The position numbers and the translations under genes were made by a program. The notes under the pieces were generated by a model, which saw nothing but the letters and a program-made list of their open reading frames with translations, had not been told where the DNA came from and made no database searches. A stretch of DNA of 64,000 nucleotides from Myxococcus stipitatus (GTDB taxonomy: Bacteria; Myxococcota; Myxococcia; Myxococcales; Myxococcaceae), in the NCBI RefSeq assembly GCF_038561935.1, contig NZ_CP102770.1:1054001-1118000 (forward strand), written 5' to 3'. Positions 1 through 64,000 of the stretch are shown in pieces (position 1 is the stretch's first letter; every line of letters starts with the position of its first letter).

Positions 1-31
1 GCCCCCGCGCCGCGGGGCTGATGTGAACGCA

Positions 32-826
32 ATGACGACGAGCGCGCTCGACAATGGTCTGGTCCTGCCCCGACGGGGCGGCAGTGGGTTGCTGGTGGGG
101 TTCGTCACGGGCTCGCTCGCGCTGCACGGGCTGGGGTTGGTGGTGCTGCACACGAAACCCCCGGAGCGCACCGCCCCGCAGAAGCCCGTGGAGCTGGTGA
201 TGGTGGAGGTGACCAAGCCACCCCCGCCGCCTCCGCCCGAGGTGAAGGAGGAGCCCAAGCCTCCTCCGCCTCCTCCGCCCAAGCTCCGCGTCAAGCCTCC
301 GCCCATCAAGGTGGCCCAGGCCCCCAAGCCCCTGCCTCCTCCGCCCGAGAACGCGCCGCCTCCGCCCAACGAGGCGCCGCCTCCCGATGCGAAGCCCACG
401 CCCCTGGTGGTCGGCATGTCCATGTCCTCGACCACCAGCGCCGGCGGCTTCGCGGCCCCGGTGGGCAACACCCTCTACGGCCGCACCGCGGACCGGGCCA
501 AGGCGCCGCAGGAAGTGAAGGCGTACAGCGCGCCCAAGTACACGCCCATCTACCAGGTGGACCGTGAGCCGCGGCTGGCCAGCGAGGTGAAGATTCCGTA
601 TCCGGAGGAGGCCCGCCGCGCGGGCATCGAAGGCACGGTGACGCTGTCCATCACCATCGACCCCGAGGGGCGCGTCGTGGCGGCGCGTGTGCTGAAGGGG
701 CCGGGCTATGGCCTGGAAGAGGCCGCGCGCGACGCCATCCTCCGCTTCCGCTTCAGCCCCGCCTACAAGGGAGGGGAAGCGGTCTCCACGGAGATGAAGT
801 ACGCCTATACGTTCCTCCTCGACTGA
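32..826 (+). CDS. TonB-family energy transducer
   Basis: 264-residue inner-membrane protein expected to couple the proton motive force to outer-membrane receptors. Residues about 20-41 form one membrane helix containing SLALH (S28...H32), the SxxxH motif of TonB proteins. Residues about 46-125 are extremely Pro/Lys-rich, as in the periplasm-spanning linker. Residues about 190-264 are a TonB C-terminal domain (IPYPEEARRAG, then EGTVTLSITIDPEGRV and FRFSPAYKGG). An in-frame GTG at 23 is an alternative start; neither start has a decisive ribosome-binding site. The window edge hides any ExbB/ExbD genes upstream. It precedes a TonB-dependent receptor in the same direction, a likely partner (inference). 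Confidence 0.9.
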   Translation: MTTSALDNGLVLPRRGGSGLLVGFVTGSLALHGLGLVVLHTKPPERTAPQKPVELVMVEVTKPPPPPPPEVKEEPKPPPPPPPKLRVKPPPIKVAQAPKPLPPPPENAPPPPNEAPPPDAKPTPLVVGMSMSSTTSAGGFAAPVGNTLYGRTADRAKAPQEVKAYSAPKYTPIYQVDREPRLASEVKIPYPEEARRAGIEGTVTLSITIDPEGRVVAARVLKGPGYGLEEAARDAILRFRFSPAYKGGEAVSTEMKYAYTFLLD

Positions 827-1004
827 GCATGAGCGCTTGAAACACCCTCCCGCCGGGAAAGGGCCGGAGCGGGGGAGTGCACCAGGGGGCCTCTCACTTC
901 CACGGCCCGAGCAAGCCCACTGGTTCCTCCACCCCTTCCTCGCTCCGTCCCTTTGCCGGCGGGAGCCTGACTCCCTTCTTCACGCAGCCGTCCCTGAAAG
1001 ACCC

Positions 1005-3725
1005 ATGTCCTCGAACGTGAAAGCCCGCGCCGCGCTCGCCGCCGCCTCCATGTGGGTGGCCACTCCGGCGCTCGCGCAGGCTCCGCAGCCCGAAGCCCCC
1101 GCCGCGCAGGCCCCGCAGCCCACCATCACCAAGGCCCCGGAGCTGGTGCGGTCCGTGAGCGCCCAGTATCCCGAGGCCGCGCTCGCCCAGGGCCTCACCG
1201 CCTCCGTGCGCCTCCTCATCACCATCGGCGCGGACGGCGCGGTGACGGACGTGCAGCCCACCGAGCCCGTCGGCAACGGCTTCGACGAGGCCGCGCTCGC
1301 CGCCGTGCGCCAGTTCCAGTTCTCGCCCGCGGAAGTCGACGGCGTGCCCGCGCCGGTGCAGGTGGAGTACGTCTACCACTTCACCCTCAACACCCCGCCG
1401 CCCGCCGAGGGCGCCGCCGCGGAGGCGGAGGCCCCCAAGGCCACCCTCACCGGCCAGCTCATCTCCCGAGGCAGCCGCTCGCGCGTGGCCGGCGCCACCG
1501 TGCGCTGCGGCGACGAAGCGGATGCCCCCGAGGCGGTGTCGGACGAAGAGGGCCGCTTCACCCTCGAGGTGCCGCCGGGCGAGTGCGCGATGCGCGTCAT
1601 CGCCTCCGGCTACCAGCTCTACCAGACGAAGGAGACGCTCAAGGCCAACGAGACCACCGAGGTGAAGCTCTACCTGGCTCCGGCCGGGAGCGCCTTCGAG
1701 ACGGTGGTGCGCTCCGCGCGTCCCAAGAAGGAAGTCGTCCGCCGCACCGTCACGCGCGAGGAGGCGCAGAAGACGCCGGGCACCTTCGGCGACCCCATCC
1801 GCGTCATCCAGACGCTGCCGGGCGTGGCGCGCGCGCCCTTCATCTCCGGCGACCTCCTGGTGCGCGGCTCCAACCCGGGCCAGACGGCGACGATGATGGA
1901 CGGGGTCCGCATCCCCAACCTCTTCCACCTGCTCGGCGGCCCCTCCGTCGTGAACGGCGAGTTCATCGACTCGCTCGACTTCTACCCGGGCGGCTACGGC
2001 AGCCAGTACGGCCGCGCGGTGGGCGGCGTGGTGGACGTGAGCACGCGCAAGGGCGCGGCGGACACGGTGCACGGCTCCGTCAAGGTGGACGTGCTCGACG
2101 CGGGCTTCTTCCTGGAGGCCCCCATCACCGAGGGCATCAGCGTGGCGGCCGCCGCGCGGCGCTCGTACGTGGATGCGCTGCTGCCCGCGTTCCTCCCGAA
2201 GGACGAGGGCACCACGCTCTCCATCGTCCCCGTGTACTGGGACTACCAGCTGCGCCTGGACTTCGGCGCCAAGCGCGGTGAGACGCCGGAGCCCGGGGCC
2301 GCGCGCAGCACGGGCTACCTCATGGCCTTCGGCAGCGACGACAAGCTGCGCCTGGTGTCGGGCGGTGAGAAGCAGGACCGCGACATCACGCTGGACTCGC
2401 GCACGCGCTTCCACCGGCTGAAGGGCGACTGGACATACCGGAAGGGGAACTTCACCTCCGTCTTCACGCCCTATGTCGGCGTGGACTACACCGACTTCAG
2501 CGTCGGCTCCTTCACCGAGCACGACACCATCTACTCGCTGGGCGCACGCGAGGTGGTCACGGTGGAGCTGGCCCCCGAGTTCGTCCTGCGCTCGGGCCTG
2601 GACGTCTACTTCGACCACGTGAAGATCGACGCGCGGACTCCCGCCCCGGGCGGCACCGAGTACGTGCCCTTCCCCGGCGCCGAGCCCGTCGCGGAGATGA
2701 TTCACGAGAAGCTCACGATGAACGGCTTTGACGGGGCCCTTTTCACCGAGATGGACTTCAAGCTGGGTCCCGTCACCATCACCCCCGGCGTGCGCGGCAA
2801 CCTCCAGAAGGTGGGCGACACGCGCAACGTCCTGCTGGACCCCCGGCTGTGGGTCCGCTACGCGGCCAGCGAGAACACCGCCTTCAAGGGCTCGCTGGGC
2901 CTCTACAGCCAGCCCGCGGACACGTTCCAGTTCATCTACTCGCCCTACGGCAACCCGCTCCTCGCCTACCAGCGCGCCTTCCAGTCGAGCCTCGGCGTGG
3001 AGCAGCGGCTGTGGGAGTCGTGGAACGTGGACGTCACCGGCTTCTACAACCGCCGCTTCGAGAACGTGGTGGCGCCCGGCGACGTGCGGCCCACCGAGAA
3101 CGGCGGCTTCGTCCAGGACCGCTACGTCAACGCGGGCATCGGCAAGGCATACGGCGTGGAGCTGATGGTGAAGAAGGAGCGCGCCTCCGCCACGGACAAG
3201 TGGTACGGCTGGCTCTCGTACACGCTCAGCCACGCGGAGGACGGCCGCGCGGGCGCCAAGCCCCAGCGTGACGACTCCTTCGGTGGCAACGGCGGCCCGC
3301 CGGGCGGCTTCGGCGAGGAGACCTACGGCCTGAGCGCCTGGGACCAGACGCACATCCTCACGCTCGTGGGCACCTACCTGCTGGGCAACGGCTGGGAGCT
3401 GGGCGGCCGCTTCCGCCTCACCACCGGCCGGCCGACGACGCCCCTGGCGAATCGCGGTGACATCTACAACTCGGATGCAAACGACTTCGGGCCCACGTAC
3501 GGTCGCTACCTCTCCGCTCGAGCCTCCACGTTCCACCAGCTGGACGTCCGCATCGAGAAGGGCTGGCGCTTCGACAACTGGTCCCTGGCGCTCTACATGG
3601 ACGTGCAGAACCTCTACAACGCGAAGAACGTCGAGTTCGTCTTCAACGACTACCGGTATCGAAAGCTCAGGGACATTCCTGGCATCCCCATCCTCCCGGT
3701 GTTGGGCGTGAAAGGAAGCTTCTAA
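1005..3725 (+). CDS. TonB-dependent receptor with N-terminal TonB-C-like and carboxypeptidase-regulatory-like domains
   Basis: 906-residue outer-membrane receptor. Signal peptide at residues 1-24 (ending ATPALAQA); this fixes the ATG at 1005 although the frame is open upstream. Residues about 42-130 resemble the TonB C-terminal domain (QYPEAALAQG, LLITIGADGAV, FDEAALAAVRQFQFSPA). Residues about 146-225 look like a CarboxypepD_reg beta-sandwich. Plug from about 255 (VIQTLPGVARAP, DLLVRGSNPGQT, MMDGVRIPN), then a beta-barrel of about 550 residues ending in VKGSF with the C-terminal Phe typical of outer-membrane barrels. One base separates its stop from the next lipoprotein gene. The ligand is unknown. 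It is paralogous to the receptor at 28714-31335. Confidence 0.92.
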   Translation: MSSNVKARAALAAASMWVATPALAQAPQPEAPAAQAPQPTITKAPELVRSVSAQYPEAALAQGLTASVRLLITIGADGAVTDVQPTEPVGNGFDEAALAAVRQFQFSPAEVDGVPAPVQVEYVYHFTLNTPPPAEGAAAEAEAPKATLTGQLISRGSRSRVAGATVRCGDEADAPEAVSDEEGRFTLEVPPGECAMRVIASGYQLYQTKETLKANETTEVKLYLAPAGSAFETVVRSARPKKEVVRRTVTREEAQKTPGTFGDPIRVIQTLPGVARAPFISGDLLVRGSNPGQTATMMDGVRIPNLFHLLGGPSVVNGEFIDSLDFYPGGYGSQYGRAVGGVVDVSTRKGAADTVHGSVKVDVLDAGFFLEAPITEGISVAAAARRSYVDALLPAFLPKDEGTTLSIVPVYWDYQLRLDFGAKRGETPEPGAARSTGYLMAFGSDDKLRLVSGGEKQDRDITLDSRTRFHRLKGDWTYRKGNFTSVFTPYVGVDYTDFSVGSFTEHDTIYSLGAREVVTVELAPEFVLRSGLDVYFDHVKIDARTPAPGGTEYVPFPGAEPVAEMIHEKLTMNGFDGALFTEMDFKLGPVTITPGVRGNLQKVGDTRNVLLDPRLWVRYAASENTAFKGSLGLYSQPADTFQFIYSPYGNPLLAYQRAFQSSLGVEQRLWESWNVDVTGFYNRRFENVVAPGDVRPTENGGFVQDRYVNAGIGKAYGVELMVKKERASATDKWYGWLSYTLSHAEDGRAGAKPQRDDSFGGNGGPPGGFGEETYGLSAWDQTHILTLVGTYLLGNGWELGGRFRLTTGRPTTPLANRGDIYNSDANDFGPTYGRYLSARASTFHQLDVRIEKGWRFDNWSLALYMDVQNLYNAKNVEFVFNDYRYRKLRDIPGIPILPVLGVKGSF

Positions 3726-3726
3726 G

Positions 3727-4653
3727 ATGAACACCTGGCTCAAGTTGGGCGGACTGTTGTTGGTGGCGGCGGGCGCGGTGGCGTGTGTCGACGCGGATGA
3801 CGTGTCCTCGAACGTGAAGGACCTGCGGGTGCTGGGCGTCGCGGTGGACGCGCCGGAGCTGATGGCTCCCACGTGCGAGCTCAACGGGCAGGCGCTGGAG
3901 GTCCTCACGCAAGAGGTGACCTACCGCGCGCTCCTGGCGGACCCGAAGGGCGAGGGGCGCTCCATCGCCTACACGCTGTGGGCGTGCGCGAACCCGGATG
4001 ACACGCGGTGCGAGGACGAGTCCACGCGCATCCAGCTGGCCCAGGGCACGACGACGGCGGGCGACATGGAGGTGCGCATCCGCCCCGGCGCGTCCCAGGT
4101 CCGGGACGGCACGCTGCTGCTGGAGAAGGTGCGGCAGGCGGACCCCTACAAGGGTTACGGGAGCCTGCGCATGCCGCTGGTGCTGCACGTGACGGCGGGC
4201 TCGGAGTCCGTCCACGCGCAGAAGCTGATGGTCTTCTCCTGCCCCATCGTGCCCGGCATGGTGGCCAACGTGCAGCCGGTGCTTCGTGGCCTCACGCTGG
4301 ATGACCAGGCGTGGGACGCCGCGGTGCCGCTGACGCTGAAGGGCAAGGGGCCGTTCGTGGTGCGGGCCAACGACATCTCGGATTTGGAGGAGTCCTACGT
4401 GGTGCCCGGCCTTCGCGAGGAGCGGGTGAACCTCCAGGAGTCGTGGACCATCTCCTGGCACGCGACGCTGGGCGAGTTCAGCCCGGAGCAGACGGGTGGC
4501 TCGGACTTCGCGGGCGGGCCTGGACGTCACCGCACGGAGTGGGAGCCGCCGGAGAAGGACGCGGTGGCACAGGAGGTCACCTTCTGGGCCGTGGTGCGAG
4601 ACGGCCGAGGAGGCAGCTCCTGGCTCGTCCGGAAGGCGCTCTGGTCGCCCTGA
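3727..4653 (+). CDS. receptor-associated lipoprotein (paralogue of 31339-32217)
   Basis: 308-residue predicted lipoprotein: a hydrophobic signal followed by AVAC with the lipid-carrying Cys at residue 20. No named domain recognised. Near the start it has LRVLGVAVDAPELMAP and near the end FWAVVRDGRGGSSWLVRKA; both patterns recur in the protein at 31339-32217, which also directly follows a paralogous receptor. The ATG lies one base after the receptor stop, so the two genes are almost certainly co-transcribed and perhaps translationally coupled. By analogy with SusD-like partners it may sit on the receptor and help capture or gate a ligand, but no SusD similarity is visible, so this role is inference. 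Confidence 0.8.
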   Translation: MNTWLKLGGLLLVAAGAVACVDADDVSSNVKDLRVLGVAVDAPELMAPTCELNGQALEVLTQEVTYRALLADPKGEGRSIAYTLWACANPDDTRCEDESTRIQLAQGTTTAGDMEVRIRPGASQVRDGTLLLEKVRQADPYKGYGSLRMPLVLHVTAGSESVHAQKLMVFSCPIVPGMVANVQPVLRGLTLDDQAWDAAVPLTLKGKGPFVVRANDISDLEESYVVPGLREERVNLQESWTISWHATLGEFSPEQTGGSDFAGGPGRHRTEWEPPEKDAVAQEVTFWAVVRDGRGGSSWLVRKALWSP

Positions 4654-4661
4654 CGCAGTGG

Positions 4662-4690
4662 CGGATGGCTCGCAAGGGGGCGGCCATCCG
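4662..4690 (+). terminator. candidate hairpin after receptor-lipoprotein operon
   Basis: Perfect 8-bp inverted repeat CGGATGGC (4662-4669) and GCCATCCG (4683-4690) with a 13-nt loop, beginning 9 nt after the lipoprotein stop codon. No U-tract follows, so it may be a 3'-end stabiliser or weak terminator rather than a classical intrinsic terminator. Confidence 0.4.
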
Positions 4691-4748
4691 GGATATGCCA
4701 GCGGTGCTCTCGTGAGGCCGGGCCGAGGCTGGAGTGGGTGGGACGCGG

Positions 4749-6902
4749 ATGATGAGCAGGAGCACAGCTGGAGTGCTGGCCGCGCTGGTGCTGGTGGCGT
4801 GGGGGGCTGACTCCCACGCCGCCGCGCGGATGGAGGAGCCTGACGCCACGCTTCGTCGCTTCGCCCTGATTGTCGGCTCCAGCGAGGGCGGACCCGGGCG
4901 CGAGCGGTTGCGGTACGCGGGCTCGGATGCGCTGGCCATGTCGCGCGTCCTGGAGGACCTGGGCGGTGTGCAGCCCACGGACCGGGTGCTGCTCTTGGAG
5001 GCGGACCGGGAGGCGCTGCTCGCGGCGCTGGAGCGGCTGCGCGCCCTCGTCGAAGCGGCCTCGACGCCGGGCGTGCGGCGCGAGCTGGTGGTGTACTACT
5101 CGGGCCACTCGGACGCGGATGGGCTGCTGCCTCGCGGCGAGCGAGTCCCCTACGAGGACCTGCGCAAGCTCATGGGCCTGGTGCCCGTGGAGGTGCGCAT
5201 CGCCATCCTCGACTCGTGTGGCTCCGGCGCGCTCACCCGGTACAAGGGCGGACTGCGCCGCCCCGCGTTCCTCACGGATGCGTCCGCGCAGGTGCGCGGC
5301 CATGCGTACCTAGCCTCCAGCTCCGCGGATGAAGTCGCGCAGGAGTCGGATGTCATCGGCGCGTCCTTCTTCACGCACTTCCTCGTCACGGGCCTGCGCG
5401 GCGCGGCGGACACCACGGGTGACGGGCGCGTCACGCTGCACGAGGCCTACCAGTTCGCCTTCCACGAGACGCTGGCCCGCACGGAGCGCTCGCAGGGCGG
5501 GCCGCAGCACGCGGCCTATGACATCCAGCTGGCGGGCAGCGGCGACCTGGTGATGACGGACCTGCGAGGCTCCGCCGCGCGCGTGCGCGTCGCCGAGGAC
5601 GTGCAGGGCCGCCTCTTCGTTCGCGACTGGGGCAACCAGCTGGTGGCGGAGCTCCAGAAGCCGTCCGGGCGGAGGCTCTCGCTGGGGCTGGACGCGGGGC
5701 GCTACCACATCACGCTGGAGCGGCCCTCGCAGCGCTTCGAGGCGGAGCTGCTCGTCGGGACCAAGAGCGACGTGGAGCTGCGCGTGGGCGACTTCGTCCC
5801 GGTGACGCTCACGCGCACGGCGTCGCGCGGGGGCCCGGCGAAGGACGTGCCGCTGGTGAAGGAGCCCGGGACGGCGCGGGAGGACCTGCCCACCGTGGCG
5901 CTCAACCTGTCGCTGGTGCCGCCGGTGTCCACCTCCGCGCTGTGGGGAGGCACGGGCCTGAACCACGTGGCGCTCGGCGGGCTGGCGGTGCGCTCGTACC
6001 AGCTGCGGGGCGTGGGCCTCGCGGGCGGCGTGGGCTGGGTGGACGGGACGATGGAGGGCGGGCAGGTGTCCGGCATCGCCAACGTCACGGGCGGCGAGGT
6101 GCTGGGGCTCCAGGTCGCGATGGGCGGCAACCTCGCGTTCGGCGGGGCGACGGGCGGACAGGTGGCGGCGGTGCTCAACTATTCGGAGCGGGCCTTCTCC
6201 GGCCTCCAGCTCTCGTTCGTGGGCAACCGCGCGGACCATGAGATGCGCGGCCTTCAGCTCGTGGGCGCCGTGAACATGGTGGAGAACCTCATGGGCGCGC
6301 AGGTGGGCATCTTCAACCTGGCGGGCAGCGTGTCCGGCGCGCAGGTGGGCCTCATCAACGTGGCCGACAACGTCCAGGGACTCCAGCTGGGCCTCATCAA
6401 CATCGCGGATGACGTGTCGGTGCCCATCGGCCTGCTGAGCCTGGTGCGCAAGGGGCGCATCTCCTTCGAGGTCTGGACGGACGACATCTCACCGCTGTCG
6501 GTGGGCGTGAAGTACGGCAGCCGCACGGTGCACGTCGTCGCGAGCATCGGCGTGAGCTCCAAGGCGGAGACCTGGCGCACCTTCAAGTCGCTGGGCGTGG
6601 GCGTGCACCTGCCCTTCGGTGACGCGGACCGCTACTACGTGGACGTGGACCTCTCCACGGGCAGCTGGCAGTTCCAGTCCTTCGGGGACACGTCGAGCAA
6701 CAGCATCTACCAGCTGCGCACCAGCGTGGGCTGGGAGCTCAAGCGGCGCTTCGCCCTCTTCGGGGGCCTGTCCGTCAACATCTACGAGCCGCCGCCGGAC
6801 GACGAGGACCGCGAGGTGACGTGGCTGCCGCAGTGGAAGATCGGGAAGGGGGCCACCGGCTCGCGCCTGTGGCCCGGCCTGTTCCTGGGCGTGCGCATCT
6901 GA
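4749..6902 (+). CDS. caspase-family (C14) protease with C-terminal surface-repeat region
   Basis: 717 residues with a signal peptide (about 1-24, ending DSHA). A caspase p20-like domain follows: FALIVGSSEG, then catalytic His120 in YYSGHSDADGL and Cys157 in ILDSCGSGAL. Residues about 270-370 look like a beta-sandwich linker. Residues about 400-570 contain repeated G(A/L)QVG(L/I)xN units (AQVGIFNLAG, AQVGLINVAD, LQLGLINIAD), as in LA_2272-type surface-repeat proteins. The remainder is beta-rich and resembles an outer-membrane barrel. ATG 4749 was chosen because the signal peptide begins there; a GTG at 4734 is in frame. The exported caspase fused to an envelope-like module suggests proteolysis at the cell surface or periplasm (inference). 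Confidence 0.85.
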   Translation: MMSRSTAGVLAALVLVAWGADSHAAARMEEPDATLRRFALIVGSSEGGPGRERLRYAGSDALAMSRVLEDLGGVQPTDRVLLLEADREALLAALERLRALVEAASTPGVRRELVVYYSGHSDADGLLPRGERVPYEDLRKLMGLVPVEVRIAILDSCGSGALTRYKGGLRRPAFLTDASAQVRGHAYLASSSADEVAQESDVIGASFFTHFLVTGLRGAADTTGDGRVTLHEAYQFAFHETLARTERSQGGPQHAAYDIQLAGSGDLVMTDLRGSAARVRVAEDVQGRLFVRDWGNQLVAELQKPSGRRLSLGLDAGRYHITLERPSQRFEAELLVGTKSDVELRVGDFVPVTLTRTASRGGPAKDVPLVKEPGTAREDLPTVALNLSLVPPVSTSALWGGTGLNHVALGGLAVRSYQLRGVGLAGGVGWVDGTMEGGQVSGIANVTGGEVLGLQVAMGGNLAFGGATGGQVAAVLNYSERAFSGLQLSFVGNRADHEMRGLQLVGAVNMVENLMGAQVGIFNLAGSVSGAQVGLINVADNVQGLQLGLINIADDVSVPIGLLSLVRKGRISFEVWTDDISPLSVGVKYGSRTVHVVASIGVSSKAETWRTFKSLGVGVHLPFGDADRYYVDVDLSTGSWQFQSFGDTSSNSIYQLRTSVGWELKRRFALFGGLSVNIYEPPPDDEDREVTWLPQWKIGKGATGSRLWPGLFLGVRI

Positions 6903-6918
6903 CGCCCGCGCGCGGCCC

Positions 6919-7707
6919 TTAGCCGCGCAAGAGCCACTCCAGCAGCTCCTTCGCCGTGTCCACGTGGACGAAGTGGCCCGCGCCCGGGAGCGTCGTCACC
7001 GGGCAGCCCGCGGCCTCCATGCGCGCGGCCTCCGCGTCGGACACGTAGCGCGAGCGGCCGCCTCGGACGCAGCGCATGGGCGGGTGGTCCGGCCGCTCCA
7101 GCGCGGCCCAGAGGTCCATGCCATTCACGCGCGCGTGCAGCTCCGCCAGGGCCTGGCGGTCGAAGCGCCAGCGCACGCTGTCGCCCTCCGTCACCAGGTT
7201 CATCAGGAGCCAGTCGGTGAGGCCGTCGGAGAGGCCTCGGCCGGAGAGCTCCGCGCGCATGTCCTTGCGGTTCGCCGCGCGCGAGGGGGCCTGGAGCAGG
7301 ATGCCCAGCACCATGCCACTGTCGGACAGGTCGAACGGCACGGGGCCGGGCGCGATGTCGAGCAGGCTCACGCGCGCGACGGACTCCGGCACGTGCAGGC
7401 TGGCGGCGAGCGAGACGCGTCCGCCCAGTGAGTGGCCCACCCAGTCGAGCGCGCCGGTGAAGCCCTGGGCGCGCGCGGTCGCCACCACGTCGCGCGCCAG
7501 CGTGAAGAGGTCCGCGTTGGGAGGCGGGACGGCGGAGGCGCCATGGCCGGTGAGGTCCGGCAGGAGGAAGCGGCGCCGAGGGTCCGCCGCGCTCCACGCG
7601 TTCGCCAGCGAGCGCAGGTTGCGCCCCGAGCCGAGGAAGCCATGCAGCAGCACCGTGGGCACATCTCCTTCACCCACCTGGAAGCTCTCGAGGACCACGT
7701 GCGTCAA
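6919..7707 (-). CDS. alpha/beta-hydrolase (esterase-like)
   Basis: 262 residues covering a complete alpha/beta-hydrolase fold. Oxyanion segment LLHGFLGSGRN near residue 21, nucleophile elbow WVGHSLGG with Ser93, and catalytic His245 in GAGHFVHVD near the C-terminus. Spacing and the LLPDLTGHGAS segment resemble YbfF/BioH-type cytoplasmic esterases; no signal peptide. It converges with the caspase gene (16 nt between stops) and faces away from the secreted protein at 7793. The substrate cannot be inferred; haloperoxidase-like and short-chain esterase roles are both possible. Confidence 0.85.
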   Translation of the reverse strand: MTHVVLESFQVGEGDVPTVLLHGFLGSGRNLRSLANAWSAADPRRRFLLPDLTGHGASAVPPPNADLFTLARDVVATARAQGFTGALDWVGHSLGGRVSLAASLHVPESVARVSLLDIAPGPVPFDLSDSGMVLGILLQAPSRAANRKDMRAELSGRGLSDGLTDWLLMNLVTEGDSVRWRFDRQALAELHARVNGMDLWAALERPDHPPMRCVRGGRSRYVSDAEAARMEAAGCPVTTLPGAGHFVHVDTAKELLEWLLRG

Positions 7708-7792
7708 ACCTTTCTGGCCAGCCCGGAGCCTTGACCCGAGGCAGGCCGTGCCGCTTCATATCGCGAACTTCTCATCCCCGAGGTGGCTGCGC

Positions 7793-8296
7793 GTGTCCAC
7801 TGTCTCCCTGTTGCTGCTCCTGCTGGCGTCGGCTCCCGTGAAGGAGACGAAGACCGAAGACCCGAAGGCCACCATCGCGGCGGTGCTGGATGACTGGCAT
7901 CAGGCGGCGGCCCAGGCGGACGAGGCGCGCTACTTCAGCCACTTCACCCCCGACGCCGTCTACCTGGGCACGGACGCCACCGAGCGCTGGACGCGCGATG
8001 AGTTCCGCGCGTGGGCGAAGCCCTACTTCTCCAAGGGCCAGGCCTGGAAGTTCAAGGCCGTCTCGCGCCACGTCTCCCTGTCGAAGGACGGCGCGGTGGC
8101 GTGGTTCGACGAGATGCTGGACACGCCCAACCTGGGGCCCAGCCGGGGCAGCGGTGTGCTGGTGAAGGACGGCGCCACCTGGAAGATTGCCCACTACCAC
8201 CTGTCGGTGCCCATCCCGAACGACATCGTCGATGACGTGGTGAAGCGCATCCAGGCGCAGGAGGCCAAGGCGGCCAGGGGCGGCAAGAAGAAGTAG
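7793..8296 (+). CDS. secreted NTF2/SnoaL-like protein
   Basis: 167 residues. A GTG start at 7793, with GAGG 9 nt upstream, gives a short signal peptide (STVSLLLLLLASAP). The frame is open far upstream through the hydrolase gene on the other strand, but that part has no coding character. The body (VLDDWHQAAAQADEARYFSHF, then AVYLGTDATERWTRDEF and a closing TWKIAHYHLSVPIPN) matches the NTF2-like DUF4440/SnoaL cone fold, used for small-molecule binding or dehydratase-type catalysis. The C-terminus is Lys-rich. Function unknown; periplasmic location inferred from the signal. Confidence 0.75.
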   Translation: MSTVSLLLLLLASAPVKETKTEDPKATIAAVLDDWHQAAAQADEARYFSHFTPDAVYLGTDATERWTRDEFRAWAKPYFSKGQAWKFKAVSRHVSLSKDGAVAWFDEMLDTPNLGPSRGSGVLVKDGATWKIAHYHLSVPIPNDIVDDVVKRIQAQEAKAARGGKKK

Positions 8297-8357
8297 ACCT
8301 CTCAACAGACATGCCGGGTCGCGGAGGACCGTCTGCCACCGCGACCTCGCGCGGAGT

Positions 8358-8407
8358 GCGAAGCGCGCTTCGCGGTGGGGATGGCAATGCCAGACGTCAA
8401 CGTCTGG
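8358..8407. repeat. two perfect palindromes in the 230-bp intergenic region
   Basis: GCGAAGCGCGCTTCGC (8358-8373) is a perfect 16-bp palindrome. CCAGACGT-CA-ACGTCTGG (8390-8407) has perfect 8-bp arms with a 2-nt centre. Both lie between the stop at 8296 and the ATG at 8527. The first could act in 3'-end formation of the upstream gene; the second has the size and symmetry of a dimeric regulator site. No adjacent regulator gene is present. Confidence 0.45.
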
Positions 8408-8526
8408 GAATGACATGGCCATGACGTGGAAGTGCTACTGGCGCGTGCCTTGAATCGAGGGTCGCGTACCCCCGGCTCGACGTGGGCCGGAGCGGTCGAG
8501 TCCCGCAAGGGACACCTGGGGGTTAC

Positions 8527-9972
8527 ATGAGGCACCGTACCCGTTCAGTCTATGTGCTGGTGGTGTTGCTGTTGGGCGTCCAGTGCGCCAATGAGAGACC
8601 CAAGGCGGACGACCTCTCGCCGGGGGAGCTTCGCTGGTACGCGGACCTCACGCCTGGCGACCCGGTAGGAGATGCCTTCGCGGTGAGCCAGTCGGGGCGC
8701 ACGGCGTTCGCGTTCTCCCCTCTCCGGGAGGGCGCGGTGTCGGGAGTTCCCTTCACCCACTACGGCCCGGGAGGCGTGAGGACGAACTACGACCTGCTGG
8801 TGGCGGTGCTGGAGTCCACGGGCAAGCTCGCGTGGAGGCGCACCTTCTCGACGGCGGAGATTGAGTCGGCGACAGCGGTGACGTTCGATGAGGCCGGGGA
8901 TGTCTATGTTGCGGGCCTCCTCAAGGACAACCAGGACGGGCTCGACTTCGGGGACGGCGTCTCGGTGGACGTGGGCCCGGGTGAGCTGACGAGCTTCCTG
9001 GTGAAGCTGCGCGGCTCGGATGGCAAGGCCCTCTGGGCCACGGGCATCCTCTCGGGGGACCGGTACGTGAAGCCCCAGTGCGGCAGCTTCCGCAAGGAGC
9101 TCCAGGTGCGCGGCGGAGCCGGCGTCCTGGGCTGTGTGTTCACCGTGCGCGATGTGGCGCTGGAGCACCTGCTCCTGGTGACGCGCACGGGAGCGACGGA
9201 GGTGCGGCCCGTGGGCCTGGGGGCGAATGGCGTCGTGCTCTCGTTCGACCCGGCGAGCGGCCAGCCGCGCGCGACCTACGTCCTGGGGGGAGCCGAGTCG
9301 GTCCTCCGGACCGTGGCCCTCACCGAGGCGGGAGGCGTCGTGTTCGGTGCGCGGCTGAGGCCAGGCACCATCGTGGACTCGGAGGGGAGCACGCCGCTCG
9401 CGTTGACGGCGCCCGGGTGCCTGGTCGCCTCCCTGAGCGCCAACCTGAAGCCGCTTCATCGGCGGGTGCTGGGCGGGAGCGCCGCGGAGACGGACTGCGA
9501 GCCGGAGGACGTCGTGCTCGTGGGGAACGACCGCATCCTCGTGGGAGGCCAGGGCACGGGGAACCTGGACCTGGGTGATGGCGTGGTGGGGCAGGGCACG
9601 TTCGGCTTCGTGGGCACGCTCCGCCCCGACCTGTCGAACGCGGCCGCCTTCGAGCGCTACGCGGGCGAGCGTGTCTTCGGCATCGCCGCGGATGTGTCGG
9701 GCCCGTCGTTCGTGGGGCTCGCGCGGGAGGAGTCGACCCAGTCATTCCACTACACGAAGCGGGACGCCTCCGGGACGGTGGTGCACACGTCCAGGACGCA
9801 TGTGGCGGACGCCAGCGCGCGCTCCCCCTTTCTGCGCATGCGCGGGCTGGCCGTGGACGCGAGCGGCGCGCCCACGCTCCTGGGCGTCTCCGGAGGGCCG
9901 TTCGTCTTCGATGACGGCCTCCACGGGAGCAACGACGCCCGGAGCTGCTTCGCGGCCCGCTTCGTTCCCTGA
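8527..9972 (+). CDS. secreted/lipoprotein beta-propeller-like protein
   Basis: 481 residues. The N-terminal signal (VLVVLLLGVQC) ends in a Cys in a poor lipobox (Gln before Cys), so either lipoprotein or secreted. Repeated segments such as AGDVYVAGLLK, LDFGDGVSVDVG, FLVKLRGSDGKALWA and LDLGDGVVGQG resemble the SBBP-type propeller repeats common in myxobacterial secreted proteins. No catalytic motif seen. The start at ATG 8527 follows GGGGGT and begins at the signal; a longer in-frame start exists at 8482. It is convergent with the ceramidase gene. Confidence 0.7.
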   Translation: MRHRTRSVYVLVVLLLGVQCANERPKADDLSPGELRWYADLTPGDPVGDAFAVSQSGRTAFAFSPLREGAVSGVPFTHYGPGGVRTNYDLLVAVLESTGKLAWRRTFSTAEIESATAVTFDEAGDVYVAGLLKDNQDGLDFGDGVSVDVGPGELTSFLVKLRGSDGKALWATGILSGDRYVKPQCGSFRKELQVRGGAGVLGCVFTVRDVALEHLLLVTRTGATEVRPVGLGANGVVLSFDPASGQPRATYVLGGAESVLRTVALTEAGGVVFGARLRPGTIVDSEGSTPLALTAPGCLVASLSANLKPLHRRVLGGSAAETDCEPEDVVLVGNDRILVGGQGTGNLDLGDGVVGQGTFGFVGTLRPDLSNAAAFERYAGERVFGIAADVSGPSFVGLAREESTQSFHYTKRDASGTVVHTSRTHVADASARSPFLRMRGLAVDASGAPTLLGVSGGPFVFDDGLHGSNDARSCFAARFVP

Positions 9973-9994
9973 TGCGGGAGGAAGGCCCGGCGCT

Positions 9995-10783
9995 TCAGCC
10001 CCGGGGGGAGGCCGCCACGCGCGGAATCACTCCCATCACGGGCTGGAGCCGGGCCTCCTGGCCCAGCGTCCTCAGCCGCTCCCTCGCGATGACGAGCAGG
10101 AGCGCGTTGAAGCCGAAGGCCACCAGCACGTGCCACCACGCGTGGAACTGGGGATTGGGGACGCCCAGGGAGGGGAGCGTCTCGTTGAGGGTGGGGCAGA
10201 ACTGGATGTCGCTCACCCACAGCACGATGGCGAGCGCATAGGACGCGATGCCGAGCTGGAACAGCCGCTTCGTGCCCGCGTCCGGGCTGCGCTTCTGGAG
10301 GAAGTAGGTGCGCCCGAGCGCGAAGAACTCCAGCGACGCGAAGCTCACCTGGAAGAGGAAGAACTGGACGGGGCCCTGCATGAACGCGTTCAGGTACGTC
10401 ACGAGCAGCGCGTGGCTGAACAGCACCAGCGGGAACCAGGGGCCGAATCTCCGCTGAGGGCGGTCCTCCAGGAGGATGTAGACGATGACGATGGCCAGGT
10501 AGAGCATCGGCAGCTCGTCCAGCATCTGGTGCTCGCGCCGCAGCGTCATGTGGAACGCCGTGCTGCCCACGCCCACCAGCGCGAGCAGGCCGAACGCGAA
10601 CAGGAAGCGCCGCTCCAGCACCCGTCGATGCAGCAGGATGCCCAGGAGCCCCGTGAGCACGAGGACGAGGCTGGAGGCGGAGTTGAACAGCTCTCCGACG
10701 TGGAACAGGTGCTGGTAGTTCGTCTCGCACCAATCCACGGTCGAGGTGCTCGGGCCCCAGTAGCCCGTGGGAGTCGCGGACAT
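9995..10783 (-). CDS. alkaline ceramidase family integral membrane hydrolase
   Basis: 262 residues with about seven membrane helices. The whole alkaline-ceramidase (ACER/YPC1, CREST superfamily) signature is present. An N-terminal GYWGPSTSTVDWCETNY gives D17, W18, E20, N22 and E31 at the calcium-site positions. STAFHMTL supplies S74 and H78, LDELPMLY supplies D89, and HAWWH supplies H214 and H218, matching the catalytic zinc site. It should hydrolyse the amide bond of ceramides, giving sphingoid base and fatty acid. It diverges from a TetR-controlled operon across a 126-bp region with a palindromic operator. Myxobacteria make ceramides, so a native lipid substrate is plausible (inference). 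Confidence 0.9.
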   Translation of the reverse strand: MSATPTGYWGPSTSTVDWCETNYQHLFHVGELFNSASSLVLVLTGLLGILLHRRVLERRFLFAFGLLALVGVGSTAFHMTLRREHQMLDELPMLYLAIVIVYILLEDRPQRRFGPWFPLVLFSHALLVTYLNAFMQGPVQFFLFQVSFASLEFFALGRTYFLQKRSPDAGTKRLFQLGIASYALAIVLWVSDIQFCPTLNETLPSLGVPNPQFHAWWHVLVAFGFNALLLVIARERLRTLGQEARLQPVMGVIPRVAASPRG

Positions 10784-10841
10784 GTCGCGCCGCAGCGTAG
10801 CACCCGCGCCCGGAAACCTCGCGGACGATTCCGCTGAAATT

Positions 10842-10861
10842 TAGGTCAACTGACCTATATT
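10842..10861 (+). promoter_or_regulatory. TetR-type operator overlapping a -10-like element
   Basis: TAGGTCA-AC-TGACCTA (10842-10857) is a perfect inverted repeat with 7-bp arms, followed immediately by TATATT (10856-10861), a good -10 match. It sits 53 bp before the oxidoreductase start and 59 bp from the divergent ceramidase start. The downstream operon ends in a TetR gene, the usual layout of an autoregulated TetR operon. Repression of both directions is inferred. Confidence 0.7.
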
Positions 10862-10909
10862 GTCCCGGCGCGGGGGGAATCCCTCCCTGCTTCGCGCATG
10901 GGAGTCGTC

Positions 10910-12001
10910 ATGGTGACCGAGGAGAGCGTGGTCCTGGTGGGAGGCTACGGCGTGGTGGGCCTGCGGCTCGCCAGCCTGTTGAGGGAGCGGCATCCCGAGC
11001 TGCCGCTCATCATCGCGGGCCGGAGGAGCGAGCCCGCCCAGGCGCTGGCGGAGCGGCTGGGGCGGGCGCGGGGCGTGGCGCTGGACATCCGCGCGCCATC
11101 GCCGCTGTCGGTGCTGGGAGGGAGGCCTCGGGCGGTGGTGTCGCTGGTCAATGACCCGGAGGACCACTTGATGATGTCGGCCGCGCGGGACGCGGTGCCC
11201 TTGCTGGACATCACCCGCTGGACGTCTCGCGTGCGGGCCGCGTTGATGCGCCTGTCGGGGACGCCGCCGCGAGCGCCCGTGCTGCTGGGCTCCGCGTGGA
11301 TGGCGGGGCTGGTGCCGCGCATGGTGGCGATGGTGGCGCCGCGCGTGGGGGCGCTGGAGCGCGTGGACGTGGGCATCCGCTTCGCGCTCGCGGACGCGGC
11401 GGGGCCCGACTCGCTGGAGTACGTGGACCGGCTCGGGCTGTCCTTCGACGTGACGGAGGAGGGACGGGAGCGGCAGGTGCTGCCGCTGACGGACGGGCGC
11501 CGGGTGACGTTCTCGGATGGCCGGAGCACCCGCGTGTACCGGCTGGACACGCCCGAGCAGGCGACGCTGCCGGCGGTGCTGGGGGCCCGCAGCGTGGCGA
11601 CCCGGCTGGGCTACGACTCGGGCTCCGCGACGTGGACGATGGTGTTGCTCCAGCGGCTGGGCATCCTGCGGCTGCTCCAGCACCCGCGGCTCACACCGCT
11701 GCGCCGCTCCTTGCTGGCGACCCAGGGGACCGGGGGCGAGGCCGCCTGGCTGGCCGACGTGGAAGGCGCGAAGGGCCACACCCGCATCGAGGTCGTGGAC
11801 CCGAAGGGCCAGGCGCACCTCACGGCCGTGGGGGCCCTGCTGGGCGTGGAGCGGCTCCTGGGACTGGACGGCGCGCCGCCGCCTCCTCCGGGCGTGTGGT
11901 TCCCCGAGCACGAGCCCCGCGCGGATGAGACACTGGCGACGCTGCGCGCGTGTGGAGTCCAGGTGAGCATCGACGAGGCGCGGGTGAAGGAGGCCGCCTG
12001 A
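10910..12001 (+). CDS. saccharopine dehydrogenase-like NAD(P)-binding oxidoreductase
   Basis: 363 residues. An N-terminal Rossmann fold has VVLVGGYGVVGLRLASLL and a following IIAGRRSEPAQAL, as in the saccharopine-dehydrogenase NADP-binding family (which includes trans-acting enoyl reductases and integral-membrane oxidoreductases). Two shorter segments (LLDITRWTSRVRAAL, then LGSAWMAGLVPRMVA) resemble the substrate half. ATG 10910 follows GGGAG by 5 nt and is preferred to the ATG at 10898. It overlaps the TetR gene by one base (TGATG), so the two are translationally coupled. Substrate unknown; control by the operator at 10842 is likely. Confidence 0.8.
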   Translation: MVTEESVVLVGGYGVVGLRLASLLRERHPELPLIIAGRRSEPAQALAERLGRARGVALDIRAPSPLSVLGGRPRAVVSLVNDPEDHLMMSAARDAVPLLDITRWTSRVRAALMRLSGTPPRAPVLLGSAWMAGLVPRMVAMVAPRVGALERVDVGIRFALADAAGPDSLEYVDRLGLSFDVTEEGRERQVLPLTDGRRVTFSDGRSTRVYRLDTPEQATLPAVLGARSVATRLGYDSGSATWTMVLLQRLGILRLLQHPRLTPLRRSLLATQGTGGEAAWLADVEGAKGHTRIEVVDPKGQAHLTAVGALLGVERLLGLDGAPPPPPGVWFPEHEPRADETLATLRACGVQVSIDEARVKEAA

Positions 12002-12690
12002 TGGCGCGGCGTGAGAAGTCCCCGGTGGGGAAGCTCCCCTCCGCGAAGCCTCGGGAAGGCACGGCGGTCCACGCGAAGGGGCACGAGCGCGTGGAGCGCA
12101 TCCTCGACGCGGCCATGGACGTGCTGGTGGAGGACGGCTACGCGGGCCTGAGCCTGCGCGGCGTGGCCCAGCGCGCGGGCCTGAGCCTGGGCAATCTCCA
12201 GTACTACTTCCCGACCAAGCAGGACGTGGTGCGTGCGCTGCTCTCGCGCTACCTGGAGGACACCATCCGCCGCGTCCGGGAGCGGATGGAGGCGGGAGCG
12301 CGCGAGCCCGCTCGGCGGCTGCGTCACGCGCTGGACTCCATCCTGGAGGACCAGGACTCGCCCCGGCACTTCCAGCTCTTCGCGGAGCTGTGGGCCCTGG
12401 CCGCGCGGGACGCGATGGTCGCGGACGCGCTGGGCGTGTTCTACGCGGGATATCGCGAGGGGCTCGTCGAGCTGTTGCAGGAGGCCCTGCCGGACCTCTC
12501 GCCCGCTCGGAGGGAGCGGCGCGCGGCCCTGCTGATGGCGTTCTTCGAGGGCCTGTCCCTCTTCCGAGGCGGCGGCAGCCTGGCCTCCGCGTCGGTGCCA
12601 GGCGTGGAGCAGGAGCTGCGAGCCCTCTGGGATGAGTTCGCGGAGGGCTCGGCGGAGGGGCTCAGTCCTCGGCGACGAGCACCGACTTGA
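12001..12690 (+). CDS. TetR-family transcriptional regulator
   Basis: 229 residues. The DNA-binding domain at about residues 25-75 reads RILDAAMDVLVEDGYAGLSL, then VAQRAGLSLGNLQYYFPTKQ, a textbook TetR helix-turn-helix with YYF and a following K. The C-terminal ligand domain is helical. ATG 12001 overlaps the upstream oxidoreductase stop. It probably represses its own operon, and perhaps the ceramidase gene, through the palindrome at 10842-10857 (inference). Its last 29 bp overlap the end of the convergent PilZ gene. Confidence 0.9.
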   Translation: MARREKSPVGKLPSAKPREGTAVHAKGHERVERILDAAMDVLVEDGYAGLSLRGVAQRAGLSLGNLQYYFPTKQDVVRALLSRYLEDTIRRVRERMEAGAREPARRLRHALDSILEDQDSPRHFQLFAELWALAARDAMVADALGVFYAGYREGLVELLQEALPDLSPARRERRAALLMAFFEGLSLFRGGGSLASASVPGVEQELRALWDEFAEGSAEGLSPRRRAPT

Positions 12691-13024
12691 GCCGCTCGAG
12701 CGTCTCCGGCGAGACGTCCATGAACGCGAGGCCGACTTCGTACCGGGCCACGGCGTCCTTGGGCAGCTTGCGCAGCCAGGCGACGCGGGCGCGGCACTCC
12801 AGCGTGGAGCCATCTCCGGGATACAGGTCCACCTCGAGCTGGCTGCCCTCGGAGTACAGCTCGTCGGAGTAGATGCGCACGCCACCGAGGCTGGCATCCA
12901 GCACCCGCTGCTTGTCTCCGAACTTCAGCCGGGCCGGGCGCGCGTACAGCGGTGCCTGGAGGCGTGGAAACAAGCGACGGTCATCCGCCATGCTGCTGCT
13001 CTCGAGACTGACAGGGTTCATCAT
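12662..13024 (-). CDS. PilZ-domain protein
   Basis: 120 residues forming a single PilZ domain, a c-di-GMP receptor fold. RRLFPR (R17...R21) supplies the RxxxR motif and LDASLGG (D43, S45, G48) the (D/N)xSxxG motif, so nucleotide binding appears intact. Later strands GSQLEVDLYPGDG and VAWLRKLPKDAVARYEVGLA fit the family. The ATG at 13024 follows a GGGGGGA stretch; ATG 13039 and ATG 12991 are alternatives. Likely effector of c-di-GMP signalling in motility or envelope functions (inference). Confidence 0.85.
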   Translation of the reverse strand: MMNPVSLESSSMADDRRLFPRLQAPLYARPARLKFGDKQRVLDASLGGVRIYSDELYSEGSQLEVDLYPGDGSTLECRARVAWLRKLPKDAVARYEVGLAFMDVSPETLERLKSVLVAED

Positions 13025-13107
13025 CGGCGTTCCCCCCATTCACAATCCGGTGGGTTTCACGGGCCTGTGACCCAGCATAAGGGATTCAGCCTCCGTGTGC
13101 AGGTGGG

Positions 13108-13809
13108 TCATGGGAACAACCCCGCCACCGCCTCCAGGACCCCACCCACCGCTTCACCGAGGGCACTGGCGCCATCCACGGCGACGTCGACGGCATTGCC
13201 CACGCTCTCCAGGGTGATGCCCGCCGCGTCGACCACATCCACGCCCAGCTCCGCCACGTCCACCGCGTTGCCGGCATGCTCCAGTGTGGTCACCACGGCC
13301 TTGGTCACCTTGGATTCGCCCGTCGACTCGCCTGTCACCTGGGCGAGCGCGATGGCCGCGGCCGCCGCGGCCGCGGCGCCTCCGGCCACCGCCGCTCCCA
13401 CCGCGAGAGGCCGCCGGGCGTGCTGGAACCAGGCGACCAGCGCCTTCAGCTCCTGCGCATCCAGCCAGATGCCATGGCAGTGCCCGCAGAGGTCCACGGC
13501 GCAGACCTCGGTGCGGACCTGCGAGAGGTACGTCTCGCAATCGGGACAGCGCGACGCGGGCGAGCCACACAGGCCGCAGGCTTCGCGCGTGGCTGGAACA
13601 TGATGGCGAGAGTGCCGACAGCGCCGCGACGCGGAGGGCAGGGCTGCTTCGAGCGCCTCCGTCTTCCACCCGGGGGCCAGGCGCTCCAGCTCTCCGGCGT
13701 CCAACCAGTGCCCGATACATTTCGGGCAGGTGTCGACCGAGACACCTCGTATGTCGATGACGCGCAGCGTGGGGGCAGGTTGTGGGCAGATGGGGCAGTG
13801 GCGGTTCAT
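13108..13809 (-). CDS. double TFIIB-type zinc-ribbon protein with Ala/Val-rich tail
   Basis: 233 residues. Two zinc ribbons: C5xxC8 with C28PKC31 and GHWLDAGEL, then a Cys-rich middle (CGLCGSPASRCPDC) and a second CGHCHGIWLDAQEL. The CxGxWLDxxEL pattern is that of zf-TFIIB proteins. After residue 130 comes an Ala/Gly-rich, probably membrane-associating segment, followed by two GNAVDVA-containing repeats rich in Val and Ala. No enzymatic motif. Function unknown; a membrane-linked zinc-ribbon adaptor is one reading. Confidence 0.75.
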   Translation of the reverse strand: MNRHCPICPQPAPTLRVIDIRGVSVDTCPKCIGHWLDAGELERLAPGWKTEALEAALPSASRRCRHSRHHVPATREACGLCGSPASRCPDCETYLSQVRTEVCAVDLCGHCHGIWLDAQELKALVAWFQHARRPLAVGAAVAGGAAAAAAAAIALAQVTGESTGESKVTKAVVTTLEHAGNAVDVAELGVDVVDAAGITLESVGNAVDVAVDGASALGEAVGGVLEAVAGLFP

Positions 13810-13867
13810 GCGTGGAGCATCCTCCCATGAAACCCTCGCGGGCTCCCAGGAGGCGAGCTCCGGGCTC

Positions 13868-15286
13868 TCAGGGAGGGGGGATGCGCAGCCGCCGCCCGTA
13901 GGAGGGCACGCCCGCGTTGTTGACGATGAAGAGTTGATAGTAACCCGGTGGCGCCATGTTCCGGTCGGGCGGCGCGGTGACGTTGAGGCTGCCGGCGCCG
14001 CGCGTGAAGCTCAGCGTGAGGAACCGCTGGTTCATGTCGAAGGTGTGGGTCGTCGAGTTGAGGGCGATGAGGCTCACGCGGCTGATGTTGGCCGCGTCGG
14101 GCGTGGTGATGGTGAACTGGGCGCCCGGCAGGGAGACGGTGGGCGCGGAGGTGATGGCGGGGCGCGCGCCCTTGAAGAGGTAGGGCGGGGAGAACACCTC
14201 CGCGGTGCGCTCGTTGGCTCCGCCGGCGGAGAGCACCCGCCCGTCCGGCAGGAGCACGGCGGTGGAGTGATAGCCCCGGTAGCGCACGTTGCTGGCCCAG
14301 GACGTCCACGTGTTGGTGGCGGGGTTGTAGACCTCCGCGAAGCGCACGGCCGCGCTGGAGTCGTCGAAGCCGCTGCCGCTGCTGCCGCCGATGACGACGA
14401 CGGTGGCGTCGGGCAGCAGCACCGCGTTGTGCTGGCGGCGGCGGATGCTCATGGGCGCCACGTACTGCCAGGTGGGGTTCGCCGCGGCGAGGTCGATTCG
14501 CTCGACGGTGGCGGTGGGCGGCTCGCTTCCGCCGATGAGGAACACCCTGCCGTCGATGTACACGGCGGGGCCGTAGCTGCGGGAGCCGAAGTTGCTGATG
14601 GGGCCGTTGCTCCACGCGCCGTTGCTGGCCGGGTCCAGCCAGAACGAGGCGCGCAGGGAGCCCGCGTAGAAGAGCCGGCCGTTGGGGGCCAGGAACATCT
14701 TCGGATAGAAGGGCACGTTCTTGCGCGCGTTGGTGAGCGTGCGCCAGGAACTGGTGCCGGCGATGAAGCGCTGGGGAATCTCGTTGATGTCGCCGGGCCC
14801 GTCGATTTCGCCCGAGGTCACCACCACGTCGCCGTTGTTGAGCGTGGTGTTGGTGGGGTACCAGCGCCCGGCGTTCATGTCCGGAAGGCGCGTCCAACTG
14901 GTGGTGTTGAAGTCGAAGAAGCTCGTGTCGGGCAGGCCCACGTCGCGGGCGACGTGGCCACCGGTGACCAGCAGCTTGCCGTTGGAGAGGAAGGAGTGCC
15001 CCGAGCAGAAGATGTTGTAGCCGACGGAGGGAAAGGACGAGAGGGCGCCGGTGGAGGGGTCCCAGCGTCGAGGGGGCAGGGCGCCCTCGGCGAACTCGCC
15101 GTAGAACATCACCTTGCCGTCGGGCAGCAGGGCCATGTGCGTGGCGGAGATGGGCCAGTTCATGACGCTGGCCCAGCGGCCCACCTGGTCGGGTGTCTGG
15201 GACTGGGCCTGGAGGGGAAGCACCATGAGCCCCAGCCACCAGACGGTGCGTAACAAGGGCCAGGGGATGAAGCGGTGCTTCGACAT
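13868..15286 (-). CDS. secreted copper-radical oxidase (galactose/glyoxal oxidase family)
   Basis: 472 residues with a signal peptide (WWLGLMVLPLQAQSQ). A Kelch-type seven-bladed propeller is followed by a DUF1929/galactose-oxidase C-terminal beta domain. Every cofactor position aligns by motif: Cys94 in NIFCSGHSFLSNGKLLVTGG (partner of the Tyr-Cys cross-link), Tyr143 in GRWYPT, Tyr339-His340 in RGYHSTAVLLPDGRV, and His414 in STTHTFDMNQR. Expected to oxidise primary alcohols or aldehydes to aldehydes or acids with release of hydrogen peroxide, outside the cytoplasm. It diverges from the ELWxxDGT lipoprotein gene. Substrate not predictable; glyoxal-oxidase-like RWYPT favours small aldehydes or alcohols. 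Confidence 0.88.
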   Translation of the reverse strand: MSKHRFIPWPLLRTVWWLGLMVLPLQAQSQTPDQVGRWASVMNWPISATHMALLPDGKVMFYGEFAEGALPPRRWDPSTGALSSFPSVGYNIFCSGHSFLSNGKLLVTGGHVARDVGLPDTSFFDFNTTSWTRLPDMNAGRWYPTNTTLNNGDVVVTSGEIDGPGDINEIPQRFIAGTSSWRTLTNARKNVPFYPKMFLAPNGRLFYAGSLRASFWLDPASNGAWSNGPISNFGSRSYGPAVYIDGRVFLIGGSEPPTATVERIDLAAANPTWQYVAPMSIRRRQHNAVLLPDATVVVIGGSSGSGFDDSSAAVRFAEVYNPATNTWTSWASNVRYRGYHSTAVLLPDGRVLSAGGANERTAEVFSPPYLFKGARPAITSAPTVSLPGAQFTITTPDAANISRVSLIALNSTTHTFDMNQRFLTLSFTRGAGSLNVTAPPDRNMAPPGYYQLFIVNNAGVPSYGRRLRIPPP

Positions 15287-15522
15287 GGGGAGCTCCGGGC
15301 GTGGACCGTCCAGGCGGGCGAGAACCTAGGCGCGGCGGGCTTGGTGGGGAGTGGCTCTCGCGTCGCAGGGGGTGACGGCTGCGCGACGTGCCGCTCCCAC
15401 CGGAGTGCCGTTGTCCGAGGGGGTGAAGTGGCTTGGTGTGCGCGCTCCGTGCGAGCGGGTGTGGCGCGGAGGTCCGCGCCGTACAGCCACCGTCGCCCCG
15501 CGCGGATGGAAGAGAGGTCCTG

Positions 15523-16953
15523 ATGAGGTTCTGGAGCCGTGTCCGGTTGGGGGTGGTGTGTCTGCTCGTGGGTTGTTCCTCTTCGACGGGCGCACCCGAG
15601 CCGGTGGAGGAGGTGGCGTTCATGGCCTCGGGCCTCTGGGATGCCTGCTCGAGGACGCCGCTGTCGCTGGGCGTCTCGCCCGTGGAGGACCAGCCGTTCT
15701 CACCCTTCATGGCGGTCAGTGGCGGAGGGATGGTGTTCGGGGTGGAGGACGCGGCGTCGGGCCACGAGCCGTGGGTGAGCAACGGGAGTCCGGGGGCGGG
15801 CACGCGGCTGCTCAAGGACCTCTTCCCGGGGCCGCAGGGGTCGAATCCGCGGTGGTTCACCCGCGTGGGGAGTCGGGTGTTCTTCTCCGCCGATGACCCG
15901 GCCGCGGGGCGCGAGCTGTTCGTGACGGATGGGACGGTGGGCGGCACGCACCGGGTGAAGGACATCTGGCCGGGCCCCACCGGCTCGTTCCCGAACTCGC
16001 TCTTCTCCTATGGCGGGCTGCTCTACTTCACGGCGGGAGACGAGGCCCACGGGCGGGAGCTGTGGCGCAGCGATGGCACGTCCGGGGGGACGACGCTGGT
16101 GGTGGACCTGGTGCAGGGGGTCGAGGACTCCGCGCCGGACCAGCTCACGCGCGGTGGGGATGGCGCGCTCTACTTCCTCGCGACGGAGAGTGGCTTCTTC
16201 AGCCGGCTGATGCGCCTGGGGTCGAACCTGGGCGTCACGGAGGTGTTCCGCACGACGAGCGACCCTGGCATCCAGCGTCCGCTGGTGGCGGTGGGGCGCA
16301 AGCTGTTCTTCGCGACGGGGGGAACGCATGGCGGCGACCCGGTGTCATTGAGGGTGACGGACTCGGGGGCGCCGTCGGTGGAGGTGGGGGTGTTCTCGAT
16401 GGTGGGGGACCGGGCGTCGGTGGATGGGTTCTTCCTGTTCAGCGCCGCCCAGGTCGAGGGGAGCGGCAACATGGAGCTGTGGCGCAGCGACGGCACGACG
16501 GTGGGGACGGTGCTCGTCGAGGAGGCTCGGGCGGGCGAGATGGGCTCGCATCCCGAGAACTTCGCGGTCCTGGGAGACCGGCTCTTCTTCGCCGCGGATG
16601 ACGGGACGCATGGGGTGGAGCCCTGGGAGAGCGACGGCACGGCGGTGAGGACGCGGCTGTTCGGAGACCTGGAGCTGGGCGCGGGGGGCTCGTCTCCGTC
16701 GGAGCTGACGCCGGTGGAGGACCACCTGTTCTTCAGCGCGGATGTCTACGGGCGCGGCGCGGAGCCGTGGATGAGCAACGGCCTGCGGGTGGGCACGGTG
16801 GCGCTGACGGAGCTGGCGCCGGGGCCCGCGTCCTCGTCGCCGCGGGGCTTCCTGCGCGCCGGCTGGAGCGTCTTCTTCTCGGCGGCGGATGGGAGCGGCG
16901 TCCGTCGGCTGTACTCGCTGCCCTTCCGCCCGGATGGAGAGTGCCCGCCCTGA
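15523..16953 (+). CDS. ELWxxDGT-repeat lipoprotein
   Basis: 476 residues. A lipoprotein signal (VVCLLVGC, Cys18) is followed by at least six propeller-like repeats of about 48-50 residues built around (E)(L/P)W-SDGT: EPWVSNGS, ELFVTDGTVGGT, ELWRSDGTSGGT, ELWRSDGTTVGT, EPWESDGTAVRT and EPWMSNGLRVGT. ELWxxDGT repeats are common in myxobacterial and other predatory or soil bacterial surface proteins; their role is not established. ATG 15523 follows GAGAGG by 5 nt, and the in-frame upstream extension lacks coding character. A surface-exposed binding or adhesive role is inferred. Confidence 0.8.
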   Translation: MRFWSRVRLGVVCLLVGCSSSTGAPEPVEEVAFMASGLWDACSRTPLSLGVSPVEDQPFSPFMAVSGGGMVFGVEDAASGHEPWVSNGSPGAGTRLLKDLFPGPQGSNPRWFTRVGSRVFFSADDPAAGRELFVTDGTVGGTHRVKDIWPGPTGSFPNSLFSYGGLLYFTAGDEAHGRELWRSDGTSGGTTLVVDLVQGVEDSAPDQLTRGGDGALYFLATESGFFSRLMRLGSNLGVTEVFRTTSDPGIQRPLVAVGRKLFFATGGTHGGDPVSLRVTDSGAPSVEVGVFSMVGDRASVDGFFLFSAAQVEGSGNMELWRSDGTTVGTVLVEEARAGEMGSHPENFAVLGDRLFFAADDGTHGVEPWESDGTAVRTRLFGDLELGAGGSSPSELTPVEDHLFFSADVYGRGAEPWMSNGLRVGTVALTELAPGPASSSPRGFLRAGWSVFFSAADGSGVRRLYSLPFRPDGECPP

Positions 16954-16994
16954 GCGAGAGGAAATCAGGGGGCGGGCCGTTGTAGAGAGAGGGT

Positions 16995-19490
16995 ATGGCT
17001 CCTTCGTTGGAGAATGGTGCCCTGCGTGGCACACAGGTGCGATGTCCGGGCTGTACCCAGTTCAAGTCGCCCGGCATCCGCTGTCCTCGCTGTGCCTGTG
17101 GCCCCGTGCCCGCCGAGTCCTACGGCGCCGCGCGCATGTTGCTGCGCGCGGGCGTGGACCGCTTCGCGCTGGTGGGCCGGCTGGAGGCGCTGGAGCCCTC
17201 GCTGGCCGAGCAGCTCGAGCTGCAATACGCCGCGCAGTGGCTGGAGGCCCGGCGCATCGTCCAGGACGTCCGACGGTGTGAGCCCTTCCTGTCGCTCTCC
17301 GGCTTCGCCGAGGAGTCGGAGGACCGCTGGGCGGAGGTGCTCCCGTGGGCAAACCCGGCGGTGGCGTCCGTTCCAGCGCTTGGACAACAGGATGGCGCGG
17401 ATGACGAGACATTGGAGCAGCTGCACCACCGCAGCCAGGTCCCCGAGGTGCGTCACCTCGCCGCGCTCGCCGAGGTGAACCAGGGGAACCTGGCTCGCGA
17501 CCTGCTCGCCTCGGTGATGGGAGCCCTGGACGTGCAGGGGCGCATCGGCCTGGAGGCCGCGCTCACCTTGACGCGCTGGCGGGTGTGGAACCACACGCGG
17601 CTCTGGGACGCCCAGCGCGAGGTCATCACCCGCAACGCGCGCCTCGCGTTCGAGCACTTCCCGGAGCAGCGAGCCCGCGCCGCCGTCGCGTGGGTGCGCA
17701 TCACCGGTCAGCCGCCGGAGGTGGACCTGCTCTTCGCGCTGCGCGAGGGCCTGCGCTCCGCGGACGACGACCTCCGCTTCGAGTGTGCGCTGTGCCTTCA
17801 CGATGAAGCGGGGCTGCTCGCCGCGGTGGACTCCTCCGAGCCCGAGAAGGCCTCGCTGGCGAGGCTCACGCTGGCCTCCCTCGAGTCCTCCAGGCTCCTG
17901 GAGCGCATGGTGTCGTCCGGGGACGAGAGCTTCGCGCGGGACGTGATGAAGCGGCTGCCGTCGCCGCCCTCGCTGGAGGCCCTGGACGCGGTGCTCGCCC
18001 TGGCCGCGAGGACGGGGAGCGTCCTGGTGGAGACCGTGGTGTCGTGGGCCCGACGCACGCCCTTCGAGCGGCTTGAGCCTTCGGTGCGGCTGCGTTGGGT
18101 GCGGTGCGCGCGCGAGACACTGGGGAACTGGCCCGCGGGGAGCGTGCTCCAGTTGTGGGCGTGGGCCCATGAGTCGCGGGAGGGGGAGCCTCTCGACCCG
18201 GAGGTCTCGGCCGCGTTTCAAGGCGCCACGGTGCGTGCCCTCTCCCTCGCGCCGTCGGCCGAGCGCAAGCAGCTGGTGGGCGAGAGCGCCTTCCGGCGCT
18301 TCCTCTTGCGCGGCGACGTGGAGGAGCTCGCGCTCGTGCATTCCTGGGCGAGGGATGCGGCCTGCGCCGAGGCCTTGCTGGACCTGCTGATTTCGATGCC
18401 GGGGTGGCGTGATGAGACAGGGCAGGGGCATGCGCGCTGCGCCCGGCTGCTGATGGCGGCATGGGAGCGGCCGTCTCGCGACGCGGTGCTGGCGCCGCTC
18501 GCGAAGGCGGTGCGCTCCTGGAGTGGCATCACCGGTCGCGAGGTGTTCCTCGAGGCCCTGTGGTCCCGCTTCCTCCACTACCCCGAGGAGCGCGCGGACC
18601 TGCTCTCCACCTTCGAGCCCTGGCGGACGTTCTTCTGGGAGCGGCAGCTCGCCTCGGAGCCGGACGCCGTCGTCACCTTCGAGACGTGGTGGCGCGTGGA
18701 CTCACAGCTCGGGCTGCCGAAGCTGGTGGAGTGGTTCGTGGGCGAGGTGCCTCCCGAGGAGCTGCGTCGCAGGCTGCCCGCCGTCTGGGCTGCGGCGGAG
18801 GCGCGCGTGGACACGTGGCCTCGCTCGACCTCCCATGCGGTCTTCCTGGCGGCGGCGCCGCTGTGTGGTGCGCTGCGCCAGGGGCACGCGCTCGTGGTCC
18901 CCGACGTCGAGCGCTTCCTGGCGTGGTTCCCGGACTTCGAGCGGCGCGTGCGTGAGGCCCAGGCTCACGCCGCCGAGTCCGGCTATCACAACGACCTGCT
19001 CTCGGACCTCCACGTCGAGGTGCGGCTGATGCGTGAGTGGCTGGAGCGCTTCCGTGAGGCGGAGGAGGCGGAGCATCAGGCGGCGCTGATGCGGCGGGTC
19101 TCCGAGTCGCGAATCAAGGACCGGGAGCTTCAACAGCAGGCCCTTCAACAGCAGGCAGCAGCCTCTGCTTCGGGGACTTCCACCTCGCCCAGGCGCCTGG
19201 GTGGGGGCCTGGCGCGGTGGGCGCTGCCAGACCTGAAGCCCGAGCCGTTGGATGTGGAGGTCATCCTGCCGGGCGTGGCGCTGGAGACGCTGCTGGACTT
19301 CGCGCGGGTGCTTCAGGCGCTCAGGGCACGGAGCGACGCGCTGGAGGTGTTCGCCTCGCACGGCCTCTCCGTGGAGGAGTGGGGCGCACAGGCCAAGGCG
19401 TGGGGCGAGGTCATGACCCGGCGCCGGGACCTGTGCTTGCGCTTCGCTCAGCTCCTGGAGGCTCCCTGGTCCGAGACCCCCTGGCGCTGA
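16995..19490 (+). CDS. unknown 831-residue protein with N-terminal zinc ribbon
   Basis: 831 residues, no signal peptide and no named family recognised. Residues 17-33 form a four-Cys zinc ribbon (CPGC then CPRC, C17/C20/C30/C33). The rest is Leu/Ala/Glu-rich and largely helical. Some segments look like HEAT-type helical repeats (LRSADDDLRFECALCLHDEA, SLARLTLASLESSRLLERM). A Gln-rich patch occurs near residue 715 (RELQQQALQQQAA), then a short C-terminal domain. The start is supported by AGAGAGGG just upstream. It lies 41 nt after the ELWxxDGT gene in the same direction and may be cotranscribed. Confidence 0.7.
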   Translation: MAPSLENGALRGTQVRCPGCTQFKSPGIRCPRCACGPVPAESYGAARMLLRAGVDRFALVGRLEALEPSLAEQLELQYAAQWLEARRIVQDVRRCEPFLSLSGFAEESEDRWAEVLPWANPAVASVPALGQQDGADDETLEQLHHRSQVPEVRHLAALAEVNQGNLARDLLASVMGALDVQGRIGLEAALTLTRWRVWNHTRLWDAQREVITRNARLAFEHFPEQRARAAVAWVRITGQPPEVDLLFALREGLRSADDDLRFECALCLHDEAGLLAAVDSSEPEKASLARLTLASLESSRLLERMVSSGDESFARDVMKRLPSPPSLEALDAVLALAARTGSVLVETVVSWARRTPFERLEPSVRLRWVRCARETLGNWPAGSVLQLWAWAHESREGEPLDPEVSAAFQGATVRALSLAPSAERKQLVGESAFRRFLLRGDVEELALVHSWARDAACAEALLDLLISMPGWRDETGQGHARCARLLMAAWERPSRDAVLAPLAKAVRSWSGITGREVFLEALWSRFLHYPEERADLLSTFEPWRTFFWERQLASEPDAVVTFETWWRVDSQLGLPKLVEWFVGEVPPEELRRRLPAVWAAAEARVDTWPRSTSHAVFLAAAPLCGALRQGHALVVPDVERFLAWFPDFERRVREAQAHAAESGYHNDLLSDLHVEVRLMREWLERFREAEEAEHQAALMRRVSESRIKDRELQQQALQQQAAASASGTSTSPRRLGGGLARWALPDLKPEPLDVEVILPGVALETLLDFARVLQALRARSDALEVFASHGLSVEEWGAQAKAWGEVMTRRRDLCLRFAQLLEAPWSETPWR

Positions 19491-19509
19491 TGCACTCGGG
19501 CGTCGCCAG

Positions 19510-20280
19510 CTACGCGGTGCCGCCGCCGTCGAGCACCAGCTCCGCGCCCGTCATCAGCTTCGACTCATCCGAGGCGAGGTAGACGATGCCGTGGGCGACA
19601 TCGTCCGGCTCTCCCAGCGAGCCCAGGGGGATGGAGCGGCGCATGCCCTCGCGCGCCCGGTCCGGCGCGCCGCTGGCCTCCAGCAGCGCCTTCACCATGT
19701 TCGTCTCGATGAAGGTCGGGTGGATGGAGTTGCAGCGGATGCCGTAGCCCTTCTCCGCGCAGTGCAGCGCCACCGTCTTGGTGAACATGCGCACGGCGCC
19801 CTTGGCGGACGCATAGGCCGCGAGCGAAGGCACACCCATCAGGCCCGCCTGCGAGGAGACGTTGATGATGGAGCCTCGCGCTCCGCACTGGCGCATGGCG
19901 CGGATGCCGTGCTTGCAGCCCAGGAACGTGCCGTCCAGGTTGACCGCGTGCACCAGCCGCCACTCCTCCAGGGAGAGGCTCTCCACGTCCTTGGGGATGC
20001 CCATGCCCGCGTTGTTGACGAGCACGTCCAGCCGGCCGAAGCGCTGCTGCGTCGCCTCCATGGCGCGGACCCAGTCCTCCTCGCGCGTGACGTCCAGCGC
20101 GAGGAAGAGGCCCTGGCCGTCTCCCAGGGACTCGGCCACCGCGCGTCCCTCGGCCGCCTGCGCGGCCCGGTCCGTGACCACGACCCTCGCGCCCTCGCGC
20201 GCGAGCATCCGCGCCGCCGCGCTGCCCAGCCCGCCCGCCGCGCCCGTAATCAGTGCCACCTTGCCTTCCACGCGTCTCAT
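19510..20280 (-). CDS. short-chain dehydrogenase/reductase (classical SDR)
   Basis: 256 residues. Cofactor motif TGAAGGLG near residue 12, DV at the adenine position, NNAG at the strand-4 position, and the catalytic Ser with YASAK (Tyr/Lys) in VSSQAGLMGVPSLAAYASAK. VTDRAAQ after beta-2 suggests NAD(H) preference. The C-terminus GAELVLDGGGTA is typical. It resembles 3-hydroxy(stero)id/cyclohexanol-type dehydrogenases. The ATG at 20280 begins MRRVEGKVALITG; in-frame codons further upstream are untranslated-looking. It lies 26 nt downstream of the enoyl-reductase gene, so probably one operon acting on related carbonyl or enoyl substrates. Confidence 0.88.
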   Translation of the reverse strand: MRRVEGKVALITGAAGGLGSAAARMLAREGARVVVTDRAAQAAEGRAVAESLGDGQGLFLALDVTREEDWVRAMEATQQRFGRLDVLVNNAGMGIPKDVESLSLEEWRLVHAVNLDGTFLGCKHGIRAMRQCGARGSIINVSSQAGLMGVPSLAAYASAKGAVRMFTKTVALHCAEKGYGIRCNSIHPTFIETNMVKALLEASGAPDRAREGMRRSIPLGSLGEPDDVAHGIVYLASDESKLMTGAELVLDGGGTA

Positions 20281-20306
20281 GGCCGTGTCTCCCGTGGGGG
20301 TGTTCG

Positions 20307-21293
20307 TCAGACAGGCCCGTTGGGCGTGAGCAGCACCTTGCCGCCGCGGCCCCCTTCCATCCCGCGGGCCAGCGCTTCCTGGATGGCGTCCAGCGAGAAG
20401 GTGCCCTCGACGGGGGTCCTCAGCGTGCCGTCCGTCACGAGCTTCGCCAGCCGGCCGAACATCTCGCCCTGCTGCTCGCGCGAGGCGCGCTTGAGCCACA
20501 GCACCAGCCAGAAGCCGCGCAGGGTGATGTCCTTGAAGATGGACGCCTCCGCCGACAGCTTGGGGCCCTTGCCGGACATGACGCCGTAGTTGACCACCGT
20601 GCCGCCCGGCGCCAGCGAGTCGCCGAGCCGCCGCGTGGAGTCTCCGCCCACCGCGTCGATGGCCAGCCGCACCTTGGCGCCGCCCGTCGCCTCGCGCACC
20701 TGCTTGGGCAGCTCATCCGTGTCCGTCAGCACGACGTCCGCGCCCAGCTCGGTGAGCTCCTTGGCCAGCTCCTCGCGGCGCACCACGTTGAGCGTCTTGT
20801 AGCCCGCGCGCTTCGCCAGGGTGATGAGGTATCGGCCCACGCCGGAGTTGGCGGCGTTCTGCAGCACCCAGTCGCCGGGCTGCAGGGAGATGAACTCGCG
20901 CAGGAGGATGTCGGCGGTGGGCGGGTTGATGAACAGCATGGACGCCTGCTTCAGGTCCGTGCCCGGCGGCACCACCTGGAGCCCCTCCGCGGGCGCCACC
21001 AGGCTCGTGCGCCACGTGCCCGAGCCCAGGGGCAGGAACACCACATCCCCCACGCGCACGGACGTCGTGTCCTTCACCTCGACGACGCGGCCCACGCCCT
21101 CGTTGCCGGGCACCGCGGGCAGCTTGGGCAGCGAGCCGTACTGGCCCGTGAGGGTCAGGAGGTCCGAGGGGTTGATGGGCGTGGCCAGCACCTCCAGGCG
21201 CGCCTCGCCGGACTTGAGCTCCGCGTCGGGCTCCTCCACCACCTCCACCACCTTCAACGGATGCCCGAACTTCGAGAAGCGGACCGCTTTCAT
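20307..21293 (-). CDS. MDR-family NADPH-dependent 2-enoyl thioester reductase-like
   Basis: 328 residues, medium-chain dehydrogenase/reductase without the zinc-binding Cys set. It matches the mitochondrial enoyl-thioester reductase (MECR/ETR) pattern: INPSDLLTLTGQYGSLP, the NEGVGRVVEV loop, NPPTADILLREF, then QNAANSGVGRYLI as the nucleotide-binding turn and NVVRR for NADPH phosphate contact. Expected to reduce trans-2-enoyl-CoA/ACP; a generic quinone or alkenal reductase is the alternative. First gene of a two-gene operon with the SDR. It is divergent from the flippase-like gene across 236 bp that show nothing else recognisable. Confidence 0.85.
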   Translation of the reverse strand: MKAVRFSKFGHPLKVVEVVEEPDAELKSGEARLEVLATPINPSDLLTLTGQYGSLPKLPAVPGNEGVGRVVEVKDTTSVRVGDVVFLPLGSGTWRTSLVAPAEGLQVVPPGTDLKQASMLFINPPTADILLREFISLQPGDWVLQNAANSGVGRYLITLAKRAGYKTLNVVRREELAKELTELGADVVLTDTDELPKQVREATGGAKVRLAIDAVGGDSTRRLGDSLAPGGTVVNYGVMSGKGPKLSAEASIFKDITLRGFWLVLWLKRASREQQGEMFGRLAKLVTDGTLRTPVEGTFSLDAIQEALARGMEGGRGGKVLLTPNGPV

Positions 21294-21529
21294 GTGTCGC
21301 TCCAGTGCGTGGGAAAAGCGGGTGTCACCCTAGCGACCTTCGGCGCCGGAGCCGAGCCCACACTCCAGGTTGCCATGGCAACCGGCGCCAGGGGGTGGGG
21401 CGGGCGGCACTCGGTGTCCACCGTTCGACGCGAGCCCCCCGCGCTCGAGCCCCTGGGCGGCGGGCGGCCCTCGCCATCTGGCGGGAGGCTGTCCACCTTC
21501 CACGGTGGCTGGGCGGCGAGGAGGCGACG

Positions 21530-22582
21530 GTGGACAACGTGCGCGGGGAGATGTCCCTGGGGCGGCCGATGCGGGCCGCGGTGATGGCGCCGCCGGTGGG
21601 GGTGCCCTGGAAGCGAAGGGCGGCGGGATGGCTCAGGCCCCTGTTCGCGATGATGGGGCTGGGCATGCTGGCGCTCCTGGTGCGCCGCGTGGGCCCGAGG
21701 GAGCTGGGCCAGGTCCTCCTGGACGCGGCGCCGTGGCTGCCGTGGGTGGCGCTGCTGGAGGTGGGGCGTCAGGCCATGGACGCGCTCGCCACGCGGGCCG
21801 CGTATGGCGCCAAGGCGGAGCACGTCCCCTTGCGGCACCTGGCGCGCGCGCAGCTCATCGGCACCGCGGTGTCCAGCATGGCGCCCGCGGGCCGCGCGGC
21901 GGCGGAGGCCACCAAGGCCGCGCTCCTCTCCCCGCACATGGGCGGCGCCACGGCGACGGCGGCGGCGGCCACCTCCCAGGCCGCGTCACTGGCCGCGGGC
22001 GGCTTCATCTCCTTTCCCTGCGCGGCGGCGTCCTATGTGCTGACGGGGTGGTCCGCCTTCACCTTCGCGATGTTGGGCCATGGCGTGCTGCTGGTGGGGG
22101 CCTCGGTGGGGATGCGCGCGTGCATGCGAGCGCGGCGTCCGTGCTCCTGGCTCGCGCGTCGCTCCCAGCGCCTGGCCCACCACACGGAGCAGTTCCGCGA
22201 GACGGCGTGCCACGGCGCGCTCCTCCCGTGGGGGCCCATGCTGGCCTTCTTGAGCAGCCGGGGCCTCCAGGTGGCCCAGTACGCGGTGCTCACGCACGCG
22301 GTGGGCATCGACACGTCCCTGGTGCAGGCGCTGTTCTCCCAGGGGCTCTACCTGTGCGCGCTGGCGGTGGGCTCGCTGGTGCCGGGGCAGGTGGGCGTGA
22401 GCGACGGGGCCTTCGCGCTGGCGGCGGGCGTGCTGGACACCACCACGGCGCGCGCGATGTCCGTGGCGCTCCTGAATCACCTGGTGCAGCTCGTCTTCGT
22501 CCTGGCGGGCGCGCTCACGCCGCTGGTGTGGCGGCAGCCCGCGGCGCCTCGGCCGGCTTCACCGTCACCGGTGTACCGTTGA
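21530..22582 (+). CDS. lysylphosphatidylglycerol synthase TM / flippase-like membrane protein
   Basis: 350 residues with about eight hydrophobic helices; the pattern LGQVLLDAAPWLPWVALLEV, AAYGAKAEHVPLRHLARAQL and a late LVPGQVGVSDGAFALAAG fits the LPG-synthase/UPF0104 (YbhN) membrane domain. These proteins move or modify lipids; here the cytoplasmic aminoacyl-transferase domain is absent, which favours a flippase-like role. GTG 21530 is preceded by GAGGAGG with 5-nt spacing; ATGs at 21551 and 21569 are weaker candidates. Its last 68 bp overlap the end of the convergent molybdopterin oxidoreductase gene. Confidence 0.75.
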   Translation: MDNVRGEMSLGRPMRAAVMAPPVGVPWKRRAAGWLRPLFAMMGLGMLALLVRRVGPRELGQVLLDAAPWLPWVALLEVGRQAMDALATRAAYGAKAEHVPLRHLARAQLIGTAVSSMAPAGRAAAEATKAALLSPHMGGATATAAAATSQAASLAAGGFISFPCAAASYVLTGWSAFTFAMLGHGVLLVGASVGMRACMRARRPCSWLARRSQRLAHHTEQFRETACHGALLPWGPMLAFLSSRGLQVAQYAVLTHAVGIDTSLVQALFSQGLYLCALAVGSLVPGQVGVSDGAFALAAGVLDTTTARAMSVALLNHLVQLVFVLAGALTPLVWRQPAAPRPASPSPVYR

Positions 22583-24737
22583 AGGCGGCGTTGCCGCTGG
22601 GCGCGTCCACGGCCAGCTCGTCCGTGAGGTCATTGTGGCTGATGCCCGCGTGCTCGGCGGCGATGCGCTGACCGGTGCCCTCGCGCCGGTGGCCATAGCC
22701 GTGAGGCAGGCTCACCACGCCCGGCATGATGTCGTCCGTCACCGCCACGGGCACCGTCACCTCGCCCACGCGGGAGGTGACGATGGCGTCCATCCCATCG
22801 GAGAGCCCCAGCCTCGCCGCGTCATCTGGATGCATCATCAGCGTGCAGCGCGGCTTGCCCTTCACCAGCCCCCGCACGTTGTGCATCCAGGAGTTGTTGT
22901 CGCGCAGGTGGCGCCGGCCGATGAGCAGCAGCCGTCCGTCCGCCGTCTCCACGCCGGGCGCGGGGCTCTCCGGGAAGGTGTCGCGCAGCCGTTGCAGGTC
23001 CGCGAGGAGGACCTCGGGGGCCAGGTGGATGCGGCGGTCCTTCGTCTGGAGCCGGCCTGGCAGACACGGCTGGAGCGGACCCAGGTCCACGCCGTGAGGT
23101 GACTCCCGCAGCTTCGCCAGGGACAGGCCCTTTCGCAGGGGATTGAAGCGCGCGCCGTACGGCCCCATGCGCAGGCCGATGTCCAGGAGCCGCTCCGGCC
23201 CCATGCGCCGCAGCGTCTGGTGCAGGAGCGTCTTCCTCAGCGACGGCCGGCCTCGCCGCAGGTTTTCGAGGCGGTGCTGGAGCTCGAGCGTCGTCTGCCA
23301 GTCCTCGTGGGCATCGGGTGCGGGCTCGAAGAGGGGCGGCGAGTACTTGGCGGTGTTGCGCACGGCCAGCGCATGGAAGGCCACGTCGTAGTGCCCGCGC
23401 TCCAGCGGGGAGACGGGCGGGAGGATGAGGTGGGCGTGGCGCGTGGTCTCGTTGAGGTACGGGTCCAGGCTCACCATGAAGTCCAGGCCCGCGAGCGCGC
23501 GCTCCAGCCGCGCGCCATTGGGCGTGGACAGCACGGGGTTGCCCGCCAGCGTGACGAGCGCGCGGATGCGTCCGTCGCCCGGGGTGAGCATCTCCTCCGC
23601 CATGACGGCGGAGGGCAGCTCGCCGCCGAACTCCGGCAGCCCGCGCACGCGGCTCCTCCAGCGGCCCAGGCTGCCTCGGCCGAGCGCCATCGCGCGCGGG
23701 CCTCCGACGATGTCGAACGCGGGCTGCGTGAACATCGCGCCGCCCCGCCGGTCCAGGTTTCCCGTCGTGATGTTGAGGACGTTGATGAGCCACTGGCACA
23801 GCGAGCCGAAGGGCTGGGTGGACAGGCCCATGCGCCCGTAGCAGACGGCGCTCTCCGCCGTGATGAAGTCGCGCGCCAGCCCGCGAATCACCTCGGCGGA
23901 GACGCCCGTGTATCGCGCGGCGCGCTCGGGAGGGAAGTCGCGGACGAGCGCCTTCACGGCGTCGAGCCCCTCCAGCCGCGTGCTCAAGTGATGGGGGCGC
24001 GGCGGGTGCTCCACCAGGGCCACGTGCACCAGCGCGAGGAGCAGCAGCGCGTCGGTTCCGGGGCGGATGAAGACGTGCGTGTCGGCGATGGCGGCCGTCT
24101 CCGTGCGGCGTGGGTCCACGACGACGAGCTTGCCGCCGCGCTCCTGGAGGGCTCGCAGCCGCGCGCGGATGTCCGGCGCCGTCATCAAGCTGCCATTGGA
24201 GGCGAGCGGGTTGGCGCCCAGCACCAGCAGGTGCTTCGTGTGGTCCAGGTCCGGAATGGGGATGAGGAGCTGGTGGCCGAACATCGCGTAGGATACGAAC
24301 TGGTGCGGCAGCTGGTCCACCGACGTCGCGGAGAAGCGGTTGCGCGAGCGCAGCGTCTTCACCAGCGCGGGCGCGAACACCATGTTGCCCAGGTTGTGCA
24401 CGTTGGGGTTGCCCAGGTACGTGGCCACCGCGTCCTTGCCGTGGGCCTCCTGCACCGCGTGCAGCTTGCGCGCGGCCTCGTCCAGCGCCTCGCTCCAGGA
24501 CACCTGCTCCCAGCCCGTGGCCTTGCGCCGCAGCGGGTGGCGCAGCCGGTCCGGGTCCTCGTGCAGGTCCTTGAGCGCCAGCGCCTTGGGGCAGACGTGG
24601 CCTCGGCTGAACGGGTCCTCGTCGTCGCCTCGGATGGAGGTGATGCGCTCGCCCTTCAGCTCGATGCGAAGCCCACACATCGCCTCGCACAGGTTGCACG
24701 TGCGGAAATGAACCCGGGACGCTTCCGTGGTGCTCAT
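22515..24737 (-). CDS. molybdopterin-dependent oxidoreductase (formate dehydrogenase/nitrate reductase-like)
   Basis: 740 residues. The N-terminal [4Fe-4S] motif is C14-x2-C17-x3-C21-x27-C49 (CNLCEAMCGL ... GHVCPKA). Molybdopterin-binding blocks follow (LGANPLASNGSL, VVDPRRTETAAIADTHVFIRP, then PLERGHYDV) with a C-terminal MoCo dinucleotide domain (LRDNNSWMHN, GVVSLPHGYGH). No Tat signal, so cytoplasmic. No electron-transfer or membrane subunit lies beside it, so partner and substrate are unknown. ATG 24737 begins MSTTEASRVHFRTCNLC; a longer frame to 24806 is unlikely. Assimilatory nitrate reductase or formate dehydrogenase-H-like are the nearest classes. Confidence 0.85.
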   Translation of the reverse strand: MSTTEASRVHFRTCNLCEAMCGLRIELKGERITSIRGDDEDPFSRGHVCPKALALKDLHEDPDRLRHPLRRKATGWEQVSWSEALDEAARKLHAVQEAHGKDAVATYLGNPNVHNLGNMVFAPALVKTLRSRNRFSATSVDQLPHQFVSYAMFGHQLLIPIPDLDHTKHLLVLGANPLASNGSLMTAPDIRARLRALQERGGKLVVVDPRRTETAAIADTHVFIRPGTDALLLLALVHVALVEHPPRPHHLSTRLEGLDAVKALVRDFPPERAARYTGVSAEVIRGLARDFITAESAVCYGRMGLSTQPFGSLCQWLINVLNITTGNLDRRGGAMFTQPAFDIVGGPRAMALGRGSLGRWRSRVRGLPEFGGELPSAVMAEEMLTPGDGRIRALVTLAGNPVLSTPNGARLERALAGLDFMVSLDPYLNETTRHAHLILPPVSPLERGHYDVAFHALAVRNTAKYSPPLFEPAPDAHEDWQTTLELQHRLENLRRGRPSLRKTLLHQTLRRMGPERLLDIGLRMGPYGARFNPLRKGLSLAKLRESPHGVDLGPLQPCLPGRLQTKDRRIHLAPEVLLADLQRLRDTFPESPAPGVETADGRLLLIGRRHLRDNNSWMHNVRGLVKGKPRCTLMMHPDDAARLGLSDGMDAIVTSRVGEVTVPVAVTDDIMPGVVSLPHGYGHRREGTGQRIAAEHAGISHNDLTDELAVDAPSGNAAFNGTPVTVKPAEAPRAAATPAA

Positions 24738-24844
24738 GCGCGGGACTGTAGCCCGTTCGTGCGAGTCATTGCCTTGGAGGGCGGTCCTCTTTTCACTGAC
24801 GGGCATATCAGCCGCATGAAAGGATTGGGGTGAGGGGAGAACAA

Positions 24845-25738
24845 ATGCGCCACATGGGGTCTTGGGTCGTCGTGATGGGATTGCTGGTATCGCCGGTCGC
24901 CCTGGGAGCCGAGGCGGAGGTCCGCACGCTTCGCTTCACCAAGAAGGCGCCCGTGGTGGGCTCGCGCGAGGAGAACCAGACGCGCATGGAGATGGCCTTC
25001 GACTTCAAGGCCACCGCGCCGAGCATCGAGCCCATCCCCATCGTCGCTTCCACCACGGTGATTGAGACGCAGGTCTTCACGGTGCTCGCGGTGAAGGGGA
25101 ACGCCGTGACGCGCGCGCAGGTCGCCTACGGCGAGATGGACGAGGTGAAGATGGAGGACGGCAAGGAGGTGCGCTCCCCCGCCCCCGTCAGCAAGAAGAC
25201 CTACGTGGGTGAGTTCAAGAAGGGCTCGGTCGTGGTGACCAACGCCCAGGGCAAGCCCGTGCCAGACGCGGAGCAGGCGAAGGTGCGCGAGGACCTGAAG
25301 GGCCTGGGCCGCGAGGACCCGCTCGTCGCGGCCTTCCCCACCGAGCCCCTCAAGGTCGGCGACAGCGTGCAGGCCGTGGCGGACGCCTTCGAGGAGGAGC
25401 TCCAAGCCACCGCTCCGGAGGGCATGAGCTACAACGACACCCGCGTCGAGCTGACGGAGGTTCGCGACGACGCGCGCGGGCCCATGGGGGTCTTCGCCGT
25501 GAGCACCACCATCGTGGCCGTGGAGAGCGAGGAGTCTCCCGTCTCGATGGAGATTCGCGCGAAGGGCTCCCTCCACGTCCTGGCCGATGGCACCGTCGTC
25601 ACCGAGATTTCCATGGGCGGACCCGTGAAGCTCATCCCCCAGGAGGTCCTGCGCCAGCGCGGCATGGAGGTCCAGGGCAAGGGCGAGATGCGCGTCCACC
25701 TCACCTCCAAGGTGCTGCCTCGCGCGTCGAAGAAGTGA
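24845..25738 (+). CDS. secreted protein of unknown function
   Basis: 297 residues. Signal peptide (MGSWVVVMGLLVSPVALGAEA) then a beta-rich body without Cys or catalytic motif. VFTVLAVKGNAVTRAQVAYGEM, DPLVAAFPTEPLKVGDSV and LHVLADGTVVTEISMGG suggest a two-lobed beta domain of the type found in periplasmic lipid- or cell-wall-associated proteins, but I do not recognise the family. ATG 24845 follows GAGGGGAGA; a GTG at 24830 is in frame. Divergent from the molybdopterin enzyme, about 107 bp apart. Confidence 0.75.
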   Translation: MRHMGSWVVVMGLLVSPVALGAEAEVRTLRFTKKAPVVGSREENQTRMEMAFDFKATAPSIEPIPIVASTTVIETQVFTVLAVKGNAVTRAQVAYGEMDEVKMEDGKEVRSPAPVSKKTYVGEFKKGSVVVTNAQGKPVPDAEQAKVREDLKGLGREDPLVAAFPTEPLKVGDSVQAVADAFEEELQATAPEGMSYNDTRVELTEVRDDARGPMGVFAVSTTIVAVESEESPVSMEIRAKGSLHVLADGTVVTEISMGGPVKLIPQEVLRQRGMEVQGKGEMRVHLTSKVLPRASKK

Positions 25739-25884
25739 GCTGACGACACGCCGCGTCAGAGCTGGAGGAAGGGAGGCTGGGTTGGTCCGGAGCGCCGCAC
25801 GCAGCGCGGGCGGCCTTGCGGAGCGGCGCGGGCGTGACAGGCCGCTGACAGAGAATGGGCAGGGTACGGGGTTGGAGGTTTGAC

Positions 25885-26895
25885 ATGTACTTGCACGCGC
25901 TCGGTCATTTCCATCCCCCCAACCTCCTGACGAATCGCTTTCTCGAGGAGCTGGGGCTCGAGACGTCGGAGGCCTGGATTCTGGAGCGGGTGGGCATCCG
26001 TTCCCGTCACACGGTGCTGCCGCTGGAATACCTGCGGGAGACCCGCAACCGGGACGTGCGCGTGGCGCAGGAGGCGGCCCTCTTCAGCAACGCGGAGACG
26101 GGCGCCCGCGCGGCGCGCATGGCCCTGGAGCGCGCGGGGCTGAAGCCGTCCGACATCGGCCTGGTCGTGGGCGGCGGGTGCAGCCCGGACGAGTGCATCC
26201 CCGCGGAGTCCAACCGCGTGGCGGAGAAGCTGGGCATCGACGCGCCGGCGGTGGACCTCCAGAGCGCCTGCTCGTCGTTCTGCACGCAGCTGCACTTCCT
26301 CACCGGCATGCGCCCGGAGCGGCTGCCCGAGTACGTGCTGGTGGTCAACGTGGACAACTCCACGCGCGTGGTGGACTACTCGGACCGCTCCTCGGCGGTG
26401 CTGTGGGGGGATGGCTCCTCCGCGGCGGTGCTGTCGCCTCGGGTGCCCGGCCGCTGGCGCGTCACCGAGACGCGGCTCGCCGGAGACCCGTCCGGCGCGG
26501 AGAAGGTGCGGGTGCCTCGCGTGGGCCACTTCACCCAGCACGGCGCGGAGGTGCAGAAGTTCGCCATCCGCCGCTCGGGAGAGACGCTGCTGGACCTGCG
26601 AGGCCACTACCTCGCCCGGCACCCAGGCAAGGGCCCGGAGGACGTCACCTTCATCGGCCACCAGGCGAACCTGCGCATGCTGGAGTCCGTCCAGCGCCGC
26701 TGCGAGGTGCCCGATGCCCGCCACCTCTACAACGTCCACGTCCGAGGCAACACGGGCGCCGCGGGGGCACCCGGTGTGCTGAGCGAGCACTGGGACGACG
26801 CCTCGCTGGGGGACGCGGTGGTGCTGAGCGTGGTGGGCAGCGGCCTCACCTGGTCCGGCGCGCTGCTGGAGCGGGTCCAGCCCGGCACGCCGTAG
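25885..26895 (+). CDS. ketoacyl-ACP synthase III (FabH/KAS III family)
   Basis: 336 residues, thiolase fold. The catalytic triad Cys-His-Asn is intact: Cys129 in LQSACSSF, His259 in FIGHQANLRM and Asn289 in RGNTGAAGAP. ATG 25885 follows GGAGG with 6-nt spacing, giving MYLHALGHFHPPN. It would condense an acyl-CoA with malonyl-ACP or transfer acyl chains, in fatty acid or secondary-metabolite synthesis. No other fatty acid or polyketide genes adjoin, and N-terminal length and active-site loops (LPLEYLRETRNRDV) differ from housekeeping FabH, so a specialised role is likely. The 296 bp after it (26896-27191) show no convincing gene or hairpin. Confidence 0.9.
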   Translation: MYLHALGHFHPPNLLTNRFLEELGLETSEAWILERVGIRSRHTVLPLEYLRETRNRDVRVAQEAALFSNAETGARAARMALERAGLKPSDIGLVVGGGCSPDECIPAESNRVAEKLGIDAPAVDLQSACSSFCTQLHFLTGMRPERLPEYVLVVNVDNSTRVVDYSDRSSAVLWGDGSSAAVLSPRVPGRWRVTETRLAGDPSGAEKVRVPRVGHFTQHGAEVQKFAIRRSGETLLDLRGHYLARHPGKGPEDVTFIGHQANLRMLESVQRRCEVPDARHLYNVHVRGNTGAAGAPGVLSEHWDDASLGDAVVLSVVGSGLTWSGALLERVQPGTP

Positions 26896-27191
26896 CCCGG
26901 GAGGGCTCACGGCCACTTGTCCAAAGGTCCCTGGCGCACACGTCAGAGAGCACTGGTATGTTCTCCAACGAGCGTCATGGTTCTACGTCCCCGCGAGTTC
27001 CCTCCTTCGTCCCTGCTCCTGGCTCCGAGAGCGGGCCTGCCCGGTGTCTTGACGCCTGGCATGGGGCGGGCCTCACCTCGCGTCTCCCCCGTCCACTGTG
27101 CGACAGGGCGGTGGGGGCTTTGGCTGGCGGAATGCCGACGACGTGCGCACCTCTGGGGGAACCGGACTCGGGCAGGGCGGGGGTCGGACGC

Positions 27192-27746
27192 ATGAAGGAG
27201 CAGGCGTTGCGGAGTGTCGCGCGGGGGCTCGTGCTGTCGCTGACCCTGGTGTCCGGGGTGGCGTTCGCGGGGCAGAAGCAGGTGGGCGGTGTCCGCATGC
27301 CGGACTCGCTGACCTTGCAGGGCCGCACCGTGCCGCTGGCCCACATGGAGCTGCACAAGCGCTTCATCTTCAAGGTCTACGTGTGGAGCCTCTACCTGGA
27401 GGACCACCCGCGCAGCGCGTCGGAGGCCATCGCCTCCAACTGCGTCAAGCGCCTCCACTTCCGCTTCCTGCGGGACATCAGCCGCTCCCAGCTGGTGGAG
27501 AGCCTGCGCAACGGCCTGCACCGCAACCCGGACCTGCGCGAGGGGCCGCTGGCTCAGCAGGTGGGGGTGATGCTGGGCTCGCTGCGCGACGTGGAGAAGG
27601 GCGGGGACCTCATCATCACGTACACGCCCGGGGGCGGGTTGGAGATCGCCGGGGAGGCCAGCGGGGGTGTCTTCATCCCCGGGAAATCCTTTGCGGATGC
27701 GCTCTTTTCGGCGTGGCTGGACGTGCACCCTATCTTTCCGCGTTGA
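27192..27746 (+). CDS. secreted chalcone isomerase-like protein
   Basis: 184 residues. Signal peptide (ARGLVLSLTLVSGVAFAG) then a chalcone-isomerase-like domain (VRMPDSLTLQGRTVPLAHM, FKVYVWSLYLED, NCVKRLHFRFLRDISRSQLV, and a closing GVFIPGKSFADALFSAWLD). In bacteria this family is periplasmic or lipid-associated, and the catalytic residues of plant chalcone isomerases are usually absent, so fatty-acid binding is more likely than flavonoid chemistry. ATG 27192 chosen because the signal starts there; a long in-frame extension upstream is not coding-like. Lies 296 bp after the KAS III gene and could share its lipid context (inference). Confidence 0.8.
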   Translation: MKEQALRSVARGLVLSLTLVSGVAFAGQKQVGGVRMPDSLTLQGRTVPLAHMELHKRFIFKVYVWSLYLEDHPRSASEAIASNCVKRLHFRFLRDISRSQLVESLRNGLHRNPDLREGPLAQQVGVMLGSLRDVEKGGDLIITYTPGGGLEIAGEASGGVFIPGKSFADALFSAWLDVHPIFPR

Positions 27747-27869
27747 GCCGTCCCCCGGGGCCGCCTGGCTGCCCCAAGACCGCAGAAGTTCTGTGGGTTC
27801 TTCCTGACCTGGCGCTCCATGAGCGGTACGCTGGTGCTCCAACCATTGTTGTCGGGAGAAATCATACAC

Positions 27870-28673
27870 ATGCGGACACGGCTGATTCTGGCATCGCTGG
27901 TGGCGCTCTCCACGGGTTGCGTCACGCAAGGCACGTTCGACGCGAAGGCCCAGGAGGCGGACCAGCTCTCCAAGGGGCTCAACGACGAGAAGGGTGCTCG
28001 CGCCGCCGCCGAAGCCAAGGTGAAGGAGCTGTCGGAGCAGATCGCCGCGCAGGCGCAGGAGAAGCAGGCGCTGGAGACGCGGCTGACCGCCTCCGAGTCG
28101 CGGCTCACGGCGGGCGCCGCCGAGCGCCGCGCGCTGCAGGACGAGAACGCGAAGCTCTCCGCGCTCAACGACGAGCTGGCGCGCAACTCCAAGAAGCTGG
28201 CCCAGGCGAAGGAGGAGCTGGAGAAGAAGAGCTCCGAGTACGAGAACCTGGCGCAGAGCCTCAAGCAGGAGATTTCGGAAGGGAAGATCGAGCTGTCCGA
28301 GCTGAAGGGCCGGATGACGGTGCAGCTCAAGGACAAGATTCTCTTCGCCTCCGGCTCGGCGCGCGTGGGCAAGGAAGGCACGGCGGCGCTGAACAAGATC
28401 GCCGAGGCGCTCAAGACGGTGCAGGGCAAAATCATCCGCGTGGAAGGCCACACGGACGACGTGCCGACGGGCGGCGGGCAGTTCCAGACCAACTGGGAGC
28501 TGAGCCTGGCGCGCGCCATGGCGGTGGTGCGCACGCTCCAGGACGCGGGCGTGGACCCGACCCGGCTGTCGGCGGCGGGCTATGGCCAGTACCAGCCCAT
28601 CGCGGCGAACGATTCGGCGGAGAACCGCAGCCTGAACCGTCGCATCGAAATCGTGCTCGCGCCCAAGTTGTGA
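27870..28673 (+). CDS. OmpA-family lipoprotein with coiled coil
   Basis: 267 residues. Lipobox LSTGC (Cys17), then a long Ala/Glu/Lys/Gln heptad-rich coiled coil (about 25-150). A C-terminal OmpA-like peptidoglycan-binding domain follows (KDKILFASGSARV, VEGHTDDVPTGGG, NWELSLARAMAVVRTL, YGQYQPIAANDSAENRSLNR). It should tether the outer membrane to the cell wall. CGGGAGAA precedes ATG 27870 by about 10 nt. It lies 40 nt before a TonB-dependent receptor, separated by a strong hairpin. Confidence 0.9.
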   Translation: MRTRLILASLVALSTGCVTQGTFDAKAQEADQLSKGLNDEKGARAAAEAKVKELSEQIAAQAQEKQALETRLTASESRLTAGAAERRALQDENAKLSALNDELARNSKKLAQAKEELEKKSSEYENLAQSLKQEISEGKIELSELKGRMTVQLKDKILFASGSARVGKEGTAALNKIAEALKTVQGKIIRVEGHTDDVPTGGGQFQTNWELSLARAMAVVRTLQDAGVDPTRLSAAGYGQYQPIAANDSAENRSLNRRIEIVLAPKL

Positions 28674-28680
28674 GAGCTTC

Positions 28681-28711
28681 GGGGAAGGGCATGCTTCACG
28701 CGCCCTTCCCC
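28681..28711 (+). promoter_or_regulatory. 10-bp leader hairpin abutting the receptor start codon
   Basis: GGGGAAGGGC (28681-28690) pairs perfectly with GCCCTTCCCC (28702-28711) around an 11-nt loop; the receptor ATG is at 28714. The only Shine-Dalgarno-like purines upstream lie in the 5' arm. Without a U-tract it is unlikely to be a plain terminator; it may attenuate or control entry of ribosomes into the receptor gene. Confidence 0.5.
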
Positions 28712-28713
28712 AC

Positions 28714-31335
28714 ATGAAAACGCTCTTCGCCGTCCTCTGTTTCTTCGTCGCCACCGGGGCGCTGGCCCAGGCTCCGGATGGTGGCGTCGCCGACCCCGAC
28801 GCGGGCGTCCCCACGGGTGTGCTGACCAAGCCCCCGGAGCTGCTCCGCCAGGTGGAAGCGCCGTACCCACCGGAGGCCGCCGCCCAGCAGCTGGAGGGGA
28901 CGGTGGTGATGCTCATCGACATCTCGGAGACGGGCACCGTCACGAATGTCGAGGTGACCGAGCCCGCGGGACACGGCTTCGACGAGGCCGCGGTGGAGGC
29001 GGTGAAGCAGTTCCAGTTCGAGCCCGCGCAGGTGGACCATGTCCCCGCGCCGGTGCGCATCCAGTACGCGTACCAGTTCGTCTTCCGGCCCGTGCAGCCC
29101 GAGCCCACCGAGGACGGCGGCGTCGCCGCGCCCGAAGCCCCGGTGAACTTCAGTGGCCGCGCGCTGGAGCGTGGCTCGCGCAAGCCGCTGGCGGGCGCGG
29201 AGGTCGTGATTCCGGAGCTGGGCCTGTCCACCGTCGCGGACGAGGACGGGCGCTTCTCCTTCCGAGGCGTCCCGCTGGGCACGCACGAGGTGCTGGTGGT
29301 GCTGGGCGGGTATGACCGCTTCCGCACGAAGGAGACGCTGGCGGAGGGCCTGGAGACGCGCGCCACGTACTACGTGCAGAAGCGCATCTTCAGCGCCTTC
29401 GAGACGGTGGTGCGCAGCGAGCGCGAGCGCAAGGAGGTGACGAGCACCACGCTGCAGGTGGCGGAGGTGCAGCGCGTGCCCGGCACGCAGGGCGACACGC
29501 TCAAGGTCGTGCAGAACCTCCCGGGCGTCGCGCGCCCCGCGTTCAACGGCGGCCAGCTCGTCATCCGGGGCACCAGTCCGCAGGAGTCCGGCGTCTTCCT
29601 GGACGGCCAGCGCATCCCGCTGCTGTTCCACTTCGGCGGCCTGACGAGTGTCTACAACTCCGAGCTGCTGGACGCGCTCGACTACCTGCCCGGCAACTTC
29701 TCCTCGTACTACGGCGACATCACGGGTGGCGTCATCAACGTGCGCAGCCGCGATCCGAAGATGGACCGCATCCACGCCACGGCGGGCGTGAGCCTCATCG
29801 AGTCGAACGCGGTCGTCGAGGGGCCCATCACGGACACGCTGGGGTTCGCCATCGGCGGACGGCGCTCGTACGTGGACCTGGTGCTGGGGCTGGTGCCGGA
29901 GGGAGATGGGCCGAGCCTCCAGGTGGCGCCGCGCTACTACGACGCGCAACTGAAGCTGGTGTGGAAGCCGAAGGCGCTGCCTCGGCACACGTTCTCGCTC
30001 CAGGGGCTCACGTCGCGCGACCGGCTGGGGCTGGTGTTCGACCGGCCGTCGGACAACGACCCCACCGTCACGGGGGGCCTGGATGTCACCACGGGCTTCA
30101 ACCAGCTGCGGCTGCGGCACCAGTACCGCGCGGACGCGCTCACGTTGGACACGCAGGCGCTGGTGGGCAACACGCTGGTGGAGTTCGCGGTGGGCGCGCG
30201 CAACCTGCGCATCGCGTCCACGGACCTGAGCCTGCGCTCCACGGCGGAGTACGTGCTGCGCGAGTCGCTGACGCTGGCGGGCGGCGTGGATGTGACGAGC
30301 AACCTCGCGCGGGTGAAGGCGCTCATCCAGCGTCCGCCGCGCGAAGGGGAGCCGCCTCGGCCGCTCATCAACGAGGCGCTCGTCACGGCGGATGGGGACT
30401 TCGTGCAGTTCTTCCCCTCGCTGTGGGTGGAGGGCCGGGTGAGTCCGGTGAAGGGGCTGCTCGTGGTGCCGGGCGTTCGCGCGGAGGGGTATGTGTTCAC
30501 GGACCAGAAGGAGGCCCGGTACACGCTCAACCCGAGGCTCGCGGTGCGCTACGCGCTCACGGACGCGGTGACGCTGAAGGGCGGCGCGGGCGTGTACCAC
30601 GGGCCCCCCATCCAGGATGAGGCCAGCGTGGACTTCGGCAATCCGGACCTGAAGGCCAAGCGCTCGCTGCAGTACAGCGTGGGGGCGGAGTGGCAGCCGA
30701 GGCAGGAGTGGTTCGTCAGCGGCGAGGTCTTCTACAACGACCTGGATGACCTCATCGTGCGCTCGGATGCGCTGGTGGAGCGCGGCGGGGAGCGGGTGCC
30801 GGAGCGGCTGAAGAACGGCGGGGTGGGGCGCATCTACGGGCTGGAGGTGCTCATCCGCCGCTCGTTGACCGAGCGCCTGTTCGGCTGGATTTCGTACACG
30901 CTGAGCCGCAGTGAGCGGCGGGACGCGCCGGGGGCGGCGTGGCGCAAGTTCGACAATGACCAGACGCACGTGCTGACGGCGATTGCGTCCTACAAGCTGC
31001 CGAGGGGCTGGGAGGTGGGCGCGCGCTTCCGCTTCGCGTCGGGGAATCCGACGACGCCGGTGGTGGGCGCGGTGCGCGATGACACCAACGACGTGTTCCT
31101 GCCGTTGTTCGCGGCGGTGAACTCGAACCGGTTGCCGTCGTTCAACCAGCTGGATGTCCGCGTGGACAAGGTCTTCGTCTTCGACACGTGGACGCTGGAC
31201 CTCTACCTGGACTTGACGAACGCGTACCACAACCCGGCGGTGGAGGGCATCGCCTACAACTACAACTACAGCCAGAGCGCCTACTTCGAGGGACTGCCCA
31301 TCCTCCCCGTCCTCGGCGCGAAGGGGAGCTTCTAG
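28714..31335 (+). CDS. TonB-dependent receptor with N-terminal TonB-C-like domain (paralogue of 1005-3725)
   Basis: 873 residues. Signal peptide MKTLFAVLCFFVATGALAQA. Residues about 40-127 resemble a TonB C-terminal domain ([37 protein letters not shown]). Residues about 145-222 are a carboxypeptidase-regulatory-like domain (SGRALERGSRKPLAGAEV, DEDGRFSFRGVPLG). The plug has VVQNLPGVARPAF, QLVIRGTSPQESGVFLDGQR and FHFGGL; the barrel ends LPVLGAKGSF. Same order and end as the first receptor, and likewise followed at once by a lipoprotein. Ligand unknown; import or export of a large substrate across the outer membrane is inferred. Confidence 0.92.
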   Translation: MKTLFAVLCFFVATGALAQAPDGGVADPDAGVPTGVLTKPPELLRQVEAPYPPEAAAQQLEGTVVMLIDISETGTVTNVEVTEPAGHGFDEAAVEAVKQFQFEPAQVDHVPAPVRIQYAYQFVFRPVQPEPTEDGGVAAPEAPVNFSGRALERGSRKPLAGAEVVIPELGLSTVADEDGRFSFRGVPLGTHEVLVVLGGYDRFRTKETLAEGLETRATYYVQKRIFSAFETVVRSERERKEVTSTTLQVAEVQRVPGTQGDTLKVVQNLPGVARPAFNGGQLVIRGTSPQESGVFLDGQRIPLLFHFGGLTSVYNSELLDALDYLPGNFSSYYGDITGGVINVRSRDPKMDRIHATAGVSLIESNAVVEGPITDTLGFAIGGRRSYVDLVLGLVPEGDGPSLQVAPRYYDAQLKLVWKPKALPRHTFSLQGLTSRDRLGLVFDRPSDNDPTVTGGLDVTTGFNQLRLRHQYRADALTLDTQALVGNTLVEFAVGARNLRIASTDLSLRSTAEYVLRESLTLAGGVDVTSNLARVKALIQRPPREGEPPRPLINEALVTADGDFVQFFPSLWVEGRVSPVKGLLVVPGVRAEGYVFTDQKEARYTLNPRLAVRYALTDAVTLKGGAGVYHGPPIQDEASVDFGNPDLKAKRSLQYSVGAEWQPRQEWFVSGEVFYNDLDDLIVRSDALVERGGERVPERLKNGGVGRIYGLEVLIRRSLTERLFGWISYTLSRSERRDAPGAAWRKFDNDQTHVLTAIASYKLPRGWEVGARFRFASGNPTTPVVGAVRDDTNDVFLPLFAAVNSNRLPSFNQLDVRVDKVFVFDTWTLDLYLDLTNAYHNPAVEGIAYNYNYSQSAYFEGLPILPVLGAKGSF

Positions 31336-31338
31336 AGC

Positions 31339-32217
31339 ATGCGCGCGCGAGTCTTCATCACCCTGGCCGCGTTGCTGGGAGCGAACCTGGGCTGTGGTCC
31401 CGACTTCGAGCTGCAGAGTGAAATCCGGCGCGTGCGGGTGCTGGGCATCCGCGCGGAGCCTCCGGAGCTGGTGCTGAATCCAGACACGGGGGAGCTGCCG
31501 GGGCCGGTGTCGTTCAGCGCCTTGGCGGTGACGCCTGACGCGCGTCCCGTGACGGTGACGTATGCGCTGTGCCGGTTGGACGGGAATCCCTATGACGGCC
31601 GCTGCCCTGGGGAGAACGGGGTGGCGCTGCAGGAGGGCGTGTTGTCGTTGCAGGACCCGCGGGTGCAGGCGGTGCTGGCGCAGGCGCTGACGGCGGCGAA
31701 CCCGAATGGGGGGCCGACGCCGGACCCGAATGACCCGAGGACGCGGGAGGCGTTGGAGAAGGGCATTCCGCTCTTCGTGGGGTACGAGGCGTCGGACGGC
31801 TCGGGCACGCCGGAGGGGGTGGAGCGGGGAATCCGGCAGGTGTTGGTGCGGTCGACGACGGCGCCGAATCACAACCCCCAGGTCGCGGACATCTTGTGGA
31901 ACGACGCGCCGCTGGTGGGGCCGTTGCCGGTGGATGCGGAGGTGGTGTTCCGGCCGGTGCTCACGCAGGGCAGCGCGGAGGTGTACGCGGCGGAGGACGG
32001 GCCGCGCACGGAGCAGGTGTTCTACAGCTGGTTCGCGTCGGGAGATGGCGAGGTGAAGGAGTTCCGCTCGCAGGAGCCGGTGGATGGACGGCCCGGAGAC
32101 CCCACGTCGAAGTACGAGACGCCGGACAAGGCGCAGCGAATCTCGGTCTGGGTGGTGGTGAGGGACGGGCGCGGAGGCGTGGGCTGGCTCCAGCGCGACG
32201 TGGACGTGGGGCCGTAG
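31339..32217 (+). CDS. receptor-associated lipoprotein (paralogue of 3727-4653)
   Basis: 292 residues. Signal ends ANLGCGPDF, with a Cys at residue 19 in a slightly unusual lipobox. Shares with the first cassette an early RRVRVLGIRAEPPELVLN and a late ISVWVVVRDGRGGVGWLQR, with the same overall length. The middle diverges: it contains a Pro/Asn-rich stretch (NPNGGPTPDPNDP) absent from the other copy. Starts 3 nt after the receptor stop, implying co-expression. No named domain recognised; predicted partner of the receptor at the outer membrane. Confidence 0.78.
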   Translation: MRARVFITLAALLGANLGCGPDFELQSEIRRVRVLGIRAEPPELVLNPDTGELPGPVSFSALAVTPDARPVTVTYALCRLDGNPYDGRCPGENGVALQEGVLSLQDPRVQAVLAQALTAANPNGGPTPDPNDPRTREALEKGIPLFVGYEASDGSGTPEGVERGIRQVLVRSTTAPNHNPQVADILWNDAPLVGPLPVDAEVVFRPVLTQGSAEVYAAEDGPRTEQVFYSWFASGDGEVKEFRSQEPVDGRPGDPTSKYETPDKAQRISVWVVVRDGRGGVGWLQRDVDVGP

Positions 32218-32248
32218 GGCGCATGCGGAGCAGTTCGCCGCGGGGGAC

Positions 32249-32275
32249 GAGGGGGTGCCAGCCCGCCTCCCCCTC
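32249..32275 (+). terminator. candidate hairpin after second receptor cassette
   Basis: GAGGGGG (32249-32255) pairs with CCCCCTC (32269-32275), 7 bp with a 13-nt loop, 31 nt after the lipoprotein stop. No U-tract follows. Confidence 0.3.
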
Positions 32276-32360
32276 CCCATGAACCACTGACCCCCAACAA
32301 CAGCCCGTCGCACCTTCCCCTCGGCGAGACCATCACTCGAGGGACTTGGGGAGCGCGCGC

Positions 32361-34040
32361 ATGGCGACCAACGGCAAATCCAAGGGCAACGGCAACGGGC
32401 ACAACGGCAACGGCCACGGCGGCAAGCAGCCAGGGCGGAAGCCGAACATCCTCGTCATCTGGGGCGATGACATCGGCCTGTGGAACATCAGCGCGTACAA
32501 CCAGGGGATGATGGGCTATCGCACGCCCAACATCGACCGCATCGCCAAGGAAGGCGCGCTGATGACGGACTGCTACGGCCAGCAGAGCTGCACCGCCGGC
32601 CGCGCGGCCTTCATCACCGGCATGAACCCCCTGCGCACCGGCTTGACGACCATCGGCATGCCCGGCGCCGACTACGGCCTCCAGGACTCCGACCCCACCA
32701 TCGCGGAGATGCTCAAGCCCCTGGGCTACACGTGCGGACAGTTCGGAAAGAACCACCTGGGCGACTCCAACCGCTACCTGCCCACCGTGCACGGCTTCGA
32801 CGAGTTCCACGGCAACCTCTACCACCTCAACGCCGAGAACGAGCCCGAGTGCCCTGACTACCCCAAGGACCCCGCGTTCAAGGACCACTTCGGCCCGCGC
32901 GGCGTGCTCCACTCCTGGGCCACCGACCGCGACGACCCGACCGAGGAGCACCGCTGGGGCCGCGTGGGCAAGCAGAAGGTCGTCGACACCGGCCCGCTCA
33001 CCAAGAAGCGCATGGAGACCGTGGACGAGGAGTTCCTCGCTTCGTCCCTGGCCTTCATGGAGCAGGCGGTGAAGTCCGACAAGCCCTTCTTCATCTGGCA
33101 CAACACCACGCGCACCCACGTCTGGACCTTCTTGCAGGAGAAGTATCGCAACAAGACGGGCAAGGGGCTCTACGCGGACGCGATGACGGAGCTCGACGAC
33201 ATCGTGGGCATGCTGCTCGCGAAGCTCGACGAGCTGGGCATCGCGGACAACACCATCGTCGTGTTCTCCACCGACAACGGCGTGGAGAAGATGAGCTGGC
33301 CGGACGGCGGCAACGCGCCCTTCCGCGGCGAGAAGGGCTCCACCTGGGAAGGCGGCGTGCGCGTGCCCTGCGTCGTGCGCTGGCCGGGGGTCATCGAGCC
33401 GGGCACGGTCATCAACGACATCTTCGCCCATGAGGACTGGATGCCCACGTTCGTCGCGGCGGCGGGCGGGCCCACGGACCTGGTGGAGAAGTGCAAGCAG
33501 GGCTACAGCGCCAGCGGGAAGAAGTTCCGCGTCCACCTGGACGGGTACGACCAGCGCGGCCTGCTGTCCGGCAAGGAGCCCGGTCAGCGGCACGAGTTCG
33601 TGTACGTGCTCGACAGCGGCAACATCGCGGCGGTGCGCTACGACGACTGGAAGGTCATCTTCGCCTACCAGGATGGCCACGGGCCGGACATGTGGTTCAG
33701 CGGCAAGCGCTTCGACCCCGCGTGGCCGTACCTCATCAACCTCCGCTCGGACCCGTTCGAGGAGTCGCTCTACTCCGGCCTCTACACCCGCTGGTATGGC
33801 GAGCGGATGTTCCTCTTCGTCCCGGCGCAGATGCTGGTGAAGAAGTTCGCCCAGAGCCTCCTCGACTTCGTCCCGAGCCAGGCGCCCGGCAGCCTCAGCA
33901 TCGGCCCCTTGAAGGACCAGGTGAGACACAAGATGCAGGAGGCCCAGAAGCAAGGGAAGTCCGAGGTCGGTGACCAGGTGATGGCCTTCGCCAAGGAGGT
34001 GGAGAAGGCCATCCACCGCCTCCAGCAGAGCCATGCCTGA
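32361..34040 (+). CDS. arylsulfatase
   Basis: 559 residues, type I sulfatase/alkaline phosphatase fold. Metal site IWGDDIG (Asp36-Asp37), the CTAGR signature with Cys77 for conversion to formylglycine, and later metal or substrate blocks VVFSTDNGVEKM and AHEDWMPTF. Hydrolyses sulfate esters. Unusually there is no signal peptide: the N-terminus is a Gly/Asn/Lys/His-rich low-complexity stretch (residues 2-25). A formylglycine-generating enzyme is not in this window. ATG 32361 follows GGGGAG; a GTG at 32346 is in frame. Confidence 0.9.
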   Translation: MATNGKSKGNGNGHNGNGHGGKQPGRKPNILVIWGDDIGLWNISAYNQGMMGYRTPNIDRIAKEGALMTDCYGQQSCTAGRAAFITGMNPLRTGLTTIGMPGADYGLQDSDPTIAEMLKPLGYTCGQFGKNHLGDSNRYLPTVHGFDEFHGNLYHLNAENEPECPDYPKDPAFKDHFGPRGVLHSWATDRDDPTEEHRWGRVGKQKVVDTGPLTKKRMETVDEEFLASSLAFMEQAVKSDKPFFIWHNTTRTHVWTFLQEKYRNKTGKGLYADAMTELDDIVGMLLAKLDELGIADNTIVVFSTDNGVEKMSWPDGGNAPFRGEKGSTWEGGVRVPCVVRWPGVIEPGTVINDIFAHEDWMPTFVAAAGGPTDLVEKCKQGYSASGKKFRVHLDGYDQRGLLSGKEPGQRHEFVYVLDSGNIAAVRYDDWKVIFAYQDGHGPDMWFSGKRFDPAWPYLINLRSDPFEESLYSGLYTRWYGERMFLFVPAQMLVKKFAQSLLDFVPSQAPGSLSIGPLKDQVRHKMQEAQKQGKSEVGDQVMAFAKEVEKAIHRLQQSHA

Positions 34041-34056
34041 CCTCGTCTGACGACGG

Positions 34057-34085
34057 CGCGGAGGGGGCGGTCCGAGCCCTCCGCG
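34057..34085. terminator. candidate bidirectional hairpin between convergent genes
   Basis: CGCGGAGGG (34057-34065) and CCCTCCGCG (34077-34085), a perfect 9-bp stem with an 11-nt loop, fill the 45-bp gap between the arylsulfatase stop and the MgtC-like stop. No U-tract, but the position suits a shared transcription stop. Confidence 0.45.
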
Positions 34086-34577
34086 TCACCGCTTCGGGTC
34101 GTCTTTCTTCTCCTCGCCGAGCAGCTCTCGAAGCTCTCGCGAGGTGCGCATGATGCGCTTGCGGTGGAACACCCGGTGCTCCAGCAGGCCCACCAGCCAG
34201 CTCGTCAGGGAGATGGCGGGCGCGACACAGGCGGCGAGCAGCGGATTGCCCAGCGCCGCCTCGCAGCCCACCGCCGCCGCAATCCAGATGGACGCGGCCG
34301 TGGTGATGCCGAAGATGGCGCTGCCCTTCTTGAGGACACTCGCCGCGCCGACGAAGCCGATGCCGGACGCCACACCTTGGATGATGCGCAGTGTCTCCGA
34401 GGGGACGCTCGTGAGGTTCGCCCCGGAGGTGCAGAAGAGCGCCGCGCCCAGCGTCACCAGGTAGTGCGTCCGCACCCCGCCCGGCCGCTTGCGATACGGC
34501 AGGCCCAGGACGAGTCCCGCGCACCCCGCCACCAGGAGCCGGACGAGCACCTCTCCACTTCCGAACTCCGCGGCCAT
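34086..34577 (-). CDS. MgtC/SapB-family membrane protein
   Basis: 163 residues with four hydrophobic helices in the MgtC/SapB pattern: LVAGCAGLVLGLPYRKRPGG, THYLVTLGAALFC, VASGIGFVGAASVLKKGSAI and FGITTAASIWIAAAVG. The family is linked to magnesium starvation, ATPase control and intracellular survival. The C-terminal cytoplasmic extension is short and charged (ELLGEEKKDDPKR), without an ACT-like domain. ATG 34577 begins MAAEFGSGEVLVRLL; the upstream open frame is not coding-like. Lies 67 nt downstream of the DUF2254 gene on the same strand. Confidence 0.88.
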   Translation of the reverse strand: MAAEFGSGEVLVRLLVAGCAGLVLGLPYRKRPGGVRTHYLVTLGAALFCTSGANLTSVPSETLRIIQGVASGIGFVGAASVLKKGSAIFGITTAASIWIAAAVGCEAALGNPLLAACVAPAISLTSWLVGLLEHRVFHRKRIMRTSRELRELLGEEKKDDPKR

Positions 34578-34644
34578 CCTGCACTCCCTCGCCCAAGGTG
34601 GTCGTGGCCTGGGACGCTCGCAACGTGGCGGCGCCCCGCGTGGC

Positions 34645-36006
34645 TCAGAAGCCGATAGCGGGGAGGGGAGGCCACGGTCCGCCGTCGAGCGCTTGCTCGA
34701 GCGCCTCCGCGTGGCGGCGCAGGAGCGACTGCCCCGAGGCACCTGCCTGTGTCCGCTCCGAGACAGCGAGGATTGCGCGCAGCTGTTCGCGCGCGGCTTG
34801 CCGGTCCTCCGCCTCACGAAGGTTCCGCCCCACGGCGGCGGTCATGCGCAGGAGCCGGAGCACCACGGCGGGCTCCTCCGCGCCGTAGCGGAGGACCTGG
34901 TCCGAGGCCAGGGTGAGCAGGTCTCGGTGCGTGGGCCCGTGCAGGAACACGCGAGGTGTCCCCGAGGCATCCGCCAACACTCGCGGCCCCAGCCGCATCC
35001 CGCTCAGCTCGCACAGCAGGAACGTGAGCTGGTCCAAGGCCTCGACGGCGGTGTACGGGTCGTTGATGCCGGGGGACAGGGCCTTGATGGCCACGTCCAC
35101 CAGCTGACGCACGCCCAGGAGGAGGTCCCGGTCATCGTCGCGCCAGCGGTCCAGTCGGATGGCGCGGAGCACGAGCGCCTCGTCGGAGTCATCCGACTGC
35201 GGAGGGGAGGCGACGGCCTCTGTCTCGAACCAGCCCACGTCCTCATCCCGAGTCACGGGCTCGCCGATGGCTCGCTCCACGTGGACGACGAGCTTGCGCG
35301 CCGTGGCCACGTCGAGAATCGCCGGGGCATCGATGGCCACGATGAAGCCAGGGTGTCGGGCGCGCAGCGCTCTTGCCGCCGTTGAGCGAGGACGTGCTGG
35401 AGGGGGTTCGGGCAGGTCCTTGGCGCGGAAGCGCTCGAGGGTCCGCGCGGTGCCGAGCGTGTCCTCGCGCACCCGTCGGACCAGGTTCTCCACGCGCATG
35501 AGCTGGAACGTCTGGAACACCGAGTAGATGAGCGAGCCTTCGCAGAGGACGAGCAGCACCATGGCCAGCGCGAGGGCGGGGCGCGGGGCGCGTTCGACGT
35601 CGGAGAGGAATCCGAACTCGTGGGCCGCGACGAGACAGAACACACTCGTGCCGACGAAGACCGGGATGACCACGCGCACGCCCGCGCTGTGCAGATACAT
35701 CCGCAGCAGGCGCGGCGAGTACTGCCCCGCGGCGTTCTGCACCACGAGCATGGACAGCGACAGGATGATGCTGAGCGAGGTGAGCGCGATGCCCAGCACC
35801 GCGGAGAGGGTGCTGCGTGCCTCGGCGGCGGTGGCCTGCCAGGCGGCCCCGGTCAGCAGCCGGCCGAGGAAGAAGGTCGGCTGCACGAGGAGGACCCCCA
35901 GGACCGCGCCGACCCCGACGCCGACGATGGGCGGAATCCAGAGCTGGTGACGGACCCACCCGCGCACGGTCTGCCCTTCCTGTGGCCGCTGGGGATGTCC
36001 CTCCAC
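34645..36006 (-). CDS. DUF2254 membrane protein
   Basis: 453 residues. Four hydrophobic segments in the first 200 residues (IVGVGVGAVLGVLL, LSAVLGIALTSLSIILSLSM, VVIPVFVGTSVFCLVAAHEF, ALALAMVLLVLCEGSLIY) then a soluble C-terminal domain containing the family's diagnostic ALSPGINDPYTAVEALDQL and RLDRWRDDDRD. Function of the family is unknown. The GTG at 36006, preceded by GGGAGG with 7-nt spacing, is a better start than the ATG at 36120. Confidence 0.85.
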   Translation of the reverse strand: MEGHPQRPQEGQTVRGWVRHQLWIPPIVGVGVGAVLGVLLVQPTFFLGRLLTGAAWQATAAEARSTLSAVLGIALTSLSIILSLSMLVVQNAAGQYSPRLLRMYLHSAGVRVVIPVFVGTSVFCLVAAHEFGFLSDVERAPRPALALAMVLLVLCEGSLIYSVFQTFQLMRVENLVRRVREDTLGTARTLERFRAKDLPEPPPARPRSTAARALRARHPGFIVAIDAPAILDVATARKLVVHVERAIGEPVTRDEDVGWFETEAVASPPQSDDSDEALVLRAIRLDRWRDDDRDLLLGVRQLVDVAIKALSPGINDPYTAVEALDQLTFLLCELSGMRLGPRVLADASGTPRVFLHGPTHRDLLTLASDQVLRYGAEEPAVVLRLLRMTAAVGRNLREAEDRQAAREQLRAILAVSERTQAGASGQSLLRRHAEALEQALDGGPWPPLPAIGF

Positions 36007-36129
36007 TGTCTCGCCTCCCGAGGTCCACGGGGGGCTTGGGAACAGCCTCCCCTGGCGGAAGCTGGAGACGGCGAGGGGGCGCGACAACAGAAGGGCGGCC
36101 CGAGAGGCATGCGTTCGCATCGCCCGCGC

Positions 36130-36156
36130 GGGGGAACCCCCGTGGATTCCACGGGG
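36130..36156. repeat. overlapping, mutually exclusive hairpins
   Basis: CCCCGTGGA-T-TCCACGGGG (36138-36156) is a perfect inverted repeat with 9-bp arms and a one-base centre. GGGGG-AA-CCCCC (36130-36141) overlaps its left arm, so only one can form. They lie in the 186 bp between the Hsp70-like stop and the DUF2254 start, both on the minus strand. Possible terminator for the former, operator or attenuator for the latter. Confidence 0.45.
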
Positions 36157-36192
36157 CCCCCCTGGCCGGACGGAATGACGCGGAGGCGCGCT

Positions 36193-37446
36193 TCAGCCCA
36201 GTGCGGCGGAGGCGCGACCGAGGCCCTCGGCGACGGAGGTGAAGGCGTCCGCGGTGCGCACGCGGTCCTCTCCGAAGCGCCGCACGTAGAGCTGGCGCAC
36301 GGCGGGAATCTGCGAGGAACCACCGGTGAGGAACACCGCGTCGATGTTCTGGGCCTCGGGGTGGCGCGCGAGCAGTCCTTCCGTGCACTGCTCCAGCTCG
36401 TCGAGCAGCGGCTTGCTGAACGCCTCGAACTCCTGGCGGGTGATGGGCTCGTGGAGGCTGATGCGTGCCTCCTCGAAGTCCACGGTGGCCACGTCCTCGC
36501 GGGACAGGCGGACCTTGGCGGCCTCGATGGCTCGGAAGAGGCGGTAGCCCAGGTTGTCCATCACCAGGTCATGCAGGGCCTGGATTTCGGCCTGCTTGTC
36601 GCTGGTCTCCAGCATGGTCGCGAGCAGGTCCTGCGTGGACTTCTCGCGGATGAAGGACATCTCATGCCAGGAGAGCAGCTTGGCCACCACGTGCTGGGGG
36701 ATGGGGAGGCGCTTGTCGCTGAGTCCTCGGACCCGGTAGGTGGAACCGGCGCCGAAGCGGGGCAGCAGCTTGTGGCGCATGATTTCGGCGTCGAAGCGGT
36801 CACCGCCGATGCGCACACCGGTGGAGCCGACGACGTCGGGGCGGCGGTCCTTGGCGCCTCGGTGCGAGGGGCCCAGGCGCATCAGCGTGAGGTCCGTGGT
36901 GCCGGCGCCGAAGTCGGCGACGAGGACGAGCTCATCGCGCTGGAGCTGAGCCTCGTAGGCGAGTGCGGCGGCGATGGGCTCGATGAGGAACTCGATGTGC
37001 TGGAAGCCAGCGAGCTCGGCGGCGCGGTGGAGGCGCTTCTGCGCGAGCGCGTCCGCTTCCGGGTCCGGGGTGAAGACGGCGGGGCGGCCCAGGATGACGG
37101 CGTCCGGGGGGGAGCCCATGTGGGCACCGGCGGCCTCGCGGACGCGGCGCAAGAGGATGGCGACCAGCTCCTCGATGGTGAAGGTGCGGCCTTTCACCTG
37201 GGTGGCGCGGAAGGAGGAGGAGTGGAGGAAGGACTTCACGGACTGGATGAAGCGTCCGGTGTTGTCCTCCATGTAGCGGTTGATGGCGTCGGCGCCTGTG
37301 TAGATTTCGCGCTCGTCGTCCGGGAAGAACATGACGGAGCGATAGAGGCGCGGCTCCGAGGTGTGGGGTTGCAGGGACAGCACCGTGCCGTCGGGCAGGG
37401 CCGCCGCGGTGTTGCTGGTTCCGAAGTCGAGTCCGCAGGCGTGCAT
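36193..37446 (-). CDS. Hsp70-family protein, YegD-like
   Basis: 417 residues, only the actin-like ATPase half of Hsp70. Phosphate-1 loop CGLDFGTSNTAAAL, phosphate-2 loop VADFGAGTTDLTL (about residues 177-189), a connecting EPIAAALAYE and the adenosine motif FLTGGSSQIPAVR are present; the peptide-binding domain is absent, as in YegD. ATG 37446 follows AAGGGG; an in-frame ATG at 37491 is less likely. It diverges from the Gln-rich lipoprotein gene across 166 bp. Role unknown; an ATP-driven assembly or sensing factor is inferred. Confidence 0.85.
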   Translation of the reverse strand: MHACGLDFGTSNTAAALPDGTVLSLQPHTSEPRLYRSVMFFPDDEREIYTGADAINRYMEDNTGRFIQSVKSFLHSSSFRATQVKGRTFTIEELVAILLRRVREAAGAHMGSPPDAVILGRPAVFTPDPEADALAQKRLHRAAELAGFQHIEFLIEPIAAALAYEAQLQRDELVLVADFGAGTTDLTLMRLGPSHRGAKDRRPDVVGSTGVRIGGDRFDAEIMRHKLLPRFGAGSTYRVRGLSDKRLPIPQHVVAKLLSWHEMSFIREKSTQDLLATMLETSDKQAEIQALHDLVMDNLGYRLFRAIEAAKVRLSREDVATVDFEEARISLHEPITRQEFEAFSKPLLDELEQCTEGLLARHPEAQNIDAVFLTGGSSQIPAVRQLYVRRFGEDRVRTADAFTSVAEGLGRASAALG

Positions 37447-37612
37447 GGGGGTGCGCCCCTTATCCCCAAAGCCCGGGAAAGGGTAGGGCATCGTGAGCTG
37501 GCCCGCCTGGTGGAGGACGGGCGGCGGGACGAACGCTCGGAGAGTGAATGCGGTGGTGGGGTCGGGTGGCTTCCCTTGTTCTAGTTCGGAAGGGCTACCC
37601 ACAGGGGGCTTC

Positions 37613-39268
37613 ATGACATTTCGGACGAGAGCATGGGTGGTGGCGGGGGCCACCGCCGCGCTGCTCATCTCGGGTTGCCGCGAGCGAGGCCAGGACACGA
37701 AGGCACCGGCCGCGACCCCGGACGAGCAACAGCAGCAAGTGGACAGTTCGCGGGATGCGGCTCGGCGGGAGCAGGAGGCACAGGCTCGCGCGGAGCAGGA
37801 GTCCATCCAGGACCCGGCCGCACGGCAGGTTGCCCAGGCGCAGCAACAGCTCGTCCAGGCACAGCAGCAGCAGGCGAGCGCGCGACAGCAAGCGACCGAA
37901 GCGGCGAAGCAGCCAGCGGCCGAGGCCACGACTCAGCCAGGCGCTGCGAGGCAGCAGGCCGCGACGAAACAGCCAACGGGGGCGAACCAGCAGTCCACCG
38001 AGGCGGCACAGCGAAGCGTGGCGCAGCAGCAGGCCGGTGCGGAGCCGCAGCCATCGTCGGAAGCCTCAGCGCAGGCTGGTGCAGCGCAGTCTCCTGGCGC
38101 TTCTCAAGAAGCGGGGAGTGCTTCGGCTCAAGGCGCACAGGCGAATCAACCCGCGAAGAGCGCGAGTCAGCAGGCCGCCGAGGCCGCGCAACAGTCCGCC
38201 CGAGCAAGTCAGGGCACCGAAACGGCACAACAGCAGGCAACCCAGAGTGCACAGCCGTCCACGGAGTCCGAGACAGCACAGCCTCAAGCCACCGCGCAGT
38301 CGCCCGAGACGGCCTCGAGACAGCCCGGACAGGGCACAGAGGACGCGTCGCAACAAGTCGCCCAGTCGCAATCGAGTGCTTCCGCCGACGACGAGGAACG
38401 CGACACGGACACGCAGGCCGAGCTTCGAGCTGAGCGCGAGGCCGCGCTGCGAGCGGAGCAACGGGCTCGGCAGCAATCCGCGCAGTCCGATTCGCCCTCG
38501 ACTGGCACGGAGTCGCAGCAGCCCGTGGCCTCCTCGCCGATGGACATACCGTCGCAACAACCGATGGCCTCCGCGCCGACCGTGACGGAGCCACCGTCGT
38601 GGCAAAGCTCCTCGTCATCTTCTTCGCCTTCCACCACGGGGCAGCAGACGGAAGACGCTCCACAGGCGCTCTCTCCGCTGGAGCAGCTCGACGCCTGGCC
38701 ACAGCGTGGGACGGAGCAGCAGTACACCGGCTCCTCTCCCTCGGATTCGACGGGAGCCACCACTCCTCAAGGGATACAGGTCCCCCAACAACCCCTCGCC
38801 ACCGCGCCCTCGACGTCCGAGCAGCAGCCCACGCAGTGGGGAACGGGCACCACCGGGACCTTCACCCAGCCAGGGTTCCAGTCGCCGCTGGTCATGCTCC
38901 CGTACCTCTCCACGGACTCCCAACAAGGGAGCAGCAGCACGACCACCTCGGAGACGCAGACCCAGATGCCCCAGCAGAACACGGAGAAGGAGTTCGTCGG
39001 CGAGCTGGTGAAGGCGAGCGAAAACGAAGTGCTGCTCGGCCGGAGTGGCGAAGCGCAGCTCCAGTTGTCGGTGGACCCTCAGACCTACGTCACGCTGAAC
39101 GGCTTCAGCTCCGTCGCCGAGGACATCCGGGAAGGCACCCAGGTCCGTGCCGCCTACACCACGGATGCCACCACGGGCCAAGGGCGCGCCATCCGCATCG
39201 AGGCGACGACACAGGACTCCACCACCGGAACCAACACGTCCCCCCAAGAGACGCAGCCCTCAGAGTAG
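37613..39268 (+). CDS. Gln/Ala/Ser-rich low-complexity lipoprotein
   Basis: 551 residues. Lipobox LISGC (Cys22). Residues about 25-430 are low complexity: Gln, Ala, Ser, Thr and Glu dominate, with short recurring EAAQQ, QQQA and AQSAQ units and no hydrophobic core, so likely disordered. Codon use and base composition here are more relaxed than in neighbours. A compact C-terminal part (about 445-535: EFVGELVKASENEVLLG, VDPQTYVTLNG, EDIREGTQVRAAYT) looks like a small beta-barrel. ATG 37613 follows CAGGGGGC. It could be a periplasmic or surface spacer carrying a C-terminal binding domain (inference). Confidence 0.8.
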   Translation: MTFRTRAWVVAGATAALLISGCRERGQDTKAPAATPDEQQQQVDSSRDAARREQEAQARAEQESIQDPAARQVAQAQQQLVQAQQQQASARQQATEAAKQPAAEATTQPGAARQQAATKQPTGANQQSTEAAQRSVAQQQAGAEPQPSSEASAQAGAAQSPGASQEAGSASAQGAQANQPAKSASQQAAEAAQQSARASQGTETAQQQATQSAQPSTESETAQPQATAQSPETASRQPGQGTEDASQQVAQSQSSASADDEERDTDTQAELRAEREAALRAEQRARQQSAQSDSPSTGTESQQPVASSPMDIPSQQPMASAPTVTEPPSWQSSSSSSSPSTTGQQTEDAPQALSPLEQLDAWPQRGTEQQYTGSSPSDSTGATTPQGIQVPQQPLATAPSTSEQQPTQWGTGTTGTFTQPGFQSPLVMLPYLSTDSQQGSSSTTTSETQTQMPQQNTEKEFVGELVKASENEVLLGRSGEAQLQLSVDPQTYVTLNGFSSVAEDIREGTQVRAAYTTDATTGQGRAIRIEATTQDSTTGTNTSPQETQPSE

Positions 39269-39299
39269 CCGTCACTCAGTAACAACAGTTTCGAGCCCC

Positions 39300-39342
39300 G
39301 GAAGTCCACACGTGGTACTTCCCGCCTCCACACGAGGAGGCG
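39300..39342 (+). promoter_or_regulatory. tandem leader hairpins, second one sequesters the Shine-Dalgarno
   Basis: First hairpin: GGAAGTCC pairs with GG-T-ACTTCC across 39300-39322 with one bulged T. Second: CGCCTCC (39323-39329) pairs perfectly with GGAGGCG (39336-39342), 6-nt loop; its 3' arm is the GGAGG that serves ATG 39346 with 5-nt spacing. Translation should be off unless the second stem opens. Confidence 0.55.
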
Positions 39343-39345
39343 CAC

Positions 39346-39858
39346 ATGTATCGGCGACTGGTGGTCATCCTGGGATGTCTGGGGCTCGGCGGTGTGCTCA
39401 TGGGGTGTGGTCCCACGGAGGAGGCGCGGGAGGGAGTCTCGTCTCGCGCCGCCCTCTCCGAGGAAGGCTCACTCCAGTGGGTGTGCGGAGAGGACGGCAG
39501 CTGCGACGAGGGCGAGACCCACGCGACCTGCCCGCTCGACTGCGACGGTCCCGACCCGCTCTGCGGAGACGGCACCTGCGACCCCGGCGAGTCACCCCAG
39601 TCCTGTCCCCAGGACTGTGATGCGCCGCTCCCGTTCTGCGGAGATGGCCTCTGCACGGGGGCGGAGTCGCATCAGGTCTGTCCGGCGGACTGCGACGCCT
39701 CGACGCCAGACGTCTGTGGAAACGATGGAGTCTGCGACGCGGGTGAGACCCACGCGACCTGCCCGCTCGACTGTGACGGCCCCGTCGTGTCCTGCGGAGA
39801 TGGCCTCTGCGACAGCTTCGAGTCGCACCAGAGCTGCCCGTTGGACTGCGATGGGTGA
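39346..39858 (+). CDS. Cys-repeat lipoprotein (CGDGxC repeats)
   Basis: 170 residues. Lipobox VLMGC (Cys21), then five tandem units of about 23-25 residues with the pattern CG(D/N)G-C--(G/F)E(S/T)---CP-DCD: CGEDGSCDEGETHATCPLDC, CGDGTCDPGESPQSCPQDC, CGDGLCTGAESHQVCPADC, CGNDGVCDAGETHATCPLDC, CGDGLCDSFESHQSCPLDC. Four cysteines per unit suggest small disulfide-locked or metal-binding modules; similar units occur in myxobacterial surface proteins. Expression may be gated by the leader hairpins just upstream. Convergent with the CHAD gene (3 nt between stops). Confidence 0.85.
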   Translation: MYRRLVVILGCLGLGGVLMGCGPTEEAREGVSSRAALSEEGSLQWVCGEDGSCDEGETHATCPLDCDGPDPLCGDGTCDPGESPQSCPQDCDAPLPFCGDGLCTGAESHQVCPADCDASTPDVCGNDGVCDAGETHATCPLDCDGPVVSCGDGLCDSFESHQSCPLDCDG

Positions 39859-39861
39859 CCG

Positions 39862-40764
39862 CTACGCGAGCACCTGACGCAGCCGCCGGGGAATCGCCTC
39901 GGCGTGCCAGCGCTGGAGCTCCCGGGCCACCTCCGCGGAGCTCTTGGCCCGACCCTCGCGGATGAGCGGTAGCAGCGCGCGGGCCGCCTTGCGCTCCCGA
40001 GGTTTCCCTCGGGCCGCGAGCCGCTCGAACATCTCGAGCCGCACATCCGCGTCATGCAGCTCGCCGAGCCCCTCCTGGAGCGGAGCGAACACCTTCACCA
40101 GCGCCCCCAACGTGCGGCGCAGCGCCGGCTGGAAGATCTCCAGCTCATAGCGCAGCTTCTTCAAGTCCTTGCGCAGCGCATGCGCCGACGCCGCATCGGG
40201 CGAGTCCGCGTAGACGTCCATGCGCTTGCGCACCCGTCGCACCCGCCAGTCCAGGGGCTCCTTCACGCGGCGGCCGACGAAGCGGTGGGCATCCTCCAGC
40301 GCCTCGACCTTGCGCAGCAGTCGCGGGAGCGTGCGAGACCTCCACCGCTCCAGCTCCTCGCGCAGCCGCGTCTCGTTGTCCGCCAGTCCGGCGAGCCACG
40401 CCTTGCCCAGCGCGGAGATGTCGGCCCGAGCCTCCGGTGTCTCCTTCCGGGTCTTCGCCGCGACCGTCCGAATCCACGCCGACTGGACGTGGAGGTCCCT
40501 CACTCCGCCCAGCGCGTCCTGGAGCCGCTTCACCTCCGGCTCCATCCGGGTGACCCAGCCCCCGAGCGGCTGGAACAGCTGGAGCGCCGCGCGCAGCCGC
40601 CGCGTGGCCACGCGCATGTCGTGCACGGCCTCGTCGTCGAACGTGTCGGAGAGCTTCGCCTCGGGCTTGCGGATGTCCGCCAGTCGCGCCACGAGGATGC
40701 GCCGTGCGGCCAGTCCGAGCTCGCTGTCCGCGCTCAGCCCGCGAACGGGTGTGGGCTGGGCCAT
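39862..40764 (-). CDS. CHAD-domain protein
   Basis: 300 residues, one full CHAD domain (conserved histidine alpha-helical domain): VHDMRVATRRLRAALQLF, LGGVRDLHVQSAWI, HALRKDLKKLRYELEIF and LGELHDADVRLEMFERL, i.e. paired basic helices with conserved His and Arg/Lys. CHAD domains bind inorganic polyphosphate. No CYTH phosphatase domain is attached. It begins 4 nt after the stop of the inorganic-pyrophosphatase gene, with GGGGGAGG before ATG 40764, so the two form an operon. Confidence 0.9.
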   Translation of the reverse strand: MAQPTPVRGLSADSELGLAARRILVARLADIRKPEAKLSDTFDDEAVHDMRVATRRLRAALQLFQPLGGWVTRMEPEVKRLQDALGGVRDLHVQSAWIRTVAAKTRKETPEARADISALGKAWLAGLADNETRLREELERWRSRTLPRLLRKVEALEDAHRFVGRRVKEPLDWRVRRVRKRMDVYADSPDAASAHALRKDLKKLRYELEIFQPALRRTLGALVKVFAPLQEGLGELHDADVRLEMFERLAARGKPRERKAARALLPLIREGRAKSSAEVARELQRWHAEAIPRRLRQVLA

Positions 40765-40768
40765 GTCG

Positions 40769-41302
40769 CTAACCTCCCCCCTGGGAGGACAACATCGCCT
40801 CGACGGCCTCCGGGCCCTCCCAGCCGAGGATGCGTGTGTCCTTGTTCTCGAAGTGCACGGCGGCGAGGAAGAAGTACGCCAGTTCCTCACGCTCGAGCTG
40901 GGAGACATCCTCGTAGGTGCGCAGGAACTCGTACCGAGGCGCCACCATGGGTACGGCGAGGATGCGGTCATTGCGCTCCCGCTCATCGTCGGACTGGCCG
41001 TCGGTGCGCCGCTGGTCCACCTGGAGCACCCCGAGCGCGCGGCAGGGCAGCACGACTCCCGGCCAGGTCGCCTCGTCCCAGAGCACCATGGCGTCGAGCG
41101 GGTCCCCATCCGGTCCCTTCGTCGAGGGAACAAATCCCCAATCGAAGGGATATCGCATGCCCCGAGGCAGCGGACGGGACAGGGAGAAGGCGCCGAGCGA
41201 GGTCTCGTACTTGAGCTTCACCGTCGAGCCCCGGGGCGACTCGATGACGACATGGAATGCGCCCCGGCGTCCGCGCATGGGCAAGCGGGAGAAGTCCGTC
41301 AT
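40769..41302 (-). CDS. inorganic pyrophosphatase (family I)
   Basis: 177 residues from ATG 41302 (MTDFSRLPMRG). Family I signatures: AFHVVIESPRGSTVKLKYE, RYPFDWGFVPST, and DGDPLDAMVLWDE carrying the three metal-binding Asp residues. The end lacks part of the usual C-terminal helix arrangement, and an inserted QRRTDGQSDDERERNDRI replaces the canonical DEKGxDxK stretch (retaining DxxxxxDR-like acidic residues). A GTG at 41380 would add 26 residues. In an operon with CHAD, suggesting phosphate or polyphosphate metabolism. Confidence 0.85.
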   Translation of the reverse strand: MTDFSRLPMRGRRGAFHVVIESPRGSTVKLKYETSLGAFSLSRPLPRGMRYPFDWGFVPSTKGPDGDPLDAMVLWDEATWPGVVLPCRALGVLQVDQRRTDGQSDDERERNDRILAVPMVAPRYEFLRTYEDVSQLEREELAYFFLAAVHFENKDTRILGWEGPEAVEAMLSSQGGG

Positions 41303-41408
41303 GGACTTGAAAGGTCGGAACGTCTCCCCCGCGAGGCAACCTCCCGCTGGGCGAGCGCCCGGCTCCCCGTTCGGGCTCACGGCCTCACAAGACCACCGGA
41401 CGCTGGCG

Positions 41409-42053
41409 CTACTTCGCCATCACCCACCCGACGAACAGGTCCGTGGAGCGCTCCAGCAGCGGCTCGATGGAGTCGCTCCGGGACTTCTTGCGCAGCGGCC
41501 CCTCGTTCCACAGCGCGGCCAGGCCGTGCACCCAGGCCCAGATGGTGAACGCCAGCGTGTCCATGTCCACCTTGTCGCCCGTGGCCGCCTTGGCCTCCTG
41601 GGCCAGCACCTGGAGCCGTCCGTAGGCGCGCATGCCTTCCGTGTGCAGGCCCGCGTACTTCTCTTCGTCACTCCACTCGCGCCGGAACATGACGCGGTAG
41701 TGCGCGGGGTGCTCCACGGCGAAGCGCACGTAGCACCGGGCGAGCGCGCGCAGCTGGTGGTCCGTGCGCGCGGGGCGGGTGCTCGCGAGCGCCTCGTCCA
41801 GCTGTTGGTTGAGGGCTCGGTAGCCCTCCTCCGCCACGGCGGCCAGGAGCGCGTCCTTGTCCCGGAAGTGGTGATAGGGCGCCGCCGCCGTGACTCCCGC
41901 CCTCCGCGCGACTTCGCGCAGCGACACCGCGCCCACATCCTCCACCTCGATGAGCTTCAGGGTGGCGTCCACCAGGGCCTGCCGCAGGTCCCCGTGGTGA
42001 TAGGCCCGCCGTCGCGGCGCCGCCGCCTTCTTCCTCACGCCCCGGGTCGTCAT
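41409..42053 (-). CDS. TetR-family regulator
   Basis: 214 residues. The helix-turn-helix at about residues 20-70 reads DLRQALVDATLKLIE, then LREVARRAGVTAAAPYHHF with RDKDALLAAV. The C-terminal domain (RALARCYVRFAVEHPAHYRVMF, later TIWAWVHGLAALWN) matches the TetR_C_33/WHG family. It diverges from the NAD-dependent epimerase gene with a 92-bp shared region holding a TTGACA box and dyads, so it probably represses that gene and itself (inference). Confidence 0.9.
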   Translation of the reverse strand: MTTRGVRKKAAAPRRRAYHHGDLRQALVDATLKLIEVEDVGAVSLREVARRAGVTAAAPYHHFRDKDALLAAVAEEGYRALNQQLDEALASTRPARTDHQLRALARCYVRFAVEHPAHYRVMFRREWSDEEKYAGLHTEGMRAYGRLQVLAQEAKAATGDKVDMDTLAFTIWAWVHGLAALWNEGPLRKKSRSDSIEPLLERSTDLFVGWVMAK

Positions 42054-42086
42054 CGCCCCTGCCCCCTTCCGGGCACACCGATAATC

Positions 42087-42123
42087 TTGACACTGTTAAG
42101 ACGGGCTCTTATCTGAGCAGTGT
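42087..42123 (+). promoter_or_regulatory. promoter with embedded dyad, TetR-epimerase divergent region
   Basis: TTGACA (42087-42092) is a perfect -35; TATCTG (42110-42115) follows after a 17-bp spacer. Inside the spacer TAAGA-cgggc-TCTTA (42097-42111) is a dyad, and ACACTG (42090-42095) with CAGTGT (42118-42123) forms an outer dyad. The arrangement suits repression of the epimerase gene by the adjacent TetR. Confidence 0.6.
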
Positions 42124-42145
42124 TCATATTGCTGGGAGACACGGG

Positions 42146-43192
42146 ATGCGCGCGTTCGTGACGGGAAGCACGGGGCTGTTGGGGAGCAACGTGGTGCGGG
42201 CGCTGGTGGCCGGGGGGCACACGGTGCGGGCGCTGGCCCGCTCCGCGTCGAAGGCGCGCCAGGTGCTGGGCGGACTGGAGGGCGTGGAGGTGGTGGAAGG
42301 AGACATGCTGGAGGTGAAGGGCTTCGCGGCGGCGTTGGACGGCTGCGACGTGGTCATCCACACGGCGGCCTACTTCCGTGAATACTACGCGCCCGGCGAC
42401 CACTGGCCGAAGCTGTATGCCATCAACGTGAAGGCCACGGTGGAGCTGGCCGAGGAGGCCCACCGGCGCGGGGTGAAGCGCTTCGTGGACATCAGCTCCT
42501 CGGGGACGGTGGGGACGAAGCCGGACGGCTCGCCGGGTGATGAGCACACGCCGCCCGCGCCCGTCGCCTCTTCCAACCTGTACTTCAAGAGCAAGGTGGA
42601 GTCGGAGCGGGAGCTGAATGCGTTCAGCGCGCGCTCGGGGCTGGGGGTGGTCTACGTCCTGCCCGGGTGGATGTTCGGCCCCTGGGACGCGGGCCCCACG
42701 GGCGCGGGCCAGTTCGTGCTGGATTTCCTCGCGGGGAAGATGCCGGCGCTGCTCGATGGAGGCTCGGCGCTGGTGGATGCGCGCGACGTGGCCCGGGCGA
42801 CGGTGGTGGCGGCCGAGAAGGGGCGCGCGGGCGAGCGGTACGTCGTGGGCGGCGAGTTCGTGGACCTGGCGACCCTGTCTCAAACCCTCGAGCGGGTGTC
42901 GGGCGTGAAGGGGCCGCGCCGGACGCTGCCGCACGGGCTGGCGTTGGCGCTGGCGGTGGTGGGACAGACGTGGGCGCGGCTCACGGGAGGCGCGACGTCG
43001 CTGACGGTGGAGGGCGTCCAGGTGATGCACGCGAAGCTGCGCGTGGACTCGGCGAAGGCCCGTCGGGAGCTGGGCGCGTCGTTCCGTCCGTTGGAGGAGA
43101 CGCTGCGCGACACGGTGGCGTGGCTGCGAGAGCACAAGCTCCAGGCCGCGCCCGCCGCGGGGACGAAGCCGCACGTGGCCACGTCCCCCTGA
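42146..43192 (+). CDS. NAD-dependent epimerase/dehydratase-like (extended SDR)
   Basis: 348 residues. Rossmann motif VTGSTGLLGSN, DML acidic loop, catalytic SSSGT and YFKSK (Tyr-x3-Lys) in SNLYFKSKVESEREL, then VLPGWMFGPWD and a closing QTLERVSGVKGPRR segment. Overall closest to the dihydroflavonol-4-reductase/HpnA-like branch of extended SDRs, which use NADP(H) or NAD(H) on ketones or sugar nucleotides. GGGAG lies 10 nt before ATG 42146. Controlled by the divergent TetR gene in all likelihood. Confidence 0.87.
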   Translation: MRAFVTGSTGLLGSNVVRALVAGGHTVRALARSASKARQVLGGLEGVEVVEGDMLEVKGFAAALDGCDVVIHTAAYFREYYAPGDHWPKLYAINVKATVELAEEAHRRGVKRFVDISSSGTVGTKPDGSPGDEHTPPAPVASSNLYFKSKVESERELNAFSARSGLGVVYVLPGWMFGPWDAGPTGAGQFVLDFLAGKMPALLDGGSALVDARDVARATVVAAEKGRAGERYVVGGEFVDLATLSQTLERVSGVKGPRRTLPHGLALALAVVGQTWARLTGGATSLTVEGVQVMHAKLRVDSAKARRELGASFRPLEETLRDTVAWLREHKLQAAPAAGTKPHVATSP

Positions 43193-43202
43193 AGTCCTCC
43201 GC

Positions 43203-44645
43203 TCAGGAGCTGCAGCTCACCACCAGGTGCCGTCCCCACGAGGGCGGCTCCTGGGTGAGGTCGGCGTGGTCGGGGCGCTCGGTGAACGGGTCCTCGAGCG
43301 CCGTCAGCAAGCGGTCCACCCGCGAGAAGTCCCCGCGCTGCGCCTGCGTGATGGCGTCTTGTGCCATCCAGTTGCGCAGCACGTAGCGGGGATTGACGCG
43401 CTCCATGCGCGCTCGCCGCTCCGTGTCCACGCTGCCCTCGGCGGTCAGTCGCGCGCGGTAGCGCTCCGCCCACGCCTCGAACCGGGCGCGGTCCGGGAAC
43501 ATCTCCACCACCGCGTCCACCCGCGACAGCGCGCGGAAGAAGCGCGTGTAATCCACCCGCGCCTCGGCCATGAGCGCGAAGAGGTCACCCACGAGCGCGC
43601 GATCCTCCTCCTTCGTCTCGGTCAGCCCCAGCTTCGCGCGCATCCGCGTCAGGAAGTGCGCGCTGAAGCCCGGCTCGAACGTCGCGAGCGCCGCGCGGGC
43701 GTCGTCCTCCGAGATGAGCGTGAGCAGCGCCTCGCCCAGGCACGCCAGGTTCCACAGCGCGATGCGCGGCTGCTGGTCGAACGCGTAGCGGCCTCGGTGG
43801 TCGGAGTGGTTGCAGATGAAGCCCGGCTCGAACTCGTCCAGGAACCCGAAGGGTCCGTAGTCCAGCGTGAGCCCGAGGATGGACATGTTGTCCGTGTTCA
43901 TCACCCCGTGCGCGAAGCCCACCGCCTGCCACTGCGCCACCAGCCGCGCGGTGCGCTCCACCACCTCCGCGTAGAAGCGCACGTGCCGCTCCGGCGCACC
44001 GGACAGGTGCGGGAAGTGCGCGTCGATGACGTGGTCCGCCAGGCGCGCGACGTGCTCGGGCTGCTCGGTGTAGTGGAAGAACTCGAAGGTGCCGAAGCGC
44101 ACGTGCGACGGCGCCATCCGCACAATCATCGCGCCCGTCTCCACCTCTTCCCGGTACACCGGCGCGTCGCTGCCCAGGAGGCACAGCGCCCGCGTGGTGG
44201 GGATGCCCAGCCCGTGCATGGCCTCGCCGCACAGGTACTCGCGGATGGAGGAGCGCAGCACCGCCCTGCCGTCTCCGCCTCGCGAGAAGGGCGTGGGCCC
44301 GCCGCCCTTGAGGTGCAGGTCCCACTTCTCTCCCGAGGGGCCCCGCACCTCGCCCAGCAACATCGCCCGTCCATCCCCGAGCCGGGGCACGTACACGCCG
44401 AACTGGTGCCCCGCGTACACCATCGCGAAGGGCTCCATGCCCGGCAGCGGACGTCCGCCGCCCATCGCCTCCAGGAACTCCGGCCTCCGCGCCTCTTCTG
44501 GCGAGAGTCCCAGCAGGCGCAGCGCCGAGGGGTTGGCGCTCACCAGCCGGGTGTTCGAGAGGGCGCGAGGTTCCACCCGTGCCCCGAAACCAGGGGGCAG
44601 GCGGGCGTAGGTGTTGTCGAAGCGGAGCTGTTCGAGCGTGGACAT
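43203..44645 (-). CDS. selO: protein adenylyltransferase SelO (YdiU family)
   Basis: 480 residues, pseudokinase-fold AMPylase. Family blocks: MVYAGHQFGVYVPRLGDGRA, LHLKGGGPTPFSRGGDGRAV, SSIREYLCGEAMHGLGIPTT, GVMNTDNMSILGLTLDYGPF, NHSDHRGRYAF, and the C-terminal LVVSCSS whose Cys is the position of selenocysteine in animal SelO. Transfers AMP to Ser/Thr/Tyr of target proteins, linked to redox control. ATG 44645 begins MSTLEQLRFDN; a longer frame to 44732 is not needed. The gene lies 29 nt downstream of the glutathione transferase gene on the same strand. Confidence 0.93.
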   Translation of the reverse strand: MSTLEQLRFDNTYARLPPGFGARVEPRALSNTRLVSANPSALRLLGLSPEEARRPEFLEAMGGGRPLPGMEPFAMVYAGHQFGVYVPRLGDGRAMLLGEVRGPSGEKWDLHLKGGGPTPFSRGGDGRAVLRSSIREYLCGEAMHGLGIPTTRALCLLGSDAPVYREEVETGAMIVRMAPSHVRFGTFEFFHYTEQPEHVARLADHVIDAHFPHLSGAPERHVRFYAEVVERTARLVAQWQAVGFAHGVMNTDNMSILGLTLDYGPFGFLDEFEPGFICNHSDHRGRYAFDQQPRIALWNLACLGEALLTLISEDDARAALATFEPGFSAHFLTRMRAKLGLTETKEEDRALVGDLFALMAEARVDYTRFFRALSRVDAVVEMFPDRARFEAWAERYRARLTAEGSVDTERRARMERVNPRYVLRNWMAQDAITQAQRGDFSRVDRLLTALEDPFTERPDHADLTQEPPSWGRHLVVSCSS

Positions 44646-44674
44646 GGAGCGCACAACAAACGAGAGGGCGGGAC

Positions 44675-45292
44675 TCAGGGCACCTTCATGCCACGCTGCA
44701 CGGCGGGACGGCTGCCCACTCGCTCCAGCCACTGCGGCACGCCGCGCGTCCCGTGGAAGAGGTCGGGGGCATAGTCGCGCACGCCGCGCACCCAGGGGTA
44801 CAGGGCGATGTCCGCGATGGAGTACGCGCCCGCGACGTAGTCACCCTTGCCGAGCTGTCCGTCCAGCACGCCGATGAGCCGCTTCGACTCCTGCGTGTAG
44901 CGGTCCACCGCGTAGGGAATCTTCGTCGAGAGGAAGCGGTGGAAGTGGTTGAACTGGCCGAACATCGGCCCCACGCCGCCCATCTGGAACATCAGCCACT
45001 GCGTCACCTCCGTCTTGCCGCGCAGGCTGGAGGGCATCAGCTGGCCCGTCTTCTCCGCGAGGTACAGCAGGATGGCGCCCGACTCGAAGACGGTGATGGG
45101 GCGGCCGTCCGGGCCCTCGGAGTCGACGATGGCCGGAATCTTGTTGTTGGGGTTGATGGCCAGGAACTCGGGCTTGAACTGCTCGCCCTTCGTGATGTCC
45201 ACCGACTTCGCGGTGTACGGCAGCCCCAGCTCCTCCAGGGCGATGGAGACCTTGCGCCCGTTGGGCGTGGCGAACGTGTACAGGTCAATCAT
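44675..45292 (-). CDS. glutathione S-transferase (YfcG/Ure2-like)
   Basis: 205 residues. N-terminal thioredoxin fold [19 protein letters not shown], then [12 protein letters not shown] (the NPNxKIP loop of nu-class YfcG/YghU enzymes) and [16 protein letters not shown]. The C-terminal helical domain has [20 protein letters not shown]. These enzymes have disulfide-bond reductase activity with glutathione. The start overlaps the upstream SDR stop by 4 nt (ATGA), so they are coupled. Confidence 0.9.
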
Positions 45293-46149
45293 GGTGTGAC
45301 TCCCGTGAGCCGCGCGCTTTCAAGCCACAGCCGCTCGGCGGAGACGTCGTCCTGCGCGGCGGCGGACGGCTTCCTCTGTCGGCGACGAATGAAGTACTGC
45401 CCGGAGACACCCTCCACCTCGGGGGAGGAGGAGAGATAGATGGAAGTCCTGGCGCCGCCCTCGGCGGAGAGCATGAACGGCGCGCCCAGCTTCACGATCC
45501 AACGGAAGAAGCCCTGGGTGTTGTGGCCGAACCCCGTGCGCACCACGCCGGGGTGCACCGCGTTCGTCGTCACGGCCGTCCCCGCCAGCCGCTTCGCGAG
45601 CGCGCGGGTGAACAGGATGTTGGCCAGCTTCGACGTGGCGTAGACGCGGAAGCCGTCGTAGCTCCGCTCGCTCTGCAGGTCGTCGAAGTCCACCTTGCCG
45701 ACGCGGTGCGCGTCCGAGGACACGTTGACGACGCGCGAGGGCCCGCTGGCCTCGAGCAGGTCCAGGAGCAGGTGCGTGAGGAGGAAGGGCGCCAGGTGGT
45801 TGGTGGCGAACGTGGCCTCGAAGCCGTCCACCGTCGTCTGGCGGCGGTCGATGATGAGGCCCGCGTTGTTGAGCAGGACATCCAGGCGCGAGTAGCGCGA
45901 GCGGAAGTCCGCGGCCAGCGCGCGCACGGACTGCATGGAGCTGAGGTCCGCGCGCAGCGTGTCCACCTGTGCGCCCGCGACGGCCTGCTTCACGGCCTCC
46001 ACGGCGGCCTGGGTGCGGCCCGGGTCCCGACCCACGAGCACCACGGTGGCGCCCATGCGACCCAGGGCCTTGGCCGTCTCCAGGCCGATGCCTCCGGTGG
46101 CTCCGGTGATGAGGCAGACCTTCCCGTCCAGCCGTGTCTCCGCGCGCAT
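45289..46149 (-). CDS. short-chain dehydrogenase (retinol dehydrogenase-like SDR)
   Basis: 286 residues. [18 protein letters not shown] cofactor site, [38 protein letters not shown] (Tyr-x3-Lys) and [10 protein letters not shown]. The pattern matches the retinol dehydrogenase/WW-oxidoreductase branch, typically NADP-linked. Translationally coupled to the glutathione transferase and followed by selO, suggesting a three-gene redox operon transcribed leftwards. ATG 46149 chosen; the substrate is unknown. Confidence 0.88.
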
Positions 46150-46258
46150 GTGGTGTCCCCTCGCTCTCGAGGACGCCTTCTATACGCTGGCGCGAGCCTG
46201 GGCGCTCGTGGAAGCGCCAGGCCCGCGCGGGAGGGCAGGTCCCGAGGGGGGGACGCGC

Positions 46259-46804
46259 TCAGGCGTCGGAGGAGCGCGCGCTCTCCTCGCGTCCGCTCTT
46301 GCCTCGGGTGCCGCCGGGGCGAATGCCGCCGTTGAGGTGGCTCTCCAGGAACCACAGGTCCAGCTCCACGTCGCCCAGGACCTGGGTGAGCAGGTCCACG
46401 GTGATGGGCTCCTCCAGCTCGTCGCAGCGCTGGATGCCGTTGCGCAGGGAGGCCGCGTAGCGCGTGACGCGGTCCACCAGGGCCTTCAGGTGGTCCTCGC
46501 TCTCGACGGCCTTGAGGTCGTACTCGGGCAGCTCGCTGTTCTTGGCGGCCAGGCGGATGGTTCCCTCGGCGTAGCCGCCCAGGGTGCCGGCGCGCTCGGC
46601 GAACTCGTCGGCCTGCTTGCGCGCGTGCTTGGCCAGGTCGTCGAAGAGCAGGTGCCGGCTGTAGAAGTGGGTGCCCCGGATGTTCCAGTGCGCTTGCTTG
46701 ATTTGCCAGTGCAGGTCGATGGCGTCGGCGAGCAGGGTGTTGAGCAGCTCGACAATCTCTTCGCGCGTCTGACTGGGGACATTCACATGGCTGGGAAAGT
46801 TCAT
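46259..46804 (-). CDS. dps: Dps-family DNA-protecting ferritin-like protein
   Basis: 181 residues. Four-helix Dps fold with ferroxidase residues in DLHWQIKQAHWNIRGTHFYS (His pair), DDLAKHARKQADEFAERAGT (Asp/Glu at the dimer interface) and a late LGDVELDLWFLESHL. It stores iron and protects DNA under oxidative or starvation stress. A basic, disordered C-terminal tail (GGTRGKSGREESARSSDA) may aid DNA contact. ATG 46804 begins MNFPSHVNVPSQ; the open frame upstream is not coding-like. The ribosome-binding site GGAGGG is buried in a leader hairpin. Confidence 0.92.
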   Translation of the reverse strand: MNFPSHVNVPSQTREEIVELLNTLLADAIDLHWQIKQAHWNIRGTHFYSRHLLFDDLAKHARKQADEFAERAGTLGGYAEGTIRLAAKNSELPEYDLKAVESEDHLKALVDRVTRYAASLRNGIQRCDELEEPITVDLLTQVLGDVELDLWFLESHLNGGIRPGGTRGKSGREESARSSDA

Positions 46805-46815
46805 GGTTCCGCGCT

Positions 46816-46840
46816 CCCTCCGAGAAGGCTTTCCGGAGGG
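46816..46840 (-). promoter_or_regulatory. dps leader hairpin masking the ribosome-binding site
   Basis: Read on the minus strand, CCCTCCG (46840-46834) pairs perfectly with CGGAGGG (46822-46816) around an 11-nt loop. The 3' arm holds GGAGGG, the only Shine-Dalgarno for ATG 46804 (11-nt spacing). Base pairing should limit translation of dps unless it melts or is bound. Confidence 0.5.
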
Positions 46841-47050
46841 TGGGGATGGATTCCCCCAGGCGCCATGTGCCGGCATCACGCCCGAGGGGCGGCCTGACGG
46901 GCGGGCGGCCCTCTCCGCGTCGCGTGGCACCCCCTCCGGGGCGTGAAGGTGGGCAAATCGCGAGAGTCACCCAAGAGGGTGGAAGGGGCATCATCTCGCT
47001 CGGACGACAGGGTGCTTCTCCCCGAGGGTGTCTGGAGGCAGACTCCCGGG

Positions 47051-48139
47051 GTGTCTCGGCGCTCTTCGTGGATGGTCGCGGTCCTGGTCTCCGTGCTCTT
47101 GCACGGGGCGCTGTTCTTCGCGCTGTCCCGGATGCGCGTGGAGGCGCCCGCGCGTCAGACCTCCTCCATCACCGAGCTGGAGCTCGTCTACCTGCGGCCC
47201 CCGCCTCAGGCGGTGAAGCCCCCCGCGCCCAAGGCCGAGGAGGCGCGCCCGTCCGCCCCCAGCCGGACGCCCGCCACGCGGAAGCCGGAGCGCCCGCCCT
47301 CCGAGGTGGCGCAGGCGCCGGAGCCCCCCGCGCCTCCGAAGCCCTCGGAGCTGGCGCAAGGCCCGGCGGGGGAGGGAGCACCAGAGGGGCAGGCCTCGCC
47401 GGACGCGCCGCGCGCGACCGAGACGCCGAAGCTCTCGCTGGTGCCCAAGGGGCTGTGGGGCAGCGGTGAGCCCACGGGCAAGCCCTTCCAGTCGGGCCGC
47501 ACGCTGCGCAACGACGGGACGGTGCCGGACGCGCGCGAGGTGGCCCGACAGCAGGCGGCGGAGGCGAAGGAGAAGGTGGAGGGGTGGGCGTCGGACGCGC
47601 TGGCCACGGCGCGCGCGGAGAGCGGCGCGGTGCATCCGTACTTCTCATCGCTCCAGGACCGCTTCGCCAAGAAGCTGGTGAATCCGCCGTCGCCGGACCT
47701 GAACGTGCTGGGCTCCCGCGTGAAGCGCGAGCAGGTGGACGCCATCAAGCGCTTTGGCGAGACGGGCACGCCCTTCATCGCGGAGAAGCGGGACCGTCGG
47801 CTGGAGCAGCGCAACCGTCTGCAAGCCGCGGTGGAGGCGGGGCGCGCGGCGAACATGTTCATGATGGACGTCACCGCGCCGGTGCTCGCGCTCGCCGCGG
47901 TGCTGGAGGTGCGTCAGGCGCGCGACGGCACGCTCCTGGACCTCAAGGTGCTGGAGGGCTCGGGCGACCCGAAGTTCGACGAGTGGGCCGTGACGCACCT
48001 GCGCGACGCGCTGGCGAGCGCCGACCCGCCGCCCGAGTCGGGCCGGGGCTTGCGCGACGACGGCCTGCGCAGCCGGTGGCGTCTGGAGGAGTACCTGGGC
48101 AACCCGCGCGTGAAGGTCGTCCTCATCGGCGTGTACTGA
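47051..48139 (+). CDS. TonB-like energy transducer family protein
   Basis: 362 residues from GTG 47051. One N-terminal membrane helix with SVLLH (SxxxH motif), a Pro/Ala/Lys/Glu-rich linker (about 45-120), a helical region (AREVARQQAAEAKEKVEGWA) and a C-terminal TonB_2-like domain (VLEVRQARDGTLLDLKVLEG, GDPKFDEWAVTHLRDAL). The C-terminal domain departs from TonB proper (no YP motif). The frame is open back to GTG 46943; start uncertain because the nearest GGAGG is 13 nt away. No ExbB/D or receptor beside it; divergent from dps. Confidence 0.72.
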   Translation: MSRRSSWMVAVLVSVLLHGALFFALSRMRVEAPARQTSSITELELVYLRPPPQAVKPPAPKAEEARPSAPSRTPATRKPERPPSEVAQAPEPPAPPKPSELAQGPAGEGAPEGQASPDAPRATETPKLSLVPKGLWGSGEPTGKPFQSGRTLRNDGTVPDAREVARQQAAEAKEKVEGWASDALATARAESGAVHPYFSSLQDRFAKKLVNPPSPDLNVLGSRVKREQVDAIKRFGETGTPFIAEKRDRRLEQRNRLQAAVEAGRAANMFMMDVTAPVLALAAVLEVRQARDGTLLDLKVLEGSGDPKFDEWAVTHLRDALASADPPPESGRGLRDDGLRSRWRLEEYLGNPRVKVVLIGVY

Positions 48140-48151
48140 GCGCGGCCGGGC

Positions 48152-48607
48152 TCAGCGCGGCGGACGCTCGGGGTACACGGCCTGGCCTTGGGGCGCGGTG
48201 CCTTGGGTGGGGAAGCCCTCCTTCACCCAGTACTCGATTCCGCCGATGAGTTCCTTCACGCGGAAGCCCAGCGCGGACAGCCGCGCCGCGGCCTTGGTGG
48301 AGCCGTTGCAGCCGGGACTCCAGCAGTAGGTGATGAGGACGTCCTGCTTGTTCAGGTGCGCCGTCGTGCTCTCGGAGAGGGTCCGCGCAGGCAGGTTCAG
48401 GGCGCCTGGGATGTGGCGCTCCGCGTAGGCCTCCGGCGAGCGGACATCCACGACGACGATGCCGGGCTTGCCGCGCTCGAGGTCCAGGTGGAGGTCGGCG
48501 GAGTCCGTCTCCACGGAGAGCTTCGCCAGGAAGTGGCGGCGGGCCTCCTCGGGCGGCGCGGGGGGCGTCTCGAGGACGAAGGAGAAGGGCGTGCTGACGG
48601 GGGGCAT
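48152..48607 (-). CDS. rhodanese-domain protein
   Basis: 151 residues, single rhodanese-like domain. IVVVDVRSPEAYAERHIPGA is the CH2A-type motif, and the active-site loop reads YCWSPGCNGSTKAA, with the Cys after Tyr in the catalytic position and a second Cys four residues on. Such domains carry persulfide sulfur or sense redox state. No signal peptide. Divergent from a MocR-type regulator, with an inverted repeat between them, so it is the likely target of that regulator (inference). Confidence 0.85.
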   Translation of the reverse strand: MPPVSTPFSFVLETPPAPPEEARRHFLAKLSVETDSADLHLDLERGKPGIVVVDVRSPEAYAERHIPGALNLPARTLSESTTAHLNKQDVLITYCWSPGCNGSTKAAARLSALGFRVKELIGGIEYWVKEGFPTQGTAPQGQAVYPERPPR

Positions 48608-48655
48608 GGCGGGACTCCGTGAGGGCTGACGTCGCCAGGAACAGTGCGCCAGGAG

Positions 48656-48698
48656 TGGTCCAGGTGACAGCACCATTCTGATGCAAGGGACTGGACCA
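48656..48698. promoter_or_regulatory. inverted repeat in rhodanese-MocR divergent region
   Basis: TGGTCCAG (48656-48663) and CTGGACCA (48691-48698) form a perfect 8-bp inverted repeat with a 27-bp spacer, between the rhodanese start (48607) and the MocR start (48752). Two spaced half-sites fit the paired GntR-type binding of MocR dimers. Confidence 0.5.
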
Positions 48699-48751
48699 TT
48701 TTCAACGGGGGCTGGGTTGTCATGGGACGGTGCCACGGCTACAGGGTGTGC

Positions 48752-50272
48752 ATGCCGAAGCGCTCCGCGGGGGTGTCCCTGCCTTTCCTGTCGTTGGACC
48801 CCGAGGCGGGAGAGGGGCCGCTCCACCGGCGGCTGTACGAGCGGCTCCGCGAGGCCATCCTCACGGGGACGCTCGCGCCTCGCAGCCGCCTGCCGTCCAC
48901 GCGTGGGCTCTGCTCGGAGCTGGGCGTGTCCCGAGGCACGGTGGAGCTCGCCTTCTCGCAGCTGGACGCGGAGGGCTTCCTGGAGCGGCGGGTGGGCGCG
49001 GGCAGCGTGGTGGCCTTGCCAGAGCATGCCCGGCGACCTCGCACGGCGCCGGTCCGGAGTGGAGGGGCTTCATCGCGAGCGGGCTTGTCCCGGCGGGGAC
49101 GGCACCTGGCGCGCGAGGTGCTGCCGCCCGAGCCCAGCGACGTGCGGCCCTTCACGCCCTGCCTCCCCGCGCTGGAGCTCTTCCCCGTGAAGGCGTGGGC
49201 GCGTGTGATGGCCAGACAGGCGCGCCTGTTGGAGCCCTCGCGGATGACCGCGGGAGCGCCTGGGGGCCTGCGGGTCCTTCGCGAGGCCATCGCCGCGCAC
49301 CTGGGCCCCTCGCGTGGGGTGCGCTGCGACTGGCGGCGCGTCCTGGTGTTCTCCAGCACGCAGCAGGCGCTGGACCTCACCGCGCGGCTGCTCCTGGATG
49401 AAGGGGAAGGGGTGTGGCTGGAGGAGCCCGGGTATCTGGGCGCCCGCGTGGCCTTCGCGTCAGCGGGAGCGCGGCTGCATCCGGTGCCCGTGGACGAGGA
49501 CGGGCTGCGCGTGGACGTGGGGCGTGCGCGGGCGCCGGGCGCTCGGCTCGCCTATGTCACGCCCTCGCATCAGTACCCGCTGGGCGTGACGATGAGCCTG
49601 ACGCGGAGGTTGGCCTTGCTGGAGCATGCGAGGGCCTCCGGCATGTGGCTGTTCGAGGACGACTACGACAGCGAGTTCCGCTACGCGACGCGGCCCCTCG
49701 CGGCGATGCAGGGCATGGACCTGGCGGGACGGGTGCTCTACGCGGGGACCTTCAACAAGGTGATGTTCCCCGCGCTGCGGCTGGCCTTCCTCGTCGTCCC
49801 CGAGTCGCTGGTGGACGTCTTCACCTCGGCGAGGGCCGCCACGGACGGCCATGCCCCACCGCTGCCCCAGGCCGCGCTGGCGGACTTCATGGAGGCGGGG
49901 CACTACGCGGCGCACCTGCGGCAGATGCGAGGGGTGTACGCGGAGCGGCGTGACGCGCTGCTGGATGCGCTCCGGCGCGAGGGCGTCGAGGCGCTCCGGC
50001 CAGGCCCCTCGGAGGCGGGCATGCACCTCACCGCGCTGCTGGCCCCGGGCGTCTCCGAGGCGTCCCTCATCGCCCGCGCGGACGAGCGCCGCCTGGGGGC
50101 TCGGCGACTGTCTCCGCTCTACCTGGGGCGCACGGCGGAGCAGGGCCTGCTCCTGGGCTTCTCGGGCGCGAGCCCCGCGGGACTGCGCGCGGCCGTGAAG
50201 ACGCTGCGCGGACTGCTCCCGTCCCCGCGGCGGCCCACGTCGAGGCTCAGCGCTTCTCGTCCTCGAGCATGA
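48752..50272 (+). CDS. MocR-family (GntR-HTH/aminotransferase) transcriptional regulator
   Basis: 506 residues. An N-terminal GntR winged helix (LYERLREAILTGTLAPRSRL, STRGLCSELGVSRGTVELAF) is joined to a fold-type I aminotransferase domain. PLP-binding Lys lies in YAGTFNKVMFPALRLAF, and FEDDYDSEFRY and VTPSHQYPLGVTMSLTRR are typical of MocR proteins. They sense PLP or an amino compound and often regulate the neighbouring divergent gene, here the rhodanese. ATG 48752 follows AGGG by 5 nt; ATG 48722 is possible. Ends overlapping the lipase gene by 26 bp. Confidence 0.9.
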   Translation: MPKRSAGVSLPFLSLDPEAGEGPLHRRLYERLREAILTGTLAPRSRLPSTRGLCSELGVSRGTVELAFSQLDAEGFLERRVGAGSVVALPEHARRPRTAPVRSGGASSRAGLSRRGRHLAREVLPPEPSDVRPFTPCLPALELFPVKAWARVMARQARLLEPSRMTAGAPGGLRVLREAIAAHLGPSRGVRCDWRRVLVFSSTQQALDLTARLLLDEGEGVWLEEPGYLGARVAFASAGARLHPVPVDEDGLRVDVGRARAPGARLAYVTPSHQYPLGVTMSLTRRLALLEHARASGMWLFEDDYDSEFRYATRPLAAMQGMDLAGRVLYAGTFNKVMFPALRLAFLVVPESLVDVFTSARAATDGHAPPLPQAALADFMEAGHYAAHLRQMRGVYAERRDALLDALRREGVEALRPGPSEAGMHLTALLAPGVSEASLIARADERRLGARRLSPLYLGRTAEQGLLLGFSGASPAGLRAAVKTLRGLLPSPRRPTSRLSASRPRA

Positions 50273-51389
50273 AGTCCGTGATGCTCTTCCACATGGCCTC
50301 GAACTGGGGCCGACGGAAGCCGGAGCCGGAGATGAGCCAGTCCACGTGCGGAGGCTGGTGCGCGGGCTGGTCGAAGTGGCCGATGGCGTCCAGGTGGTCC
50401 GCGCGCACCGCCGCGAGCACCCGTCCGTAGACCTGCGAGCGCGTGGGCACGATGCCGTCACACGCGGTGGGGCCGGGCATCGCGCCATACGCCTGAATCA
50501 GCGCCGCCGACTGCGCGGGCGTGTGCGGCGGGAGCGCCGTCAGCGGCATCCGCTGCGTCTGCCCGTACACGAAGGCGTAGATGGTGTGCGTCAGCTGCGC
50601 GTACGGGTCCAGTCCCGCCGACAGGCGCGTGCGCAGCGACGGCGGCCGGGCCTGTGTCACCACCGAGCCGTAGCGCACGCCGGGCCGGTCCACCGTGCTC
50701 GCGTTGAACAGGTCGATGCCCTCCGGCGTGAGCTGCGGAATGAGCGACGTGTCGTTGCCCACGTCGCTCAGGAACTTCGCCACCGCGTCGCGCCGCTCGG
50801 AGGAGAAGTCGCCCAGCAGCTGGTCATAGAGCTGGTCCAGCAGGGTCTGCTTCCAGCCGAGCTGGTCATCCACGCGAGACATCAGGTGCCCGAAGCGGAA
50901 CACCACGCGCAGCGGGAGCCGTCCGAAGCGCAGCACATACACGGTGAACAGCGAGAGCAGCTTCAAGAGCCGCTGCCCGAACAGGCCCAGGAAGAACGAC
51001 GCCAGCGGCGTGCCCGCGTGCGGCGTGGACACCGTCACCACCGAGCGCACCCGCCGCGCGAAGGGCTCCAGCTCCAGTCCCTCCGCGAGCTGCGCCCCTG
51101 GGCTGACGAACAGCCGGGCGTCCAGTCCACCCGTCGAGTGCCCCACCAGATGGATGGGGCCGTCATCTCCACCCGCCGTCTCCTGGACCGCCTTGAGCAG
51201 GTCCGCCGCCCGAGTCCGGATGGATGCCGTCGGATGAGACAGGACGATGACGACCTCCGACTCTCCCATCCCCCGTCGGGCCAGCTCCGCCTTCAGGTAG
51301 TCGAGCGCGTGTCCAAAGTAGACAAGCTCGCCCAGGTTGATGAACCCGAAAAAACCAGGGACGAGATAGATGTGGTGCTTCGCGGCCAT
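50247..51389 (-). CDS. lipase-like alpha/beta-hydrolase
   Basis: 380 residues. Oxyanion segment HIYLVPGFFGFINLGELVYF, nucleophile elbow IHLVGHSTGGLDARLF and a hydrophobic lid-like insertion (LASFFLGLFGQRLLKLLSLF then TVYVLRFGRLPL). Acid and His near the C-terminus are probably in CDGIVPTRSQ and DAIGHFD. Resembles bacterial triacylglycerol/PGAP1-like lipases. No signal peptide, so it may be a membrane-associated intracellular lipase. GGTGGAG 5 nt before ATG 51389 decides the start over ATG 51401. Confidence 0.82.
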   Translation of the reverse strand: MAAKHHIYLVPGFFGFINLGELVYFGHALDYLKAELARRGMGESEVVIVLSHPTASIRTRAADLLKAVQETAGGDDGPIHLVGHSTGGLDARLFVSPGAQLAEGLELEPFARRVRSVVTVSTPHAGTPLASFFLGLFGQRLLKLLSLFTVYVLRFGRLPLRVVFRFGHLMSRVDDQLGWKQTLLDQLYDQLLGDFSSERRDAVAKFLSDVGNDTSLIPQLTPEGIDLFNASTVDRPGVRYGSVVTQARPPSLRTRLSAGLDPYAQLTHTIYAFVYGQTQRMPLTALPPHTPAQSAALIQAYGAMPGPTACDGIVPTRSQVYGRVLAAVRADHLDAIGHFDQPAHQPPHVDWLISGSGFRRPQFEAMWKSITDFMLEDEKR

Positions 51390-51496
51390 TGTCTCCACCA
51401 TACCTGACGCGCCGCGTGAATCCCCTCGGGAATGCTCCCGCCGAGCACACGTTGACCGGCGCTGTTCTCAACCGCCTTCCAGAAGGACGAACACTC

Positions 51497-53575
51497 GTGG
51501 ACCGTGCATTGCTCGCACTCGGCTTGCTCATGGCCCTCCCCGCTGTCGCGGACGAGGGCATGTGGACCTATGACGCTTTCCCCGTCGAGGCGGTGAGCAA
51601 GGCACATGGCTTCACGCCCACGCAGGCGTGGTTGGACAAGGTCCGGCTCGGCTCGGTGCGGCTCGCGGGGGGCTGCTCGGCCAGCTTCGTGTCGCCAGAG
51701 GGCCTGGTGATGACGAACCACCACTGCATCCGGGGATGTATCGAGGACCTGTCCTCGCCCAAGGAGGACTTCCTGGCGAAGGGCTTCCTCGCCCGGACTC
51801 CCGCGCAGGAGCGCCGCTGCCCCAAGGTGGAGGCCAACCAGCTGGTGAAGATGACGGACGTCACCGCGCGGATGAACACGGCGACGAAGGGGCTCACCGG
51901 CGCGGCCTTCAACACCGCGCTCAAGCGCGAGATGTCCGCGGTGGAGTCCGAGTGCACCACCTCCACCGACGTGCGCTGTGACGTGGTGACGCTGTTCAAC
52001 GGCGGCAAGTATCACCTCTACGAGTACCGCCGCTTCCAGGACGTGCGCCTGGTGTTCGCGCCGGAGTTCTCCATGGCCGCGTTCGGCGGGGACCCGGACA
52101 ACTTCAACTTCCCGCGCTTCGGCTACGACGTGGCCTTCATGCGCGTGTGGAAGGACGACGCGCCGGCGAAGAGCCCGGACTACCTGCCGTGGGCGAAGGA
52201 GGGCGCGAAGGAAGGCGACCTGGTCTTCGTCTCGGGCCACCCGGGCGGGACGGACCGCAAGGTGACCGTCGCGGAGCTGGAGTCCCATCGCGACGTGTAC
52301 CTGCCGTACATGACGATGATGCTCTCGGAGTCGCGCGGCATGCTGCGGTCCTTCGCGGCGAGCTCTCCGGAGCGCTACCGCGTCACCCGCGCGAAGCTGC
52401 GCGCGGTGGAGAACGGGCTGAAGTCGCTGCGCGGCCGTCACCAGGCGCTGGCGGACCCCGCGCTGTTCACGCGCAAGCGGCAGGAGGAGGCGGAGCTGCG
52501 TCAGCGCGTGGAGGCCAACGCCGAGCTGAAGGCGGCGACGGCGGGCGCGTGGGAAGAGACGGCGAAGGCGCTGGATGAGTACCGCCGCCTGATGCCCGAG
52601 TACCGCATGAAGGAGGCCGGGGATGCGTTCTCCTCGGAGCTCTACGCCATCGCGAAGCACCTGGTGCGCGCCGCGGAGGAGCTGCCCAAGCCCAACGCGA
52701 CGCGCCTGCGCGAGTACACCGATGCGCAGGTGCCGTCGCTGCGTCAGCAGCTGCTGCGCTCGGCGCCCATCGCCAAGGACCTGGACGAGTCGACGCTGGC
52801 GTTCGGCCTGGGCCGGCTGCGCGAGACGCTGGGCGCGGATGACCCGTTCGTGCGCGAGGTGCTGGGCACCGAGTCTCCGGAGGGCCTGGCCCGCGCGCTG
52901 GTGCGAGGCACGAAGCTGGGCGACGTGAAGACGCGCCAGGCGCTGCTCGAGGGCGGCCAGGCGGCGGTGGACGCGTCGAAGGACCCGATGGTGCTCTTCG
53001 CGCGCAAGGTCGATGCGCAGGCGCGCGCGGTGCGCAGCCGCTACGAGGACTCGGTGGAGGCGGTGCTCCGCCGCAACGGCGAGCGGCTCGCGAAGGCGCG
53101 CCTGGCGGTGTACGGCACCTCCGGCTACCCGGACGCGACGTTCACGCTGCGCCTCAACGCGGGACAGGTGAAGGGCTGGGAGGAGAATGGCCGTCCCGTC
53201 GCGCCGCTCACCACCTTCGGCGGTGCGTATGCGCGGCACACGGGCAAGGACCCCTTCAAGCTGCCGGACTCGTGGCTGAAGGCGCGCGGCAAGGTGCCGG
53301 ACTCGACGCCGTTGGACATGGCCACCACCAACGACATCATCGGCGGCAACTCCGGCTCCCCCATGGTGGACCGGGACGGGCGCGTGGTGGGGCTCATCTT
53401 CGACGGCAACCTGCACTCGCTGGGCAGCCGCTATGCGTACGTCCCGGAGACCCACCGCGCCGTGGCCGTGCACGGGGATGGCCTCATCGCCGCCCTGGAG
53501 CATGTGTACGGTGCTGGACACGTGGTCCGGGAGCTGCGCGCCGCGAGCGAGGCCGCCACCTCACCCGCGAAGTAG
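51497..53575 (+). CDS. S46-family dipeptidyl-peptidase (DPP7/DPP11 type)
   Basis: 692 residues with signal peptide (LLALGLLMALPAVADEG). Exopeptidase with a chymotrypsin-like fold: catalytic His at TNHHC (75-76), Asp in FGYDVAFMRVW, Ser619 in IIGGNSGSPMVD. AFGGDPDNFNFPRFGYD and a long helical insertion (about 280-480) are family features. It removes dipeptides from peptide N-termini in the periplasm, useful to a predator feeding on protein. GTG 51497 with GAAGGA upstream gives the signal peptide; an open frame to 51389 is not coding-like. Confidence 0.92.
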   Translation: MDRALLALGLLMALPAVADEGMWTYDAFPVEAVSKAHGFTPTQAWLDKVRLGSVRLAGGCSASFVSPEGLVMTNHHCIRGCIEDLSSPKEDFLAKGFLARTPAQERRCPKVEANQLVKMTDVTARMNTATKGLTGAAFNTALKREMSAVESECTTSTDVRCDVVTLFNGGKYHLYEYRRFQDVRLVFAPEFSMAAFGGDPDNFNFPRFGYDVAFMRVWKDDAPAKSPDYLPWAKEGAKEGDLVFVSGHPGGTDRKVTVAELESHRDVYLPYMTMMLSESRGMLRSFAASSPERYRVTRAKLRAVENGLKSLRGRHQALADPALFTRKRQEEAELRQRVEANAELKAATAGAWEETAKALDEYRRLMPEYRMKEAGDAFSSELYAIAKHLVRAAEELPKPNATRLREYTDAQVPSLRQQLLRSAPIAKDLDESTLAFGLGRLRETLGADDPFVREVLGTESPEGLARALVRGTKLGDVKTRQALLEGGQAAVDASKDPMVLFARKVDAQARAVRSRYEDSVEAVLRRNGERLAKARLAVYGTSGYPDATFTLRLNAGQVKGWEENGRPVAPLTTFGGAYARHTGKDPFKLPDSWLKARGKVPDSTPLDMATTNDIIGGNSGSPMVDRDGRVVGLIFDGNLHSLGSRYAYVPETHRAVAVHGDGLIAALEHVYGAGHVVRELRAASEAATSPAK

Positions 53576-53586
53576 GGCCTCCCAGG

Positions 53587-53622
53587 CGGGGCCACCCGGG
53601 ACGGACTCCGACGGTGGCCCCG
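53587..53622 (+). terminator. candidate hairpin after S46 peptidase gene
   Basis: CGGGGCCACC (53587-53596) and GGTGGCCCCG (53613-53622), a perfect 10-bp stem with a 16-nt loop, 11 nt after the stop codon. The tail (gcttcctc) has few T, so transcript protection or factor-dependent termination is as likely as intrinsic termination. Confidence 0.45.
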
Positions 53623-53762
53623 GCTTCCTCACGCTGTGAGAAGTCGATAGCGGGCGCGGGTGGGGGAGGTGCTGGTAGGTTGGGACCCTGCGGATTCCCG
53701 TGGGGACCGAGGACGAGGCAACGCGTCAGGTGACTGGCCAAGGCGTGTCAGGGGCTCCAGGA

Positions 53763-53768
53763 TAGAAT
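53763..53768 (+). promoter_or_regulatory. -10-like element before kinase gene
   Basis: TAGAAT matches TATAAT at five of six positions and lies 30 bp before ATG 53798, which would put the transcript start about 24 nt ahead of the start codon. I see no convincing -35. Confidence 0.35.
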
Positions 53769-53797
53769 GCGGTTTCTGGAGTGAAGGCCGTCCTTTC

Positions 53798-55432
53798 ATG
53801 AGTTCCTCGACAACGAAAGACATCCCCCTCGGAACGGTGCTGAGGGACACGTACGAGATTTCGGGGGTGCTCGGCCGAGGCGGCATGGGCACGGTGTTCC
53901 TGGCGCGCCATCTGCGGCTTCCGGGCCGGCAGGTGGCCATCAAGGTCCTGAGACACGACGCGTCGTTGGGGAAGGAAGTCTATCTGCGCTTCCGGCGGGA
54001 GGCGGAGATTGCGTCGCGGTTGGGGCACCCCAACATCGTGGAGGTCATTGACTTCGACGCGCTGGAGGACGGCTCTCCGTTCCTGGTGATGGAGCACCTG
54101 CGCGGCGTCCCGCTGTCGCGGCGGCTGCGCAAGGGCGCGCCGCTGACATTGGCGGAGGTGTATTCGATTGCGAGGCAGATGGGCTCCGCGCTCCAGGCGG
54201 CGCACGGGGCGGGCGTGGTGCACCGGGACTTGAAGCCCGGCAACGTGTTCCTGGTGCCCACGGAAGTGGCGGGGATGCCGGTGGAGCACGTGAAGCTGCT
54301 CGACTTCGGCATCTCGAAAATCATCGACTCGAAGACGGTGCAGACGCAGGACGCCATCCTGCTGGGCACGCCGCAGTACATGGCCCCGGAGCAGGCGACG
54401 GGGAAGAACAAGGACGTGGACCCGAGGACGGACATCTTCTCGTTCGGGTGCATGGTCTACGAGATGCTGGCGCGCAGGCTGCCCTTCAAGGACGAGGGCA
54501 TCCTCCCGGAGCTCATCTACCGCATCGTCTATGATCCACCGGAGCCGCTGGCGACGCTCGCCCCGGACGCGCCCGCGCACGTGGTGCGGGCCATCGAGAA
54601 GGCGCTGGCGAAGCGGCCGGAGGAGCGGTTCGCGGATGTCAGCGCGTTCATCGCGGCGCTGACGGGAACGCCGCTGCGGACGCTGACGCCGCCGCCGGAC
54701 GCGCCCCGGCTGGCCCCCGTCCAGGCCGCGCCGCAGGGCCCCACCGCGACGGTGCAGCCCCGGCCCATCGCGTCTCCACCGTCGCGACCTCCCACCGTGC
54801 CCGCTGCTCCCCGCCGTCCTCCCGAGCGAGGCGCGGCACATGCGGTGGCGGAGCCCGTCCAGCGCGCCACGCGCGATGAGTCCGGCCACGCGGCGGATGG
54901 GCAGCGACGCCTGGAGCGCGACGCCGCGCACGCGGTGGAAGCACCGCATGGACCTGTCTCGCGCTCGCCCGAGTCCGCCCCGGTGGGGCTCTTCGGGAAG
55001 TCGGTGCGGGTCTCTCCGCCGAAGGTCCCGCATGTCTCGCTCGCGCCGCCCGTGCCGGACGACGCGTTGCCAGTCCCGTCGCCGCGTCCGCTCTCACTGA
55101 GCCCCGCGGCGGCCGCGAAGCCGCTCCCCACGCGCCCGAACGTGAGTGAGTCCCCCGTCGCGACGCCGCCCGTCCCGGACGAGCTCGACTCGGTTCCCGA
55201 GCCGGAGACGATTCGCTCGCCTGCGCACGGACGCTCCGCGCTCAGCCCGCGTCAGCGCTGGGTCCGGGTCGCGGTGGTGATGGGCGTGCTCGCGGCCTTG
55301 GGTGCGGGGCTCTGGATGCTTCGCGCCTCCCGCGCCTCCTCGAGCGCGTCACCCGTCGCGCCGTCGACGGGCGCCACATCGAGAGCCGCTCCTGACCACC
55401 GCGTGTCTCACGGAACGGGTTTCAACGCCTGA
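53798..55432 (+). CDS. Hanks-type Ser/Thr protein kinase, membrane-anchored
   Basis: 544 residues. Kinase domain about 20-285: glycine loop VLGRGGMGTVFLARH, Lys49 in VAIKVL, catalytic HRDLKPGN (142-149), DFG (169-171), then a GTPQYMAPEQATG segment. A Pro/Ala/Arg-rich juxtamembrane region (about 300-475) is followed by one membrane helix (VVMGVLAALGAGLWML) and a short tail. All catalytic residues are intact. ATG 53798 lies downstream of a -10-like TAGAAT; a GTG at 53781 is possible. Signal output unknown; the tail is too short for a sensor domain. Confidence 0.92.
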   Translation: MSSSTTKDIPLGTVLRDTYEISGVLGRGGMGTVFLARHLRLPGRQVAIKVLRHDASLGKEVYLRFRREAEIASRLGHPNIVEVIDFDALEDGSPFLVMEHLRGVPLSRRLRKGAPLTLAEVYSIARQMGSALQAAHGAGVVHRDLKPGNVFLVPTEVAGMPVEHVKLLDFGISKIIDSKTVQTQDAILLGTPQYMAPEQATGKNKDVDPRTDIFSFGCMVYEMLARRLPFKDEGILPELIYRIVYDPPEPLATLAPDAPAHVVRAIEKALAKRPEERFADVSAFIAALTGTPLRTLTPPPDAPRLAPVQAAPQGPTATVQPRPIASPPSRPPTVPAAPRRPPERGAAHAVAEPVQRATRDESGHAADGQRRLERDAAHAVEAPHGPVSRSPESAPVGLFGKSVRVSPPKVPHVSLAPPVPDDALPVPSPRPLSLSPAAAAKPLPTRPNVSESPVATPPVPDELDSVPEPETIRSPAHGRSALSPRQRWVRVAVVMGVLAALGAGLWMLRASRASSSASPVAPSTGATSRAAPDHRVSHGTGFNA

Positions 55433-55558
55433 GCCCACCGTGTGCTTCGCGGTGAGACATCCGAGCCACCGTGAAACATGTCGGTCGCCGCGGATGTGTC
55501 GGTGAGCGTCCAATGGCGGAAACCCACCTGACTCATCGCGTTGTGCGTCAAACACGGC

Positions 55559-55584
55559 ACCATCCATCCTCATGGGTGGTTTTT
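55559..55584 (+). terminator. intrinsic terminator
   Basis: ACCATCC (55559-55565) pairs with GGGTGGT (55574-55580), 7 bp with one G-U pair and an 8-nt loop, then TTTTT (55580-55584). It lies 127 nt after the kinase stop. This is the clearest U-tract terminator in the window. Confidence 0.6.
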
Positions 55585-55636
55585 GCGCGAATTACTCACT
55601 GAACCTATCCTGATAGGGCTGAACAGGGCCTGTTCA
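55583..55636 (+). promoter_or_regulatory. promoter with two operator-like palindromes
   Basis: TTGCGC (55583-55588) and TATCCT (55606-55611) are 17 bp apart, a plausible weak sigma-70 promoter. CCTATC-CT-GATAGG (55604-55617) is a perfect inverted repeat containing the -10, and TGAACAGG-g-CCTGTTCA (55620-55636) is a second perfect palindrome at the expected transcript start. Together they look like a tightly repressed promoter reading toward the cyclase-like gene. Confidence 0.55.
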
Positions 55637-55867
55637 CGGGTGCCGCTCACCACACAGGAGCCCGCTCGTTGGGACGAGGCGCTCGTGGCGGCCCTTGAGG
55701 GGGAGGGGGAGGGACTCACACACACACGTGGCATGGCCGCGCCCTCCCAGGGCGAGGGGTCATCCGATTCCAGTCCGCGCCATGGCGGGGGGCGGGGCTG
55801 GCATCGGAGACCTCGTCCTGGAGTATTGTTCTCAACATTCGGCATCGGGGGGATGGGAGACGAACGA

Positions 55868-56467
55868 ATGGTGGTGGAGGCACCCGAGCTGGGAAAACTG
55901 GCGGCCATCCTGTTCACGGGCATCGAGGCCGTGGTCCGTCAGTCCTGGCGTGATGAAGCGCTCCAACAAGTGGTGCGCGAGGAACACGCGTTACTCGTCC
56001 GTGAGCTGCTACCGCGTCACGGCGGCCGTGAAGTGAAGCGGCTCGATGACGGCTTCCTGCTCGAGTTCGAGGGCGGGCCGTCCGCGGTGGACTTCGGGCT
56101 GGCGCTTCAGCGCGCGCTCGAGGCGCGCAATGGCGTGGTGGCCGCCGACCGCCGCGTCGTCATGCGCGTGGGCGTGCACCTGGGGTTGGTGGTGCACCGC
56201 GACGGCGACGTCTTCGGTGAGGGGGTCAACCTGGCGGCGCGCATCGAAGCGCTCGCGAGGCCCGGCACGCTCTACGTCAGTGAGTCCGTCGCGAGGCAGG
56301 TCGAAGGACATCTCACCTCTCCGCCCGTGCGCCTGGGCCGGGGCGAGATGAAGAACATCCGTCTCCCCGTCGCCGTCTACCGCATCGACCCGCCCGACAG
56401 CAGCCACCGCAAGCCCTGGCTGTCGCGCATGCGCTCTCTGTTGAGTCGCGGCTCCGCCGCCCACTGA
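55868..56467 (+). CDS. class III adenylate/guanylate cyclase-like protein with degenerate metal site
   Basis: 199 residues, one cyclase homology domain. Retained: adenine-pocket region K57 with DDGFL (Asp61, second metal position), FGEGVNLAAR (Asn121, Arg125 of the transition-state pair) and GTLYVSESVARQVEG. Changed: the first metal-binding Asp, normally in FTDIEGST, is Gly18 (ILFTGIEAVV). Loss of this Asp usually cripples catalysis, so it may bind nucleotide or a partner instead. ATG 55868 follows GGGAGA with 7-nt spacing; ATG 55853 is possible. No sensor domain attached. Confidence 0.8.
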   Translation: MVVEAPELGKLAAILFTGIEAVVRQSWRDEALQQVVREEHALLVRELLPRHGGREVKRLDDGFLLEFEGGPSAVDFGLALQRALEARNGVVAADRRVVMRVGVHLGLVVHRDGDVFGEGVNLAARIEALARPGTLYVSESVARQVEGHLTSPPVRLGRGEMKNIRLPVAVYRIDPPDSSHRKPWLSRMRSLLSRGSAAH

Positions 56468-56508
56468 ATCTCGGGTGTCCGCTCATGCGTGGCGCTACGG
56501 TGCGCCGC

Positions 56509-57156
56509 ATGACCCAACTCACCCTCGTCGTTGGCTCGAAGAACTACTCCTCGTGGTCGCTCCGGCCGTACATGGCGCTCGCCCAGACGGGGCAGCCCTT
56601 CCAGGAGGAGGTCATCCATCTGGACCGGCCGGACACCGCGGAGCGCATCGCCCGCGTCTCGCCCACCGGGCGCGTGCCGCTGCTCAAGCACGGGGACCTC
56701 CTCATCTGGGACTCGCTGGCCATCTGTGAGTACCTGGCGGAGACCTTCCCGGAGGCCCGCTTGTGGCCCGAGTCGCGCGAGGCTCGCGCGGTGGCGCGCG
56801 CCGTGACGGCGGAGATGCACTCGGGCTTCGAGGCGCTGCGCGAGCACATGGGGATGAACCTGCGCGCGCGCAAGCCGGGGCAGGGCCGGACCCCCGGCGC
56901 CATGGAGGCCGTCCGCCGCGTCCAGCAGCTCTGGAACGACTGTCGCGCCCGCTTCGGCAAGGGCGGCCCGTACCTCTTCGGCCAGTTCACCATCGCGGAC
57001 GCCTTCTACACGCCCGTGGCCACGCGCTTCGTCACCTATGACGTGTCGCTGGACCCCGTGTGCGACGCGTACCGGGACGCGCTGCTCTCCCACCCCGGCT
57101 TCCTCAAGTGGGCCGAGGCCGCCCGGCACGAGCCCCCCGTCCCGAAGTACGAGTAG
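56509..57156 (+). CDS. glutathione S-transferase family protein
   Basis: 215 residues. Thioredoxin-like N-terminal LVVGSKNYSSWSLRPYMALA with SxxWSLR at the catalytic Ser/Tyr position, then VSPTGRVPLLKHGDLLIWDS and AICEYLAETFP. The C-terminal helical domain has TIADAFYTPVATRF. This pattern is shared by zeta/maleylacetoacetate isomerase-like and YfcF-like enzymes. ATG 56509 (MTQLTLVVGSKN) preferred over ATG 56485. Not paired with another redox gene. Confidence 0.88.
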   Translation: MTQLTLVVGSKNYSSWSLRPYMALAQTGQPFQEEVIHLDRPDTAERIARVSPTGRVPLLKHGDLLIWDSLAICEYLAETFPEARLWPESREARAVARAVTAEMHSGFEALREHMGMNLRARKPGQGRTPGAMEAVRRVQQLWNDCRARFGKGGPYLFGQFTIADAFYTPVATRFVTYDVSLDPVCDAYRDALLSHPGFLKWAEAARHEPPVPKYE

Positions 57157-57163
57157 CGCGCCG

Positions 57164-57988
57164 TCAGTCGAGCCGTCCCTCGCGCACGCGGGTGAAGAGC
57201 TCGTCGTAGCGCCCCTCCGCGTAGGTGCGCGCCAGCTCCGGATAACGGCCCTGGCGCAGCTCGCGGAGGTACGCGTACTTCGCGGAGTGGTAGCCGGCCA
57301 CGGCCCACGCCAGCCGCGACGCGTTCGAGCCTCCGCGGAACAGCGCGCCGCTCAGCACGCAGTCGCGCACCCACGAGGCCACGCGCTGGACGGCCACGGG
57401 CTTCAGCCGGCGCGATTCCGAGAAAGCGCGCAGGGCCCACAGAAGCGCGTAGCGGTCCTCCTTCGCGCTCCTGCGCGCCACCGACGTGGCGAAGCGGTGG
57501 TCGATGGGCGCCTGCACGCGGCCCCCCCGCATCTTGGGCAGCGCCTCATGCACGATGTGCCGCGCGTGCCATACCGCCTTCTCCCGCCGCACCAGCCGCG
57601 CGCGCCACTGGGTGCGGAAGAGGAAGCGCCGTCCCTCCACCTCCGCCCAGTCGCGCCGGGGCAGCCGGTACACGGCGGCGGTGGGCGCGGACTGCTTCCA
57701 CGTGCGCAGGGCCTCGATGGCCTCGGGCTCCAGCGACTCGTCCGAGTCGAGGAAGAAGACGTAGTCACACGGCGACAGCGCCTCCACCGCGGCCACGCGC
57801 GCCGCGCCATAGCCGCGCCACGCATGTGGCACCGAGCGCGCGCCCAGCGAGCGCGCCAGCTCCGCGGAGCCATCCGTGGCGCCCGTGTCCAGCGCCACCA
57901 CCTCGTCGCACAGCGACAGCAGGGAGCGCAGGCACGGCTCCAGCGTGTCGCGATTGTCGCGATGAAGGACGTAGCCTCCCAACTTCAT
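57164..57988 (-). CDS. GT2-family glycosyltransferase (WaaE/KdtX-like)
   Basis: 274 residues. GGYVLHRDNRDTLEPCLRSL, VVALDTGATDGSAELAR and FFLDSDESLEPEAIEAL (the DxD-like metal motif) match the GT-A family 2 lipopolysaccharide core glucosyltransferase group (WaaE/KdtX). Cytoplasmic enzyme with basic C-terminal half, probably at the inner membrane. Its ATG overlaps the stop of the upstream HAD gene by 4 nt (ATGA), so the pair is coupled. Likely role in envelope glycan synthesis (inference). Confidence 0.87.
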   Translation of the reverse strand: MKLGGYVLHRDNRDTLEPCLRSLLSLCDEVVALDTGATDGSAELARSLGARSVPHAWRGYGAARVAAVEALSPCDYVFFLDSDESLEPEAIEALRTWKQSAPTAAVYRLPRRDWAEVEGRRFLFRTQWRARLVRREKAVWHARHIVHEALPKMRGGRVQAPIDHRFATSVARRSAKEDRYALLWALRAFSESRRLKPVAVQRVASWVRDCVLSGALFRGGSNASRLAWAVAGYHSAKYAYLRELRQGRYPELARTYAEGRYDELFTRVREGRLD

Positions 57989-58584
57989 AGTCCGAGTGCT
58001 CCCAGCTGCGCGTCGAACGCGGCCGCGGTGGTGAAGAGATGGCCGCGCATCCCCAGCGCGTTGGCCGCCTCCACGAACTCCGGCAGGTCGTCGAAGAAGG
58101 CCGCCTCGCCCGGCTCACACCCGGCGCGCTCCAGCGCGATGCGGTAGATGTCCGGCTCCGGCTTGACGCTCCCCACCTCGCAGCTCATCACCAGCGAGGT
58201 GAAGTGCTTGAGCAGCGGCATCCGGGGGCGCAGGTAGGCCGCGTGGAGCGCGTTGGTGTTGGACACCAGCACCAGCTTCACCTTGCCCACCAGGGACTCG
58301 ACTCGTGGGAGCACCGCCTCGTGCGGGGTGAAGTGGCTGCTCCACAGCGGCGCGAACTCCGCCATGGGCAGCTTCATGTTCAGCGCCCCGCACACGCTCT
58401 GCCGGATGCCCTCCGCGTCCAGCAGACCCCGGTTCGCCGCCGTCCACCCGGCGCCCATCAGCCGCTGGGACACCTCATGCGGATGCATCCCCGCGCACGC
58501 GCCCAGCCGGGAGAACAGCAGCACGTTGTCGTGGAAGACGAGGACATTGCCCAGGTCCAGCAGGACCGCCTTCACCTCCGCCAT
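57985..58584 (-). CDS. HAD-family hydrolase
   Basis: 199 residues. Motif I LLDLGNVLVF (nucleophile Asp), motif II VLVSNTNALH, Lys of motif III in VGSVKPEPDIYRIAL and motif IV AAFFDDLPEFVEAA. The DLGNVL opening resembles YihX-like sugar-phosphate phosphatases. GGGAGG 7 nt before ATG 58584 decides the start over ATG 58638. Coupled to the GT2 gene, so it may act on a sugar phosphate in the same pathway. Confidence 0.87.
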   Translation of the reverse strand: MAEVKAVLLDLGNVLVFHDNVLLFSRLGACAGMHPHEVSQRLMGAGWTAANRGLLDAEGIRQSVCGALNMKLPMAEFAPLWSSHFTPHEAVLPRVESLVGKVKLVLVSNTNALHAAYLRPRMPLLKHFTSLVMSCEVGSVKPEPDIYRIALERAGCEPGEAAFFDDLPEFVEAANALGMRGHLFTTAAAFDAQLGALGL

Positions 58585-58689
58585 GGATGCACCTCCCGCC
58601 TCGCGCCGGAAAAGCCGGAAACCGACGCGGAGCATCATCGCCGACGGAGCGTGTCTCCGTCCTGGAAATCCAGGACGGGGCCTACGGGC

Positions 58690-59130
58690 CTACAGGAGGG
58701 GGACCCGCTCCGGCAGGTCCCGGGCCGGCACCGTGGAGTAGTCCGAGCCCACATCCAGCAGCACCCGCTGTCTCACCCGCGTGCTCAGGGCCTTGCGCAG
58801 CCGGCCGAGGAACTCCGGCGGCGCGGCGATGACGAGCTTGTCGAAGGCGTGCCGGTCATGCCCCCGGTCCAGGACGCCGGACAGCTCCCGGGCGAAGCGC
58901 TCATGCTCCAGCTCGCGGCGGCCCTGGGGCTCGTTCTCCCCGGGAGGGCCGTGCAGGGTGCCGGCGTTCGGGTTGTCTGGCTGGTCGCGCAGGAACTCGC
59001 TCTTGGCCCGGCTCTCCTCGTGGTGGAACTCCTCCACCAGACTCCAGTCCGCCTCCGCCTTCGCGTCCGTCGCGAAGAGCCTCGCCCGGCTTGCGTTCCC
59101 CACGAGAATCCAGAGCTTTGCGTCCGCCAT
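58690..59130 (-). CDS. host attachment protein family (PF10116-type)
   Basis: 146 residues. AKLWILVGNASRARLFATDA, FHHEESRAKSEFL, GRRELEHERFARELSGVLDR, FDKLVIAAPPEFLGRLRKAL and the terminal DYSTVPARDLPERV are the blocks of the 'protein required for attachment to host cells' family, first described in Agrobacterium. It has an eRF1/RNase-like fold; its role is unsettled, and in free-living bacteria it may act in ribosome or stress biology. Stands alone, divergent from the PEGA-like operon. Confidence 0.85.
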   Translation of the reverse strand: MADAKLWILVGNASRARLFATDAKAEADWSLVEEFHHEESRAKSEFLRDQPDNPNAGTLHGPPGENEPQGRRELEHERFARELSGVLDRGHDRHAFDKLVIAAPPEFLGRLRKALSTRVRQRVLLDVGSDYSTVPARDLPERVPLL

Positions 59131-59320
59131 GTGTCACGCCTCCTTAGGGTGGGAGATGAGGACCCCGGAGACGCCCGGCAAGCTTCCAGCCCCGGGCGCT
59201 CCCCCGTCGTGCGCAGGGCAGGCGGGCGTGTCGCACCCGGTTGACACCCTGGGTTCCACCTCGCTGTTGTGAACCTGACCAATCATTCCGTTGGGATTGG
59301 CAAAGGAGTAGAACAGCGGC

Positions 59321-60532
59321 ATGCGCATTCCCGCCGTTCTGCCTGTCGCCATGCTGGCGCTCGTGCTGCTGGCCCGTCCCTCGTGGGCCCAGGAGCAGGG
59401 GGGCCTGGGGCTGGACCTCAGCTCCGACACGTCCTCGCAAACGTCCTCGCCGCAGGAGCAGTCGGTGGGGCTGGACCTGCGCGAGGGGGACGGGAACACC
59501 GTCTCGCTGACGCCTCGCTACATCCTCCTGGGGTTGGAGACGCCGGAGCGGGCGGGCGCGCAGCAGGCGACCGTGTGGCTGCGGGAGCTGGCGCGCGGCG
59601 CGGTGTCCTCCGGCATGGTGGCGTTCGGCGGCAACCTCCGCGAGGTGCGGGAGCGGCTGGAGGCGGGCTACGACGCGGCGCTGCGCTGCAATCAGGCGGC
59701 CTGCATGGCGGGCCCCGCGGAGGCGCTGGACGCGGACCTGATGACGGCGGCGCGGCTGTCCCTGGAGGACGCGGGCTGGACGCTGCGCACGTGGACGTAT
59801 GACCGGGACAAGAACGTGGTGCACGAGGACGCCGTCACCGGGCGCAACCCGAAGGACGCGGCCTTCCAGAAGGAAGCGGCGACGAAGCTGGGCAACCGGC
59901 TGATGGGGCTGGCCCGTCCGCGCGCGCTGCTGAAGGTGACGGTCAACGTCCCCACGGCGGTGGTGAAGGTGGGCGAGCGCATCCTGGGCGTGGGCAGCGT
60001 GGAGGCGCGCGTGGCGCCGGGCACCGTGCAGGTGGAGGTGTCCGCGGAGGAGTACGCGACCTTCACCAAGACGGTGGCGCTCAAGCCCGGTGGCCGTGAA
60101 GAGGTCGTGGTGCGCATGGAGATTTCGGGCCCGGCGCCGGAAGGACCCGAGGAGGCGGTGGCTCGCGCGATGGCGACGCGCGAGGGCGGCACGCCCCTCT
60201 ACAAGCGGCCGGCGCTCTACACCGCGCTGGTGGGCCTGGCGGCGGTGGGCGTGGGCCTGGTGATGGGCAAGGGCGCCAAGGACGTGGAGAAGCGGGCCAC
60301 GGACGCGGATGGCGACGGGATGATGGACATCACGCGCAAGGAGCGGCTGGACGCGCAGTCGAAGGCCAACCTCGCCACCGCGCTGTTGATTGGCGGCGGT
60401 GTGGCGACGGCGGGCAGTGTGACGTGGCTGTTGGTGGTGCCGGCGCGCTCGGAGGCTCCGGCGTCCGCGAGCCCGGCCTCGAGCGGTGCCTCGTCCATGG
60501 CGCTCCACGTCGTCGTCGGTGGGAGTTTCTGA
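59321..60532 (+). CDS. secreted PEGA-like protein
   Basis: 403 residues. Signal peptide (AVLPVAMLALVLLARPSWAQ), an N-terminal beta region (about 60-200), then a PEGA-like beta-sandwich (about 210-270: RALLKVTVNVPTAVVKVGER, GSVEARVAPGTVQVEVSAE, GYATF-like EEYATFTKTVALKPGG). Two hydrophobic helices follow (ALYTALVGLAAVGVGLVMG and ATALLIGGGVATAGSVTWLL), with a possible acidic DADGDGMMD loop between them. Likely periplasmic face of a membrane-bound protein. Followed 5 nt later by the MopE-like gene, so one operon. Confidence 0.75.
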   Translation: MRIPAVLPVAMLALVLLARPSWAQEQGGLGLDLSSDTSSQTSSPQEQSVGLDLREGDGNTVSLTPRYILLGLETPERAGAQQATVWLRELARGAVSSGMVAFGGNLREVRERLEAGYDAALRCNQAACMAGPAEALDADLMTAARLSLEDAGWTLRTWTYDRDKNVVHEDAVTGRNPKDAAFQKEAATKLGNRLMGLARPRALLKVTVNVPTAVVKVGERILGVGSVEARVAPGTVQVEVSAEEYATFTKTVALKPGGREEVVVRMEISGPAPEGPEEAVARAMATREGGTPLYKRPALYTALVGLAAVGVGLVMGKGAKDVEKRATDADGDGMMDITRKERLDAQSKANLATALLIGGGVATAGSVTWLLVVPARSEAPASASPASSGASSMALHVVVGGSF

Positions 60533-60537
60533 GGCTT

Positions 60538-61149
60538 ATGAAGACCTTCAATGCCTGGTTGTGCGCGCTCAGTTCCCTGGTGCTGGTGGCGGGGAGCGTG
60601 GGCTGCTCGGTGGAGTTCCCCAATGACGCGCCCTACACGTGCGACCTGGACGGGGACTGCGGCGGGGACGGCTATGTCTGTACGTCGCTGCCCAACAACG
60701 GGCCGAAGTACTGCTGCCTCCCGGAGCCCGTGGAGAAGTGCAACAGCGTGGATGACGACTGCGACGGCGTCATCGACGAGTTGGAGGGCACGTGCTTCAC
60801 CGGCCCCGCGGAGGCGCGCGGCAAGGGCGTGTGCCGCGACGGTCAGCCCGCGTGCCGTCAGGGCGGGGAGGTCTGCCTCAACGAGGTGAAGCCGACCACC
60901 GAGATCTGCAACCGGCTGGACGACGACTGCGACGGTCAGGTCGACGAGGACTTCAACCTGATGACGGACCGGCTCAACTGCGGCACGTGCGGCACGCGCT
61001 GCGGCGCGCAGTTCGACTGCATGGAGGGCGTCTGCCAGCGCCGTCCGGTGACCAAGCCCGTTGACGACGGCGACCTGTCACTGGACTGCGCGGACCCGTT
61101 GGACTGCCCCGACACCACGGCTGGCACGCGTCTCGTCGGAGGCAACTGA
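60538..61149 (+). CDS. MopE-like Cys-rich lipoprotein
   Basis: 203 residues. Lipoprotein signal ends SVGCSV (Cys23). Two copies of the MopE-related motif C-----DDDCDG-(I/V)DE appear (EKCNSVDDDCDGVIDE and EICNRLDDDCDGQVDED), plus a Cys-rich NCGTCGTRCGAQF stretch and about twenty cysteines overall. Acidic DDDCDG loops suit calcium or other metal binding. Surface-anchored; cotranscribed with the PEGA-like gene. Metal-dependent surface adhesion or scavenging is inferred. Confidence 0.85.
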   Translation: MKTFNAWLCALSSLVLVAGSVGCSVEFPNDAPYTCDLDGDCGGDGYVCTSLPNNGPKYCCLPEPVEKCNSVDDDCDGVIDELEGTCFTGPAEARGKGVCRDGQPACRQGGEVCLNEVKPTTEICNRLDDDCDGQVDEDFNLMTDRLNCGTCGTRCGAQFDCMEGVCQRRPVTKPVDDGDLSLDCADPLDCPDTTAGTRLVGGN

Positions 61150-61151
61150 TT

Positions 61152-61169
61152 GCCTGGCATCCGCCAGGC
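61152..61169 (+). terminator. candidate terminator hairpin
   Basis: GCCTGGC-atcc-GCCAGGC, a perfect 7-bp stem with tetraloop starting 2 nt after the MopE-like stop. The tail has few T. Two weaker hairpins follow (TCTCA-tcg-TGAGA at 61181-61193 and GTTCG-t-CGAAC at 61213-61223). No gene lies in 61150-61414. Confidence 0.45.
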
Positions 61170-61414
61170 GGGTGTTCGACTCTCATCGTGAGAAACCAGC
61201 TCCCACCTCGATGTTCGTCGAACGAGGCTGTCCATCGGTGGACGGTGGTGGGGGCCCGCGTGTCTTCTTGCGGGGCGCCTGGCGGCGTGGCTGACGTCGC
61301 ATGGAAGACAGAGGGCGCCAGGTGGGTTGCCACGGCGCCAGACCATGGAAAGGTCTCCCCCCCATGGGACAAGATGACCACTTCTCGCGGAACCCGTTGT
61401 CACCGGGAGGCTCC

Positions 61415-62896
61415 GTGAGCGGAGAGCTCCAGGTGGGGGGGGAGCTGCGGGAAGGCGCCCTGCTGGGGAGCTACCAGTTGGAGACGCTGCTGGGCGAAGG
61501 CTCCATGGGGCGCGTCTTCCAGGCGCGACATGCGCGGCTGGGCCGGCAGGTGGCGCTGAAGGTGCTGAAGCCGGAGCACGCCCGGGACAGCGGCTTCGTG
61601 CAGCGCTTCTTCCAGGAAGCCCGCACGGTGAATCAAATCAACCACGAGCACATCGTGGAGATCTTCGACTTCGTCGACGAGGGCGAGGGCGGCCACGTCT
61701 ACTGTGTCATGGAGCTCCTGCGGGGACGGGGCCTGGGCGAGCTGCTCAAGCAGGAGCCGCTGTCGCTCGCGCGTGTGCAGCGCATCGCCGCTCAGGTGTG
61801 CGCGGCGCTGGGCGCGGCCCACCTGGTGGGCGTGGTGCACCGGGACATCAAGCCCGACAACCTCTTCCTCACGCAGCGCTCCGGCCAGTCGGACTTCGTG
61901 AAGGTGTTGGACTTCGGCGTCGCCAAGCACATGGCCGCCGAGGGCGCTCACACCGGCACGTTGGATGGCACCATCGTCGGCACGCCGGCGTACATGTCTC
62001 CGGAGCAGGCCGCGGGGCTGCCGGTGGATGCGCGCTCGGACATCTACGCGGTGGGCAACATCCTCTACGAGATGCTCACCGGGCATCCGCCCTTCCGGGT
62101 GGAGGCCTTCGGGCAGCTGGTGGTGCACATCATCACCCAGCCGCCTCCGCCGCTGCCTTCGCACCTGCCCTCGGGTGAGCCGCTGCCGGCCGCGCTCGCG
62201 GAGCTGGTGATGCGGTGCCTGGCCAAGGACCCGGAGAGCCGTCCGCAGTCGCTCGCCGAGGTGATGACGGGGCTGCTGCTCGTGCCCGTGCAGGCGCCCG
62301 CCGCGCTGGAGGCGTCGGAGCGGCCCACGAAGAAGCTTCCCTCGGTGGCGGGCATCATGGGGCGCCGCCGCCTGGCGATGGCGTCCGCGGGCGGCGTGGC
62401 GACGCTGCTCCTGGCGGCGATGGTGTGGGCGGGGGCGCGCTCGTCGACCGCGCCCGTGGCGGAGACCGAGGCGCTCTCCGTCGTGGCGCCGGGGCGGCTG
62501 GCGGAGGCCGTGGCGGAGATGGCGCCCACGGCGGAGCAGAAGCCCATGGCGCCGCCCGTCACGCTCACGGTGCGCTCCTTCCCGGAGGGCGCGAAGGTGG
62601 TGCGCGCGGACACGGGTGAGGAGCTGGGGCTCACCCCGCTGGTGCGGGAGCTGCCGCGCCGCGAGGTGCCGTTGGACCTGCGCGTGGAGCTGTCGGGTTA
62701 CGTGCCGCTGAAGCGTTCGGTGAACCTGAACGCGCACACGGAGCTGGACCTGCCGCTGGTCAAGTCGCTCACGGCGCCCAAGCCGAAGGCGAAGGCCCCC
62801 GAGAAGAAGGCGACGCGGAGCGAGGCCCCGTCGCGCAAGGCCTCGTCGCGCAAGGCGGCGGTCCGCTCGGCGAGCGCGGAGCCCGCGGCGCGCTGA
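61415..62896 (+). CDS. Hanks-type Ser/Thr protein kinase with PEGA-like C-terminal domain
   Basis: 493 residues from GTG 61415, which has GGGAGG with 4-nt spacing; the open frame upstream to ATG 61364 has low third-position GC and is probably untranslated. Kinase domain: LLGEGSMGRVFQAR, Lys49, HRDIKPDN (142-149), DFG (166-168), TIVGTPAYMSPEQAAG. Then a membrane helix (AMASAGGVATLLLAAMVWAG) and an extracytoplasmic PEGA-like domain (TLTVRSFPEGAKVVRADTGE, LSGYVPLKRSVNLN), ending in a Lys/Ser/Ala-rich tail. Sensor role for the outer domain is inferred. Confidence 0.92.
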   Translation: MSGELQVGGELREGALLGSYQLETLLGEGSMGRVFQARHARLGRQVALKVLKPEHARDSGFVQRFFQEARTVNQINHEHIVEIFDFVDEGEGGHVYCVMELLRGRGLGELLKQEPLSLARVQRIAAQVCAALGAAHLVGVVHRDIKPDNLFLTQRSGQSDFVKVLDFGVAKHMAAEGAHTGTLDGTIVGTPAYMSPEQAAGLPVDARSDIYAVGNILYEMLTGHPPFRVEAFGQLVVHIITQPPPPLPSHLPSGEPLPAALAELVMRCLAKDPESRPQSLAEVMTGLLLVPVQAPAALEASERPTKKLPSVAGIMGRRRLAMASAGGVATLLLAAMVWAGARSSTAPVAETEALSVVAPGRLAEAVAEMAPTAEQKPMAPPVTLTVRSFPEGAKVVRADTGEELGLTPLVRELPRREVPLDLRVELSGYVPLKRSVNLNAHTELDLPLVKSLTAPKPKAKAPEKKATRSEAPSRKASSRKAAVRSASAEPAAR

Positions 62897-62920
62897 GCGA
62901 CGACGCGGTGGCGCGGCGGG

Positions 62921-63451
62921 TCAGCGCGAGATGGCTTGCGCGAGGACCTGCGCGGCGATGCGGGAGATGCGCTCGTCGAAGCCGTCCGCGTCGTGGAAGG
63001 TGAGGCGCACGTCGCCCACCTCCAGCTTCGCGCCGGGGTGCAGGAGGGCTCCGTCCGCGGCGAGCTCCTGTCCGTTCATGCTCACGGGCCTCGAGTCCGC
63101 CACGCGCGCCACATGCCAGCCGTGGTGGGGGCGCGGCGTGAGGATGAGCTGCTCGCGCGACACGGTGGCGTCGTTGACGACCAGGGCGTTGTGCGAGGCG
63201 CGGCCCAGGCGCATGGGCCCTCGCTCGGCCAGGGCCACGAGCTCGAAGCACATGGCGTCTCCTGCGGGCAGGCAGTCCCGGAGGTCCGAGAGGGGCAGGC
63301 GGGTAGCGCCCACGTTCCCCTCCGTCGTCTCGGGGACGTTCCACGCGCCGGCCTCCCACACCAGCCAGGGGTGTGGGTACTTGGCGCGAAACTTCTCCTT
63401 CAGTGCCATGTGCTGCCTCACCAGCAGCGAGAGCAGCAGTGCGCGAGCCAT
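62921..63451 (-). CDS. FHA-domain protein
   Basis: 176 residues. Forkhead-associated domain at about 75-150: MRLGRASHNALVVNDATVSR (Arg and Ser of the phosphothreonine site), SREQLILTPRPHHGWHVAR, DSRPVSMNGQELA, and LEVGDVRLTFHD. FHA domains bind phosphothreonine, so it could read the output of the nearby kinases. Residues 1-70 are basic and unassigned. ATG 63451 begins MARALLLSLLVRQHM. Convergent with the kinase gene. Confidence 0.87.
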   Translation of the reverse strand: MARALLLSLLVRQHMALKEKFRAKYPHPWLVWEAGAWNVPETTEGNVGATRLPLSDLRDCLPAGDAMCFELVALAERGPMRLGRASHNALVVNDATVSREQLILTPRPHHGWHVARVADSRPVSMNGQELAADGALLHPGAKLEVGDVRLTFHDADGFDERISRIAAQVLAQAISR

Positions 63452-63598
63452 GCGAGACTCATAACCTCTTCGGCGGCCGATGGGCGCGAGAAGGTGGGTA
63501 TCGGTGTCCACGAATGGTCGGAAACCGGCCGGGGAGGCCCACTCGCACCCAGCCGGGAGCCTGTAGTACACCCCTGACCACATTTGTTGGGAGGTTCC

Positions 63599-64000
63599 AT
63601 GCGTCGTCTGTTGCTCGCTCCGCTCCTGCTTCTGGTCCCCGCGTGCCAGGGTGAAACCGCGAAGGACGTCACGGCCACGGTGGTGGGAAAGACCGTGGAG
63701 GTGGCGAAGGGCGCGGGGAGTGGGGTCGTGGAGGGGTTCAAGGAGGGCCGCAAGGGCGCGGCGAGCGCGGATGGCTCGCAGACGCTGTCGACGCCGGAGG
63801 AGGTCTACGCCAACACGGAGCTGTCCGTGCTGGAGGCGAAGCCTTCCGAGTCGGGCGGGGTAGAGGTGGTGCTGGCGGTGACGAACAAGACGCAGCACCC
63901 GCTGCACCTGCTGGGCCTGCATGAGAGTGGTGGGGCGCAGCTGTTGGACAAGGAAGGCTTCGCCACGCCGCTGCAGGCGCGCTCGCCGGGACAGTCGGCG
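63599..64000 (+). CDS. lipoprotein, truncated by window edge
   Basis: 134 codons, open to the right edge with no stop. GGGAGG with 4-nt spacing precedes ATG 63599. Signal and lipobox-like end LVPACQGET (Cys16), then VVGKTVEVAKGAGSGVVEGF, typical of an amphipathic periplasmic segment, and a beta-rich region (ELSVLEAKPSESGGVEVVLA). Family not recognised from this part. Confidence 0.7.
   Translation, partial: MRRLLLAPLLLLVPACQGETAKDVTATVVGKTVEVAKGAGSGVVEGFKEGRKGAASADGSQTLSTPEEVYANTELSVLEAKPSESGGVEVVLAVTNKTQHPLHLLGLHESGGAQLLDKEGFATPLQARSPGQSA

Follow-up and report, generated by a model that had tools for sequence, protein, structure and literature searches.

The stretch of DNA analysed here, called the window, covers 64,000 nucleotides (C1:1054001-1118000) of a host genome of 10.17 Mb in two contigs. 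On its minus strand, at 9995..10783, lies the gene of an ACER-type alkaline ceramidase of 262 aa having seven predicted transmembrane helices. The open reading frame has 262 codons, starts with ATG and has its ends exactly at 9995 and 10783. We observed a third-codon-position GC of 0.96 and dN/dS values of 0.10–0.28 against five relatives, that is, the orthologues are under selection. These properties, together with the ACER-type matches found in 31 of the 96 genomes of the host's family (its own included), establish that the frame is a real gene.

An ACER-type identity had been proposed for this protein in the original prediction, and it was borne out by the profile, the metal-site residues, the predicted fold and the tree. 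A Pfam-A scan at E 0.001 gave a single match, PF05875 (Ceramidase), with 194.9 bits over residues 10–243 (cut-off 32.5). Human ACER3 was the only convincing match of the PDB sequence search (E 1.8e-35; the other listed chain had E 0.072), and these scores exclude a chance match. The NCBIfam scan at E 0.01 returned no match, the HlyIII (PAQR) profile PF03006 and the Per1 profile PF04080 did not match at E 0.001, and no PAQR/HlyIII or SIDT chain appeared in the PDB search at E 1. Automatic pipelines are likely to annotate the gene product through Pfam PF05875 as a Ceramidase-domain protein.

Divergently from the ceramidase gene, on the plus strand, run a gene (10898..12001) for a 367-aa protein that neither Pfam nor NCBIfam matched at the limits used and a gene (11950..12690) for a TetR-family regulator (TetR_N, TetR_C_6). 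The palindrome TAGGTCAACTGACCTA (10842..10857), located between the divergent genes, is the probable operator of the adjacent TetR-type regulator and may be near enough to affect both promoters. We found TAGGTCANNTGACCTA of this palindrome at one exact place in the whole genome and its inner pattern AGGTCANNTGACCT in one of 73 loci, the window's own, while the half-sites TAGGTC and GACCTA are conserved in all four genomes that have this neighbour, the window's own among them.

The gene had also been described as lying next to an inducible operon. The TetR regulator and the palindrome do adjoin it, but the operon is not a conserved partner of the ceramidase, because it is absent from the flanks of the other loci, which were compared over ~1.5 kb in most cases and up to ~6 kb for L031–L040; the 367-aa and TetR genes adjoin the ceramidase in four loci only (L001, L018, L021 and L022). 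A functional link between the ceramidase and the regulator operon was rejected on this ground, and the two are probably neighbours incidentally.

On the opposite side, positions 4734-8296 of the window encode a caspase-domain (Peptidase_C14) protein and a neighbouring SnoaL_3 protein. This pair is shared by several other Myxococcus loci at the same side of the ceramidase, and it is also present in genomes without ceramidase. Three such genomes, G060, G063 and G068, keep relatives of these neighbour genes, and the relative of the 367-aa gene in G063 begins ~8 kb further on. Elsewhere in the window, one frame (837-3725) combines a TonB C-terminal domain with the plug of a TonB-dependent receptor, which is an unusual fusion, and a minus-strand gene (13868-15286) encodes a galactose-oxidase/glyoxal-oxidase-like Kelch protein.

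Metal sites, predicted fold and membrane orientation

In human ACER3, the zinc ligands are H81, H217 and H221, and S77 and D92 surround the water; calcium is bound by D19, W20, E22, N24 and E33, and a disulfide joins C21 to C196 (PMC6303388). The motifs named in the original prediction were all found in the window protein, on the minus strand: the calcium-site loop DWCETN (residues 17–22, 10718..10735; ACER3 D19, W20, C21, E22 and N24), SxxFH (residues 74–78, 10550..10564; ACER3 S77 and the zinc ligand H81), DELP (residues 89–92, 10508..10519; ACER3 D92, which bonds to the zinc-bound water) and HxxxH (residues 214–218, 10130..10144; the ACER3 zinc ligands H217 and H221). Beyond these motifs, we identified the acidic calcium ligand E31 (10691..10693, minus strand), equivalent to ACER3 E33, and a cysteine pair, C19 and C196 (the latter at 10196..10198, minus strand), corresponding to the disulfide partners of ACER3. 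All twelve ACER3 metal-site and cysteine positions are thus present. The patient mutation E33G of ACER3 affects one of these calcium ligands (PMC6303388). No activity was detected for the ACER3 mutants H81A, H217A, H221A and D92A, and ~0.17 percent of the activity was left in S77A (PMC9436119).

The eukaryote-like metal site foreseen for this protein proved complete, and it is not confined to the window: the zinc site (ACER3 S77, H81, D92, H217, H221) and the calcium site (ACER3 D19, W20, E22, N24, E33) are both kept in 36/36 distinct full-length ACER-type proteins of Myxococcota. For this residue table identical sequences were counted once and L041 and L047 (a fragment and a degraded copy) were set aside; L059 and L060, which fall below the profile limit, stand outside the residue, charge and tree counts, and their genomes are included in the distribution and co-occurrence counts. 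The cysteine pair is likewise kept in 36/36 rows of the main alignment. A second alignment, with 15 rows, breaks this pattern at C196, the distant members L044 and L045 having a cysteine at another place. W18, F77 and W189, equivalents of ACER3 residues at the pocket bottom or coupling calcium to catalysis, are also kept in the window protein. L047:2896-3609 (G118:C42) is a second ACER-type copy, apparently degraded, and its genome carries an intact copy as well.

The AlphaFold2 model, built from 20 aligned proteins of the window and the loci, has a pLDDT of 90 and shows seven long helices and one short helix. Foldseek against the PDB gave one match at E ≤ 0.001, ACER3 (6g7o), with E 1.5e-11. 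VIA-align placed the model on the same structure with Z 29.2 and an rmsd of 2.5 Å over 240 residues, followed by SIDT proteins (Z ≤ 17.2) and adiponectin receptors (Z ≤ 14.4). As middling Z values are common in helical bundles, we used the ACER3 match alone as evidence of fold.

According to the positive-inside rule, basic loops lie on the cytoplasmic side of the membrane. We counted K and R in the loops with the helices of the model shortened by three residues at their ends and the C-terminal tail excluded, and observed a mean of 2.75 on the N-terminal face versus 8.58 on the other face, with the same sign in 36/36 ACER-type proteins. When 15 tail residues were included, the sign held in 36/36 when the helix ends were trimmed by three or by five residues, and in 35/36 untrimmed. 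A second, low-scoring branch of the family (see below) has the same sign in 11/11 proteins. The bias is reversed in the ACER3 row, 8 versus 5, in a row that ends near helix 7 with the tail left out; we take the full ACER3 tail to be basic, which would weaken this charge contrast. Following the rule, the loop charges place the N-terminus, the metal sites and the cysteine pair at the periplasm, so that the metal face is most likely periplasmic and the C-terminus cytoplasmic. Since the helix ends were taken from one model and transferred to all rows, and since the ACER3 tail is missing, this orientation is a strong hint rather than proof.

Distribution and ancestry

Matches to PF05875 were found in 53 of the 96 genomes of the host's family, and their scores split cleanly: 31 genomes score 183.7–215.1 bits, which we call ACER-type, and all others score at most 75.1 bits. 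Phylum-wide, 62 of 195 genomes have a match, and five further ACER-type genomes lie outside the host family (G118, G189, G108, G112 and G117, the last with a contig-end fragment). The nearest named relatives of the gene belong to Myxococcus species, at 85–88 percent identity. The sole search beyond Myxococcota, which covered 84,980 species genomes with a pattern and detects close relatives only, returned 11 relatives, with titles of myxobacteria and of one Deltaproteobacteria MAG. An origin from a mobile element was rejected, as 72,556 plasmid records and 50,697 phage records contained no relative; the IMG/VR contigs gave 45 pattern matches, none of them a relative.

The low-scoring places inside the family (26–75 bits with PF05875) are distinct also in their residues. 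In this branch (L049–L058 and L061) the zinc set is kept and the full calcium set is absent. At least one calcium ligand is replaced in 11/11 sampled rows, one of which is truncated over the loop. The calcium-site aspartate is K, C or S in 8/11 rows, the asparagine is T, V, R or S in 9/11, and the E33 position is Q or N in 4/11.

A 46-row tree with one verified eukaryotic row, ACER3, and without L030, L041, L047 and L056 separated ACER3 and all ACER-type rows from ten other Ceramidase-family rows at 100/100. The original prediction had proposed a phylogeny that could move the protein into a different CREST clade such as PAQR or Per1; the tree sets it on the ACER side, which answers the point in part, and PAQR and Per1, which have no rows in this tree, were addressed by their profiles. 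ACER3 itself is placed beside L044 and L045 (97/98). The tree program flags several long branches, ACER3 and L057 among them, and an odd composition for ACER3; the exact position of ACER3 within the ACER group is therefore not trusted.

Transfer from eukaryotes, for which the same phylogeny had been suggested, concerns the origin of the gene and is separate from its function. In a provisional tree that included three unverified eukaryotic sequences, ACER3 and yeast YPC1 fell among the bacterial proteins and ACER1/2 outside them (83/90), a topology compatible with the gene being an imported ceramidase of the ACER3/yeast type. However, three of the four eukaryotic rows of this tree are unverified, and by the AU test neither a single eukaryotic clade (p 0.229) nor a grouping of every bacterial ACER-type row in one clade (p 0.339) was rejected. 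The gene also occurs in several Myxococcota families on long branches, which means that any transfer would be old and could have gone in either direction. Horizontal acquisition from a eukaryote is thus conceivable, and we regard it as rather doubtful.

Ceramide genes of the host

The ceramidase gene is ~4.27 Mb away from the host's best candidate for a serine palmitoyltransferase (SPT). This candidate scores 512.6 bits with the Bacteroidetes-type SPT profile of NCBIfam, below the curated cut-off of 640, and among PDB chains it matches solved SPTs best, at 402 bits, compared with 305 for the best non-SPT chain. The SPT of Myxococcus xanthus has been grouped with Bacteroidetes SPTs, and the bacterial ceramide genes described in sources that include the same paper comprise SPT, an acyltransferase/ceramide synthase and an epimerase/dehydrogenase or ceramide reductase (PMC9386255). 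On the 3' side of the candidate we found a GNAT acyltransferase and an epimerase-type reductase, followed by an MlaC gene on the opposite strand. The host thus carries a probable ceramide operon of SPT, acyltransferase and reductase, in which we infer the GNAT gene to be the ceramide synthase. G063 and G069 have the genes in the same order, whereas no match above the limit was obtained for the reductase of the operon in G022. A GNAT relative was present in 9/9 genomes tried, including G011, which is without SPT-like and ACER-type genes, so the GNAT gene does not discriminate. A review names Myxococcus among the sphingolipid producers (PMC10626005). The native ceramide synthesis assumed earlier for myxobacteria agrees with this review and with the probable operon.

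The MlaC-type lipid-carrier gene (L072:12619-13239; G000 C1 about 5335618-5336238) converges on the ceramide operon and has the same position in three other genomes, G063, G022 and G069. Its product may move ceramide lipids.

We compared the occurrence of SPT-like and ACER-type genes across the host's family. Among the matches listed, SPT-like ones scoring 460 bits or more (the lowest being 462.9) occur in 71 of the 96 genomes and are absent from the other 25; the next SPT-profile match listed for any family genome is at 356.6 bits. All 31 ACER-type genomes of the family carry an SPT-like gene (Fisher p 1.1e-5, relatedness ignored), and none of the 25 SPT-lacking ones has an ACER-type gene among the matches listed. 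Counted by genus, ACER-type genes occur in 7/14 versus 0/12 (p 0.006, relatedness ignored). As the family genomes are related, these tests are not independent evidence. The low-scoring branch shows the opposite trend to the ACER-type genes, 18 of its 24 genomes having no SPT-like gene. Forty SPT-like-positive family genomes, including 10 of the 27 in the window's genus, are without an ACER-type gene, so the ceramidase is dispensable for making ceramide.

Outside the family, the Bacteroidetes-type SPT was found in one of the five ACER-type genomes, G189. No SPT match above 325.1 bits was obtained in G118 and G108, both with a listed completeness of 100 percent, or in G112 (75) and G117 (89). 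The alternative SPT profile NF047603 (cut-off 670) reached at most 229 bits in these four genomes and 325.6 bits in G189. Some SPT-profile matches of the distant genomes sit in very long open reading frames (1845 and 2276 aa), from which a divergent multi-domain synthase is possible. A Pfam search of ten neighbours at five loci of distant lineages (L040, L042, L043, L044 and L045) revealed no sphingolipid gene beside the ceramidase.

Proposed function and comparison with known systems

We consider it quite probable that the window protein is a zinc-dependent, calcium-stabilised ceramidase of the inner membrane, which faces the periplasm and turns over or recycles native ceramide. The catalysis would run as follows. 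The protein would act as an amidase of the alkaline ceramidase family with its seven helices built into the inner membrane; H78, H214 and H218 would hold zinc, D89 would position the zinc-bound water, and this water would attack the amide bond of a membrane-held ceramide, with S74 stabilising the transition state. A sphingoid base and a fatty acid would be the products. The N-terminal loop (D17, W18, E20 and N22) together with E31 would bind calcium next to the active site. As substrate, the cell's own ceramide is the most likely, and an enzyme acting on self-made ceramide would turn over or recycle it. We speculate that 2-hydroxy acids released in this way could be put to further use.

The original prediction had left the choice between native turnover and predation, and the evidence favours the former, because the host has a probable ceramide operon and ACER-type genes occur, inside the family, only in genomes with SPT-like genes. 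Myxobacteria are predators. The ceramidase could serve for scavenging or predation, on ceramides that come from prey or a host (fungi, amoebae or other bacteria) and arrive at the inner membrane, where lipids from outside could encounter an active site facing the periplasm; four of the five ACER-type genomes outside the family, moreover, are without the Bacteroidetes-type SPT and score at most 229 bits with NF047603. However, a predicted seven-helix integral membrane protein is not a secreted enzyme, and the distribution within the family (SPT-like genes in 31/31 ACER-type genomes, ACER-type genes in 0/25 SPT-lacking ones) is not what an enzyme for prey lipids predicts. We think this use unlikely.

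It is also improbable, in our judgement, that the protein is an ACER-fold amidase acting on another N-acyl lipid of the bacterium. The fold does not fix the substrate, and the CREST superfamily is diverse in function, taking in enzymes acting on GPI-anchored proteins and putative receptors (PMC3146951); for two of the distant members, the genome is listed as complete and yet gave no SPT of the type searched. Against this, the residues at the pocket bottom or in the calcium coupling of ACER3 (W18, F77 and W189) are kept, and the distribution inside the family tracks the SPT-like genes. A ceramidase for native ceramide is the reading that we retain.

Bacterial ceramide synthesis has already been described (PMC9386255 among the sources). 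The CREST paper, in its available text, lists alkaline ceramidases from animals, fungi and plants and contains no word beginning with 'myxococc' (PMC3146951). Neither a bacterial ACER-type enzyme breaking down ceramide nor the window protein appeared in the portions of the open-licence literature searched. By its sequence, the protein is a further member of a known family, and what is new is the unexpectedly complete calcium site and an orientation that can be tested. We see an even chance that it is a true calcium-site ACER on the periplasmic face, where calcium is plentiful and the disulfide able to form, and thereby, within the literature searched, the first bacterial enzyme of the family to close the ceramide cycle. 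If so, a sphingoid base and a fatty acid, possibly 2-hydroxylated, would be returned to metabolism, and the orientation would offer a simple model for settling the conflicting topologies of human ACERs. A bacterial ACER with every human metal ligand would provide a tractable model of ceramide turnover and of the calcium control that fails in ACER3 leukodystrophy.

Among the known systems, human ACER3 (PDB 6g7o and 6yxh) is the closest, sharing the fold, the zinc and calcium sites, the cysteine pair and DELP with the window protein at 34 percent identity in the alignment; it sits in the ER/Golgi, whereas the window protein belongs to a bacterial membrane. In human ACER2 and ACER1 the motif after the aspartate is presumably DELA and DEIA instead of DELP. 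The PAQR/HlyIII and SIDT proteins have a similar seven-helix CREST fold (Z 13–17), but the PAQR/HlyIII profile does not match the window protein at E 0.001. The low-scoring branch shares the zinc site and the Pfam profile and yet forms its own branch at 100/100; Myxococcota branches with and without the full calcium site would make natural test pairs for the role of calcium. The CREST hypothetical groups 1 and 2, which are bacterial, of unknown function and cluster with alkaline ceramidases (PMC3146951), are set beside this branch as kindred, with no assumption that the two are equivalent.

With respect to topology, the N-terminus of ACER3 is reported to be cytoplasmic (PMC6303388), opposite to the charge prediction for the window protein. 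In contrast, ACER2 is reported to have a cytosolic C-terminus and a putative active site near the lumen (PMC3146951), in agreement with this prediction. The predicted orientation of the window protein therefore bears on the conflict in print between the cytoplasmic N-terminus of ACER3 and the cytosolic C-terminus of ACER2.
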